This document shows positions 1 through 64,000 of a stretch of 64,000 nt of DNA, piece after piece; position 1 is the first letter of the stretch, and each line of letters starts with the position of its first letter. The notes below the pieces were generated by a model. That model ran no database searches and was not told the origin of the DNA. It saw nothing but the letters and a program-made list of their open reading frames with translations. The stretch comes from Flavobacterium sp. CG_23.5. Its GTDB lineage: Bacteria > Bacteroidota > Bacteroidia > Flavobacteriales > Flavobacteriaceae. The DNA is taken from NCBI RefSeq assembly GCF_017875765.1, contig NZ_JAGGNA010000001.1, forward strand, positions 124,001 through 188,000. The letters run 5' to 3'. Both the position numbers and the translations under genes were made by a program.

Positions 1-3000
1 GCCACTGTTCCAACAACTACAGACAACTGTTCAGGAATACTTACTGGAACTACTTCTGATGCTTTGACAAGAAGCACTCAAGGAACTTCGGTTATTACTT
101 GGACTTTTGATGATGGAAATGGAAACACTACTACAGCTACACAAAACGTAGTTGTAAAAGACAATACTGCTCCGGTAACACCAATCTTGGCTGATGCCAC
201 AGGAGAATGTTCGGCTACTGCCACTGTTCCAACAACTACAGACAACTGTTCAGGAATACTTACTGGAACTACTTCTGATGCTTTGACAAGAAGCACTCAA
301 GGAACTTCGGTTATTACTTGGACTTTTGATGATGGAAATGGAAACACTACTACAGCTACACAAAACGTAGTTGTAAAAGACAATACTGCTCCGGTAACAC
401 CAATCTTGGCTGATGCCACAGGAGAATGTTCGGCTACTGCCACTGTTCCAACAACTACAGACAACTGTTCAGGAACAATCACTGGAACTACTTCTGATGC
501 TTTGACAAGAAGCACTCAAGGAACTTCGGTTATTACTTGGACTTTTGATGATGGAAATGGAAACACTACTACAGCTACACAAAACATAGTTGTAAAAGAC
601 AATACTGCTCCGGTAACACCAATCTTGGCTGATGCCACAGGAGAATGTTCGGCTACTGCCACTGTTCCAACAACTACAGACAACTGTTCAGGAACAATCA
701 CTGGAACTACTTCTGATGCTTTGACAAGAAGCACTCAAGGAACTTCGGTTATTACTTGGACTTTTGATGATGGAAATGGAAACACTACTACAGCTACACA
801 AAACATAGTTGTAAAAGACAATACTGCTCCGGTAACACCAATCTTGGCTGATGCCACAGGAGAATGTTCGGCTACTGCCACTGTTCCAACAACTACAGAC
901 AACTGTTCAGGAACAATCACTGGAACTACTTCTGATGCTTTGACAAGAAGCACTCAAGGAACTTCCGTTATTACTTGGACTTTTGATGATGGAAATGGAA
1001 ACACTACTACAGCTACACAAAACATAGTTGTAAAAGACAATACTGCTCCGGTAACACCAATCTTGGCTGATGCCACAGGAGAATGTTCGGCTACTGCCAC
1101 TGTTCCAACAACTACAGACAACTGTTCAGGAACAATCACTGGAACTACTTCTGATGCTTTGACAAGAAGCACTCAAGGAACTTCGGTTATTACTTGGACT
1201 TTTGATGATGGAAATGGAAACACTACTACAGCTACACAAAACATAGTTGTAAAAGACAATACTGCTCCGGTAACACCAATCTTGGCTGATGCCACAGGAG
1301 AATGTTCGGCTACTGCCACTGTTCCAACAACTACAGACAACTGTTCAGGAATACTTACTGGAACTACTTCTGATGCTTTGACAAGAAGCACTCAAGGAAC
1401 TTCGGTTATTACTTGGACTTTTGATGATGGAAATGGAAACACTACTACAGCTACACAAAACGTAGTTGTAAAAGACAATACTGCTCCGGTAACACCAATC
1501 TTGGCTGATGCCACAGGAGAATGTTCGGCTACTGCCACTGTTCCAACAACTACAGACAACTGTTCAGGAATACTTACTGGAACTACTTCTGATGCTTTGA
1601 CAAGAAGCACTCAAGGAACTTCGGTTATTACTTGGACTTTTGATGATGGAAATGGAAACACTACTACAGCTACACAAAACATAGTTGTAAAAGACAATAC
1701 TGCTCCGGTAACACCAATCTTGGCTGATGCCACAGGAGAATGTTCGGCTACTGCCACTGTTCCAACAACTACAGACAACTGTTCAGGAATACTTACTGGA
1801 ACTACTTCTGATGCTTTGACAAGAAGCACTCAAGGAACTTCCGTTATTACTTGGACTTTTGATGATGGAAATGGAAACACTACTACAGCTACACAAAACA
1901 TAGTTGTAAAAGACAATACTGCTCCGGTAACACCAATCTTGGCTGATGCCACAGGAGAATGTTCGGCTACTGCCACTGTTCCAACAACTACAGACAACTG
2001 TTCAGGAATACTTACTGGAACTACTTCTGATGCTTTGACAAGAAGCACTCAAGGAACTTCGGTTATTACTTGGACTTTTGATGATGGAAATGGAAACACT
2101 ACTACAGCTACACAAAACATAGTTGTAAAAGACAATACTGCTCCGGTAACACCAATCTTGGCTGATGCCACAGGAGAATGTTCGGCTACTGCCACTGTTC
2201 CAACAACTACAGACAACTGTTCAGGAATACTTACTGGAACTACTTCTGATGCTTTGACAAGAAGCACTCAAGGAACTTCGGTTATTACTTGGACTTTTGA
2301 TGATGGAAATGGAAACACTACTACAGCTACACAAAACGTAGTTGTAAAAGACAATACTGCTCCGGTAACACCAATCTTGGCTGATGCCACAGGAGAATGT
2401 TCGGCTACTGCCACTGTTCCAACAACTACAGACAACTGTTCAGGAATACTTACTGGAACTACTTCTGATGCTTTGACAAGAAGCACTCAAGGAACTTCGG
2501 TTATTACTTGGACTTTTGATGATGGAAATGGAAACACTACTACAGCTACACAAAACATAGTTGTAAAAGACAATACTGCTCCGGTAACACCAATCTTGGC
2601 TGATGCCACAGGAGAATGTTCGGCTACTGCCACTGTTCCAACAACTACAGACAACTGTTCAGGAATACTTACTGGAACTACTTCTGATGCTTTGACAAGA
2701 AGCACTCAAGGAACTTCCGTTATTACTTGGACTTTTGATGATGGAAATGGAAACACTACTACAGCTACACAAAACATAGTTGTAAAAGACAATACTGCTC
2801 CGGTAACACCAATCTTGGCTGATGCCACAGGAGAATGTTCGGCTACTGCCACTGTTCCAACAACTACAGACAACTGTTCAGGAATACTTACTGGAACTAC
2901 TTCTGATGCTTTGACAAGAAGCACTCAAGGAACTTCGGTTATTACTTGGACTTTTGATGATGGAAATGGAAACACTACTACAGCTACACAAAACATAGTT

Positions 3001-5418
3001 GTAAAAGACAATACTGCTCCGGTAACACCAATCTTGGCTGATGCCACAGGAGAATGTTCGGCTACTGCCACTGTTCCAACAACTACAGACAACTGTTCAG
3101 GAATACTTACTGGAACTACTTCTGATGCTTTGACAAGAAGCACTCAGGGAACTTCCGTTATTACTTGGACTTTTGATGATGGAAATGGAAACACTACTAC
3201 AGCTACACAAAACATAGTTGTAAAAGACAATACTGCTCCGGTAACACCAATCTTGGCTGATGCCACAGGAGAATGTTCGGCTACTGCCACTGTTCCAACA
3301 ACTACAGACAACTGTTCAGGAATACTTACTGGAACTACTTCTGATGCTTTGACAAGAAGCACTCAAGGAACTTCGGTTATTACTTGGACTTTTGATGATG
3401 GAAATGGAAACACTACTACAGCTACACAAAACGTAGTTGTAAAAGACAATACTGCTCCGGTAACACCAATCTTGGCTGATGCCACAGGAGAATGTTCGGC
3501 TACTGCCACTGTTCCAACAACTACAGACAACTGTTCAGGAACAATCACTGGAACTACTTCTGATGCTTTGACAAGAAGCACTCAAGGAACTTCGGTTATT
3601 ACTTGGACTTTTGATGATGGAAATGGAAACACTACTACAGCTACACAAAACATAGTTGTAAAAGACAATACTGCTCCGGTAACACCAATCTTGGCTGATG
3701 CCACAGGAGAATGTTCGGCTACTGCCACTGTTCCAACAACTACAGACAACTGTTCAGGAATACTTACTGGAACTACTTCTGATGCTTTGACAAGAAGCAC
3801 TCAAGGAACTTCGGTTATTACTTGGACTTTTGATGATGGAAATGGAAACACTACTACAGCTACACAAAACGTAGTTGTAAAAGACAATACTGCTCCGGTA
3901 ACACCAATCTTGGCTGATGCCACAGGAGAATGTTCGGCTACTGCCACTGTTCCAACAACTACAGACAACTGTTCAGGAATACTTACTGGAACTACTTCTG
4001 ATGCTTTGACAAGAAGCACTCAAGGAACTTCGGTTATTACTTGGACTTTTGATGATGGAAATGGAAACACTACTACAGCTACACAAAACGTAGTTGTAAA
4101 AGACAATACTGCTCCGGTAACACCAATCTTGGCTGATGCCACAGGAGAATGTTCGGCTACTGCCACTGTTCCAACAACTACAGACAACTGTTCAGGAACA
4201 ATCACTGGAACTACTTCTGATGCTTTGACAAGAAGCACTCAAGGAACTTCGGTTATTACTTGGACTTTTGATGATGGAAATGGAAACACTACTACAGCTA
4301 CACAAAACATAGTTGTAAAAGACAATACTGCTCCGGTAACACCAATCTTGGCTGATGCCACAGGAGAATGTTCGGCTACTGCCACTGTTCCAACAACTAC
4401 AGACAACTGTTCAGGAATACTTACTGGAACTACTTCTGATGCTTTGACAAGAAGCACTCAAGGAACTTCCGTTATTACTTGGACTTTTGATGATGGAAAT
4501 GGAAACACTACTACAGCTACACAAAACGTAGTTGTAAAAGACAATACTGCTCCGGTAACACCAATCTTGGCTGATGCCACAGGAGAATGTTCGGCTACTG
4601 CCACTGTTCCAACAACTACAGACAACTGTTCAGGAATACTTACTGGAACTACTTCTGATGCTTTGACAAGAAGCACTCAAGGAACTTCGGTTATTACTTG
4701 GACTTTTGATGATGGAAATGGAAACACTACTACAGCTACACAAAACGTAGTTGTAAAAGACAATACTGCTCCGGTAACACCAATCTTGGCTGATGCCACA
4801 GGAGAATGTTCGGCTACTGCCACTGTTCCAACAACTACAGACAACTGTTCAGGAACAATCACTGGAACTACTTCTGATGCTTTGACAAGAAGCACTCAAG
4901 GAACTTCGGTTATTACTTGGACTTTTGATGATGGAAATGGAAACACTACTACAGCTACACAAAACATAGTTGTAAAAGACAATACTGCTCCGGTAACACC
5001 AATCTTGGCTGATGCCACAGGAGAATGTTCGGCTACTGCCACTGTTCCAACAACTACAGACAACTGTTCAGGAATACTTACTGGAACTACTTCTGATGCT
5101 TTGACAAGAAGCACTCAAGGAACTTCGGTTATTACTTGGACTTTTGATGATGGAAATGGAAACACTACTACAGCTACACAAAACATAGTTGTAAAAGACA
5201 ATACTGCTCCGGTAACACCAATCTTGGCTGATGCCACAGGAGAATGTTCGGCTACTGCCACTGTTCCAACAACTACAGACAACTGTTCAGGAATACTTAC
5301 TGGAACTACTTCTGATGCTTTGACAAGAAGTACTCAAGGAACTTCGGTTATTACTTGGACTTTTGATGATGGAAATGGAAACACTACTACAGCTACTCAA
5401 AACGTAGTTGTAAAAGAT
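1..5418 (+). repeat. 219-bp tandem repeat array, ~25 copies, in-frame
   Basis: A 219-bp unit (73 codons) recurs exactly every 219 bp, with the GCT of SDALTR at 61+219k for k=0 to 24. Copies are almost identical at DNA level, including synonymous positions. I see only a few polymorphic sites: NVVV/NIVV (aacgta/aacata), GILTG/GTITG, tcg/tcc in GTSV, and single substitutions near 3147 (caa to cag) and in the last copy (agc to agt). Coding continues through every copy. The last unit diverges after VVVKD at about 5418. Confidence 0.97.
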
Positions 5419-6939
5419 GTCACTAAACCAGTAATCGCTTGTCCAGCAAATGTAACTCTCAACTGTCAAAATGCAACAACAGTTTCAGCCAATGGATCAG
5501 CAACAGCGACAGACAACTGTTCAGCTGTAACAATCACATCATCAGATGTATCGACACAGAATGCAGTTAATACTAATGCGGCTTATTATAATTATACAAT
5601 CACCAGAACCTGGAAAGCCACTGATGTAGCGGGTAACTTCTCAACCTGTGTTCAAACGATCACAGTACAGGATGTAACTGCACCAGTATGGACTACAATA
5701 ACTGGAACATTGAATAGAAATGTTACTTGTGGAAGTGCGGGTGAACTTGCATCAGCAAATGCATTGGCACCAGTGGCAACGGATAATTGCAGTTCGGTAA
5801 TTTATACCAAAACTTCCGGTAGTCTTGTAAGCGGACTAAGTAATACCTATACAAATATCTGGATAGCGAAGGATATTTCTAATAATAGTAGTGCTGTCTT
5901 TACGCAAGTAATAACGGTCACTCCAGTCACAATTGACGCATCTGCTAGTAGCAATCCTGTGGCAGTTGGTTCTACTGCAACGCTTTCAGCAACGATTAGT
6001 CCAGCTGTTGCTAGTGTTTTGGTCACATTTACTCTTGACAATGGTAATGGAGGAATAACTACCTATACCGCAATTACAAATAATTTTGGTGTGGCAAGTA
6101 CAACTGTATCTAATTTGCCAGTAGAAGTTTATAAAGTGACTGCTGTTGCGGGTGCTGCTTGCGCATCTTCCGTTGCTTATCTACCGATATACGATCCTAA
6201 TGGTGGCTTTGTAACAGGTGGTGGCTGGATTAGTTCTCCAGCAGGAGCATATACAGCAACTCTGACATTAACAGGAAAAGCAAATTTTGGATTTGTTTCA
6301 AAATACAAAAAAGGTTCAAATATACCTGAAGGTAATACAGAGTTTCAGTTCCAAGCAGGGAACCTTAATTTTGCCAGTTCAACTTATGTGTCAGGATCTC
6401 TTGTAATTGCAGGTTCTCAGGCCATTTATAAAGGAATTGGAACTATTAATGGCAGCGGAAGCTATAACTTTATGGTTTCAGCCGTTGATGGTCAGATTAG
6501 TGGTGGAGGCGGTCTCGATAAATTCCGAATTAAAATATGGAATAGTGCTGGCGTTATTTATGACAATAACAAAGGAGTTTCGGACAATGGTACACCTACG
6601 GACGCAACCAAATTAGGAGGAGGTTCAATTGTAATTCATGAGGTAAATAAGAATACTGTTAAAATATTAGAAATTGATAAAAAACCTCTAGAAGCGCTGC
6701 AATTCAATGTGATAGCATATCCTAATCCATCAGCTCAATACTTCACAATCGAGACAGTAGGTGGCACTACCGAAAAAGTAGAAATGGTAGTCTTTGATGT
6801 TTTAGGCAGAACAATTAAAAATATAGAAAAATCTGACGGCCAACCTATTTTGTTTGGGGAAGAATTACCAACAGGAGTCTATATAGTTGTAGTCAGTCAG
6901 GGTCTGAATCAAAAAACAATCAGGCTGATTAAACAATAA
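1..6939 (+). CDS. Giant repeat adhesin with HYR-like repeats and T9SS sorting tail (5' partial)
   Basis: The frame is open from base 1, so the start lies upstream; about 2312 residues are visible. Residues 1 to ~1805 are 73-residue repeats, each with two cysteines 13 residues apart (GEC...DNC), resembling HYR/Ig-like beta-sandwich repeats of Bacteroidota surface proteins. Residues ~1805-1977 hold diverged HYR-like repeats, ~1978-2062 an Ig-like segment, and ~2063-2213 a conserved domain with GGGWI and KANFGFV. Residues ~2235-2312 match the type A T9SS C-terminal sorting domain (YPNPS, VFDVLGR, PTGVYIV, basic end). By family knowledge the protein is exported by T9SS and cell-surface anchored or released; adhesion is inferred. 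A terminator follows directly. There is no enzymatic domain in the visible part. Confidence 0.9.
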   Translation, partial: ATVPTTTDNCSGILTGTTSDALTRSTQGTSVITWTFDDGNGNTTTATQNVVVKDNTAPVTPILADATGECSATATVPTTTDNCSGILTGTTSDALTRSTQGTSVITWTFDDGNGNTTTATQNVVVKDNTAPVTPILADATGECSATATVPTTTDNCSGTITGTTSDALTRSTQGTSVITWTFDDGNGNTTTATQNIVVKDNTAPVTPILADATGECSATATVPTTTDNCSGTITGTTSDALTRSTQGTSVITWTFDDGNGNTTTATQNIVVKDNTAPVTPILADATGECSATATVPTTTDNCSGTITGTTSDALTRSTQGTSVITWTFDDGNGNTTTATQNIVVKDNTAPVTPILADATGECSATATVPTTTDNCSGTITGTTSDALTRSTQGTSVITWTFDDGNGNTTTATQNIVVKDNTAPVTPILADATGECSATATVPTTTDNCSGILTGTTSDALTRSTQGTSVITWTFDDGNGNTTTATQNVVVKDNTAPVTPILADATGECSATATVPTTTDNCSGILTGTTSDALTRSTQGTSVITWTFDDGNGNTTTATQNIVVKDNTAPVTPILADATGECSATATVPTTTDNCSGILTGTTSDALTRSTQGTSVITWTFDDGNGNTTTATQNIVVKDNTAPVTPILADATGECSATATVPTTTDNCSGILTGTTSDALTRSTQGTSVITWTFDDGNGNTTTATQNIVVKDNTAPVTPILADATGECSATATVPTTTDNCSGILTGTTSDALTRSTQGTSVITWTFDDGNGNTTTATQNVVVKDNTAPVTPILADATGECSATATVPTTTDNCSGILTGTTSDALTRSTQGTSVITWTFDDGNGNTTTATQNIVVKDNTAPVTPILADATGECSATATVPTTTDNCSGILTGTTSDALTRSTQGTSVITWTFDDGNGNTTTATQNIVVKDNTAPVTPILADATGECSATATVPTTTDNCSGILTGTTSDALTRSTQGTSVITWTFDDGNGNTTTATQNIVVKDNTAPVTPILADATGECSATATVPTTTDNCSGILTGTTSDALTRSTQGTSVITWTFDDGNGNTTTATQNIVVKDNTAPVTPILADATGECSATATVPTTTDNCSGILTGTTSDALTRSTQGTSVITWTFDDGNGNTTTATQNVVVKDNTAPVTPILADATGECSATATVPTTTDNCSGTITGTTSDALTRSTQGTSVITWTFDDGNGNTTTATQNIVVKDNTAPVTPILADATGECSATATVPTTTDNCSGILTGTTSDALTRSTQGTSVITWTFDDGNGNTTTATQNVVVKDNTAPVTPILADATGECSATATVPTTTDNCSGILTGTTSDALTRSTQGTSVITWTFDDGNGNTTTATQNVVVKDNTAPVTPILADATGECSATATVPTTTDNCSGTITGTTSDALTRSTQGTSVITWTFDDGNGNTTTATQNIVVKDNTAPVTPILADATGECSATATVPTTTDNCSGILTGTTSDALTRSTQGTSVITWTFDDGNGNTTTATQNVVVKDNTAPVTPILADATGECSATATVPTTTDNCSGILTGTTSDALTRSTQGTSVITWTFDDGNGNTTTATQNVVVKDNTAPVTPILADATGECSATATVPTTTDNCSGTITGTTSDALTRSTQGTSVITWTFDDGNGNTTTATQNIVVKDNTAPVTPILADATGECSATATVPTTTDNCSGILTGTTSDALTRSTQGTSVITWTFDDGNGNTTTATQNIVVKDNTAPVTPILADATGECSATATVPTTTDNCSGILTGTTSDALTRSTQGTSVITWTFDDGNGNTTTATQNVVVKDVTKPVIACPANVTLNCQNATTVSANGSATATDNCSAVTITSSDVSTQNAVNTNAAYYNYTITRTWKATDVAGNFSTCVQTITVQDVTAPVWTTITGTLNRNVTCGSAGELASANALAPVATDNCSSVIYTKTSGSLVSGLSNTYTNIWIAKDISNNSSAVFTQVITVTPVTIDASASSNPVAVGSTATLSATISPAVASVLVTFTLDNGNGGITTYTAITNNFGVASTTVSNLPVEVYKVTAVAGAACASSVAYLPIYDPNGGFVTGGGWISSPAGAYTATLTLTGKANFGFVSKYKKGSNIPEGNTEFQFQAGNLNFASSTYVSGSLVIAGSQAIYKGIGTINGSGSYNFMVSAVDGQISGGGGLDKFRIKIWNSAGVIYDNNKGVSDNGTPTDATKLGGGSIVIHEVNKNTVKILEIDKKPLEALQFNVIAYPNPSAQYFTIETVGGTTEKVEMVVFDVLGRTIKNIEKSDGQPILFGEELPTGVYIVVVSQGLNQKTIRLIKQ

Positions 6940-6967
6940 TCTAATTTTTACAAAGTATTTATAAATT

Positions 6968-7005
6968 AACTCCATCCTAATCAATATTGGGATGGAGTTT
7001 TTTTA
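6968..7005 (+). terminator. Rho-independent terminator of the adhesin gene
   Basis: The 10-bp stem AACTCCATCC / GGATGGAGTT encloses a 12-nt loop and is followed by a T-run. It starts about 28 bp after the adhesin stop codon. Confidence 0.85.
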
Positions 7006-7291
7006 TAGATGTTGAAGCTCATTTATTAAAGATAAAAATCAATTATTTTTCCTTCTTGCTTTGACAAGTTACGAACCATTCGAGAAAGCTCATAATATTG
7101 AATCCAAATGACTGTTTTATAGGTTCGATAGATGAATTTATAGAATAGAAATTAAGGAAAGTACATATAATTTAGAAGTTTCAAAGTAATGGTAAAAGTC
7201 AAGTCTTTAAGCTTGGAAAAACCAAGTTTATCAACATGGATTCAATGGTATTCCATTTTAAATAGGTGAAAATAATGCTTTGATTTTTATG
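7006..7291. other. Intergenic stretch, no recognisable gene
   Basis: About 285 bp of AT-rich sequence between the adhesin and amt terminators. Short open stretches exist on the plus strand, but none begins with a convincing start or matches a family I recognise. It may be a decayed gene remnant. Confidence 0.4.
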
Positions 7292-7330
7292 CAAAAAAAA
7301 ACACTCTGAAAACGAATTATCAGAGTGTTT
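7292..7330 (-). terminator. Terminator downstream of amt
   Basis: Inverted repeat AAACACTCTGA / TCAGAGTGTTT with a run of T on the minus strand, 20 bp past the amt stop codon. Confidence 0.85.
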
Positions 7331-7350
7331 AAATTTAATATAAAGGAGAT

Positions 7351-8676
7351 TTACAAATATTCTCCGTGTTGAGAAATATCTAAACCTAATTCTTCTTTTT
7401 CTTCAGAAACTCTTAAAGGAGTAATTTTATTTACAATAAAGAAAAGGAAATACGATACTGAGAATGCAAATATAGAAACAAGAACTAATGCTTTTAATTG
7501 AATTAAAAATAATGTAGCATCACCAAAAATTAAACCTTGGTTATCTCCTACAATCGCATTTACAGATTTTGAAGCAAATACACCTGTCAAAAGCATACCT
7601 ACCATACCACCAACACCGTGACAAGCAAAAACATCTAATGCATCATCAATTTTACCTTTAGGGAATTTACTCACTACAAGATTACTTACAATACTGGCAA
7701 TAATACCAATTGCAATTGCATGAGGAATACTTACGAATCCTGCAGCTGGTGTAATAGCTACTAAACCGACAACAGCACCGATACAAGCTCCCATCGCAGA
7801 AAGTTTGTGTCCAAGAATTTTATCAAGAAATACCCAACCCATTGCAGCAGAAGCGGCGGCAACTGTAGTGGTTCCTAATGCTTGTGCAGCAAGACTACCA
7901 GCTCCTACAGCAGATCCTGCATTGAAACCAAACCAACCGAACCACAATAAACCTGTTCCTAATAATACATAGGTAATACGAGCTGGATTTGCTTTTTGTA
8001 CTTTTCGTTTTCCTAAGAATATTGCTCCTGCTAGAGCAGCCCATCCTGCACTCATGTGTACTACAGTTCCTCCGGCAAAATCCAATACTCCCCATCCAAA
8101 AAATAATCCATCTGGGTGCCAAGTCATGTGACATAAAGGTGCGTAAACGAATAATATGAATAAAACCATAAATAACAAATAAGCCCAGAAACGAACGCGT
8201 TCTGCAAAAGCTCCTGTTATCAACGCTGGTGTAATAATTGCAAATTTTGCTTGAAATAAGGCAAACAAGATCATTGGAATGGTTGGAGCCAATTCCCAAG
8301 CAGTGTTAGCACTTACGCCTTGAAAAAATAAGTTTGGCATAGGATTTCCAATTAATCCGCCTATTGTTGGTCCAAAACACAATCCAAATCCAACAACAAC
8401 CCATAGTACGGTTACGATAACCATAGCCATGAAACTTTGTAATACGGTACTAATTACATTCTTTTTACCTACCATTCCGCCATAAAAAAATCCAAGTCCA
8501 GGGGTCATTAATAATACAAGCGCTGTGGCAACTATCATCCAAGCTGTATCTCCTGTATCTAATTTTAATGGAACAACGTGGGCACCTAGTGTTGTGGATT
8601 CTGCAAAGAGATTAATTGAAAAAATCGATAATACTAGAATGGTGATCAATATCACACTCAAAATAATTTTTCGCAT
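7351..8676 (-). CDS. amt: Ammonium transporter (Amt/MEP/Rh family)
   Basis: A 441-aa polytopic membrane protein with a cleavable-looking N-terminus (residues 1-25) followed by about 11 hydrophobic segments. Family hallmarks are present: DTAWM near the first TM, GLGFFYGGMV, FAERVRFWAYLLF, GGTVVHMSAG (first pore histidine, ~207), WFGWFGFNAGSA, and DVFACHGVGGMVGMLLTG (second pore histidine, ~353). It conducts ammonium/ammonia across the inner membrane. No glnK/PII gene is adjacent within the window, although amt is often paired with one. The upstream region carries repeated CCCCTAT motifs that may be regulatory. It is monocistronic with its own terminator. Confidence 0.96.
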   Translation of the reverse strand: MRKIILSVILITILVLSIFSINLFAESTTLGAHVVPLKLDTGDTAWMIVATALVLLMTPGLGFFYGGMVGKKNVISTVLQSFMAMVIVTVLWVVVGFGLCFGPTIGGLIGNPMPNLFFQGVSANTAWELAPTIPMILFALFQAKFAIITPALITGAFAERVRFWAYLLFMVLFILFVYAPLCHMTWHPDGLFFGWGVLDFAGGTVVHMSAGWAALAGAIFLGKRKVQKANPARITYVLLGTGLLWFGWFGFNAGSAVGAGSLAAQALGTTTVAAASAAMGWVFLDKILGHKLSAMGACIGAVVGLVAITPAAGFVSIPHAIAIGIIASIVSNLVVSKFPKGKIDDALDVFACHGVGGMVGMLLTGVFASKSVNAIVGDNQGLIFGDATLFLIQLKALVLVSIFAFSVSYFLFFIVNKITPLRVSEEKEELGLDISQHGEYL

Positions 8677-8719
8677 TGTTTTTAGTTTTAAATTTCGATA
8701 AAAATATAAAATGATTCTA

Positions 8720-8792
8720 AACCCCTATGAAAATACAAGTATATTTTTTTATTTTTATTAATTTTTCAATTTACCCCCTATTATTTTATAGG
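8720..8792 (-). promoter_or_regulatory. Repeated CCCCTAT motifs upstream of amt
   Basis: ACCCCTATGAAAAT (8721-8734) and ACCCCCTATTATTTTA (8773-8788) lie upstream of the amt start. The second copy overlaps an inverted repeat CCTAT-tatttt-ATAGG (8776-8792). The position suits a nitrogen-responsive control site, but no regulator can be assigned. Confidence 0.35.
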
Positions 8793-8892
8793 TATGTTAG
8801 AATTTAAAGTGTAATTTAATAATTTATTAATCTTGTTTTTATAAATAATTAATCTTTTCGGGAATTATTAAAATTTTGATAGTTTTTAGAGA

Positions 8893-8941
8893 TAAAAAAA
8901 ATGTATCAATATGATGGTACATCAATCGATACATTTTTTAT
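8893..8941 (-). terminator. Terminator downstream of the PH-domain gene
   Basis: The 12-bp inverted repeat AAAAAATGTATC / GATACATTTTTT with a ~21-nt loop ends in a T-run on the minus strand. It starts 21 bp past the stop of the gene at 8962. Confidence 0.75.
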
Positions 8942-8961
8942 AAAAATCAGTAAAAAAATTA

Positions 8962-9339
8962 TTATTTTAAAATATGTTGGCTTAAGATTTTATACACTTC
9001 ATTTATATTATTACTTCCCTTTCCAAATTGTTTCGAAATTGGAGTGCTCTCACTGTTTAGCCAAATTTTTAACTCAGCATCCATGTCGAGTATTCCAGCA
9101 CTTTCTTTCGAGAATTTTTTGATGCTCGAATAAGGAATTGACATGTAATCTACCTTAGTTCCAACCAATTGCTTCTCCACCAGAATTAGTCGTTTATTGG
9201 TGAAAATAAACATATCCCGAATAAGTTTATACGCTTTTTCGATTATCTCTCCATCAATAAGAATGGGTTCAAATTCTCTTGAAATATTTTCGATATTAAC
9301 TTCTGATGCGTTGCCTAAAATGGCATTAAATAGTCCCAT
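8962..9339 (-). CDS. PH domain-containing protein (bPH_1/DUF1696-like)
   Basis: A 125-aa soluble protein without signal peptide. The pattern GE-x-IEKAYKLIRDMFIFTNKRLILVEKQ..GTKVDYMSIPYSSIKKFSKE is typical of the bacterial pleckstrin-homology family once called DUF1696, and the length fits. The role of the family is poorly defined and no catalytic residues are expected. The gene starts 4 bp after the stop of the upstream amidohydrolase, so it is probably the last cistron of that operon. A terminator follows. Confidence 0.85.
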   Translation of the reverse strand: MGLFNAILGNASEVNIENISREFEPILIDGEIIEKAYKLIRDMFIFTNKRLILVEKQLVGTKVDYMSIPYSSIKKFSKESAGILDMDAELKIWLNSESTPISKQFGKGSNNINEVYKILSQHILK

Positions 9340-9343
9340 GATT

Positions 9344-10648
9344 TTAATTTTGATTATATTTTTCCTTGTATCTGTTGTTAAGCTGACTTTGATGCGTTTC
9401 CAGACTTATCATTCGACCCTGAATAAAAGCATTAGTCAATTTATTTGTTCTCATATCCAAAGCATCGCCTTGTGATATGAATAACGTAGCATCTTTGCCT
9501 TCTTCTAGAGTTCCACATTGTTTGTCGATTCCTAATATTTTTGCCGTATTAAAGGTAATCAATTGTAACGCTTGTTCTTTATCTAAACCATAAGCGGCAC
9601 AAGTTCCTGCTAAGAAAGGTAAATTTCGAGTATTCATTCTTTCATGACCGCCACTGTTCTCTAACCCTACCAGTACCCCTCTGTCGGTTAATAATTTAGC
9701 ATTTTTGTATGGTAAATCAATATCTTGATCATCATTTTCAGGCATATCATGAACGCGTTTCAGCAACACGCCAATATTATTTTTTTGTAATAAAGCGGCT
9801 GTTTTGTAGGCTTCATATCCACCAACAATTACCATTCTTTTTACACCGTTTTCTTTAGCTAATTGCACTGCATCAATAATTTGTTTTTCCTCATTGGCAT
9901 GAATATATAAGGTTTCAGTTCCATCAAATAAACCTAGTGTGGCTTCAAAAATTAAATTTCTCTCTTTTGCAATGTTGCCAGAATAGGCTTTAGCATTAGA
10001 TAAAAAGCTAGTAATTTCTGAGATTTGTTTGACGTAGTCTTTATTCGCTTCAATAGTTCCTGGTTCAAACCAAGATCCGGTTCTCTTAAAACTGGAAGGA
10101 AAATTAAGATGGATTCCGTCATTTTCTTTTATCAGTGCATCTTTCCAGTTCCACGCATCAAGTTGTACAATGGATGAAGTTCCAGAAATTCTACCTCCAC
10201 GAGGTGTGATTTGAGCAATTAGTACACCATTTGGACGTACTGTTTCAATCACTTTTGAATCGGCGGTGTAAGCAATGATACTTTTTACGTGGGGATTAAT
10301 ACTTCCTATTTCCTCCTCATCATCCGAAGATTTTACTGCATCGATTTCTACTAAACCTAGTGTTGAGTTTGGCGCAATAAATCCCGGATAAACATGTTTA
10401 CCACTTGCGTCAATTGTCGTTTCAAAGGCATCTTTTGCCAATCGTATTAAAGTTGCATCGGCGACTAATGTGATTTTTCCATCAATAAATCCTATGGCAC
10501 TGTTCTCAATTATTTTTCCATTGCCTAAATGAGCAATGCCATTTAAGATTAGAATAGATTTTGATTGCTTTGGAGCTGGTGTTTGTTGCGCTTTTGTAAT
10601 TATTGGTACAAAAAGAACCAACAGTAGCATACATATATTTTTACTCAT
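9344..10648 (-). CDS. Secreted amidohydrolase-family protein lacking the HxH metal motif
   Basis: 434 aa with a signal peptide (residues 1-20, cut near TKA-QQ). It has the composite amidohydrolase layout: N-terminal beta-sandwich (ILILNGIAHLGNGKIIENSAIGF), a barrel, and a C-terminal return (ALQLITFNTAKILGIDKQCGTLEEGKDATLFIS). Where the family normally has G-x-IDxHxH, this protein reads YPGFIAPNSTLGLVEID, so both first-strand histidines are absent. It may be non-catalytic or use a different metal site. It lies 44 bp downstream of the larger amidohydrolase gene and 4 bp upstream of the PH-domain gene, consistent with one operon. The substrate is unknown. Confidence 0.85.
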   Translation of the reverse strand: MSKNICMLLLVLFVPIITKAQQTPAPKQSKSILILNGIAHLGNGKIIENSAIGFIDGKITLVADATLIRLAKDAFETTIDASGKHVYPGFIAPNSTLGLVEIDAVKSSDDEEEIGSINPHVKSIIAYTADSKVIETVRPNGVLIAQITPRGGRISGTSSIVQLDAWNWKDALIKENDGIHLNFPSSFKRTGSWFEPGTIEANKDYVKQISEITSFLSNAKAYSGNIAKERNLIFEATLGLFDGTETLYIHANEEKQIIDAVQLAKENGVKRMVIVGGYEAYKTAALLQKNNIGVLLKRVHDMPENDDQDIDLPYKNAKLLTDRGVLVGLENSGGHERMNTRNLPFLAGTCAAYGLDKEQALQLITFNTAKILGIDKQCGTLEEGKDATLFISQGDALDMRTNKLTNAFIQGRMISLETHQSQLNNRYKEKYNQN

Positions 10649-10692
10649 AATTTTTGTATTTTTTGTGTTTGTGAATCTTCGATTTCAGGTTT

Positions 10693-13683
10693 TTATTGTT
10701 CTAAAGTATCACACTGGTATTCTTTTTTCTCCGCTTTTTTAGGTTCTTGAGTAATCATGCCTTTATTTTTTTCTTGCAATAATTGGCCTATTAACTCATT
10801 TCTTTCTTTGGCAATAGCTACCCTTTGATCTTCATCTTTTTGAACGTCGAAATATACTACGCCTTCAATTATTGTTTTTTCGGCTTTAGCATAAATAGAT
10901 AAAGGATTATTGTTCCATAAAACGACATCAGCATCTTTACCCACTTTTATACTTCCTACTTTATCATCAATATGTAATAATTTTGCAGGATTTAAAGTCA
11001 CGAATTTCCAAGCTTCTTCTTCTGATATATTTCCGTATTTTACCGCCTTCGCAGCTTCTTGATTTAATCTTCTGGACATTTCCGCATCATCTGAATTGTA
11101 GGCTACCACAACTCCTGCGTTGTGAAGAATAGGTCCATTATAAGGAATTGCATCATTTACTTCAAATTTATAAGCCCACCAATCCGCAAAAGTAGAAGCG
11201 CCAACGCCATGTTCTTTCATTTTGTCGGCTACTTTATAACCCTCAAGAATATGAGTAAAAGTATTGATTCTAAAATTGAATTTTTCGGCTACATTCATCA
11301 TCATTAATATCTCCGATTGGACATAAGAGTGACAAGTAATAAAACGTTCTTTATTCAATATTTCTGCTAAGGTTTGCAATTCTAAATCTACCCTAGGCGC
11401 TTTATTTTTTCCTTTATTGGCTTTATAATTTTTCCAGGCAGTATCATATTCTTTGGCACGTTGGAAATAATCGGTAAAAACCTGCTCAACTCCCATTCTT
11501 GATTGCGGAAAACGAGTAGGATTTGTAATACCCCAGTTGGCTTGTTTTACATTTTCTCCCAATGCAAATTTGATGAATTTAGGTTGGTCTTTGTAGAGCA
11601 TTTCTTCCGCTGATAAGCCCCATTTCCATTTTACTATCGCTGAGCGTCCTCCAATTGGATTTGCAGAACCGTGCAGTAATTGAGAAGTGGTAACGCCACC
11701 GGCTAAATCTCTATAAATATTAGTATCTTCGGAATTGACAACATCTTGAATTGTTACTTCAGCACTAGAATTGTGTCCGCCTTCATTAACTCCGGTAGAA
11801 ATCGCAATATGTGAATGTTCATCAATGATTCCACTCGTTAGATGCTTTCCTTTTGCATCAATAATTGTTGCTGAAGCATCAGAAATATTTTTTCCTATTG
11901 ATGCAATTTTACCATTTTTAACTAATACATCTGTCTCTTCTAAAATACCGTCTTTTTCATTGGTCCAAACCGTGGCATTTTTAAATAATAAAGTTTGAGG
12001 AGTTAATTTTTTTGAATTACCGTAAGCCACATTTGGGAATGTTGTGGCAATAATGGTGTTATTTTTTTCCAATTTTAAAGAATCGATCGGTTTTATAAAT
12101 GGAGCCGTTCTTACAGCTGACCATTTTACCTCATTTCCATTGAATAAAATTGCTTTTCCAGAAAGTAATTGAATATCATCGATGTATCCTATTAGTCTCG
12201 AGAAAGTTGTTTTTGTTGAATCCGCAGATTTCATTACAGTTGAAATCCAATTATTCGAAACCGAAAGTTTGGAACTGACTTTTTTGGAATCAACTGTTGT
12301 AATTATCGATTTTGGAGCAGCAATCTCACCGCTGATTTTCCATTTGTACTTTTGATTATCCACGCTCAAATCGTAATCGCCGCGTATATCTTTAATTGTT
12401 ATGTCGTTAACAACAAACTTGTTTCCTTGAACCCAGTTTTCATAAAGTATTGTTTTTTCATCGAAAATTTCTCCAGAAGTTATTACAAAATCGGCGAAAC
12501 TACCGGTTTTTAAACTTCCTATTTCATTGCTTTTTCCCAAAATCGAAGCTGGAATTGTTGTCAACGCTTCTAATGCTTTGGTTTTATCAAAACCATATTT
12601 AATGGCTTTTAGAAGATTTGTTCTAAAATCTTCCACCTTTTTTAATTTGTCGGTGGTCAAAGCGAAAACAATACCGTTATCAGACAGAACTTTAAGATTA
12701 GTAGGAGCCTGGTTCCAAAAACGCAAATCTTTCAATTCCATTTGGTTGGCTTGGTTTGGGTCTGAAACATCATAAGCTTCAGGGAAATTAATTGGGATAA
12801 TTAATTTTGAATTTGTTTTTTTTATTTCATCGATTCTTTCAAATTCATTTCCTATTCCTTTCAATACATAGTTCAAGCCAAATTCCTTAGCTATTTTTGA
12901 AGCTCTTAAACTATTTAACTTATCACCCGAATCAAATATTTGAATTAGATTTTCATTTTTGGATAATGCTTCCAATGATAAATCTTTGGTTATGGAATTT
13001 CCATTTTTATACCAATCTAAATCTAAATACATTTGACGCAACAATGCCATCATTCCCATTAAGGAACTAGGGTAAGATTGATTTGTTGTTGTACTTCGCG
13101 TAAACCCAAAATGATTGGTCACTTTCTCAGATAGCAATCGAGTGTTTTTATCAAAATTGTTTAAAGCGATTAAGGTTCCTGTTCCACGAGCAATTCCATC
13201 TTGTACATGTGTACCAACAACTCCAAATCCAGCTTTTAATAACTCTTCGGCTTTAGGTTGATCATAGTTGAAATTCTCATACCCATTGACTTCTGTGCGA
13301 ATATTTTCATTCCAATAATGACCTTCAATTTTTGTGTCATATATTGGATTTCTTCCTGCCGCAGAATTATTTTTTGGTTTTTCTATTCCAAAGCTGGTGT
13401 AAATATCAATAAAAGAAGGATAAATTGACTTACCCGCGAGATTAATCGTGGTGCAGTTTTTTGGGTTAATACTATTGGTTCCAACGCTAATTACTTTGCC
13501 GTTTTGAATTAATAAAGTACCATTTTCGATAATTTGTGTGGGTGTCACATAAATTTTGGCATTTGTAAAAGCGGTGAAATTGTGGTTAATATTTTGAACA
13601 CCTTCGTTATTTGGAAAATATTCTTGGGCATAAATTTTGGGTAATGAAACACTTAAAAAGAGCAGAAGTAAGATTTTTTTCAT
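10693..13683 (-). CDS. Secreted two-domain amidohydrolase (degenerate N-half, intact C-half)
   Basis: 996 aa with a signal peptide (residues 1-19). Two amidohydrolase modules lie in tandem. The N-terminal one (~25-430) has YPSFIDIYTSFGI in place of the HxH strand and looks non-catalytic. The C-terminal one (~590-965) has GIIDEHSHIAIS (metal HxH), FITCHSY, NTFTHILEGY and YNSDDAE, the expected remaining ligands, then LNPAKLLHIDDKVGSIKVGKDADVVLW. It is likely a periplasmic or outer-membrane-associated hydrolase of imidazolonepropionase/dipeptidase-like type; the substrate is unknown. It is the first gene of a three-gene minus-strand operon with 9344-10648 and 8962-9339. Confidence 0.88.
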   Translation of the reverse strand: MKKILLLLFLSVSLPKIYAQEYFPNNEGVQNINHNFTAFTNAKIYVTPTQIIENGTLLIQNGKVISVGTNSINPKNCTTINLAGKSIYPSFIDIYTSFGIEKPKNNSAAGRNPIYDTKIEGHYWNENIRTEVNGYENFNYDQPKAEELLKAGFGVVGTHVQDGIARGTGTLIALNNFDKNTRLLSEKVTNHFGFTRSTTTNQSYPSSLMGMMALLRQMYLDLDWYKNGNSITKDLSLEALSKNENLIQIFDSGDKLNSLRASKIAKEFGLNYVLKGIGNEFERIDEIKKTNSKLIIPINFPEAYDVSDPNQANQMELKDLRFWNQAPTNLKVLSDNGIVFALTTDKLKKVEDFRTNLLKAIKYGFDKTKALEALTTIPASILGKSNEIGSLKTGSFADFVITSGEIFDEKTILYENWVQGNKFVVNDITIKDIRGDYDLSVDNQKYKWKISGEIAAPKSIITTVDSKKVSSKLSVSNNWISTVMKSADSTKTTFSRLIGYIDDIQLLSGKAILFNGNEVKWSAVRTAPFIKPIDSLKLEKNNTIIATTFPNVAYGNSKKLTPQTLLFKNATVWTNEKDGILEETDVLVKNGKIASIGKNISDASATIIDAKGKHLTSGIIDEHSHIAISTGVNEGGHNSSAEVTIQDVVNSEDTNIYRDLAGGVTTSQLLHGSANPIGGRSAIVKWKWGLSAEEMLYKDQPKFIKFALGENVKQANWGITNPTRFPQSRMGVEQVFTDYFQRAKEYDTAWKNYKANKGKNKAPRVDLELQTLAEILNKERFITCHSYVQSEILMMMNVAEKFNFRINTFTHILEGYKVADKMKEHGVGASTFADWWAYKFEVNDAIPYNGPILHNAGVVVAYNSDDAEMSRRLNQEAAKAVKYGNISEEEAWKFVTLNPAKLLHIDDKVGSIKVGKDADVVLWNNNPLSIYAKAEKTIIEGVVYFDVQKDEDQRVAIAKERNELIGQLLQEKNKGMITQEPKKAEKKEYQCDTLEQ

Positions 13684-13916
13684 GGTTTGGTTTGTAAATA
13701 TTGCCTAAAAATATATAAAATGTAAGGGTGAACAGTGTATTTAATTCATTTTAACATTTGTTTACCGATTAAGTACTTAAAATTAAATTCAAATATTCAT
13801 GTTTTTATAAATATTAGTGAATATTTTAGAGGTTTTTGGGCGTTTTATTAAATGATGTATAATTATTTGTATTTATTAGAAATGTTTTTACTAATTTTCA
13901 TACAAAATTAACAAAC

Positions 13917-15452
13917 ATGCTAGTTAAAGTTTTCGGAAGTGCCGTTTTTGGAGTTGAAGCTACAACTATTACAGTTGAAGTAAATATGGATAAAGGAATA
14001 GGCTATCATTTGGTTGGTTTACCAGATAACGCCATTAAAGAAAGCAGTTATAGAATTGCCGCTGCATTGAAGAATAACGGTTACGCGATGCCAGGCAAAA
14101 AAATCACCATTAATATGGCTCCCGCCGATTTACGCAAGGAAGGTTCCGCATATGACTTGACTTTAGCAATAGGAATTCTTGTGGCCTCCGCCCAAATTAA
14201 AGCAGATGAAATTGATAAATACATCATTATGGGAGAGCTTTCTCTCGATGGTGGTTTACAACCTATACGAGGGGCTTTGCCTATCGCCATAAAAGCGAAA
14301 GAAGAAGGTTTTAAAGGTTTTTTTCTTCCAATGCAAAATGTGAAGGAAGCAGCAATTGTTACTGGATTAGATGTTTATGGTGTTGAGAATGTACAAGAAG
14401 TCATTGATTTTTTAGAAGGAAAAGGAACTTTAGAACCAACAGTAATTGATACCAGAGCGGAATTTTATAAAGATTTAGATTTTCCTGAGTTTGATTTTTC
14501 AGATGTAAAAGGGCAGGAGAGTATAAAGCGTTGTATGGAAATAGCTGCCGCCGGCGGTCATAATATTATTTTGATTGGTCCACCTGGAGCGGGAAAAACG
14601 ATGCTTGCCAAACGTTTACCGAGTATTTTACCACCAATGACTTTGCGAGAAGCATTAGAAACAACCAAAATACATAGTGTAGCTGGAAAACTCAAAGAAG
14701 TAGGATTGATGAATCAACGTCCGTTTAGGAGTCCGCATCATACCATTTCGAATGTTGCTCTTGTAGGAGGCGGAAGTTATCCACAACCTGGAGAAATTTC
14801 TATGGCACATAACGGTGTTTTGTTTCTAGATGAATTACCGGAATTTAAGCGAGATGTTTTGGAAGTAATGCGTCAACCCTTAGAGGATAGGGAAGTGACG
14901 ATTTCTCGAGCCAAATTCACGGTTACTTATCCATCGTCATTTATGCTGGTTGCCAGTATGAATCCAAGTCCGAGTGGTTTTTTCAACGATCCGGATTCGC
15001 CGCAAACTTCTTCGCCGCATGAAATGCAACGATATTTGAGTAAAATTTCGGGACCTTTATTAGATAGAATAGACATTCATATTGAAGTAACGCCAGTTCC
15101 TTTCGAAAAATTATCCGATGATCAAAAAGCAGAAAGCAGTGTTGATATTCGAAAAAGGGTAACGGCTGCGAGGGAAATTCAAACGGGACGTTTTGAACAA
15201 ATGGAAAACATACATTATAACGCACAAATGAATACAAAACATATCAGGGAGCATTGCGCTCTTGATGACGTTTCTAAACAATTATTGAAAACGGCAATGG
15301 AGCGATTGAATCTTTCAGCTCGCGCCTACGACAGAATATTAAAAGTAGCCAGAACAATCGCTGATCTTGATGCAGCTCCAAAGGTTATTTCCAGCCATAT
15401 TGCTGAGGCAATACAGTATAGAAGTTTGGATCGTGATGGGTGGTTGGGCTAA
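13917..15452 (+). CDS. YifB/ComM family Mg-chelatase-like AAA+ ATPase
   Basis: 511 aa, the usual length of the family. An N-terminal ChlI-like Lon-type domain (MLVKVFGSAVFGVEATTI, ~1-125) precedes the AAA+ core with Walker A GPPGAGKT (~220) and Walker B GVLFLDELPEF (~300). The Mg_chelatase C-terminal segment ends LDAAPKVISSHIAEAIQYR. ComM, the characterised relative, is a hexameric helicase promoting branch migration during natural transformation; that role here is by homology. The start is the ATG directly after an AT-rich divergent promoter region. Downstream lie REP elements, with no clear terminator other than those hairpins. Confidence 0.93.
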   Translation: MLVKVFGSAVFGVEATTITVEVNMDKGIGYHLVGLPDNAIKESSYRIAAALKNNGYAMPGKKITINMAPADLRKEGSAYDLTLAIGILVASAQIKADEIDKYIIMGELSLDGGLQPIRGALPIAIKAKEEGFKGFFLPMQNVKEAAIVTGLDVYGVENVQEVIDFLEGKGTLEPTVIDTRAEFYKDLDFPEFDFSDVKGQESIKRCMEIAAAGGHNIILIGPPGAGKTMLAKRLPSILPPMTLREALETTKIHSVAGKLKEVGLMNQRPFRSPHHTISNVALVGGGSYPQPGEISMAHNGVLFLDELPEFKRDVLEVMRQPLEDREVTISRAKFTVTYPSSFMLVASMNPSPSGFFNDPDSPQTSSPHEMQRYLSKISGPLLDRIDIHIEVTPVPFEKLSDDQKAESSVDIRKRVTAAREIQTGRFEQMENIHYNAQMNTKHIREHCALDDVSKQLLKTAMERLNLSARAYDRILKVARTIADLDAAPKVISSHIAEAIQYRSLDRDGWLG

Positions 15453-15459
15453 AATAGAT

Positions 15460-15780
15460 TTCAGATTTTTGATCAACGATTTTTGATTTCAGATGTCTAG
15501 ACTGCGCTCCTCAAAATCTCCGACTTTGAGGTAGTGACTCTCGGTTTTCGACCGATTTTATTTTGGTTCGTTCTATTTTTATGTCAGTCACAGACTGACG
15601 AACGCATCCTCAAAGTCAGAGACTTTTCGGAGCGAGGCGAGTAATTTATAAGTCCGTTACATACTGACGAACGCATCCTCGACTTGGATACTTTGTATCG
15701 CGTGAGCGAAAATTTCAGATTTAATGCTCCGCAAAGTCTCCGACTTTGAGGCAGTGATTTTCAGTCTCTGACTGACCCTA
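15460..15780. repeat. Cluster of REP/BIME-like two-hairpin elements 5' of the RAYT gene
   Basis: Four related copies fill the 338-bp gap. Each combines a hairpin CAAAGTC-N3-GACTTTG with a second hairpin of type GTCAGTC-N3/4-GACTGAC, plus a GGAGCGAGCGAG-like tail. Forward copies are at ~15582-15645 and ~15652-15712 (the second imperfect); inverted copies are at ~15500-15558 and ~15722-15779. Flanking them is ATTTCAGATTTTTGAT, repeated again near 17308. The arrangement of alternating inverted copies around a Y1 transposase matches REP/BIME structure. Confidence 0.85.
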
Positions 15781-15790
15781 AAAAGACAAA

Positions 15791-16396
15791 ATGAAAGATA
15801 AAGAAGGATTTATAATTCGAGATCAATCCAAACCGCATTTTATAACTGCGACGGTTGTAGACTGGGTTGATGTTTTTTCTAGAAAAACGTATAAAGATTG
15901 TATTATCGAAAGCTTGGATTTTTGCATTAAAAACAAAGGAATGATTTTGTATGGATTTGTAATTATGTCCAATCACATTCATTTAATTATTCAATCAGAA
16001 AACAATAAATTATCTGATTTGATTCGGGATTTCAAGAAGTTTACAGCAAAGACTATTTTGAGTAAAATAGAAACTGAGCCAGAAAGTAGAGCCGATTGGA
16101 TGCTGAAACGTTTTGAATTTGCTTGTAAAAGTCACAGTCGAAATGAAAAATATCAGTTCTGGCAATATGGGAGTCATCCTGAAGAAATTTTTTCAGAAAA
16201 GTTCTTTTGGTCGAAATTGGATTATATACATTTGAATCCTGTTCGAGCAGGAATAGTGCATAAAGCTTCTCATTATATATATTCCAGTGCTTCAAATTAT
16301 GTGGAAGATAGTGGAATTATAGCAATTACAAAAGTTGATAATCCGGTAATTGATGTTTTGAAACCACAATCGATTAGCACTTTTGATAATTGGTGA
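15791..16396 (+). CDS. REP-associated tyrosine transposase (RAYT, Y1_Tnp/HUH)
   Basis: 201 aa. It shows the IS200/IS605-related Y1 HUH fold with FVIMSNHIHLIIQ (HxH metal-binding motif, residues ~56-68) and the C-terminal catalytic tyrosine region LDYIHLNPVRAGIV. The N-terminus PHFITATVVDWVDVFSRKTY is typical of RAYTs. These single-copy domesticated transposases nick and join single-stranded REP hairpins; acting on the neighbouring repeats is inferred from context. The gene is intact and sits between REP clusters at 15460-15780 and 16397-16457. No IS ends were recognised. Confidence 0.95.
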   Translation: MKDKEGFIIRDQSKPHFITATVVDWVDVFSRKTYKDCIIESLDFCIKNKGMILYGFVIMSNHIHLIIQSENNKLSDLIRDFKKFTAKTILSKIETEPESRADWMLKRFEFACKSHSRNEKYQFWQYGSHPEEIFSEKFFWSKLDYIHLNPVRAGIVHKASHYIYSSASNYVEDSGIIAITKVDNPVIDVLKPQSISTFDNW

Positions 16397-16457
16397 CAAA
16401 GGTCGGAGACCTTATTACACATCCTCAAAGTCATAGACTTTGCGGAGCGAGCGAGTA
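16397..16457. repeat. REP element directly 3' of the RAYT gene
   Basis: AAGGTC-gga-GACCTT followed by CCTCAAAGTC-ata-GACTTTGCGGAGCGAGCGAG. This is the same two-hairpin design as the 5' cluster and begins at the RAYT stop codon. Confidence 0.85.
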
Positions 16458-16490
16458 GGGAAGAAAGAAAAGTATAGAAATAAATAAGTC

Positions 16491-16526
16491 AAAAAGAGAT
16501 TTCGATAGAAATCTCTTTTATTTTTG
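16491..16526 (+). terminator. RAYT terminator hairpin overlapping the truC promoter
   Basis: The perfect 12-bp stem AAAAGAGATTTC / GAAATCTCTTTT with a 4-nt loop is followed by TATTTTTG. The last eight bases (16519-16526) also match the Bacteroidota -7 box TAnnTTTG and end only 4 bp before the truC ATG. The site may therefore terminate RAYT transcription and start a very short-leader or leaderless truC transcript. Confidence 0.65.
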
Positions 16527-16530
16527 CCAG

Positions 16531-17229
16531 ATGTTAGAAATTCTTTACCAAGACGAATATATTATTGCAATTAATAAACCAAGTGGATTATTGGTTCACA
16601 AATCATTTTATGCGCGCGATGCAAAAGTGTTTGCTATTCAAGAATTAAGAAATCAAATAGGAGGGCAACACGTTTATCCTATTCGTCGGTTGGATCGCAA
16701 AACATCTGGTGTCTTGTTATTTGCGTTGGATGCAGCCGTTTTGAAAATTATGAATGATCGTTTTGCCTCACGCGAAGTCGAGAAAAAATATTTAGCAATT
16801 TTACGTGGTTGGTCACCGGAAGAGCTAACGATTGATTATGATTTAACCAATGATGATGGTATTATACAAAATGCTATAACCTATTTTCATCGATTGCAAA
16901 CTACCGAAATTGAGTTAGAATTTAACAATAAACAAACGTCACGATATTGTTTGGTAGAAGCGATTCCTGAAACGGGGCGAATGCATCAATTGCGAAAACA
17001 TTTCAAACATATTTTTCACCCCATTTTAGGAAGTCGCCCACATGGTTGTAACAAACAAAATAAATTATGGTTGGAGAATTTTGAACTGAAAGAAATGATG
17101 CTTCATGCACATCAGTTAATTTTTAATCATCCAATAACAAATGAACAGCTTATCTTGAATGCAAAGATTAATGAAGAGTTTAGGAGAGTAGGTACTATTC
17201 TTAATCTAGATTTGAATACCTATGAATAG
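16531..17229 (+). CDS. truC: RluA-family pseudouridine synthase, TruC-like (tRNA U65)
   Basis: 232 aa, the TruC length, with no S4 domain. The N-terminus LEILYQDEYIIAINKPSGLLVHKS is the family opening. The catalytic motif reads RRLDRKTSGVLLFA (Asp of RLDR, ~residue 55), and the C-terminal IPETGRMHQLRKHFKHIFHPILG is characteristic. It isomerises uridine to pseudouridine, by homology U65 of tRNA. The ATG follows a terminator/-7 box combination by 4 bp. It is a single gene, followed by more REP-like sequence. Confidence 0.88.
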   Translation: MLEILYQDEYIIAINKPSGLLVHKSFYARDAKVFAIQELRNQIGGQHVYPIRRLDRKTSGVLLFALDAAVLKIMNDRFASREVEKKYLAILRGWSPEELTIDYDLTNDDGIIQNAITYFHRLQTTEIELEFNNKQTSRYCLVEAIPETGRMHQLRKHFKHIFHPILGSRPHGCNKQNKLWLENFELKEMMLHAHQLIFNHPITNEQLILNAKINEEFRRVGTILNLDLNTYE

Positions 17230-17668
17230 AATACTAATTTGTAAAGTAATGCTTTAAATTATTGTTGTATTTTAAAACAACAGTTTTCAGTATAAAGAGG
17301 AGTAGATTTCAGATTTTTGATTGACGATTTTTGATTTCAGATTTTTATCGCAACGTTCCACAGAGTCTCTTATTTTGAGGAAGTGACTTTCTATTTATAA
17401 TCGATTTTTTTTTTTTAATATTTGAATTTTAAGGTCAGTCGGATACTGAAAAAAACATACTCAAAGTCAGAGACTTTGCTTAGCAGGTTTTAAAATTTGC
17501 TAAATTGATCATGAAATTGCTAGTGCGAGCGTCCCGCTCGTACCTATTATAAATTTATAGTGATTTACTTTTGTTAGTGTTCACGAGCAGTACACTCGCG
17601 CCAGCGGGGGTCAAAACTTACCGAAAACTTAGCAATGAAGTTTTGCGCGCTGTTACAAGTAGTCGCAA
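17230..17668. repeat. Intergenic region with REP-like and other palindromic repeats
   Basis: There is no gene here. At ~17308-17346 the ATTTCAGATTTTTGAT repeat seen at 15464 recurs. A degenerate inverted REP copy lies at ~17360-17390, and a forward copy with intact CAAAGTC-aga-GACTTTG at 17462-17478 (whole element ~17432-17485). At 17522-17612 a different palindromic element contains GCGAGCGTCCCGCTCG and AGTACACTCGCGCC. Confidence 0.75.
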
Positions 17669-18148
17669 TTAATTCTTCAATTCGGATATTGAATCAGTAA
17701 TTTCTTGTTGATTATATTTTCCAGTTAGTATTTTGAAATCACCATTTTTATTAAGAATAACTATTGATGAGCAAGTTTTATCTTTAGGAAAAAAAATGTT
17801 GCGAATGATTTCGTTTTTGTCAATATGAATATTATTGTTTTTAGATATTTGATTTCTTCCTATGCAGTCAGAATAAACAAATTCTTTTTTAGCATTTTTT
17901 AGATCTACATTTTTATAAAATTCACTCCAATAATCAATTGTTTGAGTAATATTTTTTTCATAATCTAAATCTGAAAAATTTATCGGCGTTATGAAGTTAA
18001 TAACCAATATATTTTCATCATGCCAATTAAACTCTGTTTCAATAGATTTGATTTCTGTCAATGTAAGTTTAACAAAACGAGGAATTGAATTTTGAGCACT
18101 TGATTTTAAACCAAAAAATATAAATAATATTAAAATCCATTTCTTCAT
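17669..18148 (-). CDS. Small secreted protein of unknown function
   Basis: 159 aa with a signal peptide (MKKWILILFIFFGLKSSAQ). The mature part has VINFITPINFSDLDYEKN and a late DKTCSSIVILNKNGDFKILTGKY segment, faintly like the core and closing strands of thioredoxin-like redoxins. There is no CxxC; the two visible cysteines are far apart. No family was recognised with confidence. It is flanked by repeat-rich intergenic DNA and appears monocistronic. Confidence 0.7.
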   Translation of the reverse strand: MKKWILILFIFFGLKSSAQNSIPRFVKLTLTEIKSIETEFNWHDENILVINFITPINFSDLDYEKNITQTIDYWSEFYKNVDLKNAKKEFVYSDCIGRNQISKNNNIHIDKNEIIRNIFFPKDKTCSSIVILNKNGDFKILTGKYNQQEITDSISELKN

Positions 18149-18374
18149 TTTGAGTTGTTTTTTTTAGCAATTACAGCTGACTTGCTTGTATGTCTGACAA
18201 AACCATACAAAGCCACCCAATTCAGGGTCGATAGGTCTCACAACAGTCATACTATTTATTCCAAATATATTGATTTTTTCTTACAAGTCATCTTGCTATT
18301 GTAAATTTATGGGATGAATTTACAAATACTATTATGAAAATTAAAACGCTCTAAATAGCCCCGATAGAAATGAA
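18149..18374. other. Intergenic region, no gene seen
   Basis: AT-rich sequence between the small secreted protein start and the helicase terminator. It contains no ORF or clear repeat that I can support. Confidence 0.4.
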
Positions 18375-18415
18375 AAACCTAGTAGGAGCTGGTGTTCAGC
18401 TCTTACTAGGTTTGT
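18367..18415 (-). terminator. Long hairpin terminator downstream of the RhlE-like helicase gene
   Basis: AAACCTAGTAGGAGCTG and CAGCTCTTACTAGGTTT form a ~17-bp stem with one mismatch and a 5-nt loop. On the minus strand it is followed by TTTTT. It lies about 70 bp past the helicase stop. Confidence 0.65.
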
Positions 18416-18483
18416 AATGTATAGCGGGAAATATGTTCTAAAAAAACGAAAATATGCTGCTCCTAAAAAAGAATAAAAATTAA

Positions 18484-19773
18484 TTATCTATTAGAACGTC
18501 GGTCATTATTTTGACTTGGACGTCTTGGACCAAAACTATTATTGCTGCTACGGTTTGTAGTGTCTGTTTTTGGTTTTCGCGGAGTTGAATCGCGTTGTTG
18601 TCTTCCTTGCCCTTGTTTAATAGGTTCTTTGGAAGCGTTTGGATCTGGCTCAAAACCTTTGATGTTTTCTTTAGGCAAATTCAAACCAACTAATTTTTCT
18701 ATATCACGTAAAAAAACAGTTTCGTCCGGGCTGAATAAAGAAATAGCTTCTCCATTGGCTCCAGCTCTTCCGGTACGACCAATTCGGTGTACGTAATCTT
18801 CGGGAATATTCGGCAATTCAAAATTTATAACATGAGGTAATAATGGAATGTCTAAACCTCTAGCGGCAATATCAGTAGCTACTAAAGCAGTTAGGCTTCC
18901 GTCTTTGAAACCCGCTAAAGCTTTGGTTCGTGCACCTTGACCTTTGTTACCGTGAATGGCTGCTGCTTTGATTCCGGCACTAATCATGCTTTCAGTCAGT
19001 TTATTAGCACCTTGTTTGGTGCGGGTGAAAACCAAAATTTGTTTCCAGTTCCCTTCGGTAATCAATTTAATTATTAATTCGGTTTTTTTCTCTTTTGCAA
19101 CAGGATATACGATTTGAGTAATGGCATCCACTGTTGTATTTTCTGGGGTTGCCTCGACATGAACTGGATGGTGCAAAATACCCATTGCTAATTTCTTGAT
19201 GTCTTTTGAAAAAGTTGCAGAAAACATCAAGTTTTGCCTTTTTGAAGGTAATACTTTCAGGATGCGCTCAATATCTCGTAAAAATCCCATGTCCAACATG
19301 CGATCGGCCTCATCTAAAACTAAAATTTCCACTTTGGCAAGTGATATTAAACCTTGATTTTGCAAATCGATTAATCGACCAGGAGTTGCAACTAAAATAT
19401 CAATTCCTTGGCGCAATAACGCAACTTGTGGTTTTTGGTTTACGCCTCCAAAAATTACGGTACTGCGCAAGTCTAAAAACTCACTGTATTCTTTAATATT
19501 GGCATATATTTGAGCTGCCAATTCACGCGTTGGAGTCAATATTAGGGCACGAACGGGTCTGTGACTTAAGTGTTTTCCTTGCGATAATAGTTGTAATATG
19601 GGTAGGGTAAAACCGGCTGTTTTTCCTGTTCCTGTTTGTGCGGATGCTAATACATCTTTACCTTCTAAAATGGGTGGTATTGCTTTTTTTTGTATTGGAG
19701 AAGGTGTTGTGTATCCTTTTTTGCTGATTGCTTTTAATAAAGCATCATTTAATCCTAATGAGTTGAATGACAT
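18484..19773 (-). CDS. DEAD-box RNA helicase, RhlE type
   Basis: 429 aa. Motifs in order: Q-motif region [14 protein letters not shown], motif I AQTGTGKT (~44), Ia PTRELA, II DEAD (~152), III SAT, then the second RecA domain with [24 protein letters not shown] and [10 protein letters not shown]. The last ~65 residues are a basic low-complexity tail rich in Arg, Ser and Asn, typical of RhlE-like proteins and probably RNA-binding. The predicted role is RNA unwinding in ribosome assembly or mRNA turnover. A perfect TAnnTTTG box (TATCTTTG, minus strand 19828-19835) lies upstream. Confidence 0.94.
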
Positions 19774-19827
19774 AAATGGTGTTTATGAAGCAATCACAAT
19801 TATGTAGTTTGCTTCTTTAATTGGGCG

Positions 19828-19835
19828 CAAAGATA
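19828..19835 (-). promoter_or_regulatory. -7 promoter box for the helicase gene
   Basis: TATCTTTG on the minus strand matches the Bacteroidota -7 consensus TAnnTTTG, 55 bp upstream of the ATG. No convincing -33 TTTG is visible. Confidence 0.5.
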
Positions 19836-19912
19836 CTGCTAATTTTTCGATGTACTTTTGATTGCTTGATGTTGTTTATTAAAGTGCGTGTTGTTTCAAC
19901 CTTTTACAAACG

Positions 19913-19943
19913 AAAAAAATAGGACTATTTGCCCTATTTTTTT
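19913..19943. terminator. Terminator downstream of the zinc metallopeptidase gene
   Basis: AAAATAGG and CCCTATTTT form an A-stem-loop-T hairpin with T-runs on both strands, about 25 bp past the stop of the minus-strand gene at 19969. Confidence 0.75.
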
Positions 19944-19968
19944 ATTTGAAATTTTTTTAAAATAAACT

Positions 19969-20829
19969 TTATTGTATTTCTGAAAAAGTATTGCCTTGTT
20001 TGATATCACCAGTTTCATATCCTTTTTTAAACCAATACATTCTTTGTTTAGAAGTTCCGTGTGTAAAAGAATCAGGAACTACTTGACCTTGCATTTTGGA
20101 TTGAATGGCATCATCACCTACAGCATTGGCTGCGCTTAGAGCTTCCTCAATGTCTCCAACTTCAAGAACATTATTCGTTTTCTGGTTGCGATTTGTCCAA
20201 ACGCCGGCATAAAAATCCGCTTGTAATTCTAGTGCAACAGATAATTTATTAGCATCAGCTTCACTTTTGCCTTCTTGGGCTTGTCTCATTTTGGTAGAAG
20301 TTCCCAACAAAGTTTGAACATGATGACCAATTTCATGCGCAAGTACATAAGCGATTGCAAAATCACCGCCTTTAGCACCAAATTTTGATTTTAGTTCGTC
20401 AAAGAAACCCAGATCTATATATACTTTTTGGTCTTCAGGACAGTAAAATGGACCAGAAGCTGATGAGGCTCCGCCACAAGCTGTTTGAACTCCATCTCTA
20501 AAAAGTACTAGTTTTGGATTTTTATAGACTTCACCGTTTTCAGTAAAAATTTTACTCCATACATCTTCATTATCAGCTAAAATTACTCGGACAAATTTAC
20601 CCATCTCCTCATCTTCTTTACTTAGAGGTATGCCAGATTCCGTTTGTGTAGTTTGGCTACCTTGTAACTGTTCCAAAATAGGGGTCAATTGTTGTGCATT
20701 TTGCCCACCAAAAGTATTTAGTAATAGAATTATAATTCCTATAATTCCGCCACCAACAGCGACTTTTCCTCCAGAGAGTGTTCTGCGGTCTTCTACGTTG
20801 TCACTTTCTCTTCTTCCTAGCCATTTCAT
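19969..20829 (-). CDS. YpfJ-type neutral zinc metallopeptidase
   Basis: 286 aa. The N-terminus MKWLGRRESDNVEDRR and a single TM (GGGIIGIIILLLNTF, ~28-42) are typical of the family. The body has CPEDQKVYIDLGFFDEL, the zinc motif AHEIGHHVQ (~170) and LELQADFYAGVW, with its third-ligand glutamate region, ending SFTHGTSKQRMYWFKKGYE. It is a membrane-anchored putative protease whose substrate is unknown. A TAATTTTG -7 box (minus strand 20859-20866) lies 30 bp upstream and a terminator follows. Confidence 0.93.
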   Translation of the reverse strand: MKWLGRRESDNVEDRRTLSGGKVAVGGGIIGIIILLLNTFGGQNAQQLTPILEQLQGSQTTQTESGIPLSKEDEEMGKFVRVILADNEDVWSKIFTENGEVYKNPKLVLFRDGVQTACGGASSASGPFYCPEDQKVYIDLGFFDELKSKFGAKGGDFAIAYVLAHEIGHHVQTLLGTSTKMRQAQEGKSEADANKLSVALELQADFYAGVWTNRNQKTNNVLEVGDIEEALSAANAVGDDAIQSKMQGQVVPDSFTHGTSKQRMYWFKKGYETGDIKQGNTFSEIQ

Positions 20830-20858
20830 AATATAATGTGTTAAGTGGTTTGTCTTTT

Positions 20859-20866
20859 CAAAATTA
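20859..20866 (-). promoter_or_regulatory. -7 promoter box for the metallopeptidase gene
   Basis: TAATTTTG on the minus strand fits TAnnTTTG, 30 bp upstream of the start codon. Confidence 0.5.
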
Positions 20867-20929
20867 CTACTAATTTAGATTGCTTTTTTTAAATAAGATT
20901 ATATTTTCACAATAATTTAATCTTTATAA

Positions 20930-23900
20930 TCAGTTTGTCCATTTCAAAATGGCGTCTTCAATAATCCCTTTTATTATAGGCTTTGCAATATAGTCATTCA
21001 TTCCAGCCGCTAAACATTTGTCTTTTTCCTCTTTTTCAGTGCCGGCGGTTGTTGCAATAATAGGAACATTGTAACCGGATTGTAGTTTGCGTATTTCTTT
21101 TGTCGCTTCGTACCCATTCATAATTGGCATTTGAATATCCATAAAAATAATATCTGGATTTATAGTTTCAAATTGAAGAAAAGCTTCTTTACCATTTGGA
21201 ATTTCAAAAATTGTCGCATTAGGAAACAAATTTTTAATGATTGTTTTAAGCAAGAACATGTTAACTGTATTATCCTCCACAAGCATTATTTTTAGCTTTT
21301 GATAGTACTTAATCGATTTGGATATAGGCTCTCTAGTTATATCAGGAATGGTAATTTGCTTTATTTCTTCGGAGATTACATCGCTTATTTCTAAATCTAG
21401 ATAAAAATAAAAGGCGCTTCCAAAATTAAAAGTACTTTCCAATTGTAAATGACTATTCATTAAACCTAATAATTGGTTAGAGATTGTGAGACCTAATCCA
21501 GTCCCTCCAAATTTTCTTGTTGTTGAATTATCTTCTTGAGAAAATGCTTTAAATATTTTCTTTTTGTTCTCTTCTAAGATTCCAATTCCTGTATCAATAA
21601 CGGAAAACAGAATTCTGGCTTTCGAATCATTTGTTTTCTCAACTACAGAAACATTTAATTTTATGGAACCTTTTTCAGTGAATTTTACAGCATTTGATAA
21701 TAGATTAATTAAGATTTGTTTCAATCGAACATTATCAATCCAAAAATATTCCGGCACATCAGATGCAATGTTCAATTGTAAATCTAAATTTTTTTGATTT
21801 GATTCATATAATATCAAATCAGTAATTTGCGCCAATGTTTCCCTTATTTCATTTTTTTCTATAAATAAGTCTAATTTTCCTGCCTCAATTTTGGAAAAAT
21901 CAAGAATGTCATTGATGATGTCTAATAATGAACTAGCAGATTGATTGATCGTGGTCATGTATTTCTCTTGCGTTTTCCCGAGATTCGTTTTCATCAATAA
22001 ATCAGTAAAACCAATTATTCCATTTAATGGAGTTCTGATTTCGTGACTCATGTTAGCAAGAAATTCAGATTTCGCCTTATTGGAAGCTTCCGCTAATTCT
22101 TTGGCTTTAATAAAAGTTTCGGTTTGTTTTCTTTCCGTGACATCAATGAAAATGCCTTCAATAAACGCGATTTTTCCGTCTTTATAAACGACATCGCCAA
22201 ATTCTTCTACCCAAACAATGTTTTTATTTTTGTGTTCAATTCGGTATGTTAAATGAAGCGGTCTACCATTTTCAATGGCATTTTGTTGCTCAAGAATAGT
22301 TTGTTCTTTATCTTCGGGTACAATCAAATCTATAAATGACAATTTATTTTCTAGAAAATCTGATTTTGGATAACCAGTTAGTTTTCCTATTTCATCATTG
22401 ATGTATATTTTAGTGGCGTATTGGTCGTGTTTTGACAAATAAACAGTACCAGGAATATTATTAGCCAGTAATCTAAATTTTTCCTCACTTTCATAAATGG
22501 CCGTTTCATTGGAGATTCGTTCAATCGATGAAGCAATATTTCTGGCCAAAGTTTGTAAAATATTAACTTCATCTTCATTCCACGTTCTTTCATTTTGCGT
22601 GTCATCAAATCCTAAAAAGCCATGAAATTTGTTTTTGACAAAAATCGGAAAAAGAATCAAAGAGGTCACATCTATCGCCTGTAATTTGGTTTGTAATGAT
22701 TTATTTTCAATTTTTGCAATTATCGCTTCATAAATTTTATTGTTCAGCAGCGGAGTCAATAATTCCTCAAAGTAAGCATGAGGTAAATTTTGTAGCTTTA
22801 TGTTATTTTGAGTTAATTTAGCATTATCAATAATCCATCTGTATTTTTGACTGATACATTTCGTCTCCGGATTATTTTCATAATAATAGGCCCTGTGAGA
22901 TTTTGTTGCTTTTCCCATTATAATAAGAACATCAGAAAAAATATCGTTAATGTCATTACTGTTTAGAAATTTTTCGGTGCAAAGTGCCATTGCCGATAGA
23001 AGTTCACTCTTGTATTCCAGTTTTTTCTCGGCTTCAAGCCTCATATTTGATAGTATCAATAAAGAAATTATATCAGAAATCGTTCTGGCAAAATTTATAT
23101 CTTCATTATCCCATTTTTTCTCTTGTCTAGTAGTTTCAAAACAGATTAGTCCTGTTAATTCCCCATTGATAGTAATAGGAATATCGAGCAAAGATTTAAT
23201 ATTATTATCTAAAAAGTAGTTTTCAGTAAATTCTGATATTTCTATTTTGTCGAAAACATCAGTGGCACAAATTTGTTTTTTACTTTTAATTGATTCGAAA
23301 TAAAGAGGAAAATCTTTACTTTCCAAAACAGTTCCTTTTGAAAATTCATCAATATCAATTGAATATAAAATTTCACATTGTATCGCTTCCTCAGTATAAT
23401 TCCAATAACTAACTCGATTACATTCAGTAGCTTTTGCAGCGGCTTCAATTATTGATTTTATGCTAGTTTCAAATTTTTCATTTTCATTAAAATTAGTCGT
23501 AGATAATTGTTTAATCGTTTTATTATATTCTTCAATTTTTTCTTGACGTATTTTACTTTCGACTTCTATGTCCTTGAACTTGGTAATATCCCTAGCAATG
23601 CCTGAAAAGCCAATTATCTTACCTATGTCGTTTCTACGAACAATTACTTTTTGTGAAAGCCACAATTGTTCTCCGTTCTTTTTTATTAGCGGAAATTCAA
23701 CAGTAGGGAAATGAAGCTCTTTTTTTACTAAATTCTGATAAAAGTCGATTATTTTCTTCGAGTAATCATCTCTAACGAATTCTGAATAATGTCTCGTTAG
23801 AATTTCTTTTTTTTCATAACCTATAGATTGAATAGTAAAATCATTTACAAATGTAAAATTACCCTTATCATCAATTTCGAAAATAAAATCAATAGCGTTT

Positions 23901-24880
23901 TGAATCAAATTTTTATATTGATTCTGAATATGCATTTCATTGGTAACATCTTGTCCAATTCCTATAATTAAATCATTTGAAAATTTTTTGTCTTTCCACT
24001 GGATATATTTATAGTCTCCATTTTTGCATTTGAGTCTTCTGGTGAACAATTTATTATCATTGAAATTAATATGATACTTTTCACCATAATATTCAGGATC
24101 TTCAGTTAGCTTCCAATAGCCCATTCCCATGACGTCATCGATAGAATACCCTAAAATTGGCTTTATAGTTTCGCTGCAAAACACAATTTCCCCTTTTCTA
24201 TTTGTAGCAAGAATTAATGAATTTCCATTATTGATGATTTGATTGTTAAATCGGAATTCATCGTTGGTATTTAACCGTAATATGAAGTGAATGTAATTTA
24301 TAATTAAAATTATTAATGAGTTAATAAATAACGCTAAGACTGTTTTTAGAGGAATTAGTTCAAAAACAGAAATAACAACAAGATAAATAAATACTGTTAC
24401 AATAAAACCCCAATAAAGTTTTGCAGGTTTTAGAACGGTGTACGAAAAGAAAAAGGCCACGACAAAAGCTACAATGGGAATAATATCACTGGGAGAGACA
24501 ATTATATTTCTAGAGATAGAACTAAAATATAATAAAAAACATACGATGAAAATTTGTTGAATATTTCTAAAAAACACTTTGGACCTAGTGCTAATAAAGT
24601 ACAAAACCATTAAAAACACTCCAACGCTACAATTTAGAAAGAAAAAACTTTTAGGTCTTATTTTTAAAAATTCAAAAGCGATTTCTATGATTGTAAGTAT
24701 AACTCCTAAAAACAAAAGATAAATTTGATATTCCTTATTTTTGGTAATAGCTTTGGTACTTTTTTCTAGTATATTACTTTTTAATCCGGTTCTTATTTTT
24801 AAAATTTTGTAAATTAAAAAAATAATTAAAATAGGAATTATAATGCAAAATAAAATTTGGATTACTAGTGGATTAGACAT
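20930..24880 (-). CDS. Hybrid sensor histidine kinase with PAS and GAF domains
   Basis: About 1316 aa from the ATG giving MSNPLVIQILF; an ATG 57 bp upstream (24937) is a possible alternative start. Order of parts: 6-7 TM segments (1-210), PAS1 (~223), PAS2 (~323), GAF1 (~470-630), GAF2 (~635-790), PAS3 (~800-925), HisKA with SHEIRTPLNG (His ~945), HATPase (NLLSNAVKFTEKG, GGTGLGLTISNQLL), and a receiver (~1190-1310) with VEDNTVN and MDIQMPIMNG (Asp ~1247). It is a cytoplasm-facing hybrid kinase, membrane-tethered, that integrates several small-molecule or redox inputs. No output regulator is adjacent, so phosphotransfer partners must lie elsewhere. Confidence 0.94.
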   Translation of the reverse strand: MSNPLVIQILFCIIIPILIIFLIYKILKIRTGLKSNILEKSTKAITKNKEYQIYLLFLGVILTIIEIAFEFLKIRPKSFFFLNCSVGVFLMVLYFISTRSKVFFRNIQQIFIVCFLLYFSSISRNIIVSPSDIIPIVAFVVAFFFSYTVLKPAKLYWGFIVTVFIYLVVISVFELIPLKTVLALFINSLIILIINYIHFILRLNTNDEFRFNNQIINNGNSLILATNRKGEIVFCSETIKPILGYSIDDVMGMGYWKLTEDPEYYGEKYHINFNDNKLFTRRLKCKNGDYKYIQWKDKKFSNDLIIGIGQDVTNEMHIQNQYKNLIQNAIDFIFEIDDKGNFTFVNDFTIQSIGYEKKEILTRHYSEFVRDDYSKKIIDFYQNLVKKELHFPTVEFPLIKKNGEQLWLSQKVIVRRNDIGKIIGFSGIARDITKFKDIEVESKIRQEKIEEYNKTIKQLSTTNFNENEKFETSIKSIIEAAAKATECNRVSYWNYTEEAIQCEILYSIDIDEFSKGTVLESKDFPLYFESIKSKKQICATDVFDKIEISEFTENYFLDNNIKSLLDIPITINGELTGLICFETTRQEKKWDNEDINFARTISDIISLLILSNMRLEAEKKLEYKSELLSAMALCTEKFLNSNDINDIFSDVLIIMGKATKSHRAYYYENNPETKCISQKYRWIIDNAKLTQNNIKLQNLPHAYFEELLTPLLNNKIYEAIIAKIENKSLQTKLQAIDVTSLILFPIFVKNKFHGFLGFDDTQNERTWNEDEVNILQTLARNIASSIERISNETAIYESEEKFRLLANNIPGTVYLSKHDQYATKIYINDEIGKLTGYPKSDFLENKLSFIDLIVPEDKEQTILEQQNAIENGRPLHLTYRIEHKNKNIVWVEEFGDVVYKDGKIAFIEGIFIDVTERKQTETFIKAKELAEASNKAKSEFLANMSHEIRTPLNGIIGFTDLLMKTNLGKTQEKYMTTINQSASSLLDIINDILDFSKIEAGKLDLFIEKNEIRETLAQITDLILYESNQKNLDLQLNIASDVPEYFWIDNVRLKQILINLLSNAVKFTEKGSIKLNVSVVEKTNDSKARILFSVIDTGIGILEENKKKIFKAFSQEDNSTTRKFGGTGLGLTISNQLLGLMNSHLQLESTFNFGSAFYFYLDLEISDVISEEIKQITIPDITREPISKSIKYYQKLKIMLVEDNTVNMFLLKTIIKNLFPNATIFEIPNGKEAFLQFETINPDIIFMDIQMPIMNGYEATKEIRKLQSGYNVPIIATTAGTEKEEKDKCLAAGMNDYIAKPIIKGIIEDAILKWTN

Positions 24881-25014
24881 CCAAAATAAAATTATTTTTT
24901 TTGGAATAAAGTATAATTGGCTATAGCAGAATACCATAGAAAAATTTAGATTAGGTTTGAAAGATTTGATTCGGGGATCTTATCTTTTTTGGCTAGTAAT
25001 ATATGATTTTTTTA

Positions 25015-25049
25015 CAAAACACAACCTAAAAAAAGTAGGTTGTGTTTTA
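25015..25049. terminator. Terminator downstream of the membrane protein gene
   Basis: The perfect 13-bp stem AAAACACAACCTA / TAGGTTGTGTTTT with a 7-nt loop lies 30 bp past the stop at 25079. Confidence 0.7.
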
Positions 25050-25078
25050 ATAAAAAAAAAATTCAAATTTAAAGTAAT

Positions 25079-25849
25079 TTATTCAAACTCAGTTTCTGAA
25101 TCTATTCCTATAATAGACACGTAAATCGCGTAATACATAGAATAAATAAAAGGAATGGTAAAAAATATTCCAATGCAACATCCAATGAATCCTACCATGG
25201 ACGCTATAAAGCTTACAATTAATAATCCCAAGAGAACTAATGGTTGTTTCGAAACGATTATGATACTGGATTTTATGGCCTCTACAGCTTTTAAGTTTCC
25301 AAAAATAATTAATGGAATAGTTAAGAAAGTAAGAAATGATACTAGCATTGCAATCAGTGATCCAACAAATTTAATTCCGGAATAATCCAGTATTGAGGAT
25401 AAAACAGAACTAAATATCGAAATCAGCAAAGTTGAAATAACCAATTCAGCAAAATAAGGCTTTTTATAATATTCGAAAATGGTTGAAACATGGAATTCCT
25501 CATCTTTTTGAGCACAGTGGGCCATTTTAATTAATCCCGCAGGGAAAGGACTTAACAGGCAAGTTAACAATACAGCTGAAATAATATATAAAATCATATA
25601 AATTCCTGTGAAATTTTCAGTTTTTAGATTATCTAACATTTTTTCGTTTAGTGCCGAAACTCCAAAAGTAAATATTACTATTCCACCAGCTAGAAGTCCT
25701 AATATAACTGAGAATACAAAAATCATCAAACCAGCATATAACGCGATTTTTTTATAATTTTCAAAGGCTAGGTTAAAAACGTTTCCAAAATCTATTTGGT
25801 ATCCATTGGTTTTTATTTCTTCTATTTTTTCTTGTGTAGTTCTCATCAT
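25079..25849 (-). CDS. Integral membrane protein of unknown function
   Basis: 256 aa with a short soluble N-terminus (KTNGYQIDFGNVFNLAFENYKKIALYAG) then about six hydrophobic segments rich in Gly, Ile and Phe. The FENYKK...PFPAGLIKMAH...FSTIFEYYKKPYF pattern resembles flavobacterial DUF975/YciC-like multi-pass proteins often mislabelled in databases. No catalytic residues are evident. It lies 35 bp downstream of the nitroreductase gene, probably the third cistron after aldehyde dehydrogenase and nitroreductase. Confidence 0.8.
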   Translation of the reverse strand: MMRTTQEKIEEIKTNGYQIDFGNVFNLAFENYKKIALYAGLMIFVFSVILGLLAGGIVIFTFGVSALNEKMLDNLKTENFTGIYMILYIISAVLLTCLLSPFPAGLIKMAHCAQKDEEFHVSTIFEYYKKPYFAELVISTLLISIFSSVLSSILDYSGIKFVGSLIAMLVSFLTFLTIPLIIFGNLKAVEAIKSSIIIVSKQPLVLLGLLIVSFIASMVGFIGCCIGIFFTIPFIYSMYYAIYVSIIGIDSETEFE

Positions 25850-25884
25850 TTAATTTTTGGTTTTTATTGATTAATTTAAATTAT

Positions 25885-26622
25885 TTATATTTTAAAATAG
25901 ACTTCTTCAAAAGGAATTCTGAAGCGTTCTCCGTATATTCCTTCTTCATCTCTAAGTCCACATCCGATAATCATATTTATTTCAACAGAAGCAGGCAGGT
26001 GTAGTATTTTTTTTATTCTAATCGAGTCAAAACCTTCCATTGGACAAGTATCATAATTTAGGGCAGCCATACTTATCATAAAATTTTGTGCGGCAAGTCC
26101 GGCGCTTTTATGAGCCACAATCCGCATGTCACTTTGACTTACTTGTCTATAAATGGGCTTAAAAATTCCGATAATATAAAAAGCAAGGAATTTTATCGCG
26201 CCTAATATCCCAAAAAAATCAGTGTAAATTGTAGGAATGATTTTCTTATAATAATTCAGCGCAAATTTTTCCCTTTTGGAGTATTCAGTTTCTGGTTTAT
26301 TTCCAAATTGGGATTTTAAAAATGCAATATTTGATTTCATCCTTTTTCTCCACAAATCTTTTCTAACCACCACAACTAGTAATTGTTGTGCAGTTTTTGC
26401 GCCATTTTGATCAAAACTGGCGACTGCTATTTGCTTAATTATGTCTGGTGATACGATATGGTAAAATTCCCAAAGTTGCATATTGCTGCTGGTCGCTGCA
26501 AGTGTGGCTAAGTGGATGCAATCTTTTACTTTTTGTTCATCAATAGCTTCGTTTTTAAACACCCGAACGGACCGCCTAAATATTATGGCGTCGCTTACTG
26601 ACTTTTCATTAATTAAATCCAT
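25885..26622 (-). CDS. Nitroreductase-family FMN oxidoreductase
   Basis: 245 aa. The N-terminal RRSVRVFKNEAIDEQKVKDCIHLATLAATSSNMQLWEF is the FMN-binding opening of the family. A later KSAGLAAQNFMISMAALNYDTCPMEGFD matches the conserved helix and cofactor region. It likely catalyses NAD(P)H-dependent two-electron reduction of an unidentified substrate (quinone, nitro or enone). The start codon overlaps the 3' end of the aldehyde dehydrogenase gene by 10 bp, indicating translational coupling and a possibly shared redox pathway. An insertion around residues 110-150 is hydrophobic and slightly unusual. Confidence 0.9.
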   Translation of the reverse strand: MDLINEKSVSDAIIFRRSVRVFKNEAIDEQKVKDCIHLATLAATSSNMQLWEFYHIVSPDIIKQIAVASFDQNGAKTAQQLLVVVVRKDLWRKRMKSNIAFLKSQFGNKPETEYSKREKFALNYYKKIIPTIYTDFFGILGAIKFLAFYIIGIFKPIYRQVSQSDMRIVAHKSAGLAAQNFMISMAALNYDTCPMEGFDSIRIKKILHLPASVEINMIIGCGLRDEEGIYGERFRIPFEEVYFKI

Positions 26623-27941
26623 TTTAATAGTTTTTGAATGGATTTTAATTTGTCATTATATGGTGCATAACGCATTGGTAAATCCAACCAGTTTGCTTTT
26701 TTTACAATTCCTTTTTTATGAGAAAAAGTATCGAAACTTAAACTACCATGATACGCACCTATTCCGCTATGGCCAACCCCACCAAAAGGGAGTCTTTTAT
26801 TAGAAAAATGCACCACAGTATCGTTTATACAACCTCCTCCAAAAGAATAGTGCTTAATTATTTTTTTTGCAAATTTCTTGTCTTCAGTAAATACGTATAA
26901 TGATAATGGCTTTTCGTATTTAGAAATTATCCTATTTATATCACCTTCATTTTCATAGGAAAGTATTGGTAACAAGGGACCAAAAATTTCATCTTGCATA
27001 ATCAAAGTGTCTACACTGGATTCGTCAATAAGGGTAGGGGAGATGTAACAATCTTCTATATCAGTTTGACCTCCAAAAATCACTTTGTTTTCCTCTATCA
27101 TATTCGCTAAACGAAGCCAGTTTTTGGTATTTATAATTCGGGCATAATCTGGGGATGATTTTGGATTTTCGCCATAAGCTTTAGTGATTTCCAATTTCAT
27201 GAATTCCATAAAATGTCTTTTCATGTCTTTTTGAATCAAAATATAATCGGGTGCGATACAGGTTTGTCCTGCATTGATAAACTTGCCCCAAACGATTCTT
27301 TTTGCTGCTAATTTTAAATTTGCAGTATTGTCAATGATACAGGGATTTTTACCTCCTAATTCAAGAGTTACGGGAGTTAAGTTTTCAGCTGCGGCTTTTG
27401 CAACGATTTTCCCCACAGGAACACTTCCTGTAAAAAAGATGTAATCCCAGCGCTCTGAAAGCAGTTTTTGAGAAACTTCAAGACCTCCTTGCTTCACTTG
27501 TACATGATTAACAGCGAAAGTTTTCTCTATAATTTTTGTGATAATCTCAGAAGTTTTGGGCGTGAGTTCTGAGGGTTTGAGCACCACTTGATTTCCGGCC
27601 GCGACAGCTGAAATTAAAGGGCAAAGCGCTAATTGAAACGGATAATTCCAAGGAGCTATAATCAATACTTTGCCGTAAGGTTCTTTATAAATATAATCCG
27701 TAGAGGGAAAATTGAGTAGGAATGGAAAAACCTTTTTTGGTCTGGCCCATTTATGTATATTCTTAATGGTATCTTTTAATTCAGAAATCACATAATTAGT
27801 TTCTGTGAGCACCGCTTCAAAAGCAGGCTTCTTGAAATCCTGATATAAAGCGTCAATAATTTCATTTTCGTGAGTGATTATGACATTCAGTAACTTAATT
27901 AAAGTTTCTTTTCTAGCAGCTATGTTCGTTTTGTAATTCAT
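26613..27941 (-). CDS. Class 3-type aldehyde dehydrogenase
   Basis: 442 aa from the ATG at 27941; a GTG three codons upstream (27950) is an alternative start. The sequence follows ALDH3/fatty-aldehyde dehydrogenases: GKVLIIAPWNYPFQLAL, KPSELTPKTSE, FTGSVPVGKIVAKAAAENLTPVTLELGGKNP (catalytic Glu), INAGQTCIAPDY (catalytic Cys), EIFGPLLPIL, LPFGGVGHSGIGAYHG. It oxidises an aldehyde to an acid with NAD(P)+. The length and hydrophobic C-terminal region suit long-chain substrates, but that is an inference. It overlaps the nitroreductase gene by 10 bp. Confidence 0.93.
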   Translation of the reverse strand: MNYKTNIAARKETLIKLLNVIITHENEIIDALYQDFKKPAFEAVLTETNYVISELKDTIKNIHKWARPKKVFPFLLNFPSTDYIYKEPYGKVLIIAPWNYPFQLALCPLISAVAAGNQVVLKPSELTPKTSEIITKIIEKTFAVNHVQVKQGGLEVSQKLLSERWDYIFFTGSVPVGKIVAKAAAENLTPVTLELGGKNPCIIDNTANLKLAAKRIVWGKFINAGQTCIAPDYILIQKDMKRHFMEFMKLEITKAYGENPKSSPDYARIINTKNWLRLANMIEENKVIFGGQTDIEDCYISPTLIDESSVDTLIMQDEIFGPLLPILSYENEGDINRIISKYEKPLSLYVFTEDKKFAKKIIKHYSFGGGCINDTVVHFSNKRLPFGGVGHSGIGAYHGSLSFDTFSHKKGIVKKANWLDLPMRYAPYNDKLKSIQKLLKWI

Positions 27942-28016
27942 AGGACACACAATTTATTAAGTGCTATGCAAGTTAATTTTTATAATTTACATAATGAATC
28001 ATTCTTACAAAAAAAA

Positions 28017-28706
28017 TCATAAAGCGTCCCAAATTGAATCAGAAGGGGTTGGCGCAATAATTTCAATAGTTTCTTTAGAAACGGGATGAATGAAAACTAA
28101 CTTTTTAGCATGTAAATGTATTCCTCCGTCAGGATTGCTTCGGTCAAAACCGTATTTTAAATCGCCTTTTATCGGTGAACCAATGGCTGAAAGTTGAGCC
28201 CGAATTTGATGATGCCTTCCTGTATGAAGATTGATTTCGAGGGCAAAATAATTATTGAGTTCCTTCAATATTTTATAGTCCAAACTGGCTAATTTACTGT
28301 CTGGAACTTCCTTTATATGTGCTTTTGAAGTGTTGTTTTTTTCGTTTCTTTTTATGAAATGAACCAATTTATCTTCGTTTTTTTCGGGTTTATTTTTTAC
28401 AATTGCCCAATATGTTTTTTGCGTTTCACGATTGCTAAATAACTCATTCATGCGGGTCAAAGCCTTACTGGTTCTGGCAAAAACCACGATTCCTGTTGTT
28501 GGCCTGTCTAATCTATGGACTACTCCCAGGAATACCTCCCCAGGTTTATTGTATTTGTCTTTTATGTATTCTTTCACAACCTCGCTCAATGGTTTATCTC
28601 CCGTTTTGTCCCCTTGTACAATGTCGCCTACGCGTTTATTAACCACAATTAGATGATTGTCTACGTGCAGGATTTGGAGGTTGTCTTTATTGGATATTAT
28701 TTTCAT
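28017..28706 (-). CDS. RluA-family pseudouridine synthase
   Basis: 229 aa without an S4 domain. It has LQILHVDNHLIVVNKRVGDIVQGD, catalytic VVHRLDRPTTGIVVFARTSKAL (Asp of RLDR, ~66), NLHTGRHHQIRAQLSAIGSPIKGD and GIHLHAKKLVFIHPVS. It modifies rRNA or tRNA; the target cannot be told from sequence. It starts 7 bp after the GT39/83 stop, so it is co-transcribed with the two glycosyltransferases. Confidence 0.92.
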   Translation of the reverse strand: MKIISNKDNLQILHVDNHLIVVNKRVGDIVQGDKTGDKPLSEVVKEYIKDKYNKPGEVFLGVVHRLDRPTTGIVVFARTSKALTRMNELFSNRETQKTYWAIVKNKPEKNEDKLVHFIKRNEKNNTSKAHIKEVPDSKLASLDYKILKELNNYFALEINLHTGRHHQIRAQLSAIGSPIKGDLKYGFDRSNPDGGIHLHAKKLVFIHPVSKETIEIIAPTPSDSIWDAL

Positions 28707-28713
28707 TACTTAC

Positions 28714-30144
28714 TTAGGGCTTTTGTTTTGATACAAAAATAGAAGTTTTGTAATTGCTTTGGGTTAAAATCAATTGGTCTTTATATTTTTTTGGAATGTC
28801 TACCACTTTTTTGGTGGAAATAACAAAAAATATTTTTTTGTTACTAATTAAAACGGAGTCTAGTTCGTTAAATGTTTTCAATGTTTGCGCTTTTCCATTT
28901 GAATAAAACTGTCCTGAGTAATTCTTGCTTTCCCAATAATATAAAGGAGTTTCCTTATTTGCTGTTGTGATTTTCAGGTTTTCCAAAAGGTATTTATCGG
29001 AATTAATATAATTATCCACTTTTCCAGTTGCAAATAAGCCAATATAAGCGATGAATACAATAAGTGGAAAAATCAATGAAATCCGAATGGCTACTTTTTT
29101 GTTTTTATACTCTGGCCACCAATACACCATCAAAAACATAATGGGTATCGTTACCGGAAGGATATAAGTATGAAGAATATTTCTCGAAATTGTGAAGAAA
29201 ATTGGTGTCCAAAACAGCCATAAAACCAAAAAGGAAACCCATTTGTTTTTAAATATTGTTTGTCTGTTTTTCCATAATTTGAATAATACAATCTGTATCC
29301 ATGGAAAAGCAAAGGCAATTAGGAACAACCAAATCATTCCGAGAGGCACTGATTTTGGATTTCCATACAAATCTCCTTTCCATCCAGATTCCACAAAACG
29401 CTTGTAATGTTCCCCAACAATAAAGTAATCAAGAAAACCTGGCGTTTGTTGTTCTGCAAAATAATACCAAGGAATTGCGATTATCGCTGATATTAAAATG
29501 CCCAGCACAATAGAAAATTTAGAAAATAAATCCTTAAATCTATTTTTGTCAAGACAGCACCATAAAAAAAGCGGTGGGAATGTCAATACAATTATTAACG
29601 GTCCTTTTGCCAATAGACCTAAACCTAAAGCAACAAAAAAGATATAATTCCAAAATGTTTTTCCCGCACTATTCATTGTTTTCCAAAAAGAAAGCATCAT
29701 CAGTGTAATACAAAAACCCAAAGCTGTATCTGTCGAAACAACTCCGGTATGAATTAAAAATTCAGGCATTGTCAATAAAATAAAACCTGGTAGATAAAAA
29801 GAGACGCCGCTTTTTTTAGCGATTCGTCCGGTTAGTATTATTAGTAAAAGGTTTAAAATAAAAGAAGGCAATCTTGAAGCAAATTCATTGATGCCGAAAA
29901 CAGCAAAGCTGACCGCGGACATCCAAGTTGATAATGGTGGCTTTGCCCAAAATGGAACACCGTAATCAATTTGTAAAACCACCCATTGATTTGTTTCCCA
30001 CATTATTCGTGCTATTTCGGCATAACGAGCTTCGGTTTTGTCTAATAACGGAACGGTCGCTGTCAGTAATAATCGAAATAGGATGAGAATAATTACAGAA
30101 ATATAAAGGATATAGGAATTGTTTTTAAATTTATCTGCAAGCAT
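28714..30144 (-). CDS. GT39/GT83-type (ArnT-like) membrane glycosyltransferase
   Basis: 476 aa with about 11-12 TM segments. The first periplasmic loop has DKTEARYAEIARIMWETNQW, the acidic signature of polyprenyl-phosphate-sugar-dependent transferases such as ArnT, followed by AKPPLSTWMSAVSF. The short C-terminal periplasmic part contains a YWESKNYSGQFY stretch. It would transfer a sugar from an undecaprenyl-phosphate donor to an acceptor on the outer face of the inner membrane, possibly lipid A. It starts 3 bp after the GT2 gene, whose product probably makes the donor. Confidence 0.88.
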   Translation of the reverse strand: MLADKFKNNSYILYISVIILILFRLLLTATVPLLDKTEARYAEIARIMWETNQWVVLQIDYGVPFWAKPPLSTWMSAVSFAVFGINEFASRLPSFILNLLLIILTGRIAKKSGVSFYLPGFILLTMPEFLIHTGVVSTDTALGFCITLMMLSFWKTMNSAGKTFWNYIFFVALGLGLLAKGPLIIVLTFPPLFLWCCLDKNRFKDLFSKFSIVLGILISAIIAIPWYYFAEQQTPGFLDYFIVGEHYKRFVESGWKGDLYGNPKSVPLGMIWLFLIAFAFPWIQIVLFKLWKNRQTIFKNKWVSFLVLWLFWTPIFFTISRNILHTYILPVTIPIMFLMVYWWPEYKNKKVAIRISLIFPLIVFIAYIGLFATGKVDNYINSDKYLLENLKITTANKETPLYYWESKNYSGQFYSNGKAQTLKTFNELDSVLISNKKIFFVISTKKVVDIPKKYKDQLILTQSNYKTSIFVSKQKP

Positions 30145-30147
30145 TGT

Positions 30148-30918
30148 CTATAGGTTTTGGTTAGAGGGATTGTGTAATAGTCTTTTATATTTTTTATTGA
30201 TTTGGTACAAATCAGTCCAAAGTGTAAAAAAGTAGGTTGCTTTCACTTTCGAATTTCCTTTTTCGATCCATAATTTTAATGGAACTTCATACATTTTTTG
30301 GATTGCTTTTTCTTTGCCATAAATAAGCATCATCCTGAAGAATAATTCAACATCAAAAAGCCATTTTGAAAGGAATTCTTTTTCGAATAAAAGCTTGGAA
30401 ACGTCTTTTGTGAAAACCTTACAACCGCATTGTGTATCGTACACTTTTAAGTCCAATACCTGTGAAATAAAAGTAGCTATAACTCTACCTATCAAAAATC
30501 GACTATTTTCACGCTCAATTGTGGATCCAATTTTTCTTATTCGGGAACCAAAGCAAAATACTACTTCCTCCCGCAAATAGGCTTTAAGTTCCATGAATTC
30601 TTCAAGTGAGGTCGCTAAATCAGCATCTAGATACCCAATGAATTGGTAGTTAAAATTTTGGTTGCAATAATTAATACCGGTTCTAACTGCTTCCGCCTTT
30701 CCTGAATTTTTCAGCAACGAAACAATATGAACCTGACCCGAATGTTTTTCCTGTAAGAGAGTGAGCTCTTGTAGTGTTTTGTCAGTAGAACCATCATTCA
30801 CAAAACAAATAATTGCCTCAGGTATAGTATCAAGAAACCTAGAATATTCCTTGGATAAAAGGCCTTTTTCTTCATTATAGCAGGGAATAACTATATAAGT
30901 AGTAGGTATTTCGAGCAT
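30148..30918 (-). CDS. GT2 polyprenyl-phosphate glycosyltransferase (DPM1/ArnC-like)
   Basis: 256 aa, soluble, without the C-terminal TM pair of ArnC. GT-A motifs are YIVIPCYNEEKG, ICFVNDGSTDKT and GYLDADLATSLEE (metal-binding DxD), with CGCKVFTKDVSKLLFEKEFLSKWLFDVELFFRM downstream, typical of DPM1-like enzymes. It predicts synthesis of a lipid-phosphate sugar for the ArnT-like partner 3 bp downstream. A perfect TATATTTG -7 box (minus strand 30943-30950) precedes the gene and could drive the GT2-GT39-RluA operon. Confidence 0.92.
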   Translation of the reverse strand: MLEIPTTYIVIPCYNEEKGLLSKEYSRFLDTIPEAIICFVNDGSTDKTLQELTLLQEKHSGQVHIVSLLKNSGKAEAVRTGINYCNQNFNYQFIGYLDADLATSLEEFMELKAYLREEVVFCFGSRIRKIGSTIERENSRFLIGRVIATFISQVLDLKVYDTQCGCKVFTKDVSKLLFEKEFLSKWLFDVELFFRMMLIYGKEKAIQKMYEVPLKLWIEKGNSKVKATYFFTLWTDLYQINKKYKRLLHNPSNQNL

Positions 30919-30942
30919 AATGGGTTTGTATTTATTTTAAGA

Positions 30943-30950
30943 CAAATATA
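30943..30950 (-). promoter_or_regulatory. -7 promoter box for the GT2 operon
   Basis: TATATTTG on the minus strand matches TAnnTTTG exactly, 25 bp upstream of the GT2 ATG. Confidence 0.55.
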
Positions 30951-30983
30951 GGCATTGGTTCTTTAAGTTACTTTAATAAATGG

Positions 30984-31802
30984 TTAATACTGTTCATTAG
31001 CATTTGGGAAATCACTTGATTTCACATCAGCAACATACTGACCAATTGCAGTCGTCATTCCTTCGTATAGATTCATATAGCGTCTCAAGAAACGAGGACT
31101 AAACTCATTATTCATTCCTAACATATCATGGATTACAAGAACCTGACCGTCAACACCGCCACCAGCTCCAATTCCAATCACTGGAATCGAAATGCTTTGA
31201 GCCACTTTTTCGGCTAAATGGGCCGGGATTTTTTCAAGAACTAAGGCAAAACATCCCAGTTTTTCAAGCAATTTAGCGTCTTCCATTAGTTTGTCAGCTT
31301 CCTCATCTTCTTTGGCACGAACGGTATAGGTTCCAAATTTATAAATGGATTGTGGGGTTAAACCCAAATGTCCCATAACTGGAATTCCTGCATTTAGAAT
31401 TTTTTTGATTGACTCTTTTATTTCTTTTCCACCTTCCAGTTTCACCGCATGTCCGCCGCTTTCTTTCATAATTCTAATAGCGGAACGCAAGGCTTCTTTC
31501 GGGTCTGACTGATAACTTCCAAAAGGTAAATCAACTACAACCAAAGCTCTTTCGATTGCTCTAACTACTGAAGAAGCATGATAAATCATCTGATCTAGAG
31601 TGATAGGTAGAGTCGTTTCGTGACCTGCCATAACATTAGATGCAGAATCGCCCACAAGAATCACATCGATTCCAGCAGTATCAACGATTTTTGCCATGGT
31701 ATAATCATAAGCAGTAAGCATAGAGATTTTTTCACCATTGGCTTTCATTTCAATCAGTGACTTGGTGGTAATTCTTTTGTAATCTTTTTTTGCGACAGAC
31801 AT
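30984..31802 (-). CDS. panB: 3-methyl-2-oxobutanoate hydroxymethyltransferase
   Basis: 272 aa from the ATG giving [16 protein letters not shown]; an upstream in-frame ATG (31868) would add 22 residues that do not look like PanB. Family signatures: [98 protein letters not shown]. It transfers a hydroxymethyl group from methylene-tetrahydrofolate to ketoisovalerate, making ketopantoate for pantothenate/CoA. It lies 65 bp upstream of the GT2 gene on the same strand; a separate promoter there suggests it is not strictly co-transcribed. Confidence 0.97.
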
Positions 31803-32353
31803 AGTTCTATTTTTATGAGTTGTAAAAGTAGTAAAACAAATTCTTATGAAACAATAATTACAAGCCATAATTAGACTCTCAAATTTCTAAATTATCTTTA
31901 GAAGTCCTAAATCTTTATAAAATCTTTATATTTTGCGCATTTAAAATTATAAAAAACTTACTACATATCCTTTAACTTTAAACTTATAAATCCCAGCAAT
32001 CGGAAGCAAATTAAAGGTCAATTTCTGTCTAAATTACAGGAGGTAATTGCAATTGTGATACTTCATTTACCGATAATTTGCAATAATAGAAGATAGTTGC
32101 GTTTTTTTTTAATAAGAGTATTTAAAATACGTCTGTTTTATTTTTCGGCCGTAATTTGTGCTATTATAATTGATCTCTATTTTTTGTAAATTCCTAAAAT
32201 TTACAACATCAAATCGAAGGTATCTTGAGCCCCGCACTATTTAGGTTGTTAAAAAAATGTTGTTGAAATTGAAGAAGTTGCTTTTGTACACCAACCAATC
32301 GCAAAATTAGAATTGGAAAGAAAAGTAAAGTAAATAATGGAACAATATTCCAT
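31803..32353. other. Intergenic region, possible decayed gene near its right end
   Basis: About 550 bp with no intact gene. Near 32263-32337 a plus-strand open segment reads VVEIEEVAFVHQPIAKLELE and then RKVK-stop. It sits 20 bp before a terminator and could be the 3' end of a degraded gene, but I cannot name it. The rest is AT-rich with stops in all frames. Confidence 0.4.
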
Positions 32354-32391
32354 AAAAAAAGGATTCGGTGTAAGTCGAATCCTTTTTTTCT
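32354..32391. terminator. Bidirectional terminator downstream of the GH3 gene
   Basis: AAAAAAAGGATTCG / CGAATCCTTTTTTT stem with a ~9-nt loop and T-runs on both strands, about 20 bp past the stop of the minus-strand beta-glucosidase. Confidence 0.85.
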
Positions 32392-32409
32392 TATTAAAAA
32401 AAACAGTAA

Positions 32410-34875
32410 TTAGTTTTTCAAATCTGTAAATTTTAAATCAAGAGCAAAGGCAGGGTTTGTTTTCTCTACAATTTTTTCATTTGCTAGAGAAAATTCGGCT
32501 GTTTTTCTGATGTCTAATGATGAGGCGCCAATTAGAACTTTGTATTTTCCAGCTTCAGCAATCCAAGCATTTTTATTTGGAACAAATGAAGCTAGATCTT
32601 TTATATTTAATGTTAAAACTATGGTTTGACTTTCTCCAGGTTGCAATAAATTGGTTTTACCAAATGCCTTTAATTCTTCTTTTGGTTTGTCAATTGATTT
32701 TGATGGAGCTGAAAGGTATAATTCAACTACTTCTTTACCTGCTGTTTTACCTGTATTTTTAATAGTTACAGAAACCGTCATTTTGTTTGTAAATGAAACT
32801 GCACCTAATGTAAGATTAGAATAATCAAATGTTGTATATGATAATCCGTAACCAAATTCATAAGCTGGTTTTACATTAAAAGTATTGAAATAACGGTAGC
32901 CAACATAGACGCCTTCTTCATAATTTACGCTCGTTGGATTTTCTGCGGGTGTGCCAATCCAGTTTTTGGCAGATGGAGTGTCTTCATATTTTACTGGGAA
33001 AGTCATCGTTAATTTTCCTGAAGGGGTTACTTTTCCTAAAAAAACATCAGCAACAGAATTTCCACCTTCTTGACCGGGTTGCCAAGGCAAAAGAATAGCA
33101 TCTACTTTTTCTCTCCAACTGGCTGTTTCAATTACACCGCCAATATTTAAAATCACAACTACTTTTTTTCCTTTTGCATGAAAAGCTTCAGCAACATTGT
33201 TGATTAAAGTAACCTCATCCGGAGCCAAATTAAAATCGGAATCTTCATTCCTATCAGCTGCTTCACCAGCATTTCTTCCAATGGTAATCAAAGCAAGTTC
33301 TGATGAATTCGCTTTCTTGGAAATAATTTCTGTATTCAATTCTAATTCAGGAATTCTTTTTGGGGTTGCCAATAATCCGCCTTCTTTCTCGCGACGAGCC
33401 ATTTCTTTCGCATTTAGGTCGGCAGTATAGGGTTTATACAATCCTTCTAATTCTGTATCGATTGAAAAACCTGAATTGGTAAGTCCGTCAATTAGTGAAA
33501 CAGAATAAGCTTCGTTTACATCGCCACTGCCCGTTCCACCGGAAATAAAATCGTAAGATGTATTTCCGAAGACGGCCAAAGGAGATGATTTTGAAGTAAA
33601 AGGTAAAACATTATTATTTTTCAATAAAATTATTCCTTCAGCCGCAGCTTGTCTGGTAACGTCAGCATTTTCTTTTAAGTTGGGTTTATCAGAATATTTA
33701 TACTTGTTCATTGCAGGGGATTTCATAACCAATTCCAGTACTCTTCTTAGATTGATATTAATAACCTCTTTTGATAATTTTCCGTTTTTAATATTTTTTA
33801 AAATACTTTGTTGTTGAGCATAAAGTCCGGGCATCAATAAATCGTTTCCAGCGGAAAGTTGTTTTACTACATCACTTACCGCATCTTTTTTAAATGCCGA
33901 CATGAAGTCGTTATAACCACCAAACCAGTCTGACATAACCAGTCCTTTAAAACCCCATTCTTTACGAAGAACCGTAGTCAATAAATCTTTTCTGGCAGAA
34001 GTATAAGTGCCGTTTACTAAATTATAGGATGACATTATGGTCCAAGGATTAGCTTCTTTTACAGTAATTTCAAAACCTCTTAAATAAATTTCACGCATGG
34101 CTCTTTCGCTTACATGAGCGTTTATGCCCATACGGTTTCTCTCTTGATTATTAGCTGCGAAGTGTTTGATAGAAGTTCCAACACCATTTGATTGAACTCC
34201 ATTTACCATTGCAGCAGCAATTTTACCAGCAATTAAAGGATCCTCTGAGTAGTATTCAAAATTTCTACCACATAATGGATTTCTGTGAATATTCATTCCA
34301 GGGCCTAATAAAACATCAATTCCGTATTCCTTAACTTCATTACCCATCGCTTTTCCCACATTGTAAATAAGCTTTTCATTCCACGTGGAAGCTAAAGCAG
34401 TACCAACAGGAAAAGCCGTCGCATAATAAGTATTGCTGTAATTGTCTCTTACTGGTTTAATACGAACTCCTGCCGGACCATCAGAAACTACAATTGCAGG
34501 AATTCCTAATCTTTTTATTTCATAAGTTCCACCTGCAGCTCCGGGTACTTTTCCTTGATAACCGCCAAGAATAGGTCTACAAGTGACTGTGTCAAAACCT
34601 GGCATTCCTGTTCCTATTAACATACTAGCTTTTTCTTCATCAGTCATTTTATTGATTAAATCTTGGATTCGATCTTCCATAGAAAGCCGATAATCTTCGT
34701 ATTTATCCAGTTTTCCATTATTATTGAAATCGGTGAAAGTGAATCCGTTTACGGTAATAGTTGGGTCTTTTTCAATCTTGCCATTTCCTGATTTTGTATT
34801 CCAAGAAATTCCTGAAAAAACTAATAAAGAAAGCAGCGAAATCTTTGTGATTTTCTGGATAGAATTGTTTTTCAT
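32410..34875 (-). CDS. Secreted GH3 beta-glucosidase (BglX-like)
   Basis: 821 aa with an N-terminal hydrophobic export signal. Near residue 45 is DFNNNGKLDKYEDYRL, an EF-hand-like calcium loop often seen before GH3 modules. The GH3 N-domain has KHFAANNQERNRMGINAHVSE and the nucleophile region GLVMSDWFGGYNDF (Asp ~316). The C-domain has VFGNTSYDFISGGTGSGDVNE and GRNAGEAADRNEDSDFNL (acid/base area). A FnIII-like tail starts near YEFGYGLSYTTFDYSNL. It hydrolyses terminal beta-D-glucosides or related sugars outside the cytoplasm. It is divergent from a Nudix-type sugar regulator, with a perfect palindrome between, suggesting substrate-responsive control. Confidence 0.94.
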   Translation of the reverse strand: MKNNSIQKITKISLLSLLVFSGISWNTKSGNGKIEKDPTITVNGFTFTDFNNNGKLDKYEDYRLSMEDRIQDLINKMTDEEKASMLIGTGMPGFDTVTCRPILGGYQGKVPGAAGGTYEIKRLGIPAIVVSDGPAGVRIKPVRDNYSNTYYATAFPVGTALASTWNEKLIYNVGKAMGNEVKEYGIDVLLGPGMNIHRNPLCGRNFEYYSEDPLIAGKIAAAMVNGVQSNGVGTSIKHFAANNQERNRMGINAHVSERAMREIYLRGFEITVKEANPWTIMSSYNLVNGTYTSARKDLLTTVLRKEWGFKGLVMSDWFGGYNDFMSAFKKDAVSDVVKQLSAGNDLLMPGLYAQQQSILKNIKNGKLSKEVININLRRVLELVMKSPAMNKYKYSDKPNLKENADVTRQAAAEGIILLKNNNVLPFTSKSSPLAVFGNTSYDFISGGTGSGDVNEAYSVSLIDGLTNSGFSIDTELEGLYKPYTADLNAKEMARREKEGGLLATPKRIPELELNTEIISKKANSSELALITIGRNAGEAADRNEDSDFNLAPDEVTLINNVAEAFHAKGKKVVVILNIGGVIETASWREKVDAILLPWQPGQEGGNSVADVFLGKVTPSGKLTMTFPVKYEDTPSAKNWIGTPAENPTSVNYEEGVYVGYRYFNTFNVKPAYEFGYGLSYTTFDYSNLTLGAVSFTNKMTVSVTIKNTGKTAGKEVVELYLSAPSKSIDKPKEELKAFGKTNLLQPGESQTIVLTLNIKDLASFVPNKNAWIAEAGKYKVLIGASSLDIRKTAEFSLANEKIVEKTNPAFALDLKFTDLKN

Positions 34876-34905
34876 AAAGTTAGATTTAGTTTTTTGGTTA
34901 TTTTC

Positions 34906-34926
34906 ATTGCTTCATTATGAAGCAAT
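34906..34926. promoter_or_regulatory. Perfect 21-bp palindrome, putative operator for the Nudix regulator
   Basis: ATTGCTTCAT-T-ATGAAGCAAT, two perfect 10-bp arms around one central base. It sits 30 bp upstream of the GH3 ATG in the divergent region. Size and position fit a dimeric repressor or activator site; a role as an RNA hairpin cannot be excluded. Confidence 0.6.
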
Positions 34927-35013
34927 ATTAATTATTATTTTTAATATTTGCAAAAAAAATATCTTTAATACTGTTTTATATAATTAGTAAAGTGATAGTT
35001 AAAATCAAATTAG

Positions 35014-35021
35014 TAGATTTG
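35014..35021 (+). promoter_or_regulatory. -7 promoter box for the Nudix regulator gene
   Basis: TAGATTTG matches TAnnTTTG, 16 bp before the ATG, implying a very short 5' leader. Confidence 0.5.
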
Positions 35022-35037
35022 ACAACAATTTAAAGCA

Positions 35038-35784
35038 ATGGAATTAAAAAAAATATTGGAAGAAAAATCAGAAGAATCTTGGGCAAATTATCTACCAAAT
35101 CTTTCTATTGACTGCGTTATATTTGGTTTTCATGATGCCTCTTTAAAAGTTTTGGTTTTACAAATGAAAGAGCAAAACCTTTGGGCGCTTCCCGGTGGAT
35201 ATATTTTAAAACAAGAAAATATAAACGAAGCTGCCAAAAGAATTTTGAAACAGCGTACAGGTGCCGAAAATATATACCTACAACAATTCAGGGTTTTTGG
35301 AGATTTGAATCGTTCCGAAGTATTTTTTGATGATTCCGAGGATACACTTTGGAACAAACAACGTTTTATTTCCATTGGGTTTTATGCTTTGGTCGATTAT
35401 TCTAAGGTGAATCTAATTGTAGACGAACTTTCGGACGCTTGCGAGTGGAGATCAATTGATGAACTGCCTGACTTTATGATGGATCATCGTGCCATTTTCG
35501 ATAAAGCACTAATCAAACTTCGCAAGCAGTTAAATGACAAACCGATTGGGTACAATCTGCTTTCGGAAAAATTTACCATGCCCGAACTTCAAAAATTGTA
35601 TGAAATTATTTTGGGGCAAAAATTAAATCGAGGTAATTTTTATCGAAAAATGTTGCGTTACGATATTCTTATAAAACTGGATGAAAGAAGAAAAGGCGGT
35701 GCGCACAAAGCGCCGGATTTATATCAATTTGATTTGGATAAATATGGAAAAGCATTGAAAGAAGGACTAAACAGCGGCTGGTAA
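35038..35784 (+). CDS. Nudix-domain transcriptional regulator (NrtR/AraR-like)
   Basis: 248 aa. The N-terminal ~150 residues are a Nudix fold (SIDCVIFGFHDASLKVLVLQMKEQNLWALPGGYIL). The Nudix box is degenerate: the normal RExxEExG glutamates are replaced (AAKRILKQRTGAE), so hydrolysis is unlikely and a ligand-sensing role is inferred. The C-terminal ~90 residues (LLSEKFTMPELQKLYEIILGQKLNRGNFYRKMLR) form the winged-helix typical of NrtR/AraR-type Bacteroidota regulators. The ligand is probably a sugar or phosphosugar, given divergence from a GH3 beta-glucosidase gene. Confidence 0.88.
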   Translation: MELKKILEEKSEESWANYLPNLSIDCVIFGFHDASLKVLVLQMKEQNLWALPGGYILKQENINEAAKRILKQRTGAENIYLQQFRVFGDLNRSEVFFDDSEDTLWNKQRFISIGFYALVDYSKVNLIVDELSDACEWRSIDELPDFMMDHRAIFDKALIKLRKQLNDKPIGYNLLSEKFTMPELQKLYEIILGQKLNRGNFYRKMLRYDILIKLDERRKGGAHKAPDLYQFDLDKYGKALKEGLNSGW

Positions 35785-35848
35785 AAACAAATAAACCAAT
35801 TATTTTTATTGAATTTATTTTCATTAAAATCAATGCCCCCGTTTTATT

Positions 35849-35887
35849 AAATGAAAAAAAGAAGCTCAAGTGCTTCTTTTTTCATTT
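35849..35887. terminator. Bidirectional terminator between convergent genes
   Basis: ATGAAAAAAAGAAGC / GCTTCTTTTTTCAT with a 5-6-nt loop and T-runs on both strands, between the Nudix regulator (+) and the GT9 gene (-). Confidence 0.85.
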
Positions 35888-35939
35888 AAACTTATTTTGA
35901 AGTAAATGGTTTAATTTTAGTAATTAAATTTTTATCAAA

Positions 35940-36989
35940 TCATTTTTTTTTAAGAATTCCATCTACTACTTTGATATAATCATCAATAGAGTTGGTATTC
36001 GTATTTATGGCGACACTATTGTTGTCGTAAGGCGCATACATGTTTATGTTATCGCGGGAAAATAGTCCAACAGTAGGCGTTTGTGCTGAACTTGCCAAAT
36101 GCATGATTCCACTATCGGCACCAATAAATACTTTGGTATTTGAAATTAATGAAGCGATTTCTCGAACATCTTTACTATAAAAGGTAGGTGCTTTAAATCC
36201 TATTTGCGAAACGTTTTCGACAGGTAAAACTTCAATAATGTTATAGTCAGGGTATTCCTTTTTTAATCGTTCATAAAATGGTTCCCACCACGATTCTGAA
36301 TAGCATTTGTCGCCAGTTGCGAAGGTAAATATGCAAATAGTTTTTTTGTCGTTTTTAATTATGCTTTGCAGTACTTTTTGACCTTCGGTGATTTCAGAAG
36401 CACTTAACAATAGGTTTAATGAAGGCACTGGATTGTCATTTTCCTTAAATCCAAGTTTGGTTAAATAATGTCTGAAGTTATAGACAGGATATTTAGCAAT
36501 ATGTTCGTAATCCTGATATTTCGATTTAATATCATCAACATCATCCCCAAAAAATTTGAACTTTGAATTCACAAATTGCGCAGAAAGCCTTCCAGAAGAA
36601 GAGTTTTCAACTACATTAATAACAATATCATAAGGGTGTTTTTTTAAGGATAACCAACCTTTAAAATATTTTACTAACTCTTTAAAAGGTTTTCTTGGGA
36701 GCTGGATTATTCGCTTGACGTTTTTATAATTTTTAAATACAATTGCCGCCAAGCCTCCATTTACGAATAAATCAATTTCACATTGTGGAAAAGTTGCAAT
36801 GACTTCTTGAACAAGCGGAGTAATTAATAACTGGTTTCCTAACCTAGGATTTGGTCTGCAAATTAGGATCTTTTTAATCTCTACTTTAGTTAAATCTGTA
36901 TCTGGATTAAAATGGGAAGTTCCAATGTTTTTAGTTAAACGGTGCATTAGAGTTCTTCTGAATGCATTGATTTCACTTTTTATATTCAT
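35940..36989 (-). CDS. Glycosyltransferase family 9 (heptosyltransferase-like)
   Basis: 349 aa GT-B enzyme. The N-domain has KKILICRPNPRLGNQLLITPLVQEVIATFPQCEIDLFV (the RxxxxGD region reads RLGNQLL). The C-domain has EIASLISNTKVFIGADSGIMHLASSAQTPTVGLFS, the GT9 donor-binding signature. It likely adds a heptose or related sugar to LPS core at the cytoplasmic face. No other LPS genes are adjacent. Confidence 0.9.
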   Translation of the reverse strand: MNIKSEINAFRRTLMHRLTKNIGTSHFNPDTDLTKVEIKKILICRPNPRLGNQLLITPLVQEVIATFPQCEIDLFVNGGLAAIVFKNYKNVKRIIQLPRKPFKELVKYFKGWLSLKKHPYDIVINVVENSSSGRLSAQFVNSKFKFFGDDVDDIKSKYQDYEHIAKYPVYNFRHYLTKLGFKENDNPVPSLNLLLSASEITEGQKVLQSIIKNDKKTICIFTFATGDKCYSESWWEPFYERLKKEYPDYNIIEVLPVENVSQIGFKAPTFYSKDVREIASLISNTKVFIGADSGIMHLASSAQTPTVGLFSRDNINMYAPYDNNSVAINTNTNSIDDYIKVVDGILKKK

Positions 36990-37233
36990 GCTTTTGATAA
37001 AATTATTTTATGTGTAATGAAAAACTACATCTAATTTTTATTTTAATATTTCTTTTTTCTAAAGAATAATCGTCAAAGAAACGACTTTTTTTATACAATT
37101 CAGAATGAAAATTTTCCTCAAAACAAATAAAACAGACTAGCTGCAATCCTCTAAAGTAGTTTATTGGCATATCTTTTGTATTACAAAAATTGGTAGTTTA
37201 CATATCTAACAATTTAAAAAAGAATCAAAAAGT

Positions 37234-37608
37234 ATGAAATATTTTATTTTAACGCTCCTGCTATCCGGTAGCTTGTATTCTCAAGAACATGTATTTAATG
37301 TGCAACGGTATTGTGTAGACGAACTTCCTTTTAAAACCGGAGAATGTGATATTTCAGGAAATGAGTATTCTTTTGTGTTCTTGGATACTCAAAAAAACGA
37401 TGTTGTATTCTTTTTTACTGACATGAAATTGAAATATAAAATAGTGGACTCTTCAGTGTATTCTCCAGATCCAAATTATATGCTTTATATCTTAGAGAAT
37501 GAGAAAGGGCAGGTGGAGATGAAAGTAAACAAGCAGAATACCAAAATGGAATTCTTATATCCAAATAATCATATTTATTTGATGGTAGGTAAATCTACTA
37601 AATTGTAA
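37234..37608 (+). CDS. Small secreted protein, unknown function
   Basis: 124 aa with a signal peptide ending near SLYSQ. The mature chain is beta-rich and has one cysteine pair (YC...GEC). No family was recognised. It is preceded by an AT-rich promoter region and followed by ~210 bp without a gene. Codon pattern and export signal support a real gene. Confidence 0.65.
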   Translation: MKYFILTLLLSGSLYSQEHVFNVQRYCVDELPFKTGECDISGNEYSFVFLDTQKNDVVFFFTDMKLKYKIVDSSVYSPDPNYMLYILENEKGQVEMKVNKQNTKMEFLYPNNHIYLMVGKSTKL

Positions 37609-37819
37609 GGCAAGCTTGTGTTTATTAAATGTCGCGTTTTAATTTGCAAGTTAGCAATTGGCCTTTTTTACACCCTTTCGGTTCGAATCATCTAAATTTG
37701 GTTAGATTTGTAAAAGTGGAAGATGGTTATGACTCACGCAAATACTACTTTATTTTCGGAATATAAGTACATCTACACTCATTTTCCAAGCTTAAAAGTG
37801 TTAATCTAATTTTTTTAAT

Positions 37820-38371
37820 ATGACATCCAAAAAGACAAATTTTTTAAAATTCGCAAAAATAATTGGTTTATCACTAACTGTTTCCTGCGTGGCGTATGGT
37901 TCGCTTAGAGGAGCGAAGGAGTTTCCTAAAACGAATGAAACCGTATTGAATGACACAATTATAAATCAAATTAAAATTGATGTTTCCTTGAGGGATGATA
38001 TTGTGAATTTTGGAATGGGATTACTAGGGACGCCCTATATTGCGGCTGGCTCCTCCAGGGCTGGGTTTGACTGTTCAGGATTTGTTTATTTTGTTTTTCA
38101 ACATTTTAAAATTCATGTTCCGCGAAGTTCTTCAGAATTTAAAAATTTCGGAAAAGAAATTCCCATTAATCAAGTCCAAAAAGGAGATATTCTAGTGTTC
38201 TTGAGCCCAAGCAGAAATGTTATAGGTCATATAGGTATTGTGACTAATCCAAAAGGAAAGGAAAGTGATTTTATCCACGCATCTTCCAGTCGCGAAATGA
38301 AAGTCATTATTACAAGTTTAAAGAAAGAGGGTTATGCACGTAGATTTGTAAAAGCAGTTCGTGTTTTATAA
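37820..38371 (+). CDS. NlpC/P60 (C40) peptidoglycan peptidase
   Basis: 183 aa with an N-terminal membrane/signal segment (KIIGLSLTVSCVAYGSL). The catalytic core is LLGTPYIAAGSSRAGFDCSGFVYFVFQ (nucleophile Cys ~84), IGHIGIVTN (His ~136) and DFIHASSSREMKVIITSL (third polar/His residue ~152). It has no separate SH3 domain, so it is a minimal enzyme. It is predicted to cleave peptide stems of peptidoglycan in the periplasm. Neighbouring genes give no pathway context. Confidence 0.93.
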   Translation: MTSKKTNFLKFAKIIGLSLTVSCVAYGSLRGAKEFPKTNETVLNDTIINQIKIDVSLRDDIVNFGMGLLGTPYIAAGSSRAGFDCSGFVYFVFQHFKIHVPRSSSEFKNFGKEIPINQVQKGDILVFLSPSRNVIGHIGIVTNPKGKESDFIHASSSREMKVIITSLKKEGYARRFVKAVRVL

Positions 38372-38597
38372 ATTTAGAGAAGCTGGGAAATATCTCTGCG
38401 AATTCCAACTTTGCTTGATAATGAAATATTGGGATAAAATAGAAAAACGGATTGCCTCTAAGATTTTCTCAATCACAAAATGAAATAGGGATTTGCAATT
38501 CTTACCCATTGACAGTTTTATTATAGTTTTCAAAATTATTGTTAGAACTGTTGTTTGTTGCAAAAAAATAAAAAAGTTACGTTCTTTACTTCACAAA

Positions 38598-38628
38598 AAA
38601 AAGCCTTTACACTGCTGTAAAGGCTTTT
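38598..38628 (-). terminator. Terminator downstream of the fasciclin gene
   Basis: The 12-bp inverted repeat AAAAGCCTTTAC / GTAAAGGCTTTT flanks CACTGCT, with a T-run on the minus strand, 20 bp past the stop at 38648. Confidence 0.85.
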
Positions 38629-38647
38629 AAAATAATAAGGTATAAAA

Positions 38648-39232
38648 TTATTTTGGCATAACCACACTATCAATAGCATGAATAACTCCGTTTGAAGCAG
38701 CTACATCTGCAAGGATAACCATTGCACTACCACCTTTTTCATCCGTCAACATTACTTTTCCGTCCATCAAGCTTAAAACGATTGTACCTCCTTGAACAGT
38801 TTTAACACTGTATTTTCCGTTATTTTTATTGATAGCATCAGTCACTGTTGCAGCGTCAAATTTTCCTGCTACGACATGATAAGTCAAAACTGCTTTTAGT
38901 TTTTCTACATTTTCTGGTTTCAATAAACCATCTACAGTTCCTGCAGGAAGTTTTGCAAAGGCAGCGTTATTTGGAGCAAAAACAGTAAAAGGACCCTCTC
39001 CACTTAATGTTTCAACTAATCCTGCTGCTTTTACTGCTGTTACAAGCGTTGAGAAATCTGCATTTGCAGAAGCTACACCTACAATGTTTGGTGTTTCGAC
39101 AACAACCGTTGTATCCATTACTACTGCTGTTGAATCTGTCATCTCTGCTGAATCAGCTTCTTTCTTTTTACCACAAGAAGTAGCGATTACTCCTGATAAT
39201 AACAATACACTTAATGTTTTTAATAATTTCAT
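38648..39232 (-). CDS. Fasciclin-domain lipoprotein
   Basis: 194 aa from the ATG giving [25 protein letters not shown]; the in-frame start 90 bp upstream (39322) would bury the signal and is rejected. The lipobox is ATSC, with acylation at Cys ~20. A Ser/Thr/Asp/Val-rich linker precedes one FAS1 domain ([46 protein letters not shown] ... [12 protein letters not shown]). The function is typically adhesive or matrix-related at the cell envelope. A TATCTTTG -7 box at 39269-39276 (minus strand) precedes it and a terminator follows. Confidence 0.95.
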
Positions 39233-39268
39233 AGTCAATGTTTTAAGTTTAAAATAAATTAATACACT

Positions 39269-39276
39269 CAAAGATA
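39269..39276 (-). promoter_or_regulatory. -7 promoter box for the fasciclin gene
   Basis: TATCTTTG on the minus strand matches TAnnTTTG, 37 bp upstream of the chosen start, which also supports that start over the upstream one. Confidence 0.55.
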
Positions 39277-39444
39277 CACAATTATATGTTTTGTTTATTT
39301 TTTTTAACAAATAATTAAACAAATAATAATGTATGAACTTAATTGGTAGTAATGCTAGTCACTATTGTCTTTATTTAGAAGCAAATTAGGTTTGCCACAA
39401 TAGGTTGCGAGTGAATCGTTTACTAGAATAAGGAATTATGCTGT

Positions 39445-41073
39445 TCAAGTAAGTTTTCCCGCCGCAAAAAGTCTTCTAATCTCTTTTTTGTCAAATTTAC
39501 CAACGCTTGTTTTTGGCACTTCATTTATAAAAACATAATCTCTTGGAATTTGATATTTTACGAAGTCTCTGGATAAAAATTCAATTAATTCTTCATCTGA
39601 AACTGTATCTTCATTTCTGACCAAGACTATGGAAGCCAAAGGTTTTTCTACCCATTTTTCGTCTGCGATGGCAATTACGGCCGCTTCTTTAATTTTAGGA
39701 TGAGCCATTAATGCAGATTCCAAGGCAACACTAGAGATCCATTCGCCTCCGCTTTTTATAAGGTCTTTTGTTCGGTCTTTAATTTCCATATAACCGTCTG
39801 CATCGATAGTGCTGACATCGCCCGTCTTAAACCAACCATCTTCCGTAAAACTTTCCTGATTATTGGTTTTAAAATAAGAATTGATAACCCATGCGCCTTT
39901 GATTTGTAATTCTCCCATGGTTTTACCATCTGCGGGTGCCAAAGCGCCGTCATCTGTCATAATCCTTAATTCCACACCAGGAAAAGCAGTTCCTTGTTTG
40001 GCACGGATGTCCAGTTTTTCGTTATCGGATAAATGGGCATGCTTTATTTGTAATCTGGAAACGGTACCCAAAGGTGATGTTTCTGTCATTCCCCAGGCCT
40101 GAACTCCTTTTATCCCGAAATCTTTTTCGAAACCTTCGATAAGACTTTTGGGTAATGCAGATCCCCCTACAAGATATTCTTCCAGTGCTAGTTTTTCTTG
40201 TGGTGGATTCTTCTTCATGGCATCATAAACGCCTAACCAAATTGTGGGTACTCCATTTGCTTTAGTAACTTTTTCTTCTTGAAGAATTTTAATAATAGCT
40301 TCTGGTTGTAAATTGGAAGAGGGTAGTACCATGTTTGATCCAGACAACAGACATAAATACGGAAATCCCCAAGCCATTACGTGAAATTGTGGTACAATCA
40401 ATAAAATGGTATCTAGATTACTAAAATTTCCGGCATTTGGTGATATAATGGTTGAAGCATGTAAATACGTTGACCTATGAGAGTATAAAACTCCTTTTGG
40501 CAAACCCGTTGTTCCGCTTGTATAACACATTCCGCAAGCATCATTTTCGTTTAACGTGGGCCATTCAAAATCTTGTGATTGCTCTGCCAGTAAATCTTCG
40601 TAGTGTATAGTATTTAGCAAAGAGGTTTTAAAGTCTTTAGCGGCATTTATGATCACATAACATTCTACTGTTTCCAGCAGGCTGGCAATTTTTTCTATTA
40701 ATGGGACTAAAGTTGCATCCACAAAAATAACTTTATCTTCAGAATTGTTGATTATATATTCCGTTTGATGGCTTGTTAACCTAATATTTATAGGATGACA
40801 AATAGCTCCTACACCTGAAATACCATAATACAATTCAACGTGAGGCGCGTGGTTCCATGCAAAAGTACCCACCATGTCCCCTTTAGTGATTCCTAATTTT
40901 AGTGTCAACGCATTGGCTAACTTTTTACATCGTTTGTACATGTCACCAAAGAGATATTCCTGTCGGGTTCCGTCTGGTAAGTAGCTTATTATTTTTTTAT
41001 GATGATAGACGCTGTTTCCATATTCAAGAATGGTAGTCGTTGTGAGTGGATAATTCATTATTAAGCCTTCCAT
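39445..41073 (-). CDS. Long-chain fatty acid-CoA ligase (AMP-forming)
   Basis: 542 aa. The start MEGLIMNYPLTTTTILEYG matches the usual family N-terminus. The AMP-binding motif is CYTSGTTGLPKGVLYSHRS. Further landmarks are VPQFHVMAWGFPY, QAWGMTETSPLG, GWFKTGDVSTIDADGYMEIKDRTKDLIKSGGEWIS and, near the C-terminus, PKTSVGKFDKKEIR with the catalytic lysine. It activates a fatty acid via acyl-AMP to acyl-CoA for beta-oxidation or lipid synthesis. It is monocistronic. Medium- versus long-chain preference cannot be read from the sequence. Confidence 0.94.
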   Translation of the reverse strand: MEGLIMNYPLTTTTILEYGNSVYHHKKIISYLPDGTRQEYLFGDMYKRCKKLANALTLKLGITKGDMVGTFAWNHAPHVELYYGISGVGAICHPINIRLTSHQTEYIINNSEDKVIFVDATLVPLIEKIASLLETVECYVIINAAKDFKTSLLNTIHYEDLLAEQSQDFEWPTLNENDACGMCYTSGTTGLPKGVLYSHRSTYLHASTIISPNAGNFSNLDTILLIVPQFHVMAWGFPYLCLLSGSNMVLPSSNLQPEAIIKILQEEKVTKANGVPTIWLGVYDAMKKNPPQEKLALEEYLVGGSALPKSLIEGFEKDFGIKGVQAWGMTETSPLGTVSRLQIKHAHLSDNEKLDIRAKQGTAFPGVELRIMTDDGALAPADGKTMGELQIKGAWVINSYFKTNNQESFTEDGWFKTGDVSTIDADGYMEIKDRTKDLIKSGGEWISSVALESALMAHPKIKEAAVIAIADEKWVEKPLASIVLVRNEDTVSDEELIEFLSRDFVKYQIPRDYVFINEVPKTSVGKFDKKEIRRLFAAGKLT

Positions 41074-41234
41074 ACTAAAAAATTTAAAATATTATTTAAT
41101 TCTATGATGTTACTTGTTGCGTAATATTCAATCAGTTTCCTTTTTTTTTTAAATTCGGTTATTTGACAATTCCCTTTCCTCGACAGCTAGTTCATATACG
41201 CTCAATCCGATTTATAACACTTCGGACAACTTTA

Positions 41235-41846
41235 TTATTGTTTAATTAGTTCAACGGGTGCGATTTCCAACTCAACAATAACTTCATTTTTACGATTAAT
41301 AACTTCAAAAGGGGGATTGTATCCCAAAAAGTAAAATCGGTTTGTGTATTTTATTCCCTCGGCATCCAAAGCTGCCTTCAATTTCTCTTTATATTTTTCT
41401 ATTTTTTCAGCATTTGCCCAACCGCCAAAGGTAATGGCAGCAACAGTTTTTGCCGGTTCCTCGCGAAACTCTATTCGCGATTGGTTAGGCTGTGGAAGGG
41501 TTTCTTTTTTGAATTTTTTGGGAACCATAAACATAACCGTCATGGAATCTTCCAAGGACATGGCTACAGGTGAAGTCATCGCTATTTTTTCATTCTTTTC
41601 ATTTCCACCAAAAATGTATCCGGCTAAAATTGAGAACCCTTTGCTGGACGCCTCTTTATAATCTTTAGTAGAGAGTTTGACAGAAGAAAACAAAGTTGCT
41701 TCGTAGTTACGGATTTCAAATGTGTCGTACTTTTTATTGACTACATATGGATAGGATTCAATATTTTTTTGCTCGTTCATGGCGTATAATTGAACGATGA
41801 TAAAGGCTACAACGATTACTCCGAGTGAAATTAATAGTATTTTCAT
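41235..41846 (-). CDS. SOUL-family heme-binding-like protein
   Basis: 203 aa with an N-terminal membrane anchor (ILLISLGVIVVAFIIVQLYA). The SOUL domain follows: NIESYPYVVNKKYDTFEIRNYEATLFSSV, FSILAGYIFGGNEKNEKIAMTSPVAM, TVMFMVPKKF, and YFLGYNPPFEVINRKNEVIVEL. Heme binding is known for some animal relatives; bacterial members are mostly uncharacterised, so function is tentative. Confidence 0.92.
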   Translation of the reverse strand: MKILLISLGVIVVAFIIVQLYAMNEQKNIESYPYVVNKKYDTFEIRNYEATLFSSVKLSTKDYKEASSKGFSILAGYIFGGNEKNEKIAMTSPVAMSLEDSMTVMFMVPKKFKKETLPQPNQSRIEFREEPAKTVAAITFGGWANAEKIEKYKEKLKAALDAEGIKYTNRFYFLGYNPPFEVINRKNEVIVELEIAPVELIKQ

Positions 41847-42324
41847 TATTTGGATTTAGGGTTATGGCTATTGTATTTTTAATTTCACCAACATTCACGG
41901 GCTATAAGCCCTTGGGGTGATTGTAGCAGTTTATTCGCTACCGCATTGTTGAAAGTTATGAAAAAAATGTATCCTATTTACCAAAAAGAAGAAGTCAATT
42001 AAAGATTGTATTGAAAGTATAGCTTTATTGATTACCATAATCTTGTCAATTTTTTTCGAAAAATCCTATGGCGTGGATTTGCAATCCTAGTCCAATACCA
42101 GTTTTTTTTCATTAGGATAATAATCTTTGTAACTGTTTTAGCTTTAAATTTATTGGTCCTTTACAGTTTTTTTATTGATTCTCTTTGCAATCCTAGAATG
42201 CAATTTCCCCATTGATATTAGTCAAAAAGCAACTTCCTTATTCGGTTATTTAACAGTGAAGCTTATAATTTGTACTAGAAAATGAACAAAATAGAGCTCA
42301 ATATGCTTTATAACAGTATGCCAT
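41847..42324. other. Intergenic region with palindromic fragments, no gene
   Basis: AT-rich, with no coding frame I can support. It contains GGGCtataAGCCC (~41898-41910) and two copies of TTTGCAATCCTAG (~42079 and ~42186), as in other dispersed intergenic repeats. Confidence 0.4.
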
Positions 42325-42352
42325 AAAAAAAAGAGGATATCAAACCCTCTTG
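42325..42352 (-). terminator. Terminator downstream of the TPR gene
   Basis: AGAGGATAT...CCCTCT hairpin followed by TTTTTTTT on the minus strand. A near copy lies at 47733-47760, so it is part of the dispersed repeat. Confidence 0.7.
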
Positions 42353-42364
42353 AAATCCTTCAAA

Positions 42365-42520
42365 TATTTTTACGATAATTCCATAGGAATGGACTCATGA
42401 TTGGTTCCTGCCTTCTCGCCGTGACGGGTTCAACAAAGATATCATTACTTCTTCCATTTGCGATTGCTTGGGTTTTGGTTCGCCGCGGTCAAAGTAACGA
42501 AGCCTTAACTTTTTTGCGAC
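42365..42520. repeat. Dispersed hairpin repeat, copy 1 (3' of the TPR gene)
   Basis: Shares TTACGATAATTCCATAGG (42370-42388) with the copies near 47770 and 49987. It also shares TTGGTTCG...AACGAAGCCTTAACT (42474-42510) with the copy at 44278. Confidence 0.6.
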
Positions 42521-42535
42521 TTTTTTTTTTGATTT

Positions 42536-43912
42536 TCAGCGCCCTATTTGTTCAATTACTTTTTTCGCAGCGGCTAATCTTATTTTGTTGTTTTTTTCGA
42601 TTAGTTTTTCTGTTATCCAATGTTCCAATTTATGGTGCAACGGAATCAAAAGTGAAGCGATTAAAACCATTATGGACAACATGAGTATTGGAGAATGATG
42701 AACCAATCCGCCAAGGTACGGATGAAGAAGTAAATTGATGAATTCAAAGATAATTAACAAAGATAAGATTCCCAAAAAACGTATTGTTGCCTTATTGGCA
42801 AACTTCGAATGGCTAAAGATTAGGAAAGTTATCACAAAAAGAATTAGTGTTACAGCAATTGCCGAATATTGAAGATTGTGGGCACGTTCCTCTGCCAATC
42901 GTACTTTTTCTTCAGCGACTTCTATTTTTTGGAGGCGATCCTCAAATAAGAGGTTTTGGATTTCTGATTCCTCTTTGTTATTTTGGATAGTATCTTTGAT
43001 AGTCATGGCCATCCGTAAATATTTTAAACAGCTATCGGACTGTTTCAATTGATTGTAAGAATCAGAAAGAACTATTGCAGCCTTTTGGGTTTGATGAAGA
43101 AATTTGTGTTTTCCTATCGAAATTGCTTTCTGTGCATAAACTATACTTGAATCGGTCTGCTTTTGGTTAAAATACAAAGTTGCTAATGAAAGATAATTAA
43201 AACATAACCATCTGTATTGTTCTCTCTCCGTGGCAGTCGCTACGCCAAGGCGGTAATATTCCAACGCTAATGGAATATTATTTAATTTCGACTGCAAATC
43301 CCCTAATCGGTTATAAATAATAGAAATTTGATCGCTTTTAACTCTAAGGCTTTGCTGATAAGCATCTTGAAGGTATTTTATTGCCAAGTCTGTTTGCCCT
43401 GTTTCAAGATAGCAGATACCTAACGTTGAAATTATATTGCTACCAGACAACTTTTTTTCTTCTAAAAGTTTCTTTGCCAGTAATAAGGTTGCAATCGCAC
43501 CATTGTAATTTCCTTGTCTCCTGTAAATATTTCCAATATTATTATAGGCACTGAGGATACCATTATTGTCATTTAATTTCTCAGCTAATTGTTGTCCTTG
43601 CAATGAAATTTTTAATCCCCTGGAATAATTGCCGGTAACAAATAATGCAAAACCTAATTTATTTAGGCTTTGCATTTCATAATATAAAGATTTAATTTTT
43701 TTTGATTCGAGAAGCGCTTCTTCTGCAAAATCAATTGATTTGGTAGGGTTTATATTTGTATTTTCAGAGGAAGCTTTAATTAACGATACTATATTTGTAG
43801 TGTATTCCTTGTTAAAAGATAACGTATTCTCAATTTCTTTGACATCTTTTGATTGTCCAAAGCTATTTCCTACTGAAATTAAAATCAGTAGCAGGTGGAG
43901 AATGTTTCGCAT
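42536..43912 (-). CDS. TPR-repeat protein with C-terminal membrane region
   Basis: 458 aa with a signal peptide (residues 1-19, cut after SFG-QS). Tetratricopeptide-like helices fill ~35-310 (for example GILSAYNNIGNIYRRQGNYNGA). A coiled coil at ~315-345 (EVAEEKVRLAEERAHNLQ) is followed by 3-4 TM segments (~350-430) and a short basic tail. The layout equals flavobacterial TPR sensor kinases but stops before any HisKA or LytTR-type output domain. It is therefore either a truncated sensor or a family lacking output. Last gene of the cassette-like run; a weak TATATTTA box lies at 44038-44045 (minus strand). Confidence 0.82.
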   Translation of the reverse strand: MRNILHLLLILISVGNSFGQSKDVKEIENTLSFNKEYTTNIVSLIKASSENTNINPTKSIDFAEEALLESKKIKSLYYEMQSLNKLGFALFVTGNYSRGLKISLQGQQLAEKLNDNNGILSAYNNIGNIYRRQGNYNGAIATLLLAKKLLEEKKLSGSNIISTLGICYLETGQTDLAIKYLQDAYQQSLRVKSDQISIIYNRLGDLQSKLNNIPLALEYYRLGVATATEREQYRWLCFNYLSLATLYFNQKQTDSSIVYAQKAISIGKHKFLHQTQKAAIVLSDSYNQLKQSDSCLKYLRMAMTIKDTIQNNKEESEIQNLLFEDRLQKIEVAEEKVRLAEERAHNLQYSAIAVTLILFVITFLIFSHSKFANKATIRFLGILSLLIIFEFINLLLHPYLGGLVHHSPILMLSIMVLIASLLIPLHHKLEHWITEKLIEKNNKIRLAAAKKVIEQIGR

Positions 43913-44277
43913 AGGGTGAATTTAGTTCTAATATAATATTAATTACTCGGTTCTCGAAAATATCACACAACTTGGCTTCGTTCGATAGCTATCAGACTAA
44001 AAACCCCAAAAAGGTCTTTTTAGAACTTACTTTAACGTAAATATAGTTGATTTGTAGTGTAAAAGAAAGTCTCTTTACAAAAATACTCTTAATGATTTTT
44101 TAATTATTTTAAGTGGCAAAGAGGCTTTAAAAATATTTTCATAAAGTTGAACGAATAGACTAACGCTTGTAGATCTTATTAAAAATCTTTTTGACCAATC
44201 AAGTTGAATATTCTCTTATGATAGTTGACTGTACTAAACAAATTCAATAGGGCAAATATAGAATCGTTCAGTAGCTA
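43913..44277. other. Spacer without a gene
   Basis: AT-rich spacer between the TPR and DUF4386 genes. It holds a possible -7 box for the TPR gene (TATATTTA, minus strand 44038-44045) and nothing else recognisable. Confidence 0.4.
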
Positions 44278-44336
44278 TTGCTTAGGTGTTGGTTCGACGT
44301 TGCGAACGCGACGAAGCCTTAACTGTTAGCGGTTCG
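44278..44336. repeat. Dispersed hairpin repeat, copy 2 (3' of the DUF4386 gene)
   Basis: TTGCTTAGGTGTTGGTTCG, then GTTGCGAACGCGACGAAGCC and TTAACTGTTAGCGG. GGTTCG can pair with CGAAGCC leaving one bulged G. It is homologous to copy 1 and starts 28 bp past the gene stop. Confidence 0.65.
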
Positions 44337-44363
44337 GACTTTTTTCTGTTTATAAGTACAATC

Positions 44364-45068
44364 TTAAATTTCATTCGGTATTTTATGTTTTGAAGTGTCT
44401 AAACCTTTTATTAGTAACCACAAGCAAAAAGACAATTCACCAATAAAAATCGGAATTGCAAGATATAGAAAAATTGGGTTTTCAAAACCTTTGGAAAGAA
44501 ACATTGTAAAGCTATTTATCAAGTAGCATAAACCTGAAAGTGCATAAAGTATTCCAAATATTTTTGGTAAAAAGTTTGATTTGAAAAGTACATAACCAAT
44601 TATTAAACAATAAAATCCAAAGAATACCAAACCAATAGCATAACCTTGGGCTTGAATTTTTAACGACAACAACGAAAGTGTTGCAAGTTGATTTGGTTGA
44701 AAAGTGTTTAGGTACGGATCATTGCCCAAAATCAGAAGCGGTGAAATTTGATTGAGCAGATTGACAGCAATTATGGCGGTTTGGATAATTACAAAAGCTA
44801 ACGCAAGTTGTACTAATAATTTATTTACTCGCTTGAAAATATGATAAATTATTAATATCGTTGGCAAACCTATTACAAAATTGAAAAGGTCCGAAGCAAA
44901 ACCCCAACGAAATAACATTCCATGTGCTTTTATGTTTTGTGCAGTCGCTAACGCATCGGTAGAAACTGTTAATGCCTGCCTTACAAAAACTTCGGAAAAC
45001 AATCCTGTTGCAATTACTAGTAAGTAACAAAAACCTGCAATACGAGCTAATTTTTTATCTGAAATCAT
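44364..45068 (-). CDS. DUF4386 family membrane protein
   Basis: 234 aa with six hydrophobic segments. KLARIAGFCYLLVIATGLFSEVFVRQAL, HGMLFRWGFASDLFNFVIGLPTILIIYHIFKRVNK and FLPKIFGILYALSGLCYLINSF match the DUF4386 family common in Bacteroidota and Firmicutes. The function is unknown. It stands alone, with ~270 bp upstream and a hairpin repeat 28 bp downstream, consistent with a cassette-like unit. Confidence 0.92.
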   Translation of the reverse strand: MISDKKLARIAGFCYLLVIATGLFSEVFVRQALTVSTDALATAQNIKAHGMLFRWGFASDLFNFVIGLPTILIIYHIFKRVNKLLVQLALAFVIIQTAIIAVNLLNQISPLLILGNDPYLNTFQPNQLATLSLLSLKIQAQGYAIGLVFFGFYCLIIGYVLFKSNFLPKIFGILYALSGLCYLINSFTMFLSKGFENPIFLYLAIPIFIGELSFCLWLLIKGLDTSKHKIPNEI

Positions 45069-45336
45069 TTTATGTAGTTTTTTTTCGGAGTAATTTTGAT
45101 TTTAACTTGCCATATGTTTTTTTGCTTCGCAATGTTGAGAATTTTTAAACAGCGTTTTTTCTTCCCAAACGAAGATATGAAGTAAAACATAATTTCAGTA
45201 CAACCTCAAACTTGTAAAACTGCTGTCGCTCAATCGTACTTATTATTACTTTTTTATTACTACACAATTCAAATCTTTCAACTATTTTGTTTTCAAATAT
45301 TCTATAGTGTGAAGTTTAGTTTATTTTCTGCGATGT

Positions 45337-45531
45337 TTATTTAATCTTTTGAACTGTATTATAGTTTCTTAAAGCTACCGCCAAAATTAAAAGTCCGAGG
45401 CCTATTCCCAAAAACAAACCTTTTGTCAAATCAGTTAATTCCACAAAACGTGAAAACACTTGAGAAGTTGCAATTATAAACATTCCACTAGACATTAAAA
45501 TAAGCGAATTCCTTTTTGTTAGTTTTTTCAT
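45337..45531 (-). CDS. Small two-TM membrane protein, unknown
   Basis: 64 aa with a basic start MKKLTKRNSL, TM1 ILMSSGMFIIATSQVF, TM2 GLFLGIGLGLLILAVAL and a short basic tail. The size and composition are plausible for a real small protein, but no family was recognised. It is isolated between large spacers in the cassette-like region. Confidence 0.6.
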   Translation of the reverse strand: MKKLTKRNSLILMSSGMFIIATSQVFSRFVELTDLTKGLFLGIGLGLLILAVALRNYNTVQKIK

Positions 45532-45583
45532 TTGTTCTCTATTTAATTATTTGATACTACCCGTTAGCTGTAACTATTCAAAA

Positions 45584-45716
45584 CGTCAGTTCGAGTATTT
45601 TTTGTGTAATGAAATGAAACAAAAAATGTATCGAGAACCGATTTTAATAACAATTTTTCTTGTTCTCGATACATTTTTCTTCCCGAGGCTTTGGGAGAAA
45701 ATCACTCGAACTGACG
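45584..45716. repeat. Nested long inverted repeat (flavobacterial interspersed element)
   Basis: Outer arms are CGTCAGTTCGAGT (45584-45596) and ACTCGAACTGACG (45704-45716). Inner arms are AAAAATGTATCGAGAAC (~45622-45638) and GTTCTCGATACATTTTT (45662-45678). The whole ~133 bp can fold into one stem. It is noncoding and of a type I associate with dispersed repeats in flavobacterial genomes. Confidence 0.75.
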
Positions 45717-45752
45717 AAAAATTATCATCAAAAACTAATTACACTCAATGGA

Positions 45753-46357
45753 TTAATACTATCTTTTAGTGAGTCTTCAAATTTTGTTATTTGTTACATT
45801 TCTTCTTACATTCTATGTTTTTCGCTAGTATGATGGAAACCGTCCGGCTCTTTGAGATGGTGTGTACTTCGCAACCGGTAATTTTTCGAAATGGTAATAT
45901 CACTAAATAACACAATAGATCAAAACGGATGATACACTATGTTATTTTTCTATTGAAGTTACCGTTGTCTTATTGAATGTTAAAACAAACTTATTACCTG
46001 CATTTTAAATATCAAAGATTGTTGCTAAAGTCATTAAGATTATAGCTGTTATTAAAATGAATATTGAAAGAAAGGAGTGTGATTTTATTGACAACTTTTC
46101 CAAATACCATATTTTAAGATTAACACCAAGCAGTACGATTGTTAAAATAAGTAAAGGGATTGTTACTAACTCGAATATTGCACTAAAAAAATTATGTAGA
46201 ACAATATGTTTAAATGATATGTATATTACACTTGCAAAATAAAATAAACAAGTACTACTCAAAATTAGATTTCCGTTTCTATTCATAATTGTGTTTTATT
46301 ATTTAATCAGCTAATATGGGCGGCATCGGGAACACACCCACGACATTAAAACTGCTA
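45753..46357 (-). repeat. Duplicated cassette-like unit, copy 1
   Basis: Near-identical to 48741-49367, covering the 93-aa gene, its ~250-bp 3' spacer and its ~70-bp 5' leader. Similarity stops abruptly at TTAATACTATC on the left and ACTGCTA on the right. Copy 2 has a ~24-bp insertion in the spacer. Confidence 0.9.
46005..46286 (-). CDS. Small membrane protein, unknown (paralogue of 49013-49294)
   Basis: 93 aa with three hydrophobic segments (LILSSTCLFYFASVIYISF, AIFELVTIPLLILTIVLLGV, SFLSIFILITAIILMTLATI). It differs from its paralogue at about 8 positions, mostly conservative, which supports both being translated. No family was recognised. The gene, leader and spacer are duplicated as a block. 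Confidence 0.72.
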   Translation of the reverse strand: MNRNGNLILSSTCLFYFASVIYISFKHIVLHNFFSAIFELVTIPLLILTIVLLGVNLKIWYLEKLSIKSHSFLSIFILITAIILMTLATIFDI

Positions 46358-46437
46358 ATACAGCGGTTCCGTTTAACCGCGGCTTCATTGTTGGCTTTGC
46401 AAGCCCAACGAAGCCTTAGCTTTTGGCGGTAGGTTTT
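46311..46437. repeat. Dispersed hairpin repeat, copy 3 (3' of the hydrolase gene)
   Basis: It contains GCGGTT-ccgttt-AACCGC (~46363-46380) and a hairpin GGCTTC...GAAGCC with inner GTTGG...CCAAC (46381-46415). CTTAGCTTTTGGCGG follows. It begins right at the hydrolase stop and is related to the copies at 44278 and 47780. Confidence 0.7.
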
Positions 46438-47464
46438 AATTTTCTAAAAAAATTTTTATTTCATTCAAATATATTTCAGGTTGTTCAACAAAAATTTCAT
46501 GACCAGCACTTGGAATAATTTTTAATTTGTGATTCGTGAACAAGTCAAGATATTCCTTGGTATAGCCCCAATTTATATTGTCATATTGTCCTTTCAAAAC
46601 TAAAATAGGAATTTTTGATTTTTTAAGATTTATTCTTGGGTCGGTTAATTTACCATAACTTACGCTTGTGTTTAAATTGCTGTAACATCCAGCACCACCT
46701 TCCTCCGCTATGGCTTTTGATGAATCATAAACAAGTCCTTTTGTAAATACAGTTGCCAACTTAGTTAGATAACTATCAGCTTCTTTGTCAGAAGCTAATT
46801 TTGTACCGAAAAAACGAGCCCAAATACTAATTGAAATATATCTTGGATTAAGAGCAAAAGCAATAGCTTTTGCATTTGGGTTATAAGGTTCTTTTAATTG
46901 TAAACTATCTGGCGATTTTACTTTTTCTAATTCATCGTTTACTGGTTTTATTGCACCAGGACAAGTAAAAATTAATTTATCAGTTTTATCCAAGTTGTCT
47001 GCCGCAATTAATACTGCCAAAGCTCCACCCCATGATTGCCCAATAAGAATTACTTTTTTTGCTCCCAATAGATTTACAATTTCTTCAAGGTCTTTTTTAT
47101 GACGGTTTGCAGTATATTCTTTTACTTTTTCTAATCTACCCGAGAGTCCAGAACCAATTTGGTCATATAAGTAGACATCATATCCTAATTCTGAAAGTTT
47201 ACCAAGAATTTCAATATTTTTTGTATAAACATAACCACCCGGTCCACCATGTAAGTAAATAATTGGGGAAGTTTTTTTCGTTCCTTTCCCTTCAATCATT
47301 GTGTATGCTATTTTTGAACCAGAGGGTAAATTCCAATATTGAGTTGTTACTCTTTGTTTCATTTGAGGAACGTCTAACTTAGTTGGAATGCATCCTTTTA
47401 CTATAAATATTATCAATAATATTAGTAATAGCCATTTTGTGATTTTAAAAATCTTTTTTTTCAT
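46436..47464 (-). CDS. Alpha/beta hydrolase, prolyl iminopeptidase-like
   Basis: 342 aa with an N-terminal hydrophobic anchor or lipoprotein-like signal (WLLLILLIIFIVKGC). It has the oxyanion motif YLHGGPGGYVY (~75), nucleophile elbow LIGQSWGGALAVLIA (Ser ~143), ILVLKGQYDNIN (Asp area) and SAGHEIFVEQPEIYL (His ~320). This is the S33/proline-iminopeptidase branch; the true substrate is unknown. A TATATTTG box lies at 47545-47552 (minus strand), about 80 bp upstream, so it carries its own promoter, and a hairpin repeat follows the stop. Confidence 0.92.
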   Translation of the reverse strand: MKKKIFKITKWLLLILLIIFIVKGCIPTKLDVPQMKQRVTTQYWNLPSGSKIAYTMIEGKGTKKTSPIIYLHGGPGGYVYTKNIEILGKLSELGYDVYLYDQIGSGLSGRLEKVKEYTANRHKKDLEEIVNLLGAKKVILIGQSWGGALAVLIAADNLDKTDKLIFTCPGAIKPVNDELEKVKSPDSLQLKEPYNPNAKAIAFALNPRYISISIWARFFGTKLASDKEADSYLTKLATVFTKGLVYDSSKAIAEEGGAGCYSNLNTSVSYGKLTDPRINLKKSKIPILVLKGQYDNINWGYTKEYLDLFTNHKLKIIPSAGHEIFVEQPEIYLNEIKIFLEN

Positions 47465-47732
47465 TTTTTATGTATTGATGTCTCTAGTCTTTTGTAAACT
47501 TACCGCCAACGTCAGTCTGTGAAAAAACCTTCGTTTATTTCTTCCAAATATAGAAATTTATGTCACAAAAAGGAAGAAAAGTTTTATATTTAAAGATGCA
47601 ACACATAACGGGAATCTCGCGCCAACAGTTACAAATAAGTAGTTCCCTTTAAGCTGAATTACAGTAATTGGTAAGAGCAGCTATGCCCAAAGGTGAAGGA
47701 AAACACGATAAAACCAGATCGATTATCACCCC
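47465..47732. other. Spacer upstream of the hydrolase gene
   Basis: No gene is present. It contains the hydrolase -7 box and, on the minus strand, TAACTGTTGGCGCG and CCCGTTATGTGTTG (~47615-47640), which recall cassette-boundary sequence but are not diagnostic. CGTCAGTCTGTGAAAAAAC (47511-47529) resembles half of the RAYT-associated REP element. Confidence 0.45.
47545..47552 (-). promoter_or_regulatory. -7 promoter box for the alpha/beta hydrolase gene
   Basis: TATATTTG on the minus strand matches TAnnTTTG exactly. Confidence 0.5.
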
Positions 47733-47862
47733 AAAAAAAAGAGGATATCAAATCCTCTTAATTATTTTACGATAACCCCATAGGGCTGGAAGTAAAGCGG
47801 TTCCGTTCAACCGCGAGTTCATTGTTCGTCTTTCAGACGCAACGAAGCCTCAGCTGTTAGTG
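47733..47862. repeat. Dispersed hairpin repeat, copy 4, with terminator (3' of the DinB gene)
   Basis: From the DinB stop on the minus strand: CACTAACAGCTGAGGCTTCG, hairpin CGTCT-gaa-AGACG, hairpin GCGGTT/AACCGC, CCTATGGGGTTATCG, then terminator AGAGGATTTGATATCCTCT plus T8 (47733-47760). It shares blocks with copies 1 and 3. Confidence 0.7.
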
Positions 47863-48408
47863 GATAGTGTTATTTTGCATTAGTTCCATAATCTCTTTGG
47901 CTTGTTCAAAATGTCTTTGCTCGTGCGAAATAATAATGTCAAATGCGGTTTCCAATTTGTAAACTATATTTTTGTTTGCAGGGGATGAAATTATTGTCCC
48001 CGTTTCAATCAATTCTTTTGACGATTCAATTTGTCGTTTCAATTCACTTTGATGCCTTTCAAATCGGCTCAATATTGCTCCGTCTATTTCGCTTCCAGTT
48101 GGCTCCCAAATCGGGAATGTCTTCATCCTCTTCTTTCTGTCTGGTTTTACAGCATTGAGAATCGTTTTTCCCAAAAATGAAACCATAAAACCAATTTTCG
48201 ATATGAACGGGGTTTTATATGTTCCTTCTTTTAAAGCGATCAAAACGGGATAATAGGTCTCATTAACAACTATTATATGGTCAATATTTTGGGCAATACT
48301 CCACGTATTGGAATTAGGTCTCCAATTCAACTGTTCGCTTGAAAGTATCCCAAATTTTGAGATTGCTTGTTCAGTTATATTATCCAATTCAGTTGTCCAT
48401 TTTTTCAT
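47857..48408 (-). CDS. DinB-family protein
   Basis: 183 aa, soluble four-helix bundle pattern. LNWRPNSNTWSIAQNIDHIIVVNETYYPVL supplies the first metal histidine (DHI), and the C-terminal IISHEQRHFEQAKEIMELM supplies the other two (HEQRH). These match the DinB/YfiT metal-binding scaffold. Members are putative thiol-dependent transferases or stress proteins; the specific activity is unknown. A hairpin repeat with terminator lies directly after the stop. Confidence 0.9.
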   Translation of the reverse strand: MKKWTTELDNITEQAISKFGILSSEQLNWRPNSNTWSIAQNIDHIIVVNETYYPVLIALKEGTYKTPFISKIGFMVSFLGKTILNAVKPDRKKRMKTFPIWEPTGSEIDGAILSRFERHQSELKRQIESSKELIETGTIISSPANKNIVYKLETAFDIIISHEQRHFEQAKEIMELMQNNTIH

Positions 48409-48740
48409 TGTCCTAAATTATTTAAATTTTGTCAAAATTAAGTTCAATTTCTACACTTGTTACTAACGTCAGTCTCTGAATAAACTCAAAAAGAGCCTCT
48501 GAGAACAGGCTGTATGAAATTTTTCTCCTACAAGTGTCCGAATAGTTTCTCTTTTTGACTTAGTTTTTTCACAGCCGGACGTTTCGTCGCTTTGCGAGGT
48601 TGCGAACTTCGTAACCGAATATTTTCTGTTACTTCTAAATTTCTTGCGAAATATAAACATGAATTTAGAACTTAATTCGCTTTTTTGTCAAACGCCTGTT
48701 ACCTGCTGGCCTTCTGTATACTGTGTCGTTGTATGCCTTG
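48409..48740. other. Spacer upstream of the DinB gene with repeat fragments
   Basis: No reliable gene. It contains GTCAGTCTCTGAATAAACTC (48470-48489) and an AAAAAGAGCCTCTGAGAACAGGCTG segment (48487-48511), fragments of dispersed palindromic repeats. At 48689-48740 the minus strand reads TAACAAGGCATACAACG...CAGGTAACAGGCG, which could be a cassette-boundary remnant. Confidence 0.45.
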
Positions 48741-49367
48741 TTAATACTATCTTTTAGTGATTCTTCAGATTTTGTTATTTGTTACATTTCTTCTTATATT
48801 CTATGTTTTTCGCGAGTATGATGCAAACCGTTTGGCTCTTTGAGATGGTGTGTGCTTCGCAACCGGTAATTTTTCGAGTGAACGTAAATTGAATGCGAAG
48901 CGGTAATATCACTAAATCACGCAATAGATCAAAACGAATGATACACTATGTTATTTTTCTATTGAAGTTACAGTGTCTTATTGAATGTTAAAACAAACTT
49001 ATTACCTGCATTTTAAATATCAAAGATTGTTGCTAAACTCATTAAGATTATAGCTGTTATTAAAATTAATATTGAAAGAAAGGAGGTTGATTTTATTGAC
49101 AACTTTTCCAAATACCATATTTTAAGATTAACACCAAGCATTACAATTGTTAAAATAAGTAAAGGGATAGTTACTAACTCGAATATTGCACTAAAAAAGT
49201 TATGCAGAAAAATATGTTTAAATGATATGTATATTAAAATTGCAAAATAAAATAAACAAGTGCTACTCAATATTAGATTTACATTTCTATTCATAATTGT
49301 GTTTTATTATTTAATCAGCGCTAATATGGGCGGCATCGGGAAGACACCCACGACATTAAAACTGCTA
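48741..49367 (-). repeat. Duplicated cassette-like unit, copy 2
   Basis: Second copy of 45753-46357 with scattered substitutions, a ~24-bp insertion at ~48878-48901 and a 2-bp difference near 49319. It includes the second 93-aa gene. Confidence 0.9.
49013..49294 (-). CDS. Small membrane protein, unknown (paralogue of 46005-46286)
   Basis: 93 aa, three hydrophobic segments, near-identical to the 46005-46286 product with about 8 substitutions. Conserved leader and spacer show block duplication rather than independent gain. Function unknown. Confidence 0.72.
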   Translation of the reverse strand: MNRNVNLILSSTCLFYFAILIYISFKHIFLHNFFSAIFELVTIPLLILTIVMLGVNLKIWYLEKLSIKSTSFLSILILITAIILMSLATIFDI

Positions 49368-49382
49368 GTAGGGCAGTTCTCT

Positions 49383-49865
49383 TTAATAATGTGGCACTAA
49401 TTTTTGAATCATTTTTTGGCCAGAAATGAAAACTACCTCAATTAAAATATTCTTTGCACTATCAGCGAATATCTTGATGTTTACTAAATCCTTTTCCTCA
49501 TTAAAATATATGGTTGTATTTGTATTTTCTAATTTTGAATGAAAACGAAATTTTGGATTAATTTCACTCGCATATTTATGGAATTTATCATCAGTGATTC
49601 GAGCCGTTTGATTTTTTATAGTAATTAGTTTCGCGATGTTTTTATCATCAAAGACAAACGTTATTGTATCAGTTTTTTTATTAAGAATTTTACTTTCTTC
49701 CAAGAACTCGCCCTGTTTTTGTGAACTTAAAATTCTTCCTTTATATTTTTTGTCAATGACCTCTCTACTAAAATTTATTTGTGAATACAGTGTTGAAAAT
49801 GAAAAAAAACAAAAAAGTATAATGGAATAGTTCAAATTTTCGAAACCAATATTTTTTTTGCTCAT
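49383..49865 (-). CDS. Secreted protein of unknown function
   Basis: 160 aa from the ATG giving MSKKNIGFENLNY; a TTG three codons upstream would extend it slightly. The N-terminus YSIILFCFFSFSTLYSQ is an export signal. The mature part is beta-strand-rich and charged (DTITFVFDDKNIAKLITIKNQ, IYFNEEKDLVNIKIFADS) with no cysteines. No family was recognised. The fused spacer to the duplicated 93-aa unit begins 15 bp after its stop. Confidence 0.65.
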   Translation of the reverse strand: MSKKNIGFENLNYSIILFCFFSFSTLYSQINFSREVIDKKYKGRILSSQKQGEFLEESKILNKKTDTITFVFDDKNIAKLITIKNQTARITDDKFHKYASEINPKFRFHSKLENTNTTIYFNEEKDLVNIKIFADSAKNILIEVVFISGQKMIQKLVPHY

Positions 49866-49874
49866 AATTTTCAA

Positions 49875-50035
49875 TTTGTTGAGTTTATCACATCTGCTTT
49901 CTAACTACTGTTAATGCTTCTCAGCATCGTATTGTAGGCAATTTGTTAGCAGAATATTTTCGGCTAAACGAATATATGAAAATAAACGATAATTCCACTA
50001 AATTCCAGCCAGCTCAAGATGGCTGTTGTGAGTAA
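49875..50035. repeat. Spacer with dispersed hairpin repeat, copy 5
   Basis: On the minus strand after the 50036 stop: CAGCCA-tcttgagc-TGGCTG hairpin, then GGAATTATCGTTTA, matching the GGAATTATCGTAAA block of copy 1. Further on, GCTAACAAATTGCCTACAA ... GATGCTGAGAAGCATT ... GTTAGAAAGC has weak end symmetry (GCTAAC/GTTAG). Confidence 0.55.
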
Positions 50036-50779
50036 TTATTTATACTTTCTTTTTATTTCGATTATAAGTTTTTCGGCAATCTCTTTATTCATTTGGTTTG
50101 TTACCTTTTCAGCTATTTTCTTTAATTTCGTTTCATTAAAATCATTTACCTCCTTTTCCACTTTATCCAAAAGGTCGCAGAAAAATAAGGAAGGACTATC
50201 AATTATTCTTTCGTAAAACCTATCTAATGACTCAAATTGTTGAATTGAACTATTCTTAAATTCCGCAATTTCCATTATGCTTTTGTCAGAACTTTGAGTT
50301 GAATGTTTTAGTGAATTGTTAACCAGTCTTAATTCATTTACTTCTACGTAATCATTAAGTTCTTTTACTGAAATATTCCTTTTCTTTAAAAAATCAATCA
50401 TTTCGTGCCATTTCGGATTAGCATTAGGTAACTCGTTATAGAAATGAAATATCAATTTTTTTGTGTTTATTTCAAGGTGTTTGAATGCATAGATAATTTT
50501 CATTTCTAACAATGCAATTAGCTCGTCTTCTGCATAAAGCGCTGACTCAATATGTTCTCGCATTTGGATTTGAAGTGAATGACCAGTATGGTTAGCTATT
50601 TCATCAATTTCATTATACTTTTCTGGGTCAGTCGATTCTAATCCTAACCAATATTCAAAATCGGAATATTCCCTATCTCTTTCCTTTTTTAATTCTGTAA
50701 TTATTTCATTTACAGGTCTATCAAGTTTATTGATAGATTGATTTAAAATTTCTTGAATATTTTTTGGAATTTCATTCAT
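50036..50779 (-). CDS. Uncharacterised all-alpha protein, possibly HEPN-like
   Basis: 247 aa, soluble, highly charged, almost entirely helical. The central region WHEMIDFLKKRNISVKELNDYVEVNELRLVNNSLKHS resembles the helix carrying the Arg...His pair of some HEPN/abortive-infection-type proteins. The spacing here (R then seven residues then H) is looser than the classic Rx4-6H, so this is a weak lead. The C-terminus is a coiled coil (KVEKEVNDFNETKLKKIAEKV). A TATATTTG box at 50828-50835 (minus strand) lies about 50 bp upstream. It is the first gene of the cassette-like run. Confidence 0.65.
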   Translation of the reverse strand: MNEIPKNIQEILNQSINKLDRPVNEIITELKKERDREYSDFEYWLGLESTDPEKYNEIDEIANHTGHSLQIQMREHIESALYAEDELIALLEMKIIYAFKHLEINTKKLIFHFYNELPNANPKWHEMIDFLKKRNISVKELNDYVEVNELRLVNNSLKHSTQSSDKSIMEIAEFKNSSIQQFESLDRFYERIIDSPSLFFCDLLDKVEKEVNDFNETKLKKIAEKVTNQMNKEIAEKLIIEIKRKYK

Positions 50780-50827
50780 TTGAATAAAGTCGTATTTTTA
50801 TAATTACTCACGATTTGTCTATAACAT

Positions 50828-50835
50828 CAAATATA
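50828..50835 (-). promoter_or_regulatory. -7 promoter box at the head of the accessory gene run
   Basis: TATATTTG on the minus strand matches TAnnTTTG exactly, 49 bp upstream of the 50779 start. Confidence 0.5.
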
Positions 50836-51059
50836 TACATCTTTTTGAATGTTTTACTTAAGTTGTTCAGTATTTTCTTATTATTTTCATCTACGAAGCA
50901 ATCTAGTGGGGTTGCTAGCTTACAGGTTTGCGTTTTTGAAAAATGGGAGTAGCTGGTGTTGGTTTTACGACTAGTGTATCCTAATTACTCTTGTATAAAA
51001 TGAATATTTCAGCCATTTGTCAAGAAGTGGGTTGCAAACCTGCTTGCAGGAAGGAATGA
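50836..51059. other. Intergenic region, no gene
   Basis: AT-rich stretch upstream of the 50779 gene. GGGTTGCAAACCTGCTTGCAGG (51029-51050) has short inverted symmetry. Nothing else could be supported. Confidence 0.4.
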
Positions 51060-51258
51060 CTATGTTTTAAGCTGTTCTCGTAATGATTTGTGAATTCCAG
51101 CTTTTGCAAATCCGTTTTTAAAAAGCTGTTGCGCGGTTCTGGAACTGTATTGCCCACCATATTGTATTTCAAAAAGATATTTTCGAGGTTTATACGTGGT
51201 GAAATAAGTCTTAACTACGTCAAGATACTTTCCGGTAAATGAGAAGACGATTTTTCTT
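51060..51258 (-). pseudogene. Tyrosine recombinase (phage/XerD-type integrase) C-terminal fragment
   Basis: On the minus strand an open frame reads GKYLDVVKTYFTTYKPRKYL, FEIQYGGQYSSRTAQQLFKN and GFAKAGIHKSLREQLKT-stop. This corresponds to the segment of tyrosine recombinases just before the HTLRHSFATH box (pattern YKPKEYLFEGQ, GQYSxRSIQQIFKxALKKAGI). The LRHS motif, the second His/Trp and the catalytic Tyr are missing, and upstream the frame is closed by stops, so it cannot be active. It has the same orientation as the neighbouring cassette-like genes. Confidence 0.85.
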
Positions 51259-51261
51259 TCC

Positions 51262-51405
51262 TATTTTTAGCCCAGATAGCAGTGGAAAGCATTTTATCAA
51301 AAAAGGCTGAATTTTGTTGTCCTAAAAAAGCGACCAACGGAAGCTATTTTTAGGGCTTACAAAATGGCCTTTTTTGATGAAATCTTGTAGCGAATAGCTG
51401 GAAAA
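51262..51405. repeat. Nested long palindrome between the recombinase relic and the YeiH gene
   Basis: ATCAAAAAAGGC (51296-51307) pairs with GCCTTTTTTGAT (51367-51378). Inside, CCTAAAAAAGC (51321-51331) pairs with GCTATTTTTAGG (51343-51354). Looser complementarity extends outward, giving a ~140-bp imperfect hairpin. It may be a dispersed element or the terminator of the YeiH gene. Confidence 0.65.
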
Positions 51406-51432
51406 GCTACCAGAAAATAATATGTTTATACC

Positions 51433-52410
51433 TTACAGTAATGAAAGTATTGCCCATAAAGCGACGGCGGAAATGAGGAACCAAAGCACAACTCCTTGAA
51501 GTAGGGGTTTGTATCCCACGGAAAGCAAGACTTTTCTAGACAACCCGCAACCAATGAGAAATAGGGTTACCGTCAATCCTGCTTTGGCTAATCCGGTTAA
51601 ATACGAACTGTATTTTTGTACAATTGGAAGATAGGTATTTGCAATCATGGCTAAAACGAACAAGCCGATGAAGTAGGGGATTTTGATTTTGGTGCCTTTA
51701 TTTTTAAAAAATACCGTCGCTAAAAATGCCACGGGAATAATCCATAATGCTCTTGCCAATTTTACTGTTGCGGCTACTTCCAAGGCATGCGGACCGTATT
51801 TACTTGCTGCTCCCACCACGGAACTCGTGTCGTGAATGGCAATGGCGCACCACATTCCAAATTGCGTTTGAGATAAATGTAAAGCGTGACCGATCACTGG
51901 AAACAGTATTAAAGCAATTGAATTGAGGATGAAAATAGTGCCTAAGGCTACCGAAATTTGTTTTTCTTCGGCTTTTATCACCGGCGAAATAGCAGCAATG
52001 GCACTTCCGCCACAAATGGCTGTTCCTGCCGAAATCAAAAAGGAGGTTTTCTTCTCTATTTTTAAAAACTTGCCCATTAAAAATCCAATGAGTAATGTGC
52101 CAATAATTGAGGCAATTGTAAAAAGGATTCCTTCTTTTCCGGCTTTCATTGCGCTGGTTACATTCATCCCAAAACCCAGTCCTACAACGGAAACCTGTAA
52201 TAAAATATGGGTGGCTTTATGGTTTAAATGTAAATACGGATGGCCTATAAATTGTGCAATAATCAATCCCATCAATAACGCAATGGGTGGCGTAATGAAC
52301 GGGGACAAACACAAAACAAATGCCAAAAGAAAAATGACTTCTTGCGTGGAAATCCTTTTGAAAAACAGGTTTTTTGTGAGGAGATTATGCATTTTAGATT
52401 CGGTTTTCAT
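51433..52410 (-). CDS. YeiH/UPF0324 family putative anion (sulfate) exporter
   Basis: 325 aa with about ten TM segments. Conserved stretches include SVVGLGFGMNVTSAMKAGKEG, LISAGTAICGGSAIAAISPVIKAEEKQISVALGTIF, MWCAIAIHDTSSVVGAASKYGPHALEVAATVKLARALWIIPV and TLFLIGCGLSR. These define the UPF0324/YeiH family (Cons_hypoth698), of which some members are thought to export sulfate or sulfite. No sulfur-metabolism genes adjoin it here, so the substrate stays open. Confidence 0.92.
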   Translation of the reverse strand: MKTESKMHNLLTKNLFFKRISTQEVIFLLAFVLCLSPFITPPIALLMGLIIAQFIGHPYLHLNHKATHILLQVSVVGLGFGMNVTSAMKAGKEGILFTIASIIGTLLIGFLMGKFLKIEKKTSFLISAGTAICGGSAIAAISPVIKAEEKQISVALGTIFILNSIALILFPVIGHALHLSQTQFGMWCAIAIHDTSSVVGAASKYGPHALEVAATVKLARALWIIPVAFLATVFFKNKGTKIKIPYFIGLFVLAMIANTYLPIVQKYSSYLTGLAKAGLTVTLFLIGCGLSRKVLLSVGYKPLLQGVVLWFLISAVALWAILSLL

Positions 52411-52583
52411 ACTGTTATTCTTAATTTATAACGGTACAAAGGACATCAATTTATAGGATAAAACGAAATTGTATTTAGTAATTTCCCATTACTTGAGGTT
52501 ATACTGAATTGTAAAACTAATGTTCCAGTAGGATTTTATAAACAGCGGTTCTCCTATAATTTTGACAGATTCATCCTAAATAT

Positions 52584-54011
52584 TTAACAATCCGCCATAT
52601 TCACAGCAATTGCCAGACCACCTTCGGAAGTTTCTTTGTATTTGTTGTTCATGTCTTTGGCAGTTTGCCACATGGTTTCCACTACTTTGTCTAAGGGAAC
52701 TTTTGCATTTTCGGGATCGGTGGCTAAGGCTAATTCCGCAGCATTAATAGCTTTGATGGCGCCCATAGTGTTGCGTTCAATACACGGTATTTGCACTAAT
52801 CCGCCAATTGGGTCACAGGTCATTCCAAGATGATGTTCCATGGCAATTTCGGCTGCCATTAAAACCTGCTCGGGTGTTCCGCCCATTAATTCGCATAAAG
52901 CCGCTGCTGCCATAGAAGAGGAAACCCCGATCTCGGCCTGACAACCGCCCATCGCTGCTGATATAGTGGAACCTTTCTTGAAAATACTACCTATTTCACC
53001 GGCAACCATCAAGAATTGTTTGATTTCCTTATCTCCGGCTTCGTGGTTTTCAATCACTAAATAATACATTAAAACGGCTGGGATAACGCCCGCACTTCCG
53101 TTTGTTGGTGCCGTCACCACGCGTCCTAAAGCCGCATTGACTTCATTTACTGCAAGTGCAAAACAGCTTACCCATTGCAGGATTTGGCGAAATTTCACTT
53201 CGGTTTTTCTTATTTCTTCGAGCCAGGTTTGCGGAGAATTATAATTGGCTAAACCAATGAGGTTTTGGTGCATATCGAAAGCTCTTCGGCGTACGTTTAA
53301 TCCTCCTGGAAGAATACCTTCTGAATGACAACCAATGTACATGCATTCTAACATGGTATGCCAAATGCGCATCAATTCATGGTCGATCACTTCCGGCGAA
53401 CGCATGGATTTTTCGTTTTCATAAACGATTTCCGATATCTTTTTCTTTTCTGTAATGGTAAAATTGAGTAATTCGGCAGCATTGTCAATTGGAAACGGAA
53501 AAGCACATTTTATGGCGATTTTTTTCTTGGCATTGATGCGTTCTTCTTTGACTACAAAACCACCGCCGATGGAGTAGTAGGTCGCTGAATATTCCTTGTC
53601 ATCATTGAGATAAGCGGTAAAAGTTAACCCATTAGCATGGAAGGGAAGGAAGTTTTTATTGAATACAATGTCTTGCAGAAAATAAAAAGGAATCACTATT
53701 TCGTTTCCTAAATTAATTTCATTTTTGTCTTCGATGGATTTGATGATTCCAGCAATATTTTCAACAGGAATAGTTTCCGGATCTTGTCCGCTTAGACCCA
53801 GCATTAACGCTAAATCAGTTGCATGCCCTTTTCCGGTTAAGGATAAGGAACCGTACAAATCGACTTTTACTCTGTTTACAAAAGGCATTACATTTTCCTC
53901 TCGCAATTCACTCAAAAAGCGTTCGGCTGCACGCCAAGGTCCAAGGGTATGCGAACTTGAAGGTCCGACACCAATTTTCAGCATATCAAAAACAGAGATA
54001 CATTCTTCCAT
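52584..54011 (-). CDS. sdaA: L-serine ammonia-lyase, single-chain iron-sulfur type
   Basis: 475 aa. The beta domain at the N-terminus starts [27 protein letters not shown]. The alpha domain (~185-470) has [67 protein letters not shown] and [22 protein letters not shown], carrying the cysteines for the oxygen-labile 4Fe-4S cluster. It deaminates L-serine to pyruvate and ammonia. A perfect TATATTTG -7 box (minus strand 54034-54041) lies 23 bp upstream. Monocistronic. Confidence 0.96.
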
Positions 54012-54334
54012 AATCAGGGTAAATTTTACAGCGCAAATATATATTAAAGAAATATAGAATTTTTTACAAAAGCGCTTTTAGATGTCATTTTAATAATTAT
54101 AGTTCGTGTTTTTATTTATTCAGTAACAAATTGTTTGATTCATTGGTAATTAAATTTTTAATAATCAGCAGTTGGCTTTCCTGTTTTTAAATGGATTTTT
54201 CTATTGTCGTCGAATTAGTTTTTTATTAATATCTGAGGTATTTTTTTATTTGCTACTGATTGCAAGATAATTAAGCTAATATTTAGAAGGAAAACAGAAT
54301 TAGAATAGAATTTAGCTTTAATTTTACTTTTACT
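54012..54334. promoter_or_regulatory. Divergent control region of sdaA and the two-component system
   Basis: Contains the sdaA -7 box TATATTTG (minus strand, 54034-54041) and, near the right end, TTAGAATAGAATTTAG (54300-54315). The latter also occurs ahead of the PepSY gene. No ORF is present. Confidence 0.6.
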
Positions 54335-55015
54335 ATGAAAATACTACTTATCGAGGACGAGCCGCAATTACAACAGAGCATTACTCAATATCTTGAAATG
54401 GAAGGAAATGTGGTGGAAATTGCTTCCGATTTTTCTAAAGCAGAAAGCAAAATAGCCCTATATGACTATGATTGTATTTTAGTAGATATCACGTTGCCAA
54501 AAGGTTCCGGATTAGATTTAATAAAGGAGATAAAAGATAAAAAGTCTAAAGCTGGAGTAATAATTATTTCGGCAAAAAATTCTCTTGACGATAAAGTGTT
54601 TGGTTTAGACCTTGGTGCCGATGATTATTTGCCTAAACCTTTTCATTTATCGGAATTGAATTCGCGTATCAAAGCGGTAATTAGAAGAAAAAATTTTGAC
54701 GGGAATATAGAAATCAGTGTAAACGAAATTATAATTTTGCCCAACGAAAGAAGGGTTTTAGTTCATAATAAAGAAGTTATTTTGACTACAAAAGAGTATG
54801 ATTTGTTGCTTTATTTTGTGGCCAATAAAAATCGGGTGGTCAGTAAAGGCGCATTAGCCGAACACATTTGGGGAGACAATTCAGATCGATTGGACAATTT
54901 TGATTTTATATACAATCATGTCAAAAATTTGCGTAAAAAATTATTAGAAAAGGGATGTGAGGATTATTTACAAACCATTTACGGCATTGGCTATAATTTT
55001 AAAACAAACGAATGA
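54335..55015 (+). CDS. OmpR/PhoB-family response regulator
   Basis: 226 aa. The receiver domain begins MKILLIEDEPQLQQSI (acidic pair), has the phospho-acceptor in DYDCILVDITLPKGSG (Asp ~51), and ends with the switch lysine in GADDYLPKPFHLSEL. The C-terminal winged helix (~130-226) includes TTKEYDLLLYFVANKNRVVSKGALAEHIWG and YNHVKNLRKKLLEKG, ending YLQTIYGIGYNF. It overlaps the histidine kinase gene by 4 bp (ATGA), so the two are a cognate pair. A TAGAATAGAATT motif just upstream suggests autoregulation. Confidence 0.96.
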   Translation: MKILLIEDEPQLQQSITQYLEMEGNVVEIASDFSKAESKIALYDYDCILVDITLPKGSGLDLIKEIKDKKSKAGVIIISAKNSLDDKVFGLDLGADDYLPKPFHLSELNSRIKAVIRRKNFDGNIEISVNEIIILPNERRVLVHNKEVILTTKEYDLLLYFVANKNRVVSKGALAEHIWGDNSDRLDNFDFIYNHVKNLRKKLLEKGCEDYLQTIYGIGYNFKTNE

Positions 55016-56298
55016 AATTATTAGCTAAAACCAGTTTATATTATTTGATTTTGAGTATTCCGATATTAATTTTATCGGGATTTATTTGTTACCATATCAT
55101 TACCGCGGAGGTAAATGACAGTAACAATGAACTTTTGAAAAATCGGATTGTTGTCGTCGAAAATTATTTGAAGGAAAATGATACGGTTGCTTTAAACTTA
55201 ATTACAAAAAGTAAAGAAGCCCAAATAGAAAAAACTTTAAAAAAACAGTATGTAAATGGGGTTAAAACGAAGTATTCGGATACATTAATTCTTGATAAAA
55301 AAGAAAATGAGTTAGCAGTCAATAGGATGATTTCATCCCTTGTTACCATAAGAAACAATAATTATCAAATTAAAATTTGGCGAAGCACAATAGAATATGA
55401 TGAATTATTTGATGGTATATTTTATTTGTTGCTTGTTATTTTATGCTGTCTTTTTTTGATTTCAATGTTTGTGAATTTTTGGGTTTCAAAAACTTTATGG
55501 AAACCATTTTACCTAACCGTAGCTTCGTTAAAAAGGTTTCGCGCAAACGACAACCAAATTCCAGCTTTCGCTAAAACCTCCATAAAAGAATTTGGAGAAT
55601 TAAATAATTCGCTTAATGCGATGATGGATAAAATGATTGTTGATTATAACAGTCAGAAGAAATTTACCGAAAATGCTTCACACGAAATACAAACGCCTTT
55701 AGCAGTTATAAAATCAAAGATTGATTTACTGATCCAATCTAAAAATTTACAGGAAAATGAAGTAAAATTAATTTTTGCGATTGATGATGCCTGCTCGAAA
55801 TTAATTCGACTTAATAAATCACTTTTATTACTTACTAAAATTGAGAATAGGTATTTCAAAACCACAGAAATGGTTTCTTTTGAAAATATTGTAGATAGTT
55901 CCTTAGTCTTTTTTGAAGATCATATTGATGCCAATAAAATCGAGATAACAAAAAATATTGAAAGTGACTTTTGTGTTTTAATGAATCCAGACTTGTGTTT
56001 GATACTTGTTAATAATTTATTGCAAAATGCAATTCGACATAATAGTAAGGGTGGTAAAATCGAAATTTTAATGGAGAAAAATAAATTTGTAATTTCTAAT
56101 TTAGGAAAAAACAAACCAATTGACAACCAGTTATTTGAACGCTTCCAGAAAAATACTGATTCACACGAATCTTTGGGTTTAGGATTGTCTATCGCTAAAG
56201 AAATTGCTGAAGTTAATGGGTTGTCATTAGATTATCTATTCTCCGATGGCAAACACAGTTTTATCCTTTCTTTAGCTAAAAATATTGATTCGAAATAA
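55012..56298 (+). CDS. Sensor histidine kinase (cognate of the OmpR-type regulator)
   Basis: 428 aa with TM1 (~8-28), an extracytoplasmic sensor region (~29-135, charged, no known fold seen) and TM2 (~138-160). A HAMP-like linker follows. The phospho-acceptor box is FTENASHEIQTPLAVIKSKID (His ~226). The ATPase domain has NLLQNAIRHNSKGGKIEI (N box) and SLGLGLSIAKEIAEVNG (G2). It phosphorylates the regulator with which it overlaps. The ligand is unknown; downstream PepSY and efflux genes hint at an envelope or metal/toxicant stimulus. Confidence 0.95.
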   Translation: MKLLAKTSLYYLILSIPILILSGFICYHIITAEVNDSNNELLKNRIVVVENYLKENDTVALNLITKSKEAQIEKTLKKQYVNGVKTKYSDTLILDKKENELAVNRMISSLVTIRNNNYQIKIWRSTIEYDELFDGIFYLLLVILCCLFLISMFVNFWVSKTLWKPFYLTVASLKRFRANDNQIPAFAKTSIKEFGELNNSLNAMMDKMIVDYNSQKKFTENASHEIQTPLAVIKSKIDLLIQSKNLQENEVKLIFAIDDACSKLIRLNKSLLLLTKIENRYFKTTEMVSFENIVDSSLVFFEDHIDANKIEITKNIESDFCVLMNPDLCLILVNNLLQNAIRHNSKGGKIEILMEKNKFVISNLGKNKPIDNQLFERFQKNTDSHESLGLGLSIAKEIAEVNGLSLDYLFSDGKHSFILSLAKNIDSK

Positions 56299-56316
56299 AA
56301 AAAAGAAAGACTATTA

Positions 56317-56356
56317 TTTTAGAATAGAATTAAAATAGAATTGCGTCTAATCTTTG
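56317..56356 (+). promoter_or_regulatory. Tandem TAGAAT-type motif and promoter upstream of the PepSY gene
   Basis: ATAGAATT-aaa-ATAGAATT (direct repeat, 11-bp period, 56324-56342) lies just upstream of a TAATCTTTG -7-like element (56348-56356). The same TTAGAATAGAATT core precedes the response-regulator gene. This is the geometry expected for an OmpR-family activator binding at the -33 region. Confidence 0.55.
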
Positions 56357-56397
56357 TAATGTAAAATCATTTACATATCACATTTAAATAAAACGAA

Positions 56398-56817
56398 ATG
56401 AAAAAATTATTAATGATTATGTCAATTGTATTCATATGCAGTTGTGCATTTGCAGGTACTCCACCGGGAGCAGTAAAAAAAGCGTTCGCTAAAAAATTTC
56501 CTACTGCTACAAAAGTAAGTTGGGGAGTTGAAGGTCCAAAAGAATGGGAGGCAGAATTTACATTAGAAGGAAATAAGATTTCTGCTAATTTTTCAGAAGA
56601 TGGAACTTGGTTGGAAACCGAAAGAGAAATTAAAGCTGTTGATTTGCCAAAAGCTGTTTTAGCATCGGTAAAATCGAAATATAGTGATTGGAAAATTGCA
56701 GAAGCTGACAAAACAGAAACCTCGAAACATGGGACTATTTATGAAGTAGATTTAAAAAAAGGAATGAAGAGTAAAAGTCTTGCATTTAAAGAAGACGGTA
56801 TGTCGATAAAAGAATAA
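56398..56817 (+). CDS. Periplasmic PepSY-like domain protein
   Basis: 139 aa with a signal peptide (MKKLLMIMSIVFICSCAFA). The mature protein has two half-repeats of the PepSY-like type (VKKAFAKKFPTATKVSWGVEGPKEWEAEFTLEG; VLASVKSKYSDWKIAEADKTE). This family commonly sits next to QseBC/ColRS-like two-component systems in Bacteroidota. It may modulate the sensor or an envelope protease. A TAGAATAGAATT tandem motif precedes it and a terminator follows. Confidence 0.9.
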   Translation: MKKLLMIMSIVFICSCAFAGTPPGAVKKAFAKKFPTATKVSWGVEGPKEWEAEFTLEGNKISANFSEDGTWLETEREIKAVDLPKAVLASVKSKYSDWKIAEADKTETSKHGTIYEVDLKKGMKSKSLAFKEDGMSIKE

Positions 56818-56841
56818 TTTTTTAATCAAATGTATGCATAG

Positions 56842-56873
56842 AGAGAGTTGGGTTTTTTATCCAACTCTTTTTA
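56842..56873 (+). terminator. Terminator downstream of the PepSY gene
   Basis: AGAGTTGG / CCAACTCT stem with a loop of ~9 nt, followed by TTTTT, 25 bp past the stop. Confidence 0.85.
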
Positions 56874-56960
56874 AATTGATTTAATAGCTGTGTTTTCCAT
56901 AGAGTTAAATTTACTATTCTGTTTTAAAATCACCTTTAATTACCTTTTAAATTTTCAAAA

Positions 56961-57983
56961 ATGAAAAAAATACTGCTATCATTTATAATTATTGTTTCTA
57001 TTGCTAACACTTACAGTCAAACTTTTAAAGTTGCTAATAAAATCAATATCGCCGGGGATGAAGGCTGGGATTATATGGCAGTCGACGACGTAAATCAGCA
57101 TTTGTTCGTTTCCCACGGAAGTGTTGTAAACGTGATTGATTTAAAATCAGATAAAACAATAGCTACCATTCCGGATACAAAAGGAGTTCATGGTATTGCG
57201 GTTGCAAATGACTTGAATAAAGCATTTATTAGCAATGGAAAAGACAATTCTATTACGGTTGTTAATTTGAAAACATTTGAATTAATAGAAAAAGTGAAAA
57301 TTGCAGGAATTAAACCAGATGCTATTTTATACGATCAATTTTCTCGAAAAGTGTTTGTTTACAATGCCATGAGCAAAGATGCCACGGTTATTGATGCTAA
57401 AACAAATAAAGTGATTAAAACAATTGCACTTGGCGGAAAACCGGAGTTTTCGGTAACCAATAATAAAGGTTTGATTTACGTAAATATTGAAGATAAAAAT
57501 CAAATTAAAACAATAGATGCTACCTCCTTAAAAGTGGTAAACACTTGGAGTATAGCGCCCGGTGACGAACCATCAGGATTAGCAATAGACTTAAAAACAA
57601 ACAGATTGTTTTCGGTTTGTGGTAATAAATTAATGATGGTTTCAGATGCTAAAACTGGTAAAATAATCAAAACTTTACCTATTGGCGATGGTTGTGATGG
57701 TGTAGCTTTTGATGCTGAAAAACAACTTGTTTTCAGCTCTAATGGCGAAGGAACTATAACTGTTGTAAAGGAAAAAAACGCCAATTCTTTTTCAGTTCTT
57801 GAAACTGTTAAAACTCAAAAAGGAGCCCGAACAATTGCATTGAATAAAACAACACATCAACTGTATTTGCCAACCGCTGAATTTGGAACAAAGCCAGAAC
57901 CAACCGCTGAAAATCCAAAACCAAGAGCTGGAATTACACCTAATTCTTTTACAGTTTTAGTTGTCGAAAATAAGAGTAAATAG
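56961..57983 (+). CDS. Secreted YncE-family beta-propeller protein
   Basis: 340 aa with a signal peptide (residues 1-19, ending NTYSQ). About seven YVTN-type blades follow (DDVNQHLFVSHGSVVNVIDLKSDKTIATIPDTKGVHGIAV; AFISNGKDNSITVVNLKTFELIEKV; and so on). It has no catalytic residues; relatives bind DNA, metals or act as scaffolds. It starts the efflux cluster, 26 bp upstream of the TolC gene, and so is probably co-transcribed with it. Confidence 0.92.
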   Translation: MKKILLSFIIIVSIANTYSQTFKVANKINIAGDEGWDYMAVDDVNQHLFVSHGSVVNVIDLKSDKTIATIPDTKGVHGIAVANDLNKAFISNGKDNSITVVNLKTFELIEKVKIAGIKPDAILYDQFSRKVFVYNAMSKDATVIDAKTNKVIKTIALGGKPEFSVTNNKGLIYVNIEDKNQIKTIDATSLKVVNTWSIAPGDEPSGLAIDLKTNRLFSVCGNKLMMVSDAKTGKIIKTLPIGDGCDGVAFDAEKQLVFSSNGEGTITVVKEKNANSFSVLETVKTQKGARTIALNKTTHQLYLPTAEFGTKPEPTAENPKPRAGITPNSFTVLVVENKSK

Positions 57984-58009
57984 ATGAAATTTTTATCTAA
58001 ATTTATCAA

Positions 58010-59248
58010 ATGAAATTTACCATTTTACTTATCGTTTTTTTGAGTTTTTTTAAATCCTTTTCGCAAGAGAAGGATTTAAATTATTTTCTTGAAAAAGCAC
58101 AAAACAATTCTCCATTAATCAAAGATTATAAAAACCAAATTAAATCGGTAGCCATTGATAGTTTGTTGTTTAGAGCTACTAGAAAACCACAGGTTTCAGG
58201 GAATTTGAATGCGAATTATGCTCCCATTATTAATGGTTTTGGCTATGACGCCGCTTTGAGTAATGAGCATACTGTTTCAGGTTTAGTGGGCGTTAATCAG
58301 AAGATAATTGGAAAAAATCAAATCAATTCTCAATATGAAACCTTCGAAATATTGAAAAAAGGCTTGGTTTTGAATCAAAAAGTAGCACTGAAAGATTTGA
58401 ATAAGGCCATCATTGCCCAATATATTTCGGCTTCCGGAAGTTCGGAACAAATTGGTTATAACAAGAAACTTGCAATTCTTTTAAAAGAAGAAACTGATAT
58501 TCTAAAAAAACTCACTCAAAACTCTATTTATAAACAAACGGATTATTTAATTTTTAGTGCCACGGTAAAGCAACAGGAACTGGTTTTATTGCAATTGAAA
58601 CAGCAATACCAAAACGATTTGGCTTTATTGAATTATCTTTCGGGAGAAACAGATACGACTTTTGTCAATTTGAAAAAGCCTGAAATTGCTTTAAAAAGTA
58701 CTAAATCTTCGGATAAAATTATATTTCTGAAACAATTTGAAGTGGATAGCCTGAAACTTCAAAATCAGAATAAATTAATTGATAATGGTTATAAACCTTC
58801 TTTATCTTTATTGGGCGATGCAGGATATTTATCAAGTTTTACGAATCAAGCATATAAAAATTTTGGATTTAGTGCAGGTTTAGGATTGTCAATTCCTATT
58901 TTTGATGGCAATCAGCGTAGTTTGCAACATCAAAAAAATGAGACCGCTTTATCAACAAATTGGGCTTACAAAAACAATTTCAACAAGCAATACAAGCAAC
59001 AATTATTGATGCTGAACCAGAAATTGAAGCAGGCGAAAGATATTGAAAATCAATTGCAATCCCAACTTAAAATCACAGATGCTTTAATAGAAGCCAACAA
59101 GAAATTGTTGCTTACCGGTGATGCTCAAATCACAGAATATATTATTGCGGTTGGCAATTTAATCACCATAAAAAATGCCATTACACAAAATAACACCAGC
59201 AAACTTCAAATCATTAATGAAATTAATTACTGGAGTTTTAACGATTAA
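58010..59248 (+). CDS. TolC-family outer membrane efflux protein
   Basis: 412 aa with a signal peptide (residues 1-19). Two repeated halves of long amphipathic helices are present (YFLEKAQNNSPLIKDYKNQIKSV..., later SLSLLGDAGYLSSFTNQAYKNFGFSAGLGLSIPIFDGNQRSLQHQ). The last is the hallmark G-x-SIPIFDG strand of outer membrane efflux proteins. It forms the trimeric exit channel. It ends 4 bp before the membrane-fusion gene. Confidence 0.93.
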   Translation: MKFTILLIVFLSFFKSFSQEKDLNYFLEKAQNNSPLIKDYKNQIKSVAIDSLLFRATRKPQVSGNLNANYAPIINGFGYDAALSNEHTVSGLVGVNQKIIGKNQINSQYETFEILKKGLVLNQKVALKDLNKAIIAQYISASGSSEQIGYNKKLAILLKEETDILKKLTQNSIYKQTDYLIFSATVKQQELVLLQLKQQYQNDLALLNYLSGETDTTFVNLKKPEIALKSTKSSDKIIFLKQFEVDSLKLQNQNKLIDNGYKPSLSLLGDAGYLSSFTNQAYKNFGFSAGLGLSIPIFDGNQRSLQHQKNETALSTNWAYKNNFNKQYKQQLLMLNQKLKQAKDIENQLQSQLKITDALIEANKKLLLTGDAQITEYIIAVGNLITIKNAITQNNTSKLQIINEINYWSFND

Positions 59249-59252
59249 TTAT

Positions 59253-60167
59253 ATGACAAAACCGATACTTTTTTTCACCCTATTTTTACTTTTTTTTGCA
59301 TCCTGCAAAGATAATAACGCGGCCGAAAAAGTCATAGACGCAAGAATCCCAGTTACTTTAACCAATATTGATACTAGTACAATTGAAAGTTATGTCGACT
59401 TGAATGCAACCGCAACTTATTTAGTAAAAAACGTCATAAAAGCAAACGCTACCGGTTATTTGAATTCAGTTAATGTGGCTTCAAATGATTATGTTTCAAA
59501 GGGGACAGCGTTATTTTCGATAAAAACTCGCGAAGCAAAAGTATTAGGAAATACAATTAACAAGATAGATCCAACGCTGAACTTTGGCGGAGCCATTAGA
59601 GTAAGAGCCAACACAAACGGTTTTGTTACAGCGGTTAATGTGCAGCAAGGGGATTATGTTCAGGATGGTGATGCCTTAGCAACAATCAATGACAGTAATA
59701 GTTTTGCCATCGTTTTGAGTTTACCTTATGAATTGAAAAAACAAGTTACCATTGGTAAAGAATTCATCGTTTTACTTCCGGACAGTTCTTCGATAAAAGC
59801 AGTAGCTCAAAAATTTATGCCAACAGTTGATGCGGCCTCTCAAACACAAAATGTAGTATTGAAAATTATTGGGAAACACGATATTCCCGAGAATTTAATT
59901 GTAAAAGTCAGAATTAACAAATCATCAGGTTCAAAAAATATTTCGTTACCAAAAGCAGCTGTTTTGAGTGATGAAACGGAAACTGATTTTTGGATTATGA
60001 AATTGATTAACGATTCCACGGCCATAAAAATTCCAATCGAAAAAGGAATTGAAACAGACGATAAAGTAGAAATAGTGTCGCCTGTTTTGACACAGGATGA
60101 TAAAATTTTGCTTACCGGAAATTATGGTGTTTCCGATACTATTAAAGTTAAGGTGAATAGAAAATAA
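59253..60167 (+). CDS. RND efflux membrane-fusion lipoprotein (short form)
   Basis: 304 aa from the ATG 4 bp after the TolC stop; an upstream in-frame start at 59175 overlaps TolC and lacks a signal. Lipobox LFFASC. The order is a beta-barrel/lipoyl segment (VIKANATGYLNSVNVASNDYVSKGTALFSI), a second lipoyl half (RVRANTNGFVTAVNVQQGDYVQDGDALATI) and a barrel to C-term. The alpha-helical hairpin between lipoyl halves is nearly absent, so it is a minimal adaptor. It couples the RND pump to TolC in the periplasm. Confidence 0.9.
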   Translation: MTKPILFFTLFLLFFASCKDNNAAEKVIDARIPVTLTNIDTSTIESYVDLNATATYLVKNVIKANATGYLNSVNVASNDYVSKGTALFSIKTREAKVLGNTINKIDPTLNFGGAIRVRANTNGFVTAVNVQQGDYVQDGDALATINDSNSFAIVLSLPYELKKQVTIGKEFIVLLPDSSSIKAVAQKFMPTVDAASQTQNVVLKIIGKHDIPENLIVKVRINKSSGSKNISLPKAAVLSDETETDFWIMKLINDSTAIKIPIEKGIETDDKVEIVSPVLTQDDKILLTGNYGVSDTIKVKVNRK

Positions 60168-60279
60168 ACACGAATTTCACGAATTGACACGAAATAAAAT
60201 AATTTGAAAATTGATTTCATAAATTTTTAGCTTTTTCTATTACAAACTAATAATTAGTGCTAATTCGTGAAATTCGTGT
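60168..60279. repeat. 112-bp inverted repeat between adaptor and pump genes
   Basis: A perfect 18-bp arm ACACGAATTTCACGAATT (60168-60185) and its complement AATTCGTGAAATTCGTGT (60262-60279). The left arm starts on the base after the adaptor stop. The hairpin may attenuate or protect the transcript; similar CACGAATTTCACGAATT elements are common in flavobacteria. Confidence 0.8.
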
Positions 60280-60295
60280 TTTATAAATTTTAAAT

Positions 60296-63200
60296 ATGAA
60301 CAACTTTTTTGTAAAACATAAAAATGGTTTAAGTGCTATCATCTTCCTAATTATTTTAGGAGGTTTTTTTGCTTATTCGAAAATGCAAACGAGTTTATTT
60401 CCCGAGATTACATTTCCAAAAATAAAAATCATTGCCGATGCGGGTCAACAACCCATTGATAAAATGATGATTACGGTAACAAAACCTTTGGAAAATGCCA
60501 TCAAGAAAGTTCAGGATTTAAAAACTGTTCGCAGTACTACCAGTAGAGGAAGTTGCGAGATTTCGGCATTTATGGACTGGAAATCCGATATTGATTTGAG
60601 CAAAACAAGAATTGAAGCACAAATCAATCAAATAAAAAATAATCTTCCCCCGGATACTCAAATCACGGTTGAAAAAATGAATCCTTCGATTCTTCCGGTT
60701 ATTGGATATGCCATTGAAGGAAAGGGAATGTCAGCAATTGAACTCAAGAAAATAGCCAATTACACGATAAAACCATTCCTTTCTCAAATCGATGGTGTTT
60801 CCGAAATTAGAATTATTGGCGGAAAAGAAAAGGAATATTGGTTGTCTTTGGATTTTGATAAAATGAGAGCACTTGGTATTAGTCCTAATCTTATAACACA
60901 AGTTATGAGCGAGACTAATTTTATAAAATCAAATGGTTATTTGTCTGATTATCGGTATTTATATCTCACGATTACGGATGCTCAAGTCGATAAAAAAGAT
61001 GAACTTGAGAATCTGGTTATTCGTAATAATGGCAAAGGAATTGTAACCCTGAAAGATATTGCGACAGTTGAAATTAAGGAGGCCAAAGAATTTATAAAAG
61101 TAAATGCCAATGGCAAGGAAAGTATCCTGATAGCAGTAATAAAACAACCCAATTCCAATTTGATTTCGCTTACAGTGGCCATGAATGAAAAACTGCAAGC
61201 GTTAAAAAAAATACTTCCGTCATCTATAAAAATCACTCCATTTTACGAACAGGCAAATTTTGTAAATGATGCTGTAAAAAGCGTTACGGACAGTTTACTC
61301 ATCGGATTGTTATTAGCGATTATTGTAGCTGTTTTGTTTTTGAAATCGGCGAAAGCCAGTGCAACCATATTAATTATTATTCCAGTTACTTTAGGTTTGA
61401 CATTGATCGTTTTATACTTGACTGGGCAAACGTTCAACATAATGACTTTGGGAGCCATTGCCGCAGCTTTAGGATTAATTATCGATGATGCCATTGTCGT
61501 TGTTGAACAAATTCATAGAACACACGAAGAACATCCTGATGAGCCTACCGTTTCGCTTTTGCAAAAAGCAATTCATTATTTATTCCCTGCAATGGTAGGT
61601 TCTTCGATAAGTACCATAGTGATTTTTATTCCTTTTGTATTAATGAGTGGAGTCGCCGGGTCTTATTTTAAAGTACTGACGGATACGATGATAATCACCT
61701 TGGTTTGTTCATTTTTTGTGACTTGGCTACTGTTGCCTGTAGTTTATTTATTGCTTTCTAAAAAAGTAAAAAACGCTTCAGAAACAAAAAAAGAAACAGA
61801 AATACATGAAGTTAAAACTCAAAATTGGGTGGCGTATTTTATTGGAAAACCAATACTTAGCATTTCATTTTGTATCGTTTTAATACTTTCTATTTTTATA
61901 ATTCTGCCTAATTTAGAAACAGGCTTTTTACCAGAAATGGATGAAGGAAGTATTATTTTGGATTATGAAAGTCCACCGGGAACTTCACTCGAAGAAACAG
62001 ACAGAATGCTAAATGAAGTAGAGAAAATAATAATAAAAATTCCTGAAGTAGAAGCTTATAGCCGCCGAACAGGAACTCAAATGGGTTTTTTTATTACGGA
62101 ACCCAATCGTGGTGATTACTTGATTCAATTAAAAAAAGATCGAAATAAAACCAGCAACGATGTGATTGATGAAATCAGACAAAAAGTAGAAGCTACTCAG
62201 CCCGCTTTGCGTATTGATTTTGGTCAGGTAATAGGGGATATGTTGGGAGATTTAATGAGTTCTGTTTCGCCAATTGAAGTGAAAATTTACGGAAGCAATC
62301 AGCAAGAACTACAAAAAATAGCTAAAAGAGTAAATAGTATTGTAGAAAAAGTAAAAGGAACTGCAGATGTTTTTGACGGAATTATTTTGGCTGGACCAGC
62401 AATTAATATCCAACCCAATTATTCGCAATTGGCACAATACGGAATTACGCCAACTGATTTACAATTTCAGATGCAAACAGCACTTGAAGGAAATGTAGTG
62501 GGTAGTTTGTTAGAAAATGAACAAACAACGCCGATTAGATTAATTTATTCGAATTCTAAAAATAGAAGTTTAGAAGATATTAAGAAACTGCAATTATTTT
62601 TGCCCACCGGACAAGCGGTGCCTATTTCAAGTCTGGTTACTATTTCAGTTCAAAAAGGAGTTGCAGAAATTGAAAGAGAGAATTTGCAGATGATGAGCGT
62701 CGTGACCGGAAGATTGGATAACCGGGATTTGGGAAGCGTAATGCAAGAAATTCAAAAGAAAGTGAGCAGTGAGATTCACCTTCCAACTGGATATTATATT
62801 GAATATGCAGGAGCTTACAAAGATCAACAACAATCTTTCAAAGAATTATTGATGATTTTAATTGCGTCCTCATTATTGGTTTTTGGTGTGATTTTATTTT
62901 TATTCAGAGATTTTAGAGTAGCATTAGTGATTCTTTTAATTTCCGTTTTAGGGATTTCAGGGAGTTATATTTTACTTTTTATAACAAACACACCATTGAA
63001 CGTAGGAAGCTATACTGGAATTATTATGATAGTAGGTATCATTAGCGAAAATGCCATATTTACTTTTCTTCAATTTAGGGAAACTTTTAAATTGACCAGA
63101 AATGTGAATGAGTCTATAATTTATTCTATTTCCACTAGATTACGACCTAAATTAATGACAGCATTAGGCGCTATTATTGCTTTGTTGCCATTAGCCATAG

Positions 63201-63349
63201 GAATTGGAACTGGTTCTGAGTTGCATCAACCCCTTGCAATAGCAGTAATTGGTGGTTTTTTAATAGCCATGCCGTTATTATTAATTGTATTGCCAAGTTT
63301 ATTGTGTTTAGTATATAAAAATGAAAAGCATTTTACACATTTTAATTAA
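60296..63349 (+). CDS. RND-family efflux pump, HAE1-like permease
   Basis: 1017 aa with the standard 12-TM, two-large-loop design. It has SLFPEITFPKIKIIADAGQQPIDKMM after TM1, TM4 with GLIIDDAIVVVEQIHR (proton-relay Asp pair), NLETGFLPEMDEGSIILDYESPPGTSLEETDRML after TM7, and GIISENAIFTFLQFRET at TM10. The paired aspartates in TM4 place it nearer HAE1 multidrug pumps than metal (CzcA) pumps. It works with the adjacent adaptor and TolC to expel substrate(s) across both membranes. An 18-bp-arm hairpin separates it from the adaptor gene. Confidence 0.95.
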   Translation: MNNFFVKHKNGLSAIIFLIILGGFFAYSKMQTSLFPEITFPKIKIIADAGQQPIDKMMITVTKPLENAIKKVQDLKTVRSTTSRGSCEISAFMDWKSDIDLSKTRIEAQINQIKNNLPPDTQITVEKMNPSILPVIGYAIEGKGMSAIELKKIANYTIKPFLSQIDGVSEIRIIGGKEKEYWLSLDFDKMRALGISPNLITQVMSETNFIKSNGYLSDYRYLYLTITDAQVDKKDELENLVIRNNGKGIVTLKDIATVEIKEAKEFIKVNANGKESILIAVIKQPNSNLISLTVAMNEKLQALKKILPSSIKITPFYEQANFVNDAVKSVTDSLLIGLLLAIIVAVLFLKSAKASATILIIIPVTLGLTLIVLYLTGQTFNIMTLGAIAAALGLIIDDAIVVVEQIHRTHEEHPDEPTVSLLQKAIHYLFPAMVGSSISTIVIFIPFVLMSGVAGSYFKVLTDTMIITLVCSFFVTWLLLPVVYLLLSKKVKNASETKKETEIHEVKTQNWVAYFIGKPILSISFCIVLILSIFIILPNLETGFLPEMDEGSIILDYESPPGTSLEETDRMLNEVEKIIIKIPEVEAYSRRTGTQMGFFITEPNRGDYLIQLKKDRNKTSNDVIDEIRQKVEATQPALRIDFGQVIGDMLGDLMSSVSPIEVKIYGSNQQELQKIAKRVNSIVEKVKGTADVFDGIILAGPAINIQPNYSQLAQYGITPTDLQFQMQTALEGNVVGSLLENEQTTPIRLIYSNSKNRSLEDIKKLQLFLPTGQAVPISSLVTISVQKGVAEIERENLQMMSVVTGRLDNRDLGSVMQEIQKKVSSEIHLPTGYYIEYAGAYKDQQQSFKELLMILIASSLLVFGVILFLFRDFRVALVILLISVLGISGSYILLFITNTPLNVGSYTGIIMIVGIISENAIFTFLQFRETFKLTRNVNESIIYSISTRLRPKLMTALGAIIALLPLAIGIGTGSELHQPLAIAVIGGFLIAMPLLLIVLPSLLCLVYKNEKHFTHFN

Positions 63350-63473
63350 TGGACTAATCGTTCAAAACTATTTATGATATCTTGAACTGAAATAGCGATA
63401 TACAAAAACAGGTGCCAATAGTAGATAATTTTTCACTTAACAAGTGCTTTCAACAAAGTGATAAATCGCTGGC

Positions 63474-64000
63474 TTAAACCGATAACCACAAGTTGCGGTA
63501 CACTCGCTTTTTATCATAATCATCGGCTTGCTTCTCGACATTGAAGTACCGATTTCCTCTTGGATCATTACCAACTCCAGCGATATATGCCCAATTTCCC
63601 CAATTGCTGCACACATCATAATCAATCAATTGTTGTTCGAAATACGCTGCGCCATAACGCCAATCTAACTCTAATTCGTTACAAAAATAACTGGCAACAT
63701 TTTGTCGTCCTCGATTACTCATAAAGCCAGTAAGCTTCAATTCAATCATATTAGCATCAATAAAATCATTCCCTGTTTTACCCTCTGTCCATTTTTGTAA
63801 TAGTTCTAAATTTATTGCTTTTGATTCTAATTTAGGTGTTTGAATTCCATTGAGCAAGAAATATTGCTGTTGGTGTTTTTTCATCATAAAACGAAAGTAG
63901 TCACGCCATAATAACTCAAAAACCAACCAATAGGTGGAGTCATTGGCTTCAAACTGCGTTTCGTATTTTTTTAGTTCTTGATAGATAAATCTTGGCGAAA
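63474..64000 (-). CDS. Cry-DASH cryptochrome/photolyase, C-terminal part (5' end outside window)
   Basis: The frame stays open to base 64000, reading SPRFIYQELKKYETQFEAND then STYWLVFELLWRDYFRFM. About 175 residues of the FAD-binding domain are visible. MSNRGRQNVASYFCNELELDWR and LIDYDVCSNWGNWAYIAGVGNDPRGNRYFNVEKQADDYD are signature stretches of DASH cryptochromes. DASH proteins repair cyclobutane dimers in single-stranded DNA and bind FAD. The end at WLSV is short but within family range. Confidence 0.94.
   Translation of the reverse strand, partial: SPRFIYQELKKYETQFEANDSTYWLVFELLWRDYFRFMMKKHQQQYFLLNGIQTPKLESKAINLELLQKWTEGKTGNDFIDANMIELKLTGFMSNRGRQNVASYFCNELELDWRYGAAYFEQQLIDYDVCSNWGNWAYIAGVGNDPRGNRYFNVEKQADDYDKKRVYRNLWLSV

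Follow-up and report, generated by a model that had tools for sequence, protein, structure and literature searches.

The window, by which we mean the whole stretch of 64,000 nucleotides that was analysed, very probably holds a decayed integron-like cassette array, the intact form of which would be run by a recombinase that is related to IntI and is without the IntI insertion. An earlier sequence-only reading had described the region as cassette-like, with either divergent sites or another recombinase behind it. Both possibilities fit our results, given a site that is significant genome-wide, two cassettes that keep the expected start/end signature, and intact arrays lying 3′ of recombinases of a patchless (non-IntI) family.

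Genes, sites and insertion remnants of the window

The genes, cassettes, sites and insertion remnants located in this section are all on the minus strand. Nine ORFs of 64–458 aa lie between 42536 and 50779, as had been read from the sequence, and Pfam assigns four of them above the cut-off to TPR, DUF4386, alpha/beta hydrolase and DinB_2; one 93-aa ORF has a Pfam match below the cut-off. At the 5′ end of the array, the decayed tyrosine recombinase that had been proposed there (50901..51269) is found to belong to the patchless family. Its PF00589 (Phage_integrase) match (window 50934-51269, genome 174934-175269) is interrupted by 5 stops, its TIGR02249 match spans 240-313, and the stop-bearing fragment is 36% identical over 117 columns to the intact recombinase of locus L044 in the same genome.

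Of six end boxes tested, two belong to window cassettes that keep the start/end signature. In the alpha/beta-hydrolase cassette (46422..47510, gene 46436-47464), the start G|TTGGCGGTA at 47510 is complementary to the end box TACCGCCAA(A) at 46422 at 12/13 positions, and none of 100 shuffles was as good. In the 247-aa cassette (50025..50814), the start at 50814, where G|TT has decayed, is complementary to the end box at 50025 at 11/13 positions, which was equalled in 2/100 shuffles; its gene (50036..50779) has no family in Pfam or PADLOC. The remaining four boxes have no significant matching start. The DinB-like cassette gene (47857..48408; start G|TTAGTAAC at 48467, end box CCACTAAC at 47856) agrees at 9/13 positions at the expected junction, but 75/100 shuffles equal this somewhere. 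For the DUF4386 gene (44364..45068; end box AACCGCTAAC at 44325) and the TPR gene (42536..43912; end box at 42511), each followed by an A-type block after the box, the shuffle comparison gave no significant matching start. The ORF list also holds a 64-aa gene (45337..45531) and a 163-aa gene (49383..49874), with no site recognised 3′ of the latter. The gene-plus-spacer block said to be present twice is indeed duplicated, with 90.9% identity over 647 columns between 45753-46376 (93-aa gene 46005-46286) and 48741-49386 (93-aa gene 49013-49294 plus spacer). The claim that several genes have their own TAnnTTTG box holds as to presence (4/9 genes, within 180 nt upstream) and is weak as evidence, since about 0.16 boxes per 180 nt, or about 1.4/9, are expected by chance.

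An attC covariance search had been proposed as a check of the array. We used R1, an attC-like model that was built from sites outside the window and differs from the published attC model. It finds a full-length site at 48569..48707 (R″ box ending at 48698) with 52.9 bits and E 1.7e-8 genome-wide, the sole window site significant at that scale, and a DNA match at 48701-48579 is found again in many congeners. Three further matches are borderline, with E values computed in 139 kb: a decayed site after the 247-aa gene (49918..50034; 22.8 bits, E 0.007), one within the duplicated block (48819..48949; 23.3 bits, E 0.005), and a possible one after the 64-aa gene (45108..45234; 21.3 bits, E 0.015); all three are absent from the whole-genome R1 search at E 0.1. 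An Rfam scan gave no attC-like match, its single match above the gathering score being Flavo-1 RNA. Folding of single spacers gave z scores of -2.2 and -2.0 in two of six, and of -1.0 to +1.2 in the other four.

The related hairpin repeats that had been seen in the spacers are real: the motif AGGCTTCGTYG (at most one mismatch) lies 3′ of the TPR, DUF4386, hydrolase and DinB genes, with 4 matches in the 64-kb window versus 0.63 expected from shuffles. Their shared sequence is probably for the most part the end of an IS91-family element beside attC-like boxes, and not the attC site itself. The A-type block after the hydrolase gene (46366..46421, limits approximate) is 90% identical over 52 nt to a block that ends a cassette in another locus (L045). 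The A-type hairpin could be taken for the window's attC site, and a G|TT junction could be placed where the duplicated block starts (46376/49386). These two readings were dropped or weakened because TTRAACGGAACCGC recurs within the A block, because in L139 and L080 this block points at pieces of an IS91 transposase, and because the prevailing type of site is another one. In addition, a 115-bp MITE with IS1182-type terminal repeats (48467..48581) sits at the putative crossover point of the site at 48569..48707, and a similar element (90% identity over 120 nt) is found at an attC-like junction in L124. Between the DinB end box and the next cassette start lies an A-B unit (47510..47855), which appears to consist of a probable IS91-type end, a terminator-like hairpin, a TATATTTG box and an IS1182-type right end, with likeness to L139, L080 and L144. 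Some sites of the window are thus occupied by remnants of IS1182 type and, probably, of IS91 type. Given this occupancy, the broken recombinase gene and the mostly decayed sites, the array of the window is therefore probably frozen.

These remnants, together with a dispersed repeat at 45559-45756 and the four end boxes that lack a matching start, are what one would expect if the window were a stable accessory gene block with scattered IS remnants and an accidental likeness to an array. We consider this very improbable, since it leaves unexplained a site significant genome-wide, a hydrolase signature that no shuffle matched, the recombinase fragment, and two genomes (G344 and G435) that hold other cassettes with strong sites at the same SOUL gene.

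Intact arrays and their recombinases

The decayed array has intact counterparts: a relative of the recombinase lies at 1.28 Mb in the same genome (intact gene at 1281766-1282806) and others in further Bacteroidota. In the intact layout, the tyrosine recombinase gene is followed just 3′ by an attI-like junction and then by cassettes that are separated by attC-like hairpins of about 118 nt. The end box (...AAC) of a cassette is the reverse complement of at least the first 9 bases of that cassette, counted from G|TT. The largest array seen, in G192, has a recombinase with 78% identity followed by 37 sites that all share its strand. Strict start/end complementarity at the recombinase-proximal junction was found at 14 of the 21 loci first examined and at 19/69 genome-contig loci with room for it, as compared with 3/72 on the 5′ side and 1/69 on reversed sequence. 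The test was failed by 7/21 loci and by 50/69, the latter including many distant relatives, so an array is not run by every homolog. Chains of cassettes reach 9, 7, 7 and 7 in L087, L088, L092 and L093, versus block-shuffle maxima of 4, 3, 3 and 5; they are not or barely above the shuffles in L080 (5 versus 6), L082 and L083 (both 4 versus 4) and L044 (5 versus 4). Because the signature is self-complementary, the reverse strand cannot serve as a control here.

The pairing of cassette ends extends to bases that were not used in selecting them. Across 54 cassettes from 10 loci, positions 12-14 are paired in 87, 89 and 72% of cases, versus 48, 38 and 45% when shuffled, and position 11 is an A in 54/54 and paired in 0/54. 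In 37 sites from loci outside the window, with the structure derived from the same alignment, 87.1% of stem cells are paired and covariation is 0.778, versus 0.171 in shuffles and 0.09–0.14 when the structure is slid; among the five measures of covariation, that of further pair types does not exceed the shuffles (44 versus 43.0). The L-arm A is present in 37/37 sites, opposite C in 32, G in 4 and T in 1, and is thus paired in 1/37.

Measured against what defines an integron, a covarying attC stem is present, by the alignment just described; an attI next to the integrase with a G|TT cassette joint appears, by sequence, in intact relatives and not in the window; and R″/R′ boxes with mutually complementary cassette ends occur in intact arrays and at 2/6 boxes of the window. 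The additional IntI domain (I2, or patch) is absent from the recombinase. TIGR02249 covers it only at 1-177 and 239-315 (202 versus 265 bits), 22 of its residues stand opposite 64 of IntI in 2a3v, and the insertion of about 40 residues is found in 19/19 readable IntI and in 0/21 relatives. Many patchless members have an extra N-terminal domain of about 60–75 aa. The family is related to IntI and lies near XerA; the NF040815 cut-off is passed by three relatives and missed by 6 bits by the recombinase of the same genome as the window. Among the cassette contents are genes of restriction-modification systems and one for an ATPase that resembles phage-defence families. In several alignment rows a TAnnTTTG-like box can be seen by eye between the recombinase stop and attI, from which the array may be expressed.

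Proximity to XerA and lack of the IntI insertion would also suit a recombinase that uses these sites Xer-fashion, as double-stranded inverted core sites, with the hairpins reflecting dyad symmetry or arising as by-products. We regard this as possible and rather unlikely, as an unpaired A in either arm is a feature of the folded strand alone, where it is conserved against pairing (paired in 0/54 and 1/37 cases). An invariant, almost never paired A in each arm points instead to a folded single-stranded DNA substrate.

Distribution and relation to IntI integrons

The comparison genomes comprise one per species. The site model has matches in 107/121 congeneric genomes. A whole-block DNA search of the 121 genomes gave no second copy of the array among the matches listed, which were individual genes, individual sites and dispersed repeats. 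In nine stretches with the YeiH-like flank no other window gene was found, which is uninformative. Of four stretches with the SOUL flank, those of G344 and G435 carry arrays of other genes, with strong sites, next to the SOUL gene, that of G374 (L138) has no site and no strict pair, only one weak A-type match, and that of G166 (L141) has two weak sites, which score 26.5 and 25.5 bits, and again no strict pair. Sites are present in G128 and G087, where no recombinase is found at E 1e-60, and several other site clusters of the window's own genome are likewise seen with no intact recombinase adjoining.

IntI is itself frequent, above the cut-off in 84/296 genomes of the phylum, and the G|TT start/end signature is also seen in some of the phylum's IntI arrays. 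The arrays could be IntI integrons of the ordinary kind, or what is left of them, whose IntI has been lost or lies elsewhere; the patchless recombinase would then be a bystander. R1-type sites do occur in 4/12 IntI carriers, and in one of them (G544) the R1-type array and a true IntI are some 4 kb apart, and neither the stretch (L186) nor the 20 kb on the array's other side holds a patchless recombinase. On the other hand, 8/12 IntI carriers are without such a site, the genome of the window has no IntI above the cut-off, and the patchless recombinase is followed immediately, on its 3′ side, by a conserved attI-like junction. Moreover, among the stretches examined, two of the four site-bearing carriers (G544 and G750) have a patchless recombinase as well, that of G544 about 140 kb from the array near IntI. 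Taken together, we judge the bystander explanation improbable.

Arrays of this kind appear to be common in Bacteroidota and seem to be run by a recombinase without a part thought essential for integrons. Passages of PMC9024848 give one complete integron found by IntegronFinder 2.0 in Bacteroidetes proper, besides those of Chlorobi and Ignavibacteriae; therefore, the patchless arrays look like a large overlooked branch. Among the titles and abstract openings listed in our searches of the open PMC literature, we found no description of patchless cassette arrays.

Proposed reaction and comparison with known systems

We propose that the patchless recombinase catalyses the cassette reaction, acting both at the attI-like junction that closely follows its own gene on the 3′ side and at the attC-like sites of about 118 nt that end the cassettes, with strand exchange predicted at G|TT. 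The bases after G|TT would be the reverse complement of the end box because a free circular cassette would rebuild its attC-like site from its own two ends. The substrate is most likely the folded single strand, in which each of the two arms has one unpaired A, at positions related by the dyad; the arms may thereby direct binding, much like the extrahelical bases of classical attC.

According to passages of PMC7790495, the I2 domain is necessary for cassette capture and confers single-strand recombination, and a lack of intermediates limits the study of integron origins. On balance, we lean towards a widespread second integron lineage in Bacteroidota, whose recombinase never had or has lost I2 and would recombine folded single-stranded attC-like hairpins in another way, guided by the unpaired A in both arms, perhaps with the help of its N-terminal domain. 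If so, this lineage would stand between Xer-type recombinases and IntI as their missing relative, and a natural cassette system without I2 would open the matter to testing.

Three known systems come close. CALIN are clusters of at least two attC sites less than 4 kb apart with no integrase, and the window and several clusters of its own genome resemble them in that no intact recombinase is seen adjoining; the site type of the window is not classical, and its one strong and three borderline matches come from R1 rather than from the published attC model. XerA, XerC, XerD and NF040815 (site-specific tyrosine recombinase/integron integrase) are the closest family models, whereas patchless recombinases adjoin an attI-like junction and cassette arrays; Xer dif modules, for their part, are flanked by 28-bp XerC/XerD sites. 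With IntI integrons, both class 1-type and sedentary chromosomal, the patchless system shares an integrase gene, an adjacent attI, tandem cassettes, the G|TT junction, ...AAC / GTT boxes and a folded attC-like site of about 120 nt, in arrays of up to 37 sites. It differs from them in the missing IntI insertion, in the additional N-terminal domain of many members, in a recombinase transcribed toward the array, and in sites with one unpaired A per arm.

Decayed and intact arrays in the source genome

The window covers bases 124001-188000 of a 3.67-Mb genome in one contig, and its array region has a SOUL gene (41235-41846) on one side and a YeiH-like gene (51433-52410; PF03601) on the other. Between them we found nine minus-strand ORFs, in agreement with the nine same-strand genes of the sequence-only reading; the related repeats that it described were recovered in the spacers between these ORFs, its duplicated gene-plus-spacer block does occur twice in the region, and its decayed tyrosine recombinase is indeed a broken gene copy at the array's 5' end. 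Using a covariance model of attC-like sites built from sites outside the window (the site model), we found one strong window site (48569-48707; E 1.7e-8 genome-wide, 52.9 bits) along with three of borderline score. When six window end boxes were compared with cassette starts, the start at the expected place matched the end box at 12/13 positions for the hydrolase cassette (0/100 shuffles as good) and at 11/13 for the 247-aa cassette (2/100 shuffles as good); the DinB end box matched at 9/13, which is not significant, and three of the six had no matching start. Given one strong and three borderline sites, and significant starts for only two of six end boxes, we read the window as a decayed array; the explanation as a whole, that of a decayed integron-like cassette array, is in our judgement very probable.

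A Flavo-1 RNA (RF01705, 50.9 bits; 51265-51408, plus strand) borders the array's 5' side, and similar sequence is dispersed among congeners. A long-hairpin repeat at 45559-45756 is dispersed in many congeners and has short exact stretches in common with sequence upstream of the recombinase gene in the genome's second array.

This second array, at 1.28-1.30 Mb, was located via a pattern taken from the window spacers. Its 347-aa tyrosine recombinase is followed, ~100 nt past the stop, by ...ATACTAG|TTATCAGC, and its first cassette terminates in ATGCTGATAAC and starts with the reverse complement of that end box, as further cassettes do with their own. Integron cassettes show the same complementarity, since the two ends of one cassette together rebuild the site in a free circle. 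A second, decayed tyrosine recombinase lies on the opposite strand at the far end of the array (L045, part of this locus, 2030-2630). Genome-wide, the site model gives 20 matches at E 0.1, including four sites on which it was trained. Further attC-like sites or clusters, all at a distance from the intact recombinase, stand at C1:3281776-3287295, 1162880-1166290, 1505529-1506565, 301062, 550740, 2333725 and 2849031.

In two other genomes (G344 and G435), different cassettes adjoin the same SOUL gene, with strong sites (81.9, 92.1 and 54.3 bits) and exact start/end pairs; those of G344 hold an ATPase gene resembling defence ATPases and a 286-aa gene. Beside the SOUL gene of G166 there are only two site matches, both weak, and in G374 the site model and the start/end pair test found no site there.

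Junctions and cassette chains beside the recombinase

A match to the recombinase at E 1e-60 is present in 37/148 genomes of the order, own included, and fetching loci from 20 of the other 36 gave 21 with our own. We applied a strict test to the junction immediately 3' of each recombinase gene: nine exact bases, a position-11 A not opposite T, and an A after the end box. This was passed by 14/21 loci, including our own, and failed by L083, L084, L089, L090, L091, L093 and L097. Among named genomes, where the best 80 of 588 loci were scanned and 69 left at least 800 nt of room, 19/69 passed, vs 3/72 on the 5' side and 1/69 with the downstream sequence reversed; many of the failing loci are distant relatives, and many come from other phyla. 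Among the loci that passed are those of Flavobacterium aciduliphilum, Algoriphagus ornithinivorans, Winogradskyella ursingii, Seonamhaeicola aphaedonensis, Zunongwangia mangrovi and one MAG labelled Spirochaetota. The last (L220) has the recombinase and a first cassette with the full signature, possibly through a binning error. The best named relatives of our recombinase include one from F. aciduliphilum, 62% identical, and one from a Flavobacterium MAG, 66% identical.

We then followed chains of cassettes at nine exact bases, with 20 block shuffles per locus. Chains of 9, 7, 7, 7 and 5 in L087, L088, L092, L093 and L085 compare with shuffle maxima of 4, 3, 3, 5 and 2, and the 1.28-Mb array (L044) reaches 5 vs 4; L080, L082, L083 and most remaining loci did not exceed their shuffles. 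The clearest array is that of G192, in which a recombinase 78% identical to our own precedes an attI-like junction and 37 site-model matches in 80 kb, 37/37 on the recombinase's strand; near its far end stand two more recombinase relatives, at 34% identity. The array (L272-L274; C1:195-243 kb) spans ~46 kb with its 37 sites, is superintegron-like, and contains several cassette starts two to four times.

Predicted fold of the attC-like sites and their mobile elements

Among 37 aligned of 41 extracted sites, AACA, one stem A and CGTT are invariant. Both sides of the stem change in 17/17 pairs, 87.1% of cells pair, and covariation is 0.778 vs 0.171 when shuffled and 0.09-0.14 with the partner slid, figures biased somewhat toward the structure, which was itself obtained from this alignment; the number of pair types in these sites is not above shuffles. 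In 54 cassettes from 10 loci, beyond the positions used for selection, positions 12-14 pair with their own end box in 87, 89 and 72% vs 48, 38 and 45% with others, and positions 15 and 16 show no excess. The counts in this paragraph, those on the unpaired A included, come from related, non-independent sequences and are not probabilities. Position 11 is A in 54/54 cassettes and paired in none, and the stem A of the other arm faces C in 32/37 sites, G in 4/37 and T in 1/37; the unpaired A positions of the two arms would correspond by dyad. Since a conserved unpaired base is meaningful only in a folded single strand, we favour recombination on such a strand.

Mobile elements of the IS1182 family, 1725 and 1773 bp long, occupy the crossover of attC-like sites in L143 (transposase, 332.7 bits) and L080, as does a 115-bp IS1182-type derivative (MITE) in the window (48467-48581) and in L124 (1501-1616). 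The end of an attC-like site stands left of all four, and TT plus a cassette start stands right of three, with TC in L080, which suggests an insertion sequence targeting these sites. The A-type block, a hairpin repeat, directly follows an end box; because it faces IS91-family transposase pieces in L139 and L080, we read it as an IS91-type end. Among the 18 A-type matches listed, 10 have an upstream cassette start (at most one mismatch), one of them probably spurious. Invasion of sites by mobile elements may explain the frozen window array.

IntI integrons and the patchless recombinase

IntI above the cut-off occurs in 84/296 sampled genomes of the phylum, one from the same class and the others from the same phylum. 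Some IntI arrays also show the start/end signature at G|TT, the proposed crossover, and serve as a positive control: at nine bases, L184, L188 and L183 give chains of 11, 6 and 6 vs shuffle maxima of 2, 3 and 3, and L179 and L180 give 5 vs 3 each, with the rest of the 12 IntI loci little or not above shuffles. The site model matches 107/121 congeneric genomes at E 0.001 (site numbers are lower bounds, with 27 candidates scored per genome), three of six other genomes, and four of 12 IntI carriers, with none in eight. Of those four (G544, G562, G707 and G750), G544 and G750 carry the patchless recombinase, an IntI relative lacking the IntI insertion, in fetched stretches; none was found in the G707 stretch. 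One G544 array of this site type (L186, 963-5384) lies 4 kb from a true IntI, and the stretches fetched around it yielded no patchless recombinase. This array gives slightly more weight to the alternative that the arrays are IntI integrons or remnants with the patchless recombinase as a bystander, and slightly less to the patchless-array explanation; even so, we consider the alternative quite improbable.

Our own recombinase scores 202 vs an integron-integrase cut-off of 265 and 213.7 vs the NF040815 cut-off of 220 (NCBIfam), which three other relatives pass. TIGR02249 matches only residues 1-177 and 239-315, and 64 residues of 2a3v, an IntI of known structure, stand opposite 22 of the query. 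In the alignment, the IntI insertion is present in 19/19 readable IntI of the phylum (a twentieth, L173, badly read, is left out) vs 0/21 relatives. In the midpoint-rooted tree, IntI form one group (100/100) and relatives fall on one side of a weakly supported branch (72/48); a split with 98/93 support separates the two sets jointly from two Xer proteins, whose branches are long. For the F. aciduliphilum relative, the structure prediction (mean pLDDT 86.4, pTM 0.62) is closest to 2a3v, with XerA next, and has an additional N-terminal strand-strand-helix-strand-strand domain.

In the accessible text of earlier work, IntegronFinder 2.0 lists, apart from those in Chlorobi and Ignavibacteriae, a single complete integron for Bacteroidetes proper, in Salinibacter (PMC9024848), and reviews count Bacteroidota among integron-bearing phyla (PMC8618304, PMC9668308). 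Likewise as far as the accessible text goes, an earlier survey retained integrases only if they carried the patch (PMC2426708), and a study of IntI evolution holds that cassette capture requires I2 and notes a lack of intermediates (PMC7790495). None of the titles and abstract openings listed by our searches of the open-access literature describes patchless cassette arrays; the protein relation is not new to annotators, since NCBI's name for NF040815 mentions integron integrase. Because the defining domain was looked for and is absent, we do not class the system as an IntI integron; the patchless system would work like an integron.
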